Part shown: positions 1 through 20,978 of the stretch, piece after piece
Position numbering within the stretch: position 1 is the stretch's first letter
How the letters are laid out: every line of letters starts with the position of its first letter
Position numbers and translations under genes: made by a program
Notes under the pieces: model-generated
Told to the model about the DNA's origin: nothing
The model's database searches: none
Seen by the model: the letters and a program-made list of their open reading frames with translations, nothing else
Assembly: GCA_002389265.1 (NCBI GenBank)
Contig: DGOD01000119.1
Location: forward strand, 1 to 20,978
Source: Gammaproteobacteria bacterium UBA4475
GTDB lineage: Bacteria; Pseudomonadota; Gammaproteobacteria; Pseudomonadales; Azotimanducaceae
DNA length: 20,978 nucleotides
Direction of reading: 5' to 3'

Positions 1-38
1 GTTGGTACTCGTAGCCCTAATTGGGAGGCTCTGGCAAT

Positions 39-353
39 GGCCATGAAGAGTTTCAGAGATTGTTATTTTTAGATCATGAGTGCCTATTGTCGTATGCGGT
101 TGGATTGCCTATAGTGCGCAATGCAATTTACGCCTTCTTTTCATGCACAACATTCGCCAATGGGTGCGCACAGCTCATTTACAATCGGCATGGCGAGTAC
201 GCCTAGAGGCATGACGTTAGAGTGTGATTACCGCTGGGGCGCAGATGCGTTTCAAGCACTTGGATTGACGCTCAAAGTGCTGACTCCCTTTTTCTTGATT
301 CCTGCCCCTAATGTTGCAGGTCAGTCGACGCTTAAGTTTGCCAGTTGCCCTGC
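39..353 (+). repeat. Direct repeat copy 1: GH52 upstream region plus 5' coding end
   Basis: This stretch matches 2585-3067 by eye. The 82 bases before the ATG align without a gap (ggccat at 39 and at 2585; ATG at 121 and at 2667). The coding part also aligns, except that copy 1 lacks 168 bases, exactly 56 codons, between about 215 and 224. The match stops at about 353, inside a small perfect hairpin (CCTGCC-ccaa-GGCAGG, 349-364). The two copies lie in the same orientation and bracket the GH10 gene. Confidence 0.9.
51..81 (+). promoter_or_regulatory. AT-rich upstream element, copy 1
   Basis: The segment runs from TTTC (51) to TGAGT (81) and contains TTATTTTTA. It lies 40 bases before the ATG of the GH52 remnant and is the counterpart of 2597-2627 and, more loosely, 13111-13145. 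It is the most divergent of the three copies in its first third. If functional, it could drive the remnant and the GH10 gene behind it. Whether it is a promoter or an operator cannot be told from sequence alone. Confidence 0.4.
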
Positions 354-384
354 CCCAAGGCAGGTGACAGCGCCCCAAAAGTAA
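121..384 (+). pseudogene. Truncated GH52 beta-xylosidase remnant (87 codons)
   Basis: The reading frame starts MQFTPSFHAQHSPMGAHSS, nearly identical to the start of the intact GH52 protein at 2667. It then skips 56 codons in frame, resumes at the DYxWxxDAFQA region and follows the parent through STLKFASCPA. After that it diverges into a short unrelated tail ending at TAA (382-384). Neither GH52 catalytic carboxylate is included, so it cannot be an active xylosidase. It is still free of stop codons and ends 31 bases before the GH10 ATG, so it may be translated as a short leader. The likeliest origin is partial duplication of the GH52 gene followed by an internal deletion. Confidence 0.85.
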
Positions 385-415
385 ACCTCAACAAGTTTTA
401 TCAATCCCTCGCAAC

Positions 416-2392
416 ATGTCTTATATGTCCAAGCAAACATACAAAGTACTTACATTGCTATTGCTTTGCTCCATCCGCATACACTTGGTCGCCGCACCTC
501 TAGCCGAGGGCAAGGCGCGCTTTCTGGGTTGCAACTTCACCGACTCCAGCCAGCCGGGGCTAGTGGATTACTGGAATCAAACTGTCCCTGGCAACTACGG
601 TAAATGGGGCTCAGTCGAGCGCACCCGTGACGTCATGAATTGGACTAACCTGGACGAAGCATACAACGTGGCGCAGACTCAAGGGTTTCCTTTCCGCTAT
701 CATGTACTGATCTGGGGTAACCAGCAACCCAGTTGGATGGACACTCTTTCCAGCTCAGATCAACGAGCCGAAATCGAGGAATGGTTCGCCGCGGTGGCTA
801 CGCGGTATCCGGGAATCGACTACCTCGAGGTCGTGAACGAGCCGCTGAACGCCCCGCCAGATGGCAACAATGATAGAGCCAACTACATCGCCGCCCTCGG
901 TGGCACAGGGTCCAGCGGCTGGGAATGGGTGCTAGAATCCTTTCGCCTCGCGCGTCAATATTTCCCTGGAACTCAACTAGTACTCAATGAATACAACGTT
1001 ATACGCAATAACGACAATACCACCAACTACCTCGCCCTCATCGGGCTGCTCCAGGCTGAGGACCTCATCGACGTCATCGGCTTTCAGGGACACGCATTCA
1101 CGACTAACCCCGCATCCGTAGGTGCCATGACCACCAGCATCAACCGATTCGCAGCCACCGGCCTGCCTGTCATGGTGACTGAAATGGACATTGATGGCGC
1201 GGTATTCGTGGATCCCAACTGGATTCAGGACGACGCCCTGCAACTGTCCGAATACCAACGCGTGTTCCCCCTCTTTTGGGAACACCCCGCCATCGTCGGC
1301 GTTACCTTGTGGGGCTGGCGTCCCGGACTGTGGCGCGACACTGAAATGGCCTACCTACAGGACACTGACGGCACGGGGCGTCCCGCGCTGCAATGGCTCA
1401 GGCACTACGTGGCTGGGGAGGAACCGATCATGAGCTTCGAAGCCTATGCGACCATCCAGGGGTTGCTCGATAGTGAGCGCCTGATTGATGGCGACGCGGA
1501 TGGCGACACATTGTCCAACGGTCAGGAATACTTTGCTGGCACACGCTTTGATCACTTCGACCCGCCGCCGGGCAGATGGGATTTCGCACCCAGTTCTACG
1601 GAGATGGCATTACCAGTTTCCCCGCTGGTGGATGCGGGCAAGGTTTACATAGAGCGCAATGCCGTGGTATCGGACACCGGATGGCTCACTTCAGGCTCCT
1701 ACAACTGGGACACTCAGACCGCCACCAACACCACCTACTCGGGCCAAGAAAGCAAGGTGCGGAGATCCTTCGACACCGATATTGCTCAGTTCTTTGAGCC
1801 CGCTTTCGATAACGGTGATATCTTTTACGAAGCCAATATCGGTTGGGGCTCTGTCCGCTTTGAGTGTATTGAGGATAGAAAGGCCGCAGTAGCCCAATAT
1901 CGGGTCCATTCGGACGCAGCCTTGCTGGCCGAATTGACTGATGCCGTCGCCAACAATGGCACTGTCAGCTTCGACGTAACGATCCTAGCAGCAGACTACG
2001 ATCCGACAGACAGGCCTAGTCGGTTTGATCTCATCCTAGCGGGCAACACCTCCGTAGATGGTTTCAGCCCATCCATCGAAGTCGATCCTGGCTTTGATTT
2101 CTCAACCTTGCAGGCGGACGTTTCGCAGTCGGCTCACATCACGGTCAATATCGCCGACCTGAATTCTTTCACAGATATTGCCGGAAGCACTTACGTGCAA
2201 CTTGCCTTCGGATCATGGGTGCCCGCCGGTGAAATCATTGGCAATGCCGCCGCATCAGGGAAAATCGTCACCTTCTATATTGACAACCTGACTGTAGACG
2301 CTGTGCCAAATTCCGCCCCTCATATCAAGTTCAACGGCAGCGGCACAAGCGCCATACCCCAACGCTTCTACCGCCTTCGCTATGAGCAGTAA
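416..2392 (+). CDS. Secreted modular endo-1,4-beta-xylanase, GH10
   Basis: The predicted 658-aa protein hydrolyses internal beta-1,4 links of xylan outside the cytoplasm. Residues 1-27 look like a signal peptide ending near LVAAPLAEG; M1 or M4 (425) could be the start, and neither has a clear ribosome binding site. The GH10 barrel spans roughly residues 35-345. It shows HVLIWGNQQPSW, VVNEP with the acid/base E142, NEYN, GFQGHAF, VTEMDID with the nucleophile E256, and VTLWGW. A calcium-binding type segment DGDADGDTLSNGQEY follows at about 358-372. An unassigned beta-rich module (about 390-640) comes next, and the protein ends in RFYRLRYEQ. The typical N-terminal ENxMKW segment is not obvious. 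The gene lies between two direct copies of the GH52 5' region and may be transcribed from the first copy. A GH10 assignment is secure; the exact substrate is not. Confidence 0.92.
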   Translation: MSYMSKQTYKVLTLLLLCSIRIHLVAAPLAEGKARFLGCNFTDSSQPGLVDYWNQTVPGNYGKWGSVERTRDVMNWTNLDEAYNVAQTQGFPFRYHVLIWGNQQPSWMDTLSSSDQRAEIEEWFAAVATRYPGIDYLEVVNEPLNAPPDGNNDRANYIAALGGTGSSGWEWVLESFRLARQYFPGTQLVLNEYNVIRNNDNTTNYLALIGLLQAEDLIDVIGFQGHAFTTNPASVGAMTTSINRFAATGLPVMVTEMDIDGAVFVDPNWIQDDALQLSEYQRVFPLFWEHPAIVGVTLWGWRPGLWRDTEMAYLQDTDGTGRPALQWLRHYVAGEEPIMSFEAYATIQGLLDSERLIDGDADGDTLSNGQEYFAGTRFDHFDPPPGRWDFAPSSTEMALPVSPLVDAGKVYIERNAVVSDTGWLTSGSYNWDTQTATNTTYSGQESKVRRSFDTDIAQFFEPAFDNGDIFYEANIGWGSVRFECIEDRKAAVAQYRVHSDAALLAELTDAVANNGTVSFDVTILAADYDPTDRPSRFDLILAGNTSVDGFSPSIEVDPGFDFSTLQADVSQSAHITVNIADLNSFTDIAGSTYVQLAFGSWVPAGEIIGNAAASGKIVTFYIDNLTVDAVPNSAPHIKFNGSGTSAIPQRFYRLRYEQ

Positions 2393-2584
2393 TATCACGC
2401 AAAAGCTGATTCCTGCATTAGAGGACTTGGTGTTAGCATGCGTGTAGCTTTGAAGGCGGGCGTACTTGTTTTCAGCAATTGCAGCGCTAGAACAACTGTG
2501 TCTCAAGCAAGTTCATTTTTGTATCTTTTAATGGATGTTAATAATAGGGAATTTTTGTGCGCAATTTCCTTGAATCTTCGGATG

Positions 2585-3067
2585 GGCCATTAAGAGTTTC
2601 ATTAATTATTATTTTTAATTCATGAGTATTCATTGTTCAACGCCACTAGATTGCCTAGAATAGTGGATGCAATTTACGCCTTCTTTTCATGCGCAGCACT
2701 CGCCAATGGGCGCGCATAGCTCATTGACAATCGGCATGGCCGGGGCGCCTGGAGGCATGGCAATGGAGCGAGGTAGTCCCGCAGACAGTGCGGTTTTTAT
2801 TGGCTATAAAACCGCTTCAGGTCGCATTCATTCGATGCCCTTTTATCAGGGGGGTGATAACGATGCGGAGCGTTACAGCCAATCGAGCGCCGAAGGCGGA
2901 ACTAGTGCCTGCGTATTTGATGAGGCTGTGTTAGGGCGTGATTACTGCTGGGCGACGGATGCGTTTCAAGCGCCTGGCGTGACGCTCAACGTGCTGACTC
3001 CCTTTTTCTCGATTCCTGATCCTCTGGTTGCAGATCAGTCGACGCTTAAGTTTGCCAGTTGTCCTGC
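2585..3067 (+). repeat. Direct repeat copy 2: upstream region and 5' end of intact GH52 gene
   Basis: This is the full-length partner of 39-353. It includes 82 bases before the ATG and the first 134 codons of the intact GH52 gene, with the 168 bases that are missing from copy 1. Recombination between the two copies would remove the GH10 gene and leave a single GH52 gene. Confidence 0.9.
2597..2627 (+). promoter_or_regulatory. AT-rich upstream element, copy 2
   Basis: The core reads TTTCATTAATT followed by ATTATTTTTAATTCA and TGAGT, 40 bases before the GH52 ATG. The same words (TTTCATTAATT, TATTTTTAA, TCA, TGAGTAT) recur in order at 13111-13147 in the regulator/pilin divergent gap. Conservation against copy 1 and reuse at a distant gene suggest a promoter or regulator-binding site. 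No standard -35/-10 pair with good spacing is evident. Confidence 0.45.
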
Positions 3068-4799
3068 GACGTTCTTGAGCTTGATGATTGAGAATGATAG
3101 CGACGAGGACTGGGATGGATTTTTTGCATTAAAAAATGATAAATATTGGTCACCCTTGTCGAGTAGAGGCGAGGGGCAGTTACGCGGAGCTGTGAGCCGA
3201 GATTCTATGGGTTTTGCAACGGATGCTGAGGTTGAGGAATTTTGTGATTTTAGTGTCGATCGCGCGCTGGATGCGCAACATACGACACCCAATTTTTTAT
3301 TGGGTCCCGTGGCTGGCGTGCGCTTCAAAGTGGCTGCTGGCGAGCGCCGAGAAGTTCGGATTACACTCGGTTATTATGTATCAGGTGTTGCGACTTTTAA
3401 TCATACAGCGAGTTATTGGTATACGCAGTATTTTGATAACATTGAGTCTGTTTTCTCATATGCGGTAGAGCATTTTGATGCGTACGCCAAAGAGGCACAG
3501 ATTCGTGATGCTGAGCTACTGGCATCTGGATTAACGGATGCACAGCAATTCATGATCGCGCATTCCACGCGCAGTTATTATGGATCAACGCAGTGGCTCG
3601 TCGATCCCGATGGAAAGCCTTTGTGGGTGGTAAATGAAGGTGAGTATTTGATGATGAATACGCTTGATTTGACCGTCGATATGCTGTTCTTCGAATTACG
3701 TTTTAACCCCTGGACAGTACGCAATGTATTGAACCAATTCGTAAGCCGATATTCGTATGAGGATGAAATATTTTCTCCCGAGGCACCAGAGACTCTGTTG
3801 CCCGGCGGAATTTCCTTCGCGCATGACATGGGTGTAGCCAATCACTTTAGTCCGGAGGGCTATTCTAGTTATGAGTGTAGTGGTTTGGACCGGCTCTGCT
3901 TTTCATACATGACCTGCGAGCAGTTGACCAACTGGGTGCTGTGCGCGGGCGTGTATGTAGCCAAGACTAAGGATCTGGAGTTCGCGAGAAAGCACACGGA
4001 TGTGTTAACGCGCTGCTTTGATAGTTTGTTGCGTCGTGACCATCCAGAGCCTGAGCACCGCAATGGTCTGATGAGCTACGAAAGCTCGCGGACTAAGGGC
4101 GGCGGTGAGATCACGACTTACGACTCACTAGACCATTCCCTCGGGCAGGCGCGTGACAATATTTACCTCGGCGGAAAATGCTGGGCGTCTTACTTAGCCC
4201 TGGAATACATTTTCAATGCCTTAGGTGATTCTCAGCTCGCTGAATCGTGCCATGCTGCTGCGTTGCGTTGTAGTGAAACCTTGGCAAATGCTTTTAGTGA
4301 ATCAGACGGCTTTATACCTGCTGTGTTAGATGGCGAAAATAGCAGCGCCATTATCCCCGCCGCGGAAGCGTTAGTTTATCCGTGGGAGATGGGCATTCGA
4401 GATGCGATCGCCGAGGATGGAGCTTACGGACCTTATATTGGTGTGTTGAAGCGCCATTTGATTGGCATTTTGAAGCCCGGAATTTGCCTCTATGCCGATG
4501 GTGCATGGAAGTTGTCCAGTAGTGCCGATAATTCTTGGATGAGTAAAATTTGCCTGAATCAGTATGTGGTTCGTGAAATATTAGGCATTAGCTATGAGGG
4601 TGAGGACCGTGCGGATGCAGCCCATGTCCAATGGCAGGTCGAAGGGTCGAAATTTTATGCATGCTCGGATCAGTTTACTTCCGGCAAGCCGATTGGTAGC
4701 TTGTATTATCCGCGCATTGTGACGAGTTTACTGTGGATGTCAGAAAGTCGGTTCGCTTGCGCAACAGAGGTTGCTCAAGTCGCTACGACCACTCAATAA
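2667..4799 (+). CDS. Beta-xylosidase, GH52
   Basis: The 710-aa protein is predicted to release xylose from the non-reducing ends of xylo-oligosaccharides. It matches the usual GH52 length of about 700 aa. Visible family landmarks are the N-terminal HxxHSPxGAxxSxTxG, RSYYGSTQW, WVVNEGEYLMMNTLDLTVD with the probable nucleophile E324, and EITTYDSLDHSLGQARDN. That last segment holds the catalytic acid/base aspartate, probably D486 or the nearby D489. Further matches are GISFAHDMGVANHFS, the CEQLTNWVLCAGVY segment and ADAAHVQW. It has no signal peptide, consistent with a cytoplasmic enzyme acting on imported oligosaccharides made by the upstream GH10. It is more AT-rich than the GH10 gene. The start is fixed by the family's N-terminal motif and by the remnant copy at 121. 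Confidence 0.95.
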   Translation: MQFTPSFHAQHSPMGAHSSLTIGMAGAPGGMAMERGSPADSAVFIGYKTASGRIHSMPFYQGGDNDAERYSQSSAEGGTSACVFDEAVLGRDYCWATDAFQAPGVTLNVLTPFFSIPDPLVADQSTLKFASCPATFLSLMIENDSDEDWDGFFALKNDKYWSPLSSRGEGQLRGAVSRDSMGFATDAEVEEFCDFSVDRALDAQHTTPNFLLGPVAGVRFKVAAGERREVRITLGYYVSGVATFNHTASYWYTQYFDNIESVFSYAVEHFDAYAKEAQIRDAELLASGLTDAQQFMIAHSTRSYYGSTQWLVDPDGKPLWVVNEGEYLMMNTLDLTVDMLFFELRFNPWTVRNVLNQFVSRYSYEDEIFSPEAPETLLPGGISFAHDMGVANHFSPEGYSSYECSGLDRLCFSYMTCEQLTNWVLCAGVYVAKTKDLEFARKHTDVLTRCFDSLLRRDHPEPEHRNGLMSYESSRTKGGGEITTYDSLDHSLGQARDNIYLGGKCWASYLALEYIFNALGDSQLAESCHAAALRCSETLANAFSESDGFIPAVLDGENSSAIIPAAEALVYPWEMGIRDAIAEDGAYGPYIGVLKRHLIGILKPGICLYADGAWKLSSSADNSWMSKICLNQYVVREILGISYEGEDRADAAHVQWQVEGSKFYACSDQFTSGKPIGSLYYPRIVTSLLWMSESRFACATEVAQVATTTQ

Positions 4800-5367
4800 C
4801 AGAGGTGCCTCATTTCACTCAAAGCCTTTCTGTCTGCTAGAAAGTTGGTTTTAGTCTAAGCGATGTCAGCGCCAACTTTGCTTTTCATCTCCGAATGATT
4901 TGCTCGTTTTACGTGGATGTGTTCAGGGTGACCCCGTCAGCTGCAGTGGATATTGATCCATTTGGCCAAGTTCAATATACTGGATTTTATGGGATCTATG
5001 ATGTGACAGTTAAATTGGACGACATCGAATTGACCGCGGAATTTGAATGACTACCAGGCGGAACAAGGGCGGTTTCACTGATGCTAATACTCGTCGCTGA
5101 ATCATCATTTCCCCTACTGCACTTGGGCTTGTTGTGGGTTTATAAGGTAGAGTTTTCTGCGGTCGTGAGCCTATTTGGATCCTGACATTATTTTAGCCAG
5201 CAAACTCATTTCAGTGGTTGGTTTCACTTTCCATCATATCGGCGTCATTTATCGCAGTATGCTGAATCCTTAATCCTGTGTTATGGTAAAAGTTAACTAT
5301 TGCCGACTGCTACAGTCACGACATCTACCTTAATCCGACATGCAGAGCGCCGCATGCACCCGAAACA
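4800..5367. other. 568-bp gap with a possible GH10 remnant and weak hairpin
   Basis: The gap between GH52 and the first sulfatase holds no full gene. A weak hairpin (CTTTCT...AGAAAG, 4826-4844, loop of 7) follows GH52 but lacks a solid T-run. Positions 4841-5050 contain an open frame described separately. From 5051 to 5367 no coding signal is visible. This last part must contain the promoter of the downstream sulfatase, but no clear -35/-10 pair stands out. Confidence 0.5.
4841..5050 (+). pseudogene. Possible C-terminal remnant of a second GH10 xylanase
   Basis: An open frame runs from just after a stop at 4838 to TGA at 5048-5050; the only internal ATG is at 4895, giving 51 aa. Its last part reads DIDPFGQVQYTGFYGIYDVT and then ends LTAEFE. 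This resembles the common tail of simple GH10 xylanases, D.dG.v.frGFyGdYevtv...dG...aeF, which packs beside the barrel. The rest of such an enzyme is absent. It does not match the tail of the GH10 gene in this window, so it would derive from a different xylanase gene. An alternative is a chance open frame; the motif match makes that less likely. Confidence 0.5.
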
Positions 5368-8300
5368 ATGTTAGCATTACCCCGAGTATTTAACTTCTTA
5401 ATATTGATATCGCTTTCGTCCGCGGTCGCGCAGGCGCTGACAGTCGGCGCGTATTGGGCGTTTCAGACAGAGCAAGACCCGGGAGATACTTTTTCTGAAG
5501 TGGTAAATGTCGCTAATTGGGCGAATGGAACAGCGTCATTTTCTTATAGCGGCAGTCGCAAAACGGATTTCACTAATTTTGGCTTAGGTTATACTGCATA
5601 CGATGGATCAGTGTGGGCTCGAGGAAAAGCGCTCGGATGGAATACGAATGCCGCTTCGTCGACGAGTAACACTTTTCAAGTTAGCCTGGATACTACGGGG
5701 GTTGAAGGTATCTCAGTGCGTTTTAAATATCGCCTCAACGGAGTGCAGAGCAGCGCGGGTTTGGTTGAGGCCTTAAGCAATTTCGAATACAGTGTCGACG
5801 GCGGCGGCTTTATCGCTGTGCCGGGAGTCAGCCTGGCGCTCAATAATAATGACAATTATAATAATGAATGGAGTGCAGATTTAAATGCAGTTACTGCGAT
5901 TGAGAATGCAGGATCCATTACCTTGCGTTGGACATTTCCAGACCTAATTCAAACCATTGGGGCGCAAATTCGAGTCGATGATCTTGAGTTAGTTGGTTTG
6001 TACGATTCGGTCAATTATACGAACTCGAGCAGCGCGGTGCTTGAGCTCCGGACTCAGGTTAAGGCCTATACGCCGAGCACCTTTTCTGCCAGTACTGTCA
6101 GTTATAATTTGTCTGGTGTCGATGCGGATGACTTTGAAATTTCAACGAGTGGTGTCCTAACCTTCAAAACTGCGCCAGTCTATGTAAGTCAGTCGTCGTA
6201 TACCGTGGTGGTTGAAATGACAGACGCGCAAGATGCTTCTAAGGTCGAGCATGAAACTGTGACGGTGACGATTCTTAAGAGTGCTGCAATCACCAGCCGA
6301 GAGCGTCATCACCCTGCGGGGCAGTATAATGTTCTTTTCATTCCGATCGATGATCTGCGCCCGTTGCTCAATGTCTACGGCGAAGACGATCCACTTAAGC
6401 CGATTACAATTGATGGGGAATCAGGCACACCCAATTTTGACCGACTGGCTGCATCTGGAGTGACCTTCCTGAATGCCCACTGCCAGCAAGCAATTTGTAC
6501 CGCATCGCGAGCATCGTTCCTGACTGGCTTGCGTCCGGATACAACGCGTAATTGGGCTCTTTCTACCCGCTTCCGTGAGGTCATGCCAAATGTAGTGACA
6601 CTACCTGAACACTTTAAGAACAATGGTTACGTAACATATGGAGTGGGCAAAGTCTTTCATGGCCAGTCGTCCGATCACCAAGATGATGACCACAACTCGG
6701 GTGCCGACTCATGGAGCGAAGGTTGGCATAATCCCAGTGATGGTCGTTTTAACTTTTATGAAAGAGGGGACAATCCGAACGTTTGGAATACTTGGAACAA
6801 AGCCGCGATGGCAGACGCAAGTAGTGTCTCCGCGACAGATGTGGGTGAATACAAACGAGATGGTGTTACAACGATTGAAGACAGTGATTACAAAGACGGT
6901 CGCGCTGCCGAGTTGGCGATCGAGAAAATCGCTGAGTATGCACTCAATGGCACTCGCTTCTTTATGGGCTTAGGCTTTCAAAAGCCACACCTGCCCTTCA
7001 ATGCACCGAAAGACTATTGGGATCTATATGATCCCAGCGCGATTGATATGAGTAATTATTTGGGCACAAGAAGCATGCCCACTGGTGCGAACTCTTTTAC
7101 TGCACCCTATGGAGGCGAGCCATCCTCTTATGGCGATGGTGAGACTTATTTACCGACGGTTGAAGAGCCTGACCTCAGTATTTTCTTTAATGATAGAATG
7201 CCAAATGTGGATTCCGCAAGACACCTCATACATGGTTACATGGCCTGTGTTTCTTTCATCGATGCGCAGTTGGGGAAAGTATTAGATGCCCTCAAAGATC
7301 CCAACGGTGATGGGTCGGATGCAGACTCCATTGCCGATAATACGATCGTAATTTTATTTGGTGACCACGGCTTCCACCTAGGCGACCACGGCGCATTTTG
7401 GGCGAAGCACAGTAATTTCGAAGTTTCCACGCGCGTACCTTTTATCATTCGCTCCCCCGGGATTAGCGCTTTGGGAACAGCTGGAACAATGACCAATGCA
7501 CCAGTTGAATTGGTGGATGTTTTTCCCACACTGCTCGATCTCTGCAGCTTACCAATTCCTGACGAAACGACCAGTATTGCAGATGATATTATTCGTTATC
7601 AGATTTTGGAAGGTACCACATTGCTACCTCTATTAGAAGATACTCAGCAACCTTGGAAATTAGGCGCCTTTAGTCAGTATCAACGAAATATTTCGTACAA
7701 ACCCAGTTATGATTCGAATCCGCTCTCAGCTGCTGGTCCAGGTAAGGGGATGGGATACAGTATTCGTACGGATCGTTACAGGTATACTGAATGGTGGCGC
7801 ACAAACGGGGACTATGGGGCATTTAATGGTTCTTCTTCACAACCGTATGACCCAGACGCCAGTCAAGTCGTTGCCAATCAAGCTAGCTTCGTCGAGCTAT
7901 ACGATTACCAGAACGACCCCCTCGAGACAGAAAATCTAGCTTATACGCAAGCGACTGCGCATGCGGCACTGATCACTGAGTTGCAGGCACTACTACATGA
8001 TTCTGATAATAGTGATTATGTGGGCGATGGCTGGAAAAAGGATTTACAGAGCTCTCCATACAATGCCCCCGCTAGCTATCCGGTGACGAAGTCGCAATGG
8101 ATAACGCTGCACCAGACTCCTGGGCATACTGCCGCGGATCTCGTCGATACTGAGGATCCCGACCACGATGGCATTCCTAATCTTTTGGAATATGCCATGG
8201 GTACGCATCCGTTTGAACACAATCCTGCCCAAGTCTCGATGAGTGATTCAGCCGGCGCTATAGCGATCCAATATCCAGAAGTGACAACTCGAGGCGACGT

Positions 8301-8460
8301 TTCGTTGATACCAGAGACCAGCGCATCGCTACAAACCCCCGCTTGGTCAGCAGTCAGTACGACCACGACAAATACTGTCGGCGCGAAGCGCATGCAAGAA
8401 GCGTCATTGACGACTGCAGGTGGAACAGGATTCCTCAGGCTGCGTGCCGTCGAAGAGTAG
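5368..8460 (+). CDS. Secreted multidomain sulfatase, iduronate-2-sulfatase-like (S1 family)
   Basis: The 1030-aa protein should cleave a sulfate ester from a polysaccharide or oligosaccharide. A signal peptide occupies about residues 1-22. Residues 25-215 form a beta-sandwich type domain (TTGVEGISVRFKYRL, FEYSVDGGGF, IRVDDLELVG), and 216-305 a cadherin-like domain (YNLSGVDADDFEI...GVLTF). The sulfatase domain runs from about 318 to 890. It has the metal-binding IDDLRP and the C-T-A-S-R maturation motif, with C377 predicted to become formylglycine. It also has GFQKPHLPFNAPKDYWDLYD, FGDHGFHLGDHG (D666) and AKHSNFEVSTRVP, all typical of iduronate-2-sulfatase relatives. A calcium-binding type segment DPDHDGIPNLLEYAMGT (930-946) leads to a C-terminal beta module ending GFLRLRAVEE. 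There is no PEP-CTERM tail. The next sulfatase starts 83 bp downstream, so the two may be co-transcribed. The exact sulfated sugar cannot be deduced. Confidence 0.92.
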   Translation: MLALPRVFNFLILISLSSAVAQALTVGAYWAFQTEQDPGDTFSEVVNVANWANGTASFSYSGSRKTDFTNFGLGYTAYDGSVWARGKALGWNTNAASSTSNTFQVSLDTTGVEGISVRFKYRLNGVQSSAGLVEALSNFEYSVDGGGFIAVPGVSLALNNNDNYNNEWSADLNAVTAIENAGSITLRWTFPDLIQTIGAQIRVDDLELVGLYDSVNYTNSSSAVLELRTQVKAYTPSTFSASTVSYNLSGVDADDFEISTSGVLTFKTAPVYVSQSSYTVVVEMTDAQDASKVEHETVTVTILKSAAITSRERHHPAGQYNVLFIPIDDLRPLLNVYGEDDPLKPITIDGESGTPNFDRLAASGVTFLNAHCQQAICTASRASFLTGLRPDTTRNWALSTRFREVMPNVVTLPEHFKNNGYVTYGVGKVFHGQSSDHQDDDHNSGADSWSEGWHNPSDGRFNFYERGDNPNVWNTWNKAAMADASSVSATDVGEYKRDGVTTIEDSDYKDGRAAELAIEKIAEYALNGTRFFMGLGFQKPHLPFNAPKDYWDLYDPSAIDMSNYLGTRSMPTGANSFTAPYGGEPSSYGDGETYLPTVEEPDLSIFFNDRMPNVDSARHLIHGYMACVSFIDAQLGKVLDALKDPNGDGSDADSIADNTIVILFGDHGFHLGDHGAFWAKHSNFEVSTRVPFIIRSPGISALGTAGTMTNAPVELVDVFPTLLDLCSLPIPDETTSIADDIIRYQILEGTTLLPLLEDTQQPWKLGAFSQYQRNISYKPSYDSNPLSAAGPGKGMGYSIRTDRYRYTEWWRTNGDYGAFNGSSSQPYDPDASQVVANQASFVELYDYQNDPLETENLAYTQATAHAALITELQALLHDSDNSDYVGDGWKKDLQSSPYNAPASYPVTKSQWITLHQTPGHTAADLVDTEDPDHDGIPNLLEYAMGTHPFEHNPAQVSMSDSAGAIAIQYPEVTTRGDVSLIPETSASLQTPAWSAVSTTTTNTVGAKRMQEASLTTAGGTGFLRLRAVEE

Positions 8461-8488
8461 CCGTTTAATGGGCAAAAATACATGTACT

Positions 8489-8520
8489 CGTAGATTTAAA
8501 ACAGCCTACGACAATTTTTT
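8489..8520 (+). terminator. Weak terminator-like hairpin
   Basis: CGTAG (8489-8493) and CTACG (8506-8510) form a 5-bp stem with a 12-base loop, followed by acaa and then six T. The stem is short and the loop long, so termination, if any, would be partial; read-through into the next sulfatase is plausible. Confidence 0.25.
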
Positions 8521-8543
8521 TGATAAAACTAAAAACGAACAGA

Positions 8544-11500
8544 ATGAAACAAATCTTCACAATTGCTTTCGGCTCTAGCCGAGTGTGCCAGCTATTACTG
8601 AGCGCTTTATTTCTGTTTTGTGCTCAAGCGACGGTCTGTATCGCGCAGCCTAATGTGATCCTGATTATATGCGATGATTTGAACGACTCGGTCGAAGGTA
8701 TGGGAGGTCACTCACAAGCCTATACCCCAAATATTGAGCGTCTCATGGACCAGGGTGTTCGCTTTACCAACGCCCATTGTAACGCACCGATATGTGGGCC
8801 TTCGCGGGCGAGCTTGTGGAGCGGTCTATTGCCTAGCACCAGTGGCTACTATGGGTTTGACCAGCAGTCTAACGACTGGCGGGACTTTGAGATCTTAGGC
8901 GATGCAGTCACCTTGATGGAGCATTTCAAAGCGAATAGCTACACAGTTTGGGGCAGCGGTAAAATCTTCCATAATGGGCATGACGACAACACTGTCTTCA
9001 GCGTGATTCCAGCGGATGATGGCGCCGGGCCATCTGACTTCGGACCTTTCCCTTGGAACGGAGAGGTCCCGCTGACAGGCAACTACACCGGCGAACAGCA
9101 TCCCGATATGCCCACAAGTAATTGGGGCTATTATCCCAGCACGACCTCATTAGACAATAATCCCGGAGATACCCTCGGCTATGAAAATTATCAGTGGGCT
9201 TTAAAAGATGGGCCATTTACATACACAAGTGAATCAGGGGCTTTAGGTGTCAATGGAGATGTTCGAGACCTCATGCCTGACGAGATTAGTGCACAATGGG
9301 CTGAGGGCAAGTTAGGGCAGGCCCATAGCAACCCTTTTCTCATGGTAGTCGGCATGAATAGACCGCACGCACCGTTCTATGCCCCGAAGGAGTTCTTCGA
9401 TCTCTTCAGAGATGCACAAGGGAATAATACGGTCACTTTGCCGCCGCACCTTCCAAATCAGGACGACTTAGCCGATCTTCCTGAAATCGCAATAGGCAGA
9501 CCCTCTGGGGACCTGCTTAATCGGGGCTACCAGAGCGGCATAGATAAGTATAAGCAAGACTATGGCAACGGTGCGAATGAGTGGTGGCTTAATTTTGTCC
9601 AAGGATACCTCGCCTGCGTGGCTTTCGCGGACCATCAAGTAGGTGTCATTTGGGATGCTTTGCAGGCCAGTGATTACGCTAGCAATACAATCGTGATTGT
9701 AACCAGCGACCATGGCTATCATCTGGGCGAGAAGGATCACTCCTCCAAAACGACGCCGTGGGAAGAAACGACCCGAGTGCCGCTAGTCATCTACACCCCA
9801 GAGATGCGCCCAGGTGGCAGCCTTGAATCTGTGGCGGGGCTTGAGTGTCGTGCACCCGTGTCGTTAATCGATCTCTACCCGACCTTGAATGCGCTCTGCG
9901 ACATGCCTGCCGATCCTAACGGAGGAGCTGGCAAGAATAATACGGTTCTAGATGGCAACGATTTGACTCCACTCCTAGAGGCGCCTTTGGCAGGGCAGTG
10001 GGATGGGCCGAGGGTGTCGCTCTCACACCTCCATAACGCTCGAGTGGACTGGCCGGAAGATACGAAGAGCCCATGGGCGCTCAATCACCACGCGGTCCGC
10101 TCTGAGAATTATCGCTATATCCGTTACAGCGATGGATCTGAAGAACTCTACGATCATTCCTTAGATCCGAATAATTTGCCCAACCAGGTAGATCCGAATG
10201 AATGGACCAATCAGGCGGGCAATCCGGCCTATTCACCCGCGAAAGCTGTGATGAAACAGCGACTTTTCGAATCACTCGGCATGGCTAATGCAGACAATCT
10301 GGTAGTCAACGGCAGCTTCGAAAGTGACCTGAGTAACTGGGTGGTCGGTGGCTCGGCAGGGGCCACACTCAATGCAACAGATTCATTAGCAGGCGATCGC
10401 TCCGCATTGGTCACGATTAGTGGCACAGTAAGCAACGAGGCATTCGTGGACTACCAGTTTAATGATGCCGACGGAACAGCACTTACTGAGCAATCCAATG
10501 AGGGGAGTGATGCTGGCTCGTGGAGCTTTGGCTCGTTTCGAGTACAATCTGGCGCGCTCAATGTAGGCTACACCCAGGAATTTAAGTCTCCAAAGGCAGA
10601 TGATAACTTAGCGGCTAGTGGGAACACAAATCCAGTCTATCGAACATACACCCTGGACTCTGCCATGACTACTGGCGATTTTGACTTCGTCGTCGATTTT
10701 GCTGAATGGGACCTTCGCCGAAATTGGGATAGCTCTGCCAGCTCGGCAGCAGGTAAAGGGATGCAGTTTTCGCTTATGGGGAACGGCATTGTCAATGTGC
10801 GCTTCGAGACTTACGCAACTACTGGCTTCCGCGCCAATGTCTCGGGGCTGGAGGCTGGCAATGCCTATGGTAATACTTTTGACTTCCCGTTAAACCGCCG
10901 CGAGCTGAATGGAGGTTTGCTACGAATTACTGGAAATCTCGATAGCGGCACTTGGGCGGCTTCCGCAAATGACGGGGAGGGCGGTGCCTACCAGACGATT
11001 GTGAGTGGGTCAGGCCTGACTAGCATTAGTGGCATTCGCTTTAATACCCTCTCCCCATCTGATGGATCTTGGGGCGGAGCGGGTGCAGGCACCGCGACTG
11101 ATCCAACAGTTGATGGCACCTCTGGCGACTACATGCGAATAGATAATATCACCTTATCAAATACGATTACTGCCTTAGATGGGGAACTCGAGCAGAACAT
11201 GCTAGCAGTGCTTGAGCCCGGTAAAAGCTATCATGTTTCTGCGTGGGCGAGAAGTAGCAGCTCGGGCGCAGTTCAACTTGAGATGAGAGAAACGAGTGGC
11301 TCTGGCCAAGCGACCGATGTTGCCGTCGCTAGCGTCGCGGCAAACGACACTGAGTTCCTGCTGATCGAGGGCGACTATACGGTCCCTGATAACCTTACGG
11401 GACTCTCACTGATCGCCCGCGGCGCAGGTTTTTCCCTCGATCATGTGCAGGTTTACGAATACCAAACTCTTAACATGGTTGCATCCGTGTTGATCGATGA

Positions 11501-11696
11501 TGGAGATGGTTCGATCTCGCTCGGCTGGAACGCGGAATTGGGTGTTTCCTATCGGCTAGAACAGTCGTTGAACCTAGCCAATGATTGGGTGGTACTACAA
11601 AGTGATTTGACTGCGGATAAATCCAATATGATCTGGACGCTTACAGAGGACCCGACTCTCAGCCGTGCTTTTTGGAGGATAATTAAAAACCCGTAG
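8544..11696 (+). CDS. Secreted sulfatase with a nested PEP-CTERM-protein-like domain in a CBM4/9-like module
   Basis: I chose ATG 8544 (1050 aa) because it gives a clean signal peptide (about residues 1-35); an upstream in-frame TTG at 8520 only adds polar residues. The sulfatase domain spans about 36-575: ICDDLND, then the C-G-P-S-R maturation motif (C84, predicted formylglycine), MNRPHAPFYAPKEFFDLF, TSDHGYHLGEKDHSSK and WEETTRVPLVIYTP. It is iduronate-2-sulfatase-like, family S1. From residue 585 a CBM4/9-like fold begins (NLVVNGSFESDLSNW). It is interrupted at about 635-873 by a domain clearly related to the PEP-CTERM protein at 19162 (VDYQFND, VDFAEWDLRRNWD, GSWGGAGAGTATD). The fold then resumes at 880-971 (LEQNMLAVLEPGKSYHVSAW ... 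SLDHVQVYE). The tail module ends AFWRIIKNP. The substrate is not deducible. Confidence 0.9.
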   Translation: MKQIFTIAFGSSRVCQLLLSALFLFCAQATVCIAQPNVILIICDDLNDSVEGMGGHSQAYTPNIERLMDQGVRFTNAHCNAPICGPSRASLWSGLLPSTSGYYGFDQQSNDWRDFEILGDAVTLMEHFKANSYTVWGSGKIFHNGHDDNTVFSVIPADDGAGPSDFGPFPWNGEVPLTGNYTGEQHPDMPTSNWGYYPSTTSLDNNPGDTLGYENYQWALKDGPFTYTSESGALGVNGDVRDLMPDEISAQWAEGKLGQAHSNPFLMVVGMNRPHAPFYAPKEFFDLFRDAQGNNTVTLPPHLPNQDDLADLPEIAIGRPSGDLLNRGYQSGIDKYKQDYGNGANEWWLNFVQGYLACVAFADHQVGVIWDALQASDYASNTIVIVTSDHGYHLGEKDHSSKTTPWEETTRVPLVIYTPEMRPGGSLESVAGLECRAPVSLIDLYPTLNALCDMPADPNGGAGKNNTVLDGNDLTPLLEAPLAGQWDGPRVSLSHLHNARVDWPEDTKSPWALNHHAVRSENYRYIRYSDGSEELYDHSLDPNNLPNQVDPNEWTNQAGNPAYSPAKAVMKQRLFESLGMANADNLVVNGSFESDLSNWVVGGSAGATLNATDSLAGDRSALVTISGTVSNEAFVDYQFNDADGTALTEQSNEGSDAGSWSFGSFRVQSGALNVGYTQEFKSPKADDNLAASGNTNPVYRTYTLDSAMTTGDFDFVVDFAEWDLRRNWDSSASSAAGKGMQFSLMGNGIVNVRFETYATTGFRANVSGLEAGNAYGNTFDFPLNRRELNGGLLRITGNLDSGTWAASANDGEGGAYQTIVSGSGLTSISGIRFNTLSPSDGSWGGAGAGTATDPTVDGTSGDYMRIDNITLSNTITALDGELEQNMLAVLEPGKSYHVSAWARSSSSGAVQLEMRETSGSGQATDVAVASVAANDTEFLLIEGDYTVPDNLTGLSLIARGAGFSLDHVQVYEYQTLNMVASVLIDDGDGSISLGWNAELGVSYRLEQSLNLANDWVVLQSDLTADKSNMIWTLTEDPTLSRAFWRIIKNP

Positions 11697-11812
11697 ACAG
11701 ACGTCCCTCATTCGTAGGTATCTCCACCATTCAGCTGTTGCCGCTGCTAGTCTGTGCTTTGTAGGACAAGGCTTAAGGTCCAATGGCTGCTTTATTCCTC
11801 AGGGTGAATGGC

Positions 11813-12967
11813 TCAAGCATTCGATGGCAATTTAAGGCGTTTGCGATAATTTCCCGGGGTCGTCCCATGTTCAGCCCGAAAGCTATTGATCAAAGAATTG
11901 ACTGAGTAGTAGCCACAGTTTTTAGCGATTTCATCCAAGTTGGCCTCTGTCGTTTGCAGCAAGTGTGCCACCGCATGCGTGCGTTGATGGCGTATTTCTT
12001 GCCCAGGTGATTTACTGTAGCAGTTGGCAAATGCCTTTTGCAGACCTTGCTGAGTGACGCCCATGGCCTCTGCGACATCCGTTGCCTGTATACCATGATA
12101 GAAATTATCTTTGATCCAGTGCAGTGCATTAGCTACTAATGGGTTTGCGACTGCGTAGCAATCTGTACTGAGCCGTGAGACGACACCGCTTGGCGGGTGA
12201 CGTAGGATGGAATCGGAGCTTCTACTAGAGTTAGAATCCAGTAATTTTTGCAATGTTCTTGCGGCGGTCAGGCCGAGTCCTTCCTGGTCGCTATCAACAC
12301 TACTGAGTCCGACGCTCAGACCTTGGTTGACTAAATCATCATTGTCGACCCCCAGCACCGCGATGTTTTCTGGCACGCGCAGATTGTTTTTGAGGCATAT
12401 AGAGATCATCTCAGCTGCCGCGGTATCTTGGAAAGCAAAGAAACCCACCGAGAGTTCTTCCATTTTACGGCCCTGCGCTTGAGCGAGGTCATGCAATTCC
12501 TGAATTACTTTGCTTTCAGTCCTACCCGCGGAATCAAACACGGTGACTTTGCCGCCATCCGCTTCCATGTGGTTGATAAACGCTTGCAGACGCTCCTCAT
12601 ACATTTTGATTCCATCGGCCGTTAAGGCAAAGACCTGTTTATAACCATGGTCCCTGAAATGTTCGGCAGCTAGTCGGCCGATTGCTTCATTGTCAGTCAC
12701 GACCCTGGGAATCGATAGATTGTGGTCGCCGAGCCCGAGGTCGACCAAGGGAATTTTGTGTGTGCGAAAATATTCGAGTGTTTGTGTGCATTGCAGCAGA
12801 GCAATACAGCCGTCTCCTTGCCAATTGTTTAGAATGCCCTCGTTGTGGGTAAAGCTCTTCGGGCAATTCAGTTGCCAACCGTTTTCACGCGCAATTTGAG
12901 CGACTCCTCGGTGGATGCGGTAGTCATACCATTCAAGCAGCAGCAGGATGTGTTTACGTCGTAACAT
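11813..12967 (-). CDS. XylR-type transcriptional regulator (LacI-like sensor + AraC HTH)
   Basis: The 384-aa protein joins a periplasmic-binding-protein-like sugar sensor (about residues 5-265) to an AraC-family DNA-binding domain (about 277-378). The sensor starts RRKHILLLLEWYDYRIHRGV and contains IPRVVTDNEAIGRLAAEHFRD and ENIAVLGVDNDDL. The DNA-binding part has two helix-turn-helix units, DVAEAMGVTQQGLQKAF and EIAKNCGYYSVNSLINSF. This order and length are those of E. coli XylR, which activates xylose genes. There is no N-terminal LacI-type HTH. By family and by its position next to xylan genes, it probably senses xylose or a related sugar and activates this locus. It converges on the sulfatase at 8544, with 116 bp and no strong terminator between them, and diverges from the pilin-like gene at 13309. 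No clear ribosome binding site precedes the ATG. Confidence 0.92.
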   Translation of the reverse strand: MLRRKHILLLLEWYDYRIHRGVAQIARENGWQLNCPKSFTHNEGILNNWQGDGCIALLQCTQTLEYFRTHKIPLVDLGLGDHNLSIPRVVTDNEAIGRLAAEHFRDHGYKQVFALTADGIKMYEERLQAFINHMEADGGKVTVFDSAGRTESKVIQELHDLAQAQGRKMEELSVGFFAFQDTAAAEMISICLKNNLRVPENIAVLGVDNDDLVNQGLSVGLSSVDSDQEGLGLTAARTLQKLLDSNSSRSSDSILRHPPSGVVSRLSTDCYAVANPLVANALHWIKDNFYHGIQATDVAEAMGVTQQGLQKAFANCYSKSPGQEIRHQRTHAVAHLLQTTEANLDEIAKNCGYYSVNSLINSFRAEHGTTPGNYRKRLKLPSNA

Positions 12968-13308
12968 GGGCTAAGCCGTTTTTCTAAGGGGGCCAAGAAA
13001 CAACTGTAGTTTAATCTAGATAGTGAGTTTATCTAAGAGGTAAAATTGAACCGTAAATAACATAAAATGAAACTGATTGTTTGGCAACTATGGATCCTGA
13101 TTCTTGTGAATTTCATTAATTTGTATTTTTAAGTCATTTGTGAGTATATAAAAAGCAGTCAATTTTTACTAAAATCCACGTTTTCTGCAATTTAGCCATC
13201 GGTACTATTTATATTTACACGTATAAAGTAATTTGTTAAATCTCTGTCATTTCGCGTCATCCTTTGTTTTGCTCCGTATCCGACGCCCCATTTGTCCCCT
13301 TTCGCTAA
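12968..13308. promoter_or_regulatory. AT-rich divergent promoter region
   Basis: This 341-bp gap separates the minus-strand regulator from the plus-strand pilin-like gene and must hold promoters for both. It is strongly AT-rich compared with its surroundings. Visible items are the shared element at 13111-13145, a TATAAA word just after it (gtatataaaa, about 13143-13152), and an AT-rich stretch with partial dyad character (tttatatttacacgtataaa, around 13208-13227). No open frame of note is present. Confidence 0.5.
13111..13145 (+). promoter_or_regulatory. AT-rich shared element, copy 3
   Basis: TTTCATTAATT, then TATTTTTAA, TCA and TGAGTAT appear in the same order and nearly the same spacing as in front of the GH52 gene (2597-2629), with four extra bases before TGAGT. 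Because this gap lies beside the XylR-type gene, the element is a candidate binding site for that regulator. Alternatively it is a shared promoter core. Confidence 0.4.
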
Positions 13309-16300
13309 ATGAAAAATCGTTCTGCACCAACTCATGGTTTTGCGCTGGTTATCGCGCTGTCCCTGATGGCCTTCGTACTACTGCTAATTCTGAGCATCAC
13401 CACGCTGGTGCGGGTCGAAACGCAGAGTTCGAATATTCAGCTTGCTCAGCTTGAGGCACGCATGAATGCCCAGCTCGGGGCAATGATCGCGCTGGGGGAC
13501 TTACAGCGCTACACAGGGCCCGATCAGCGGGTGACGGGAACGGGTGAGTTAATCGATACAACCGTGGACTCTAAAAAACAACATACAGCGGTTTGGGATG
13601 CCACGGCAGCAGCAGGTGAGGATCCGATTAGTTGGTTAGTCTCCAAGTCACAACAAGCGCCATTTAATGAAGCAGAAGCTACCGATTCGGAATGGCCGAT
13701 TTTAGTTTCTGAGAAAACTAGTAATGGAAACTTTTTAGCCGAAGCGGTTCGCGCAGAGCCAGTGCCTATTACGGGGCAGAACAACGAAAATACTGGAGAA
13801 TACGCATGGTGGGTCGGCGATGAGGGCGTCAAGGCAAAGCTGACCCTAGTCGAAGACGAGAACTTAATTGCAGGTGATTCTACAGCGCGCCTTCGCACGG
13901 CGACACGGAGTGGGGTGGAAGCATTGGATTCAATTGGCACAACGTATTCATATGTGGATAGCCCCAATTTTCGCAGTGATCTATCCAAGGCGATCAATGC
14001 GGAGCAACTTTCCTCTTCTGTGTCTAACCTCAAAGCTCACTCGCATGACCTCACCACTTACAGCCAATCGCTGCTAGTGGATGTGCAAAGGGGAGGCTTA
14101 AAAGAGGATCTGACTTACATTTTGAATAAAGGGGTTAACGCGGGATCAATATTTCAAAATATTAAAGACCTGGATGATGAAAAGTATGGGAGCTTGGTGA
14201 TACCAGATGCCTACAATCGCATCACATGGGAGCAATTAGCGTCCTATCATGATTTGGCAAAAGAGACAGGTACCTCCTCCATTAGTGCAAGGGCTCAAAC
14301 AAAAGAGAGCCATGGGGTATTTCCAATCCTAACTATGCTAAGTATTAATTTCGCAGTATTACTTGATAGCAATTACACCAACTCAACACAAGCCCCAGCC
14401 GATAGGGAATACCAGGTAAATCACCACCTACGCCCTTGGTTCGTTCTGGCAAATCCATACAATGTGACTTTAGAGGTGGAAGATTATCGTATTCGTTTAC
14501 AATCGAAATATACTCGTGTAGAAATAGAAACGGATGATCTGGAACCATTGTATCCACGGATATTGTTAAAAGATATATTTAAACATATGGTATTTACTGT
14601 GCCATCGGTTTCATTGAAACCTGGAGAAGCAAAGATCTTTACGCTCAGTTATGATAACGATTCTGCATATGGCTATACTTTTAACAGTTCAAATTATACA
14701 ACGGATTATGACTGTCAGTTACAGTTTGGAGGTAATCAAATTTTGGGTGCGAATACTGAACAAGAATTTCTTTTTGAGGAAGGTTGGGACGCTGGTTTTT
14801 CTTCGATCCGCTTAGTGCCTAATGGAAACCCGCAAACCCTTAACGGCACTCTGCTCGAAGATGGCACTCGTGTAAAACCACTTAATTGGAAATTATCGAC
14901 CGGTGGTGGGACGTGGGTGCGCACTACGCTACCTGATGATGCCCAAGAAAAGCTTGTCCAAACCATAGGACCCGCGGGATTTAACGACGGTCCTAGCACA
15001 CAGCATCTCGGGCATTGGTTGATCAATGATTTGCCGCAAGATGTGTATTCGCGAAGTTGGCACGCTACGAAAAGTAATCCTATCAATACTGATTGGAAAA
15101 AGAATAACAATTCACCGGGTGCGAGTTCTTTTATGTTGTTTTTAAACGGAGGTATTAGTGAACCAGTAGCTAATACATATTCAACTAATAACGGCGGGTG
15201 GTTGACTGATCTAAACTTCCGTAGCCCACAACAGGTAAAGATGAAGCAGACGTCATTAGCTTCAGCCAATTATCGCACATACTTCATTACTTTTGGTGCG
15301 CAGTTTTCTCACACAATATCCGATACGAATACTCTTGGAAGCGATCCATCTTCATTCCCTTGGGGAGCGGGCTTTGTCGCGTACTCTAAGGATCCGGTAG
15401 ATTCCCGCAAGACTGTATTGTTTGACCTGCCGCGTAGCGATGCCGAGTCGGGGATGTCATCAATTGGACAGTTGCAACATTTTAATGCGGGCGGTTATGC
15501 TGATACTCCTTCCGATTGGCAGGAGGATTTAACGAGTGACCTACTCGTAAATGTAGAAACGGCTTACGCACCAGCCTATACTGTTGGCAATAGTTATGTG
15601 ACTCCATTCGTCCCTCGTGATAAATTCTATCAAGCAGTTGGGACTAATTCTTTCTTAGACCTTTCGTATGTAATTAATGACATACTATTTGATCGTTATT
15701 TATTTTCCTCGGTGCCATTATCTGGTAATATCGAAAGCCTCACTAACACCCGATTAGCGCCATTTGAGCCACTCGATGGTACAAGCTTTCAAAATGTTAG
15801 CACGACGAAGGTGGCTGAAGACTTTTATATTGATGGGGGGTTTAATGTGAATTCAACATCCGTAGAAGCATGGCACGCTTTTCTTAGTAGTTTTAGAGGC
15901 GTCGCATTTGGAGGACTTGATTCTGCAGATGCCTATGGTGTATTTCCACGTAGCCTCTATCAAATTGAAGAATATGTAGATGGCTCAACAAATGATTTGG
16001 GACGCTTTTGGACAGGTTGGCGGCACATTCAAGAATCGGCTCTCAATGATCTTGCGAGAGCTATTGTCGAAGAAGTGAAGCTGAGGGGGCCATTTCTTAG
16101 TATGGCGGATTTTGTTAATAGAGACTTAATGAACGCTGAGACGAATGGATATGATACCAGAAGCTCTGGCGCCTTGCAGTCAGCGCTAGACCGGACCCAA
16201 AATTTCGAATACTTTACACTTAAACCAAGTTTAGCACTGGATGAAGCCAAGGCGACTGGTAAAGATTTATTTGATTATCAGGAAACCCAGAACCTTGGAG

Positions 16301-16653
16301 GGGGAAAAATAATTGATGCTGACGGTTCACTCCTAGCTCCAGCGGCAACGACAGCAGGAATCCCAGGGTGGGTTCTTCAGGGAGATTTGCTGCAGTCACT
16401 GGCTCCCGCGATGTCAGTACGATCAGACACTTTTCTGGTGCGTAGTTATGGGAGTGCCAGCAATGCGTTCGATAGTCAGGATACTGCCGAGTCTTATTGC
16501 GAATTAGTGGTTCAACGTATTCCTGAGTATGTTGATTCCGCACAAGATCGGCCCAGTGTGGTTACAGATGATTTGCAGGGTACCACGAATCAGTTGATGG
16601 GACGTCGTTACAAGATTATTAGCCTGCGCTACCTTACTGCGGCAGAATTATGA
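13309..16653 (+). CDS. Giant pilin-like membrane-anchored protein, Verru_Chthon cassette protein A-like
   Basis: The 1114-aa protein begins with a type IV pilin/PilX-like leader: a short basic start, THG, then the hydrophobic helix FALVIALSLMAFVLLLILSI and TTLVRVETQ. A glycine precedes the helix, as at prepilin peptidase sites, but the usual Glu at mature position 5 is absent, as in PilX-type minor pilins. The rest is a long, poorly recognisable exported region with DQRVTG and WWVGDEGVKAKL near its start and repeated mentions of Tyr/Asn-rich beta segments. Size and leader resemble Verru_Chthon cassette protein A; this family call is from memory of the pattern. The other cassette members (B, C, D) are not here. 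Its stop overlaps the next start (ATGA), so the two genes are translationally coupled. It is AT-rich relative to the sulfatase that follows. The role is unknown; cell-surface or secretion machinery is a guess. Confidence 0.6.
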   Translation: MKNRSAPTHGFALVIALSLMAFVLLLILSITTLVRVETQSSNIQLAQLEARMNAQLGAMIALGDLQRYTGPDQRVTGTGELIDTTVDSKKQHTAVWDATAAAGEDPISWLVSKSQQAPFNEAEATDSEWPILVSEKTSNGNFLAEAVRAEPVPITGQNNENTGEYAWWVGDEGVKAKLTLVEDENLIAGDSTARLRTATRSGVEALDSIGTTYSYVDSPNFRSDLSKAINAEQLSSSVSNLKAHSHDLTTYSQSLLVDVQRGGLKEDLTYILNKGVNAGSIFQNIKDLDDEKYGSLVIPDAYNRITWEQLASYHDLAKETGTSSISARAQTKESHGVFPILTMLSINFAVLLDSNYTNSTQAPADREYQVNHHLRPWFVLANPYNVTLEVEDYRIRLQSKYTRVEIETDDLEPLYPRILLKDIFKHMVFTVPSVSLKPGEAKIFTLSYDNDSAYGYTFNSSNYTTDYDCQLQFGGNQILGANTEQEFLFEEGWDAGFSSIRLVPNGNPQTLNGTLLEDGTRVKPLNWKLSTGGGTWVRTTLPDDAQEKLVQTIGPAGFNDGPSTQHLGHWLINDLPQDVYSRSWHATKSNPINTDWKKNNNSPGASSFMLFLNGGISEPVANTYSTNNGGWLTDLNFRSPQQVKMKQTSLASANYRTYFITFGAQFSHTISDTNTLGSDPSSFPWGAGFVAYSKDPVDSRKTVLFDLPRSDAESGMSSIGQLQHFNAGGYADTPSDWQEDLTSDLLVNVETAYAPAYTVGNSYVTPFVPRDKFYQAVGTNSFLDLSYVINDILFDRYLFSSVPLSGNIESLTNTRLAPFEPLDGTSFQNVSTTKVAEDFYIDGGFNVNSTSVEAWHAFLSSFRGVAFGGLDSADAYGVFPRSLYQIEEYVDGSTNDLGRFWTGWRHIQESALNDLARAIVEEVKLRGPFLSMADFVNRDLMNAETNGYDTRSSGALQSALDRTQNFEYFTLKPSLALDEAKATGKDLFDYQETQNLGGGKIIDADGSLLAPAATTAGIPGWVLQGDLLQSLAPAMSVRSDTFLVRSYGSASNAFDSQDTAESYCELVVQRIPEYVDSAQDRPSVVTDDLQGTTNQLMGRRYKIISLRYLTAAEL

Positions 16654-17363
16654 ATTATTCACACCTAAAATGGAGCATGAAAAGCTCTACTATATTATTT
16701 TTTATTTTGGGTATCTGTATTCAGGCGGTACAGGCAATTGAAGTTCGTTTCATTGCAGTAGAAAAAGGCCTAAAGGATCTGTATTATCTCAATGCCGAGG
16801 GAGATTACACAGAAACTAATTTACCTCCTTACGAGGTTAGCGAGCCCTTTAATGTGCGACTGTCGGAAGGGAAAGTGCGCATTTTTCGTCAGACGCTCAT
16901 TGAGGATCGATTAGTTTATGAAACTATTGCTGAGGCTGATCCAGGTTCTTTACGGAAAGCTCTAGGGGTGATTCACAATCAAGCACAAGTCTGGCGCTTA
17001 GGACTTTTTGATGATAGCGCAAAGGCATTCCCCGGTGGAACCTTTAGAATTATTAATTTATTACCAGTGGCTATTGCGACTCGGATCGGCACGACTCCAA
17101 TTAAAACAAAGCCTTATGCCGCAGATATTGTTTCTGTTGTACCACCGGGGCCTCGCCCTGTCGTAGGCATTGTTGCGGCTTACCAGAAAGAGGGCAATTG
17201 GGTCCCTTTTTTCGACAAACCGGTCGGAGTTTTACCGAATGCTCGAGTTACTGGTATTGCTACTGTAACTCGCGATGGCATGGACCTGGCATATGGTACG
17301 GACTTAGAAGACCTTAGCGGGGAGCCTAGGGTGGACTACTTTCTCCTGAATGATCGCCCATAG
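16650..17363 (+). CDS. Small secreted protein coupled to the pilin-like gene; function unknown
   Basis: The reading frame gives 237 aa from the ATG that overlaps the preceding stop (ATGA, 16650-16653). A second start at 16677 (MKSSTILFFILGICIQAVQA) gives a more regular signal peptide and 228 aa. The mature part begins IEVRFIAVEKGLKDLYYLN and is predicted to be mostly beta-strand, with FRIINLLPVAIATRIG and PPGPRPVVGIVAAYQKEGNW. I recognise no enzyme motif. Overlap with the giant pilin-like gene implies that the two products act together, perhaps as an exported partner or an assembly factor. A short hairpin overlaps its stop codon. Real gene: very likely; function: not assignable. Confidence 0.8.
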   Translation: MNYSHLKWSMKSSTILFFILGICIQAVQAIEVRFIAVEKGLKDLYYLNAEGDYTETNLPPYEVSEPFNVRLSEGKVRIFRQTLIEDRLVYETIAEADPGSLRKALGVIHNQAQVWRLGLFDDSAKAFPGGTFRIINLLPVAIATRIGTTPIKTKPYAADIVSVVPPGPRPVVGIVAAYQKEGNWVPFFDKPVGVLPNARVTGIATVTRDGMDLAYGTDLEDLSGEPRVDYFLLNDRP

Positions 17364-17388
17364 GACGGCTCCGGTCCTATTTACTTTT
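17361..17388 (+). terminator. Possible terminator overlapping the stop codon
   Basis: TAGGAC (17361-17366) and GTCCTA (17374-17379) form a 6-bp stem with a 7-base loop, followed by tttacttttag. The stop codon TAG is part of the stem. The T-run is interrupted, so this is a weak candidate for ending the pilin-like operon. Confidence 0.35.
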
Positions 17389-17519
17389 AGGCTCTTCCTG
17401 ATTACGTGTATAAGGTGCCTAGCAAGCCGTTTTCGGCCTTATCGAGAACCTGCCAAAAACCACAGTCCCGACTCAAAAAGACCCATTGCGGCGGCGGGTG
17501 TATTAAGCTAACTTGTGGC

Positions 17520-18974
17520 ATGCCTCTTTTAACAAACATCGCGCGCTTTGCCTTCGGGCTTGGATGCATTCTCAACCAAAGCGCGCTATCCGCGGAAGAC
17601 GACCTGCGCGGCACACGCCCGAATATCGTCTTCTTCCTCGCGGATGATCAGAGTTTCCCGGATCACGCCATCAATGGGAATACTAAGGTGCCTGCGCCCA
17701 CTACGCTGGCGTTTTCGAAGGAGGCCTTGGTCTTTGACCGTGCCTACACCGGTCAGGCTGTTTGTGCGCCGAGTCGCTCGATGCTCTACTCGGGACTCTA
17801 TCCAATCCGTAATGGCTGCTTCCTCAACCACTACTCCGTTCGCTCGGGAGTGAAGACTATCGCCGCTTATTTGCGTGAGCTTGACTACCAGGTAATCCTC
17901 GCGGGCAAGTCACATGTGAAACCCAGCTCCCAGTTCCCTTGGAGCGAGCATATGAACCCCGTGCGAGAGCCAGGCCTGCCGCGTCCGGTCATTCCTTTGG
18001 CAGAGATGGATCGATTTATCGCGAATTCGGGCGATCAGCCCTTTTGCATGATAGTGGCCAGCGAATACCCACACGGGCCCTACATCAAGGATACTCCTTT
18101 TACCGCGACCGACATCCAGATGCCGCCGTATCTGCCGTCCACCGAAGGGAACCTTAGGCGTGCCACCCAGTACTACGCCAGTATCGCTCAAAAAGAAAAA
18201 GAATTTCAGGCGGTCTTGAATTTATTAAAGCAGCACAATCGCGAATCGGACACCCTGGTTTTATATGCCGATGATCATGGCGCGGACATGGGGAAATTTA
18301 CCGTGTCGGATCGCGGCTTACGGGTGGCCTTCATGGCGCGCTGGCCTGGCAAGATTGCGACGGGCCGCACCGCGGCGCTGACAAGTTTTGCCGATTTTGT
18401 CCCGACCGCGATTGAACTGGCGGGCGGGACAGTCCCCGAAAATCTCGATGGCAAAAGCCTACTTCCGGTCTTGAGCGGCAGCACAGCAAAGCACCACGAC
18501 TACGTTTACGGGGTCTCGCACAATCAAGGCATCCAGCGCCGTAGTGTCTTTCCGCAACGCTCTGTGCATGACGGGCGCTACCATTATGTGTGGAATTTTA
18601 ACAATATGGAACGTATCGAGCGCGATCGAGCCGCCGGCAAGGCGATCAACTACTTCCTAGAGCGCGGCGCTAAAGAGCACGGCCTCCCGGAAGAGCAACT
18701 CTTCGATACCCAGACCGATCCTTTCGAATTCAAGAACCTCGCCGAGGATCCTGAACTGGCAGGGACCAAGGCCCGCCTTAAAGCCGCGCTCTTTGTCTGG
18801 ATGGAGCAGCAAAACGATCACCTCAGCGAGGACGGGGCGATCACTCTTTTTGCGGTTAAAAAGCACTCCCTCAACCAGACCGAGAAGCAATTTAATTACG
18901 TCGTGCCGGAGCAACATTCAGCGCCGGTCGCCGGCTTAGTCGACCCACACGCAAGCACTCAGCCCAATCCCTAA
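17520..18974 (+). CDS. Secreted sulfatase, heparan N-sulfatase-like (S1 family)
   Basis: I chose ATG 17520 (484 aa) since it starts a signal peptide (MPLLTNIARFAFGLGCILNQ, cleavage near SALSA-ED). An in-frame GTG at 17406 would only add a basic, cysteine-rich stretch that looks non-coding. The sulfatase core shows PNIVFFLADDQS with metal-binding aspartates and the C-A-P-S-R maturation motif (C82, predicted formylglycine). It also shows LYSGLYPIRNG, LAGKSHVKP, YADDHGADMGKF and SDRGLRVAFMARWPGKI. The last two segments and the compact length point to the sulfoglucosamine sulfohydrolase-like branch, distinct from the two larger sulfatases upstream. Many bacterial relatives act on O-sulfated glycans, so N-sulfate specificity should not be assumed. 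It has no extra domains. It is visibly more GC-rich than the gene pair before it, which suggests a separate origin. Confidence 0.9.
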   Translation: MPLLTNIARFAFGLGCILNQSALSAEDDLRGTRPNIVFFLADDQSFPDHAINGNTKVPAPTTLAFSKEALVFDRAYTGQAVCAPSRSMLYSGLYPIRNGCFLNHYSVRSGVKTIAAYLRELDYQVILAGKSHVKPSSQFPWSEHMNPVREPGLPRPVIPLAEMDRFIANSGDQPFCMIVASEYPHGPYIKDTPFTATDIQMPPYLPSTEGNLRRATQYYASIAQKEKEFQAVLNLLKQHNRESDTLVLYADDHGADMGKFTVSDRGLRVAFMARWPGKIATGRTAALTSFADFVPTAIELAGGTVPENLDGKSLLPVLSGSTAKHHDYVYGVSHNQGIQRRSVFPQRSVHDGRYHYVWNFNNMERIERDRAAGKAINYFLERGAKEHGLPEEQLFDTQTDPFEFKNLAEDPELAGTKARLKAALFVWMEQQNDHLSEDGAITLFAVKKHSLNQTEKQFNYVVPEQHSAPVAGLVDPHASTQPNP

Positions 18975-19161
18975 TTGGCTGCTGAGCTAGCCAAATCGAC
19001 GGCTACTGATCAGCTCTGGCTAGTTTCAAAAGTGGTTATCACCGTTTCATTACCGTTAATTGCGCGAATCAGTAAGATTTGGTAAATTCATATTCAATAC
19101 GGTGGAACACGCCGTGATTTACTTAATCTATTAACCCCAATACTCAATAATTCATATTATC

Positions 19162-20046
19162 ATGAATATTTTATTTAAAATTTTATTGCCCGCAGTTTGC
19201 GTGGCCAACCTAGCTACAGCCCAAGCGCTAGTGGACTATCAATTTAACGATACTAACGGCGGCGATGTAAATGATCCTACCGAGGTGGCTAATTCTGGTA
19301 GCGAATCTGACGCAGCGTGGAATTTCGGAGTTGGTAAAGTGCAGAATGGTAATCTCAATTATGGTTACACCTCGTCATTCAAGTTTAATCAGGTAGATCT
19401 CAACTCAGGTACAACTGCTAACCGCAAGCTACAGTTTGCTGATAGCCTGACTACGTCGGATATGACGCAATATAGCTTTACCGTCGATTTTGCCAAGTGG
19501 GATTTACGTCAGTTTTGGGACCCGAATAACGTCTCCGATACCAATAAGGGGATTCAGATATCCTTGGATGGCAATGGCGGTAGTGCAACGTTAGGCTTTA
19601 CGACCAATGCTGGCGGTGGCTTTCGTGCATTCAGCCAAGGCGCTGGTTCGACCTTTACACAGGTTAATGGTGGTGCCTTCACCACTCAGCTAAATAGGTT
19701 TGAAGCTCTTGGAGGTGTCTTACAAATCAATGGTGACTTGAGCACAGGATTGTGGTCTGCTCAAGCGAAAGACGGAGAAGCTGGCGCTGAATGGCAGACG
19801 CTTGGTAACGGCACCGGATTAACAACCATTGCCTCGATCACTCTAGCTGCTAGAACGCCAACCGCCGGTTCGTGGGGTGGATCCAGCTCGGGTGCAGCTA
19901 CAGATGCTACTGTGAGTGGCACAGCCGGTGATTATTTGATGATTGATAGTTTGGACTTAACAGCAGTGCCTGAGCCTAGCTCGTATGCACTACTCGCTGG
20001 CATGCTCGCTCTAGCCAGTAGAGTGATGGTGCGTCGCCGCCAGTAA
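19162..20046 (+). CDS. PEP-CTERM surface protein
   Basis: The 294-aa protein has a signal peptide (about residues 1-22, ending ATAQA) and a single beta-rich domain of about 244 residues. At residues 269-294 it ends with a PEP-CTERM sorting signal: VPEPSSYALLAG, a hydrophobic helix, and the basic tail RVMVRRRQ. In known systems an exosortase recognises this tail and anchors or processes the protein at the cell surface; no exosortase gene is in the window. The mature domain is a homologue of the domain inserted in the sulfatase at 8544, sharing VDYQFND, VDFAKWDLR..WD, LNRFE, DGEAGAEWQT, GSWGG and ATDATVSGTAGDY. A strong terminator follows directly, so it forms a single-gene unit. The role is unknown; glycan binding is plausible because the related domain sits in a carbohydrate sulfatase. 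Confidence 0.88.
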   Translation: MNILFKILLPAVCVANLATAQALVDYQFNDTNGGDVNDPTEVANSGSESDAAWNFGVGKVQNGNLNYGYTSSFKFNQVDLNSGTTANRKLQFADSLTTSDMTQYSFTVDFAKWDLRQFWDPNNVSDTNKGIQISLDGNGGSATLGFTTNAGGGFRAFSQGAGSTFTQVNGGAFTTQLNRFEALGGVLQINGDLSTGLWSAQAKDGEAGAEWQTLGNGTGLTTIASITLAARTPTAGSWGGSSSGAATDATVSGTAGDYLMIDSLDLTAVPEPSSYALLAGMLALASRVMVRRRQ

Positions 20047-20069
20047 GCGATACGATTACATTTTACTTT

Positions 20070-20102
20070 GAACCCCACGTATTTTACGTGGGGTTCTTTT
20101 TT
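20070..20102 (+). terminator. Strong Rho-independent terminator
   Basis: GAACCCCACGTA (20070-20081) and TACGTGGGGTTC (20085-20096) form a perfect 12-bp stem with a three-base loop, followed by six T (20097-20102). It lies 24 bases after the PEP-CTERM stop codon. The stem is nearly symmetric, but only the plus strand has the T-run after it; the other side reads caaagtaaaa. Confidence 0.93.
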
Positions 20103-20193
20103 GCCTAAAGCGCTTCTTTTTGTGCCTTTGTTTGCTAGATTTCCCCCTTGCTGGCGAAGGCGGATACTTGCACTCGACCGATTAAAATAATAG

Positions 20194-20978
20194 ATGAATA
20201 AGTGTCATTTAGTGAGTGGCTTAGTCACTTTTTTATGGGTCTTTCAGGCCTCAGTCTCTGGTGCGCAGTGGCGCCAGCCTGATACGCACTGGCTCTACAA
20301 GACCGTGAATGATACTGAGTTGAAGCTGCATGTTTTCACACCAGAAGGGCATCGCCCGTCGGATAAGCGCCCCGCAATTATTTTCTTTTTTGGCGGCGGT
20401 TGGAATAATGGATCACCCGGGCAGCATTATTCTCAGTGCGCCCATTTGGCATCTAGAGGGATGGTGGCGATGTCGGCAGAATACCGAGTCAAGTCACGCA
20501 ACCAGACCACACCAAAAGAGTGCGTCGAAGATGGTAAATCGGCGATTCGTTGGCTGCGCTCGCATGCGGCTGAACTTGGGGTCGATCCGACTCGGATTGC
20601 AGCCGGCGGGGCTTCGGCTGGTGGCCATGTAGCGGCCGCGGCAGGCACGGTCGATAGCTTTGACGCCAGGAGTGAAGATTTGGGGATCTCCTCGCGACCC
20701 GATGCACTGGTGCTATTCAATCCAGTATTTGATAACGGACCCAGCGGCTTCGGTCACTCCAGAGTGAAGGCGTATTGGCAGGACATCTCACCGATTCACA
20801 ATATCAGCGCATCCGCCCCTCCAACCATAGTTTTTCTAGGGACGGAGGACGAATACATCGGCGCAGCAGTGGCCGTTCGCTATAAAGAGTTAATGGATCA
20901 ATCAGGTGTGCGTTGCGATCTACATTTATACCCAGGGCAAGCGCATGGGTTTTACAACCCCGACCGAAAAAATGGGTA
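20194..20978 (+). CDS. Secreted alpha/beta-hydrolase esterase (partial, runs off window end)
   Basis: An open frame from ATG 20194 continues past the end of the window (261 complete codons visible). It starts with a signal peptide, MNKCHLVSGLVTFLWVFQAS, cleaved near SGAQW. The fold is an alpha/beta-hydrolase of the BD-FAE / acetyl-xylan-esterase-like type. Visible motifs are the oxyanion loop FFFGGGWNNGSP, the nucleophile elbow GGASAGGH (S141), GTEDEYIG with the catalytic aspartate (D219), and QAHGF with the histidine (H251). It therefore has a full catalytic triad and only a C-terminal tail is likely missing. Next to xylan genes, removal of acetyl or feruloyl groups from xylan is the natural guess. 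The strong terminator upstream means that it has its own promoter within 20103-20193. Confidence 0.88.
   Translation, partial: MNKCHLVSGLVTFLWVFQASVSGAQWRQPDTHWLYKTVNDTELKLHVFTPEGHRPSDKRPAIIFFFGGGWNNGSPGQHYSQCAHLASRGMVAMSAEYRVKSRNQTTPKECVEDGKSAIRWLRSHAAELGVDPTRIAAGGASAGGHVAAAAGTVDSFDARSEDLGISSRPDALVLFNPVFDNGPSGFGHSRVKAYWQDISPIHNISASAPPTIVFLGTEDEYIGAAVAVRYKELMDQSGVRCDLHLYPGQAHGFYNPDRKNG

What the first reader, a model, noticed from the sequence alone, without database searches (positions are those of the whole stretch)
10296..11460. PEP-CTERM-protein domain nested inside a carbohydrate-binding-like module of a sulfatase
In the sulfatase at 8544, a CBM4/9-like domain starts (NLVVNGSFESDLSNW, residue 585), is broken after the ALVTISG strand, and resumes 240 residues later with LEPGKSYHVSAWAR. 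The insert (10446-11162) matches the whole mature domain of the PEP-CTERM protein encoded at 19231-19964. Shared blocks in order include VDYQFND, VDFA.WDLR..WD, GFRA, LNR.E, DGE.GA..QT, GSWGG and ATD.TV.GT.GDY..ID. The insert lacks the PEP-CTERM tail. A domain used as an exosortase-sorted surface protein and also as a module inserted in an enzyme implies a free-standing, probably ligand-binding fold that has moved within one locus. I know of no described family of this kind.
Basis: partly seen in the sequence, partly recalled or inferred. Interest (0 to 1): 0.75.

Follow-up and report, generated by a model that had tools for sequence, protein, structure and literature searches.

The report
Lectin-like domain nested in sulfatase CBM
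In some Verrucomicrobia, a sugar-desulfating enzyme carries a whole lectin-like domain plugged into the predicted sugar-binding loop of its own carbohydrate-binding module; the same undescribed domain also exists as a probable cell-surface protein, and at least once the copy inside the enzyme was swapped for a copy of the surface-protein type.

Summary
In the sulfatase at 8544-11696 a CBM_4_9-type module (PF02018) is split by about 245 residues homologous to the mature part of the PEP-CTERM protein at 19162-20046 (43% identity over 263 residues, E 9e-48). Leaving the insert out restores one continuous PF02018 match (65.1 bits, against 23.1 and 39.1 for the halves). Eleven related sulfatases lack the insert; in 11 of 11 the site is an R-[TDN]-x(2,3)-W-[NK]-G loop that aligns with the Trp53 loop of solved CBM22 chains.

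The insert matches no Pfam or NCBIfam family but its model, like that of the free protein, has the ConA/L-type-lectin fold. By the catalytic domain a single gain suffices. In five sulfatases (P0030-P0034; catalytic domain 87-90% identical to the window's) the insert is only 45-48% like the window's, yet 78-88% like free proteins. So the cassette was later replaced, probably by gene conversion.

Distant copies of the domain form arrays and are themselves split by insertions. Sugar binding is inferred.

The parts
8544..11696 (+). sulfatase with nested domain, 1050 aa from ATG (a TTG start at 8520 is also possible)
   Evidence: PF00884 5.6e-41; C-x-P-S-R motif; 34 proteins cover the whole CBM-plus-insert region, 32 of them with PF00884 precomputed
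8649..9896 (+). sulfatase catalytic domain
   Evidence: PF00884 match, converted to window coordinates
10296..10415 (+). N-terminal part of the CBM_4_9-type module (PF02018 positions 2-42)
   Evidence: 23.1 bits alone
10443..11165 (+). inserted lectin-like domain
   Evidence: profile match 1-245; 43% identity to the PEP-CTERM protein; ConA-like fold
11193..11414 (+). C-terminal part of the CBM_4_9-type module (PF02018 positions 53-128)
   Evidence: 39.1 bits alone; 65.1 bits when joined to the N-terminal part
11460..11693 (+). C-terminal tail module, apparently exchanged between sulfatases
   Evidence: tail identity out of step with the rest of the protein
19162..20046 (+). PEP-CTERM protein, 294 aa, free-standing form of the domain
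   Evidence: PF07589 over cut-off; 114 homologues, 102 of them with PEP in the last 40 residues; model pLDDT 88.6
19228..19968 (+). mature lectin-like domain of the PEP-CTERM protein
   Evidence: profile match 1-245
19963..20040 (+). PEP-CTERM sorting signal
   Evidence: PF07589 27.2 bits, TIGR02595 18.7 bits
416..2392 (+). GH10 xylanase (context)
   Evidence: PF00331 5.9e-55
2667..4799 (+). GH52-family protein, a beta-xylosidase-type family (function recalled; context)
   Evidence: PF03512 7.9e-145
11813..12967 (-). XylR-like AraC-family regulator (context)
   Evidence: PF13377, PF12833; PBP1_XylR below its cut-off

Best explanation
A free-standing lectin-like (ConA-type jelly-roll) domain of PEP-CTERM proteins was captured, once, into the predicted ligand-binding loop of a CBM_4_9/CBM22-like module of a secreted sulfatase in Opitutales-type Verrucomicrobiota. 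The CBM keeps its two halves as a scaffold but loses the R-T-x-W-N-G loop that aligns with the Trp53 loop of CBM22, so the inserted domain probably takes over as the sugar-recognising part of the enzyme. In at least one later lineage (P0030-P0034) the inserted copy was replaced by a copy of the PEP-CTERM protein type, while the linkers, both CBM halves and the catalytic domain stayed; gene conversion between the two genes is the likeliest route. Working model: the PEP-CTERM form holds a polysaccharide at the cell surface and the enzyme-borne form brings the sulfatase to the same or a related glycan, perhaps a sulfated xylan, since the locus carries GH10, GH52 and a XylR-like regulator. Shown by calls: nested architecture, empty site, same predicted fold, a history that needs one gain and at least one replacement. 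Inferred: direction of capture, gene conversion as the mechanism, sugar binding, the substrate and the display/targeting roles.
Against: No DNA of a genome with both a swapped sulfatase and its donor-type PEP-CTERM gene was reached, so gene conversion within one genome is inferred from proteins alone. One replacement event suffices: P0030-P0034 as one clade is not rejected by catalytic (p-AU 0.115) or domain data (0.425). P0029, whose insert is 90% like free P0119, shows no drop confined to the insert when compared with the window, and holding its insert with the main insert clade gives a tree no worse than the free one; it may be an early branch near the original capture. The catalytic tree alone does not fix the root between insert-bearing and empty proteins. 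The structure model does not confirm that the CBM halves fold together (pLDDT under 50 for the N half). No ligand or binding residues are known for the domain. P0107 and P0110 are fusions of the two genes that may be assembly errors.
Confidence: 0.7

Rival explanations
1. The domain entered the CBM loop two or more times independently, each time from a different PEP-CTERM gene, with no replacement of an existing insert.
For: Inserts fall in four places of the domain tree; one clade is rejected.
Against: The 33 insert-bearing sulfatases tested are one side of a single branch by catalytic domain, support 100; P0030-P0034 lie inside the others (p-AU 0.0146, group named after seeing the tree); the left linker SNGTVSGG is shared with 8 unswapped sulfatases, is in 0 of 11 empty-site proteins, and among the 114 homologues of the free protein is found only in the fusion P0110.
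Confidence: 0.12
2. The swapped sulfatases and gene fusions are metagenome assembly chimeras.
For: P0107 and P0110 join the two genes in a single switch, on contigs of 4608 and 1384 bases; L038 joins part of the domain to an unrelated repeat at a contig start.
Against: P0030-P0034 need two switches within about 730 bases between insert types only 45-48% identical in protein, which leaves little shared sequence for an assembler to cross over in (inference); they come from several sources (ncbi, nr, ena, jgi), with up to 23 member sequences and contigs up to 33 kb.
Confidence: 0.06
3. The insert is not a sugar binder but a structural spacer or protein-protein contact that docks the secreted sulfatase onto surface proteins carrying the same domain.
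For: The same domain is present in PEP-CTERM proteins and in the enzyme; it forms arrays in larger proteins; no ligand residues are known.
Against: The fold is that of L-type lectins, GH43 sandwich domains and GH16 enzymes; the insert sits at a predicted CBM ligand loop in a xylan-type locus.
Confidence: 0.25
4. The insert was ancestral and the eleven empty-site sulfatases lost it.
For: The catalytic tree alone does not place the root between the two groups.
Against: The empty-site proteins carry the R-T-x-W-N-G loop found in solved CBM22 modules, which a clean loss would not recreate.
Confidence: 0.04

Closest known systems
Xyn10C-type GH10 xylanases with two CBM4 modules inserted in the catalytic domain (PMC7848910, passages read)
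   Same: Carbohydrate-recognition modules nested in one polypeptide of a xylan locus; the host domain stays functional.
   Different: There CBMs are inserted into an enzyme fold; here a lectin-like domain is inserted into a CBM, at its predicted ligand loop, and the inserted copy has been exchanged.
CE20 esterases with a beta-sandwich ancillary domain splitting the SGNH domain (PMC12313940, passages read)
   Same: A beta-sandwich domain inserted through linkers into a discontinuous host domain of a carbohydrate-active enzyme.
   Different: The host is catalytic, the ancillary domain helps form the substrate-binding region, and the passages read describe no free-standing surface-protein form.
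CBM22 / CBM_4_9 modules (PF02018; 1dyo, 1h6x, 4xup)
   Same: The joined halves match PF02018 at 65 bits; an empty-site orthologue hits CBM22 chains.
   Different: The W-bearing loop is gone and replaced by a domain of about 245 residues.
L-type lectins and ConA-like domains (ERGIC-53, VIP36, GH43 sandwich domain)
   Different: About 10% identity; no Pfam or NCBIfam hit for the insert.
PEP-CTERM/exosortase proteins (PMC1569441, abstract and outline read)
   Same: Free form has a PEP-CTERM tail over the cut-off.
   Different: The enzyme-borne form has no such tail; the assigned genome has one such protein over the cut-off and no exosortase match.

Membership tests
CBM_4_9 (PF02018) / CBM22-like module | Match over most of the profile above the gathering score | tested here: met
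   Joined halves 65.1 bits, positions 2-128 of 136, cut-off 25.9
CBM_4_9 (PF02018) / CBM22-like module | Aromatic-bearing R-T-x-W-N-G loop (Trp53 of CBM22; its role in binding is recalled, not from a call) | tested here: not met
   No W in either linker in 35 of 35 insert-bearing rows; W in 11 of 11 empty-site rows
CBM_4_9 (PF02018) / CBM22-like module | The two halves fold into one jelly roll | tested here: inconclusive
   N half pLDDT under 50
PEP-CTERM protein (19162-20046) | PEP motif, hydrophobic helix and basic cluster at the C terminus | tested here: met
   PF07589 27.2 bits; helix 274-293; sequence ends RRRQ
PEP-CTERM protein (19162-20046) | Exosortase (PF09721) in the same genome | tested here: inconclusive
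   No match in the assigned genome, whose contig is probably misbinned; present in 13 of 13 domain-bearing genomes of another family group
L-type lectin / ConA-like superfamily (insert and free domain) | Fold | tested here: met
L-type lectin / ConA-like superfamily (insert and free domain) | Membership by sequence in a described family | tested here: inconclusive
   No Pfam (E up to 1) or NCBIfam (E up to 0.1) match for the insert
L-type lectin / ConA-like superfamily (insert and free domain) | Sugar binding | not testable with these tools
   Needs protein
Sulfatase (formylglycine type) | PF00884 and C-x-P-S-R | tested here: met
   PF00884 5.6e-41; motif in 32 of 35 insert-bearing rows; the other 3 (P0002, P0017, P0034) lack that N-terminal stretch
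Gene conversion | A homologous tract replaced with flanks intact | tested here: met
   P0030-P0034: 19-70% identity from about residue 631 to 870, 67-100% outside; region table
Gene conversion | Donor copy in the same genome | not tested
   No DNA of such a genome was reached

The most novel reading that the evidence does not exclude
An undescribed verrucomicrobial lectin family behaves as an exchangeable nested cassette: it plugs into the ligand loop of an enzyme's CBM, is repeatedly overwritten from the surface-displayed PEP-CTERM copy so that enzyme and cell surface keep recognising the same changing glycan, and accepts nested copies of itself at a fixed loop, giving Russian-doll surface proteins.
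Probability: 0.25. Interest if true: 0.75.

Novelty: new variant of a known kind. Interest (0 to 1): 0.5.

Why it matters
Nested domains in carbohydrate-active enzymes are known; in the two cases seen in print here a binding or ancillary module sits in a catalytic domain. Here a lectin-like domain stands in place of the predicted ligand loop of a binding module, empty-site relatives survive, and one lineage shows the inserted copy exchanged with flanks and linkers kept. That offers a natural, directly testable example of retargeting an enzyme by swapping a nested cassette, and of a surface protein and a secreted enzyme sharing one recognition fold. It also supplies an unnamed domain family (245 profile positions) for databases.

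Tried and rejected
Chance or low-complexity similarity: rejected. Recent copying inside the window: rejected, because the two copies are 44% identical and lie in different clades. 'The domain is unique to this genome', as searches suggested: rejected, since 13 of 43 genomes of another family group carry it. One search is also weak because at most three candidates per genome were scored. 'Several independent replacements': I first read four places in the tree as several events; allow a single replacement plus an early-branching P0029, so only one is claimed. Finding the donor and the swapped sulfatase in one genome: not reached. Searches for a domain inserted into a CBM, or for gene conversion of such a domain, showed no such case in their listings (titles and abstract starts seen, some with 33 or 37 hits of which 15 were listed); the library holds open-licence PubMed Central papers only. 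For the role of CBM22 Trp53 I found no passage to cite (PMC8280721, passages, treats other residues), so it is recalled.

Rows dropped: 12 fragments or chimeras of the 114 proteins; stand-alone rows 92% or more identical to a kept row before the tree (57 kept of 103); P0002 and P0017 (truncated) before the catalytic tree; P0029 left uncounted in the test. Of 950 proteins, 120 were listed; the 11 listed insert-free rows with PF02018 were used.

Full report
What is there. The window holds a xylan-type locus, in order: GH10, GH52, a sulfatase, the sulfatase in question, a XylR-like regulator on the other strand, two proteins without a Pfam match, a third sulfatase, the PEP-CTERM protein and an esterase-type hydrolase. 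The sulfatase at 8544-11696 has PF00884 and the C-x-P-S-R motif. Pfam finds CBM_4_9 in two stretches. Tested apart, the N part scores 23.1 bits (profile 2-42) and the C part 39.1 bits (53-128). With the insert left out the joined stretch scores 65.1 bits over 2-128, while the insert itself has no Pfam match at E up to 1 and no NCBIfam match at E up to 0.1. The insert aligns with nearly the whole mature PEP-CTERM protein: 43% identity, E 9e-48.

The empty site. Searching with the catalytic part alone gave 950 proteins (120 listed). Eleven listed ones of 742-776 aa (P0150-P0158, P0160, P0161) carry an uninterrupted CBM at 63-67% catalytic identity. The insert sits where they read R-[TDN]-x(2,3)-W-[NK]-G; the W is there in 11 of 11 and in neither linker of 35 of 35 insert-bearing rows. 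An empty-site CBM finds CBM22 chains in the PDB (4xup, 1h6x, 1h6y, 1dyo), and its R-T..W-N-G aligns with theirs, the W being chain position 53. That Trp53 is a key xylan-binding residue of that CBM22 is recalled, not from a paper read here.

Distribution. Scoring residues 585-972 gave 34 proteins, 34 of 34 covering the whole query and with PF02018 precomputed (only the 7995 candidates sharing most words were scored). The free protein gave 114, 102 of them with PEP in the last 40 residues; the other 12 have altered motifs or are fragments or fusions. Among the few carriers with a name are Opitutales, Opitutae, Coraliomargaritaceae, Lentimonas and Puniceicoccales. In the named genome collection three loci were found, and 13 of 43 genomes in the family of one of them carry the domain. 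L065 shows the insert-bearing sulfatase in a locus that, judged by likeness and not by a family scan, matches the window's (GH52-like, XylR-like, second sulfatase) on a 73 kb contig. L006 likewise shows a free copy beside the XylR-like gene, with GH52-like and GH10-like genes nearby.

History. On the catalytic domain, 33 insert rows and 11 empty rows are two sides of one branch, support 100, which fits one gain; loss is unlikely because the empty proteins keep the CBM22-type loop. On the domain itself, 35 inserts and 57 free proteins intermix: one clade of inserts is rejected (p-AU 6e-43). P0030-P0034 are 87-90% (catalytic), 67-74% (CBM-N, within the 58-100% of the other rows), 87-92% (CBM-C) and 79-96% (tail) identical to the window but 45-48% in the insert, and their inserts are 78-88% identical to free proteins. 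Against a chosen unswapped relative, identity is 19-70% in steps from residue 631 to 870 and 67-100% outside. Keeping them outside the other insert-bearing sulfatases is disfavoured (p-AU 0.0146; group named after the tree was seen). The left linker SNGTVSGG occurs in 5 of 5, in 8 unswapped sulfatases and in 0 of 11 empty-site proteins; among the 114 homologues of the free protein only the fusion P0110 has it. The right linker NTISTSDGG occurs in 3 of 5 and in unswapped P0005, with close variants in P0033 and P0034. This is replacement of an existing insert. One event suffices. P0029, whose insert is 90% like free P0119, shows no insert-only drop against the window and is either a second replacement or an early branch close to the capture.

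Sorting. The assigned genome has a single PEP-CTERM hit over the cut-off and no exosortase match; in a sample of its relatives, itself included, 16 of 38 have one. Window pieces correlate less with 19 other stretches of that genome (0.58-0.65) than those stretches do with one another (0.66-0.79). In one search, 18 of 19 stretches were closer to the rest of their own genome than to G579, but only 1 of 6 window pieces was; G579's sampled contigs differ in GC (0.34 against 0.49), so this is only a hint. The contig is probably misbinned or recently acquired. In the family group that carries the domain, 13 of 13 domain-bearing genomes have an exosortase.

The domain as host. In L066, L067, L068 and L075, copies of the domain are themselves split at about profile positions 116-130. 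Joined halves score 101-121 bits as one match, against 47-71 for single halves; two mismatched joins each gave two separate matches. L069 and L070 show four matches in a row. This supports a family that tolerates nesting, but these relatives are distant and were only partly followed.

Mechanism and limits. Most likely the insert is the sugar-recognising element of the sulfatase, with the old CBM as scaffold, and shares a ligand class with the surface protein. That is inference from fold, site and locus. Gene conversion is inferred from proteins, since no DNA from a genome with both partners was reached. Comparison with print: CBM4 modules inserted in GH10 (PMC7848910, passages) and a beta-sandwich inserted in CE20 (PMC12313940, passages) are the nearest cases seen; no title or abstract start in the listings describes a domain nested in a CBM's ligand loop.

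Noticed in passing
L066:12841-17772 (-), L067:4595-9508 (+), L068:12459-17423 (-), L075:7720-12888 (+): Giant proteins (1637-1722 aa, stop to stop) in which copies of the lectin-like domain are split at about profile positions 116-130 by other copies or, in L075, by a helical-looking stretch; joined halves match as one domain.
   Followed up: partly
L069:6568-9885 (+), L070:6056-9355 (-): Proteins of about 1100 aa with four consecutive matches to the domain and no PEP-CTERM tail in the last 32 residues shown.
   Followed up: no
window 11460-11693: The sulfatase C-terminal tail seems exchanged separately: P0022-P0029 are 76-86% identical to the window in the catalytic domain but 38-44% in the tail, and empty-site P0150/P0151 are 66% in the catalytic domain but 78-83% in the tail.
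   Followed up: partly
window 1-20978: The contig's tetranucleotide use departs from 19 other stretches of its assigned genome, which has no exosortase match and no second PEP-CTERM hit over the cut-off; it is probably misbinned or recently acquired.
   Followed up: partly
P0107, P0110: Fusions of the two genes: PEP-CTERM-type signal peptide and domain followed by the sulfatase CBM-C half and tail (P0107), and CBM-N half with domain ending in a PEP-CTERM tail (P0110). Crossover products or assembly errors.
   Followed up: partly
L073:8660-10903 (-): The insert-bearing sulfatase gene is interrupted within the nested domain on a 358 kb contig.
   Followed up: no
L038 and L076:1-1118: At a contig start the second half of the domain is joined to a repeat of another kind resembling bacterial surface-protein repeats (recalled, no family call); may be an assembly join.
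   Followed up: no
window 13309-16653 and 16650-17363: A 1114-aa protein with a weak, below-cut-off N-terminal match to Verru_Chthon cassette protein A (TIGR02600) and a 237-aa partner without family; judged by eye, a similar pair lies in the matching locus L065.
   Followed up: no
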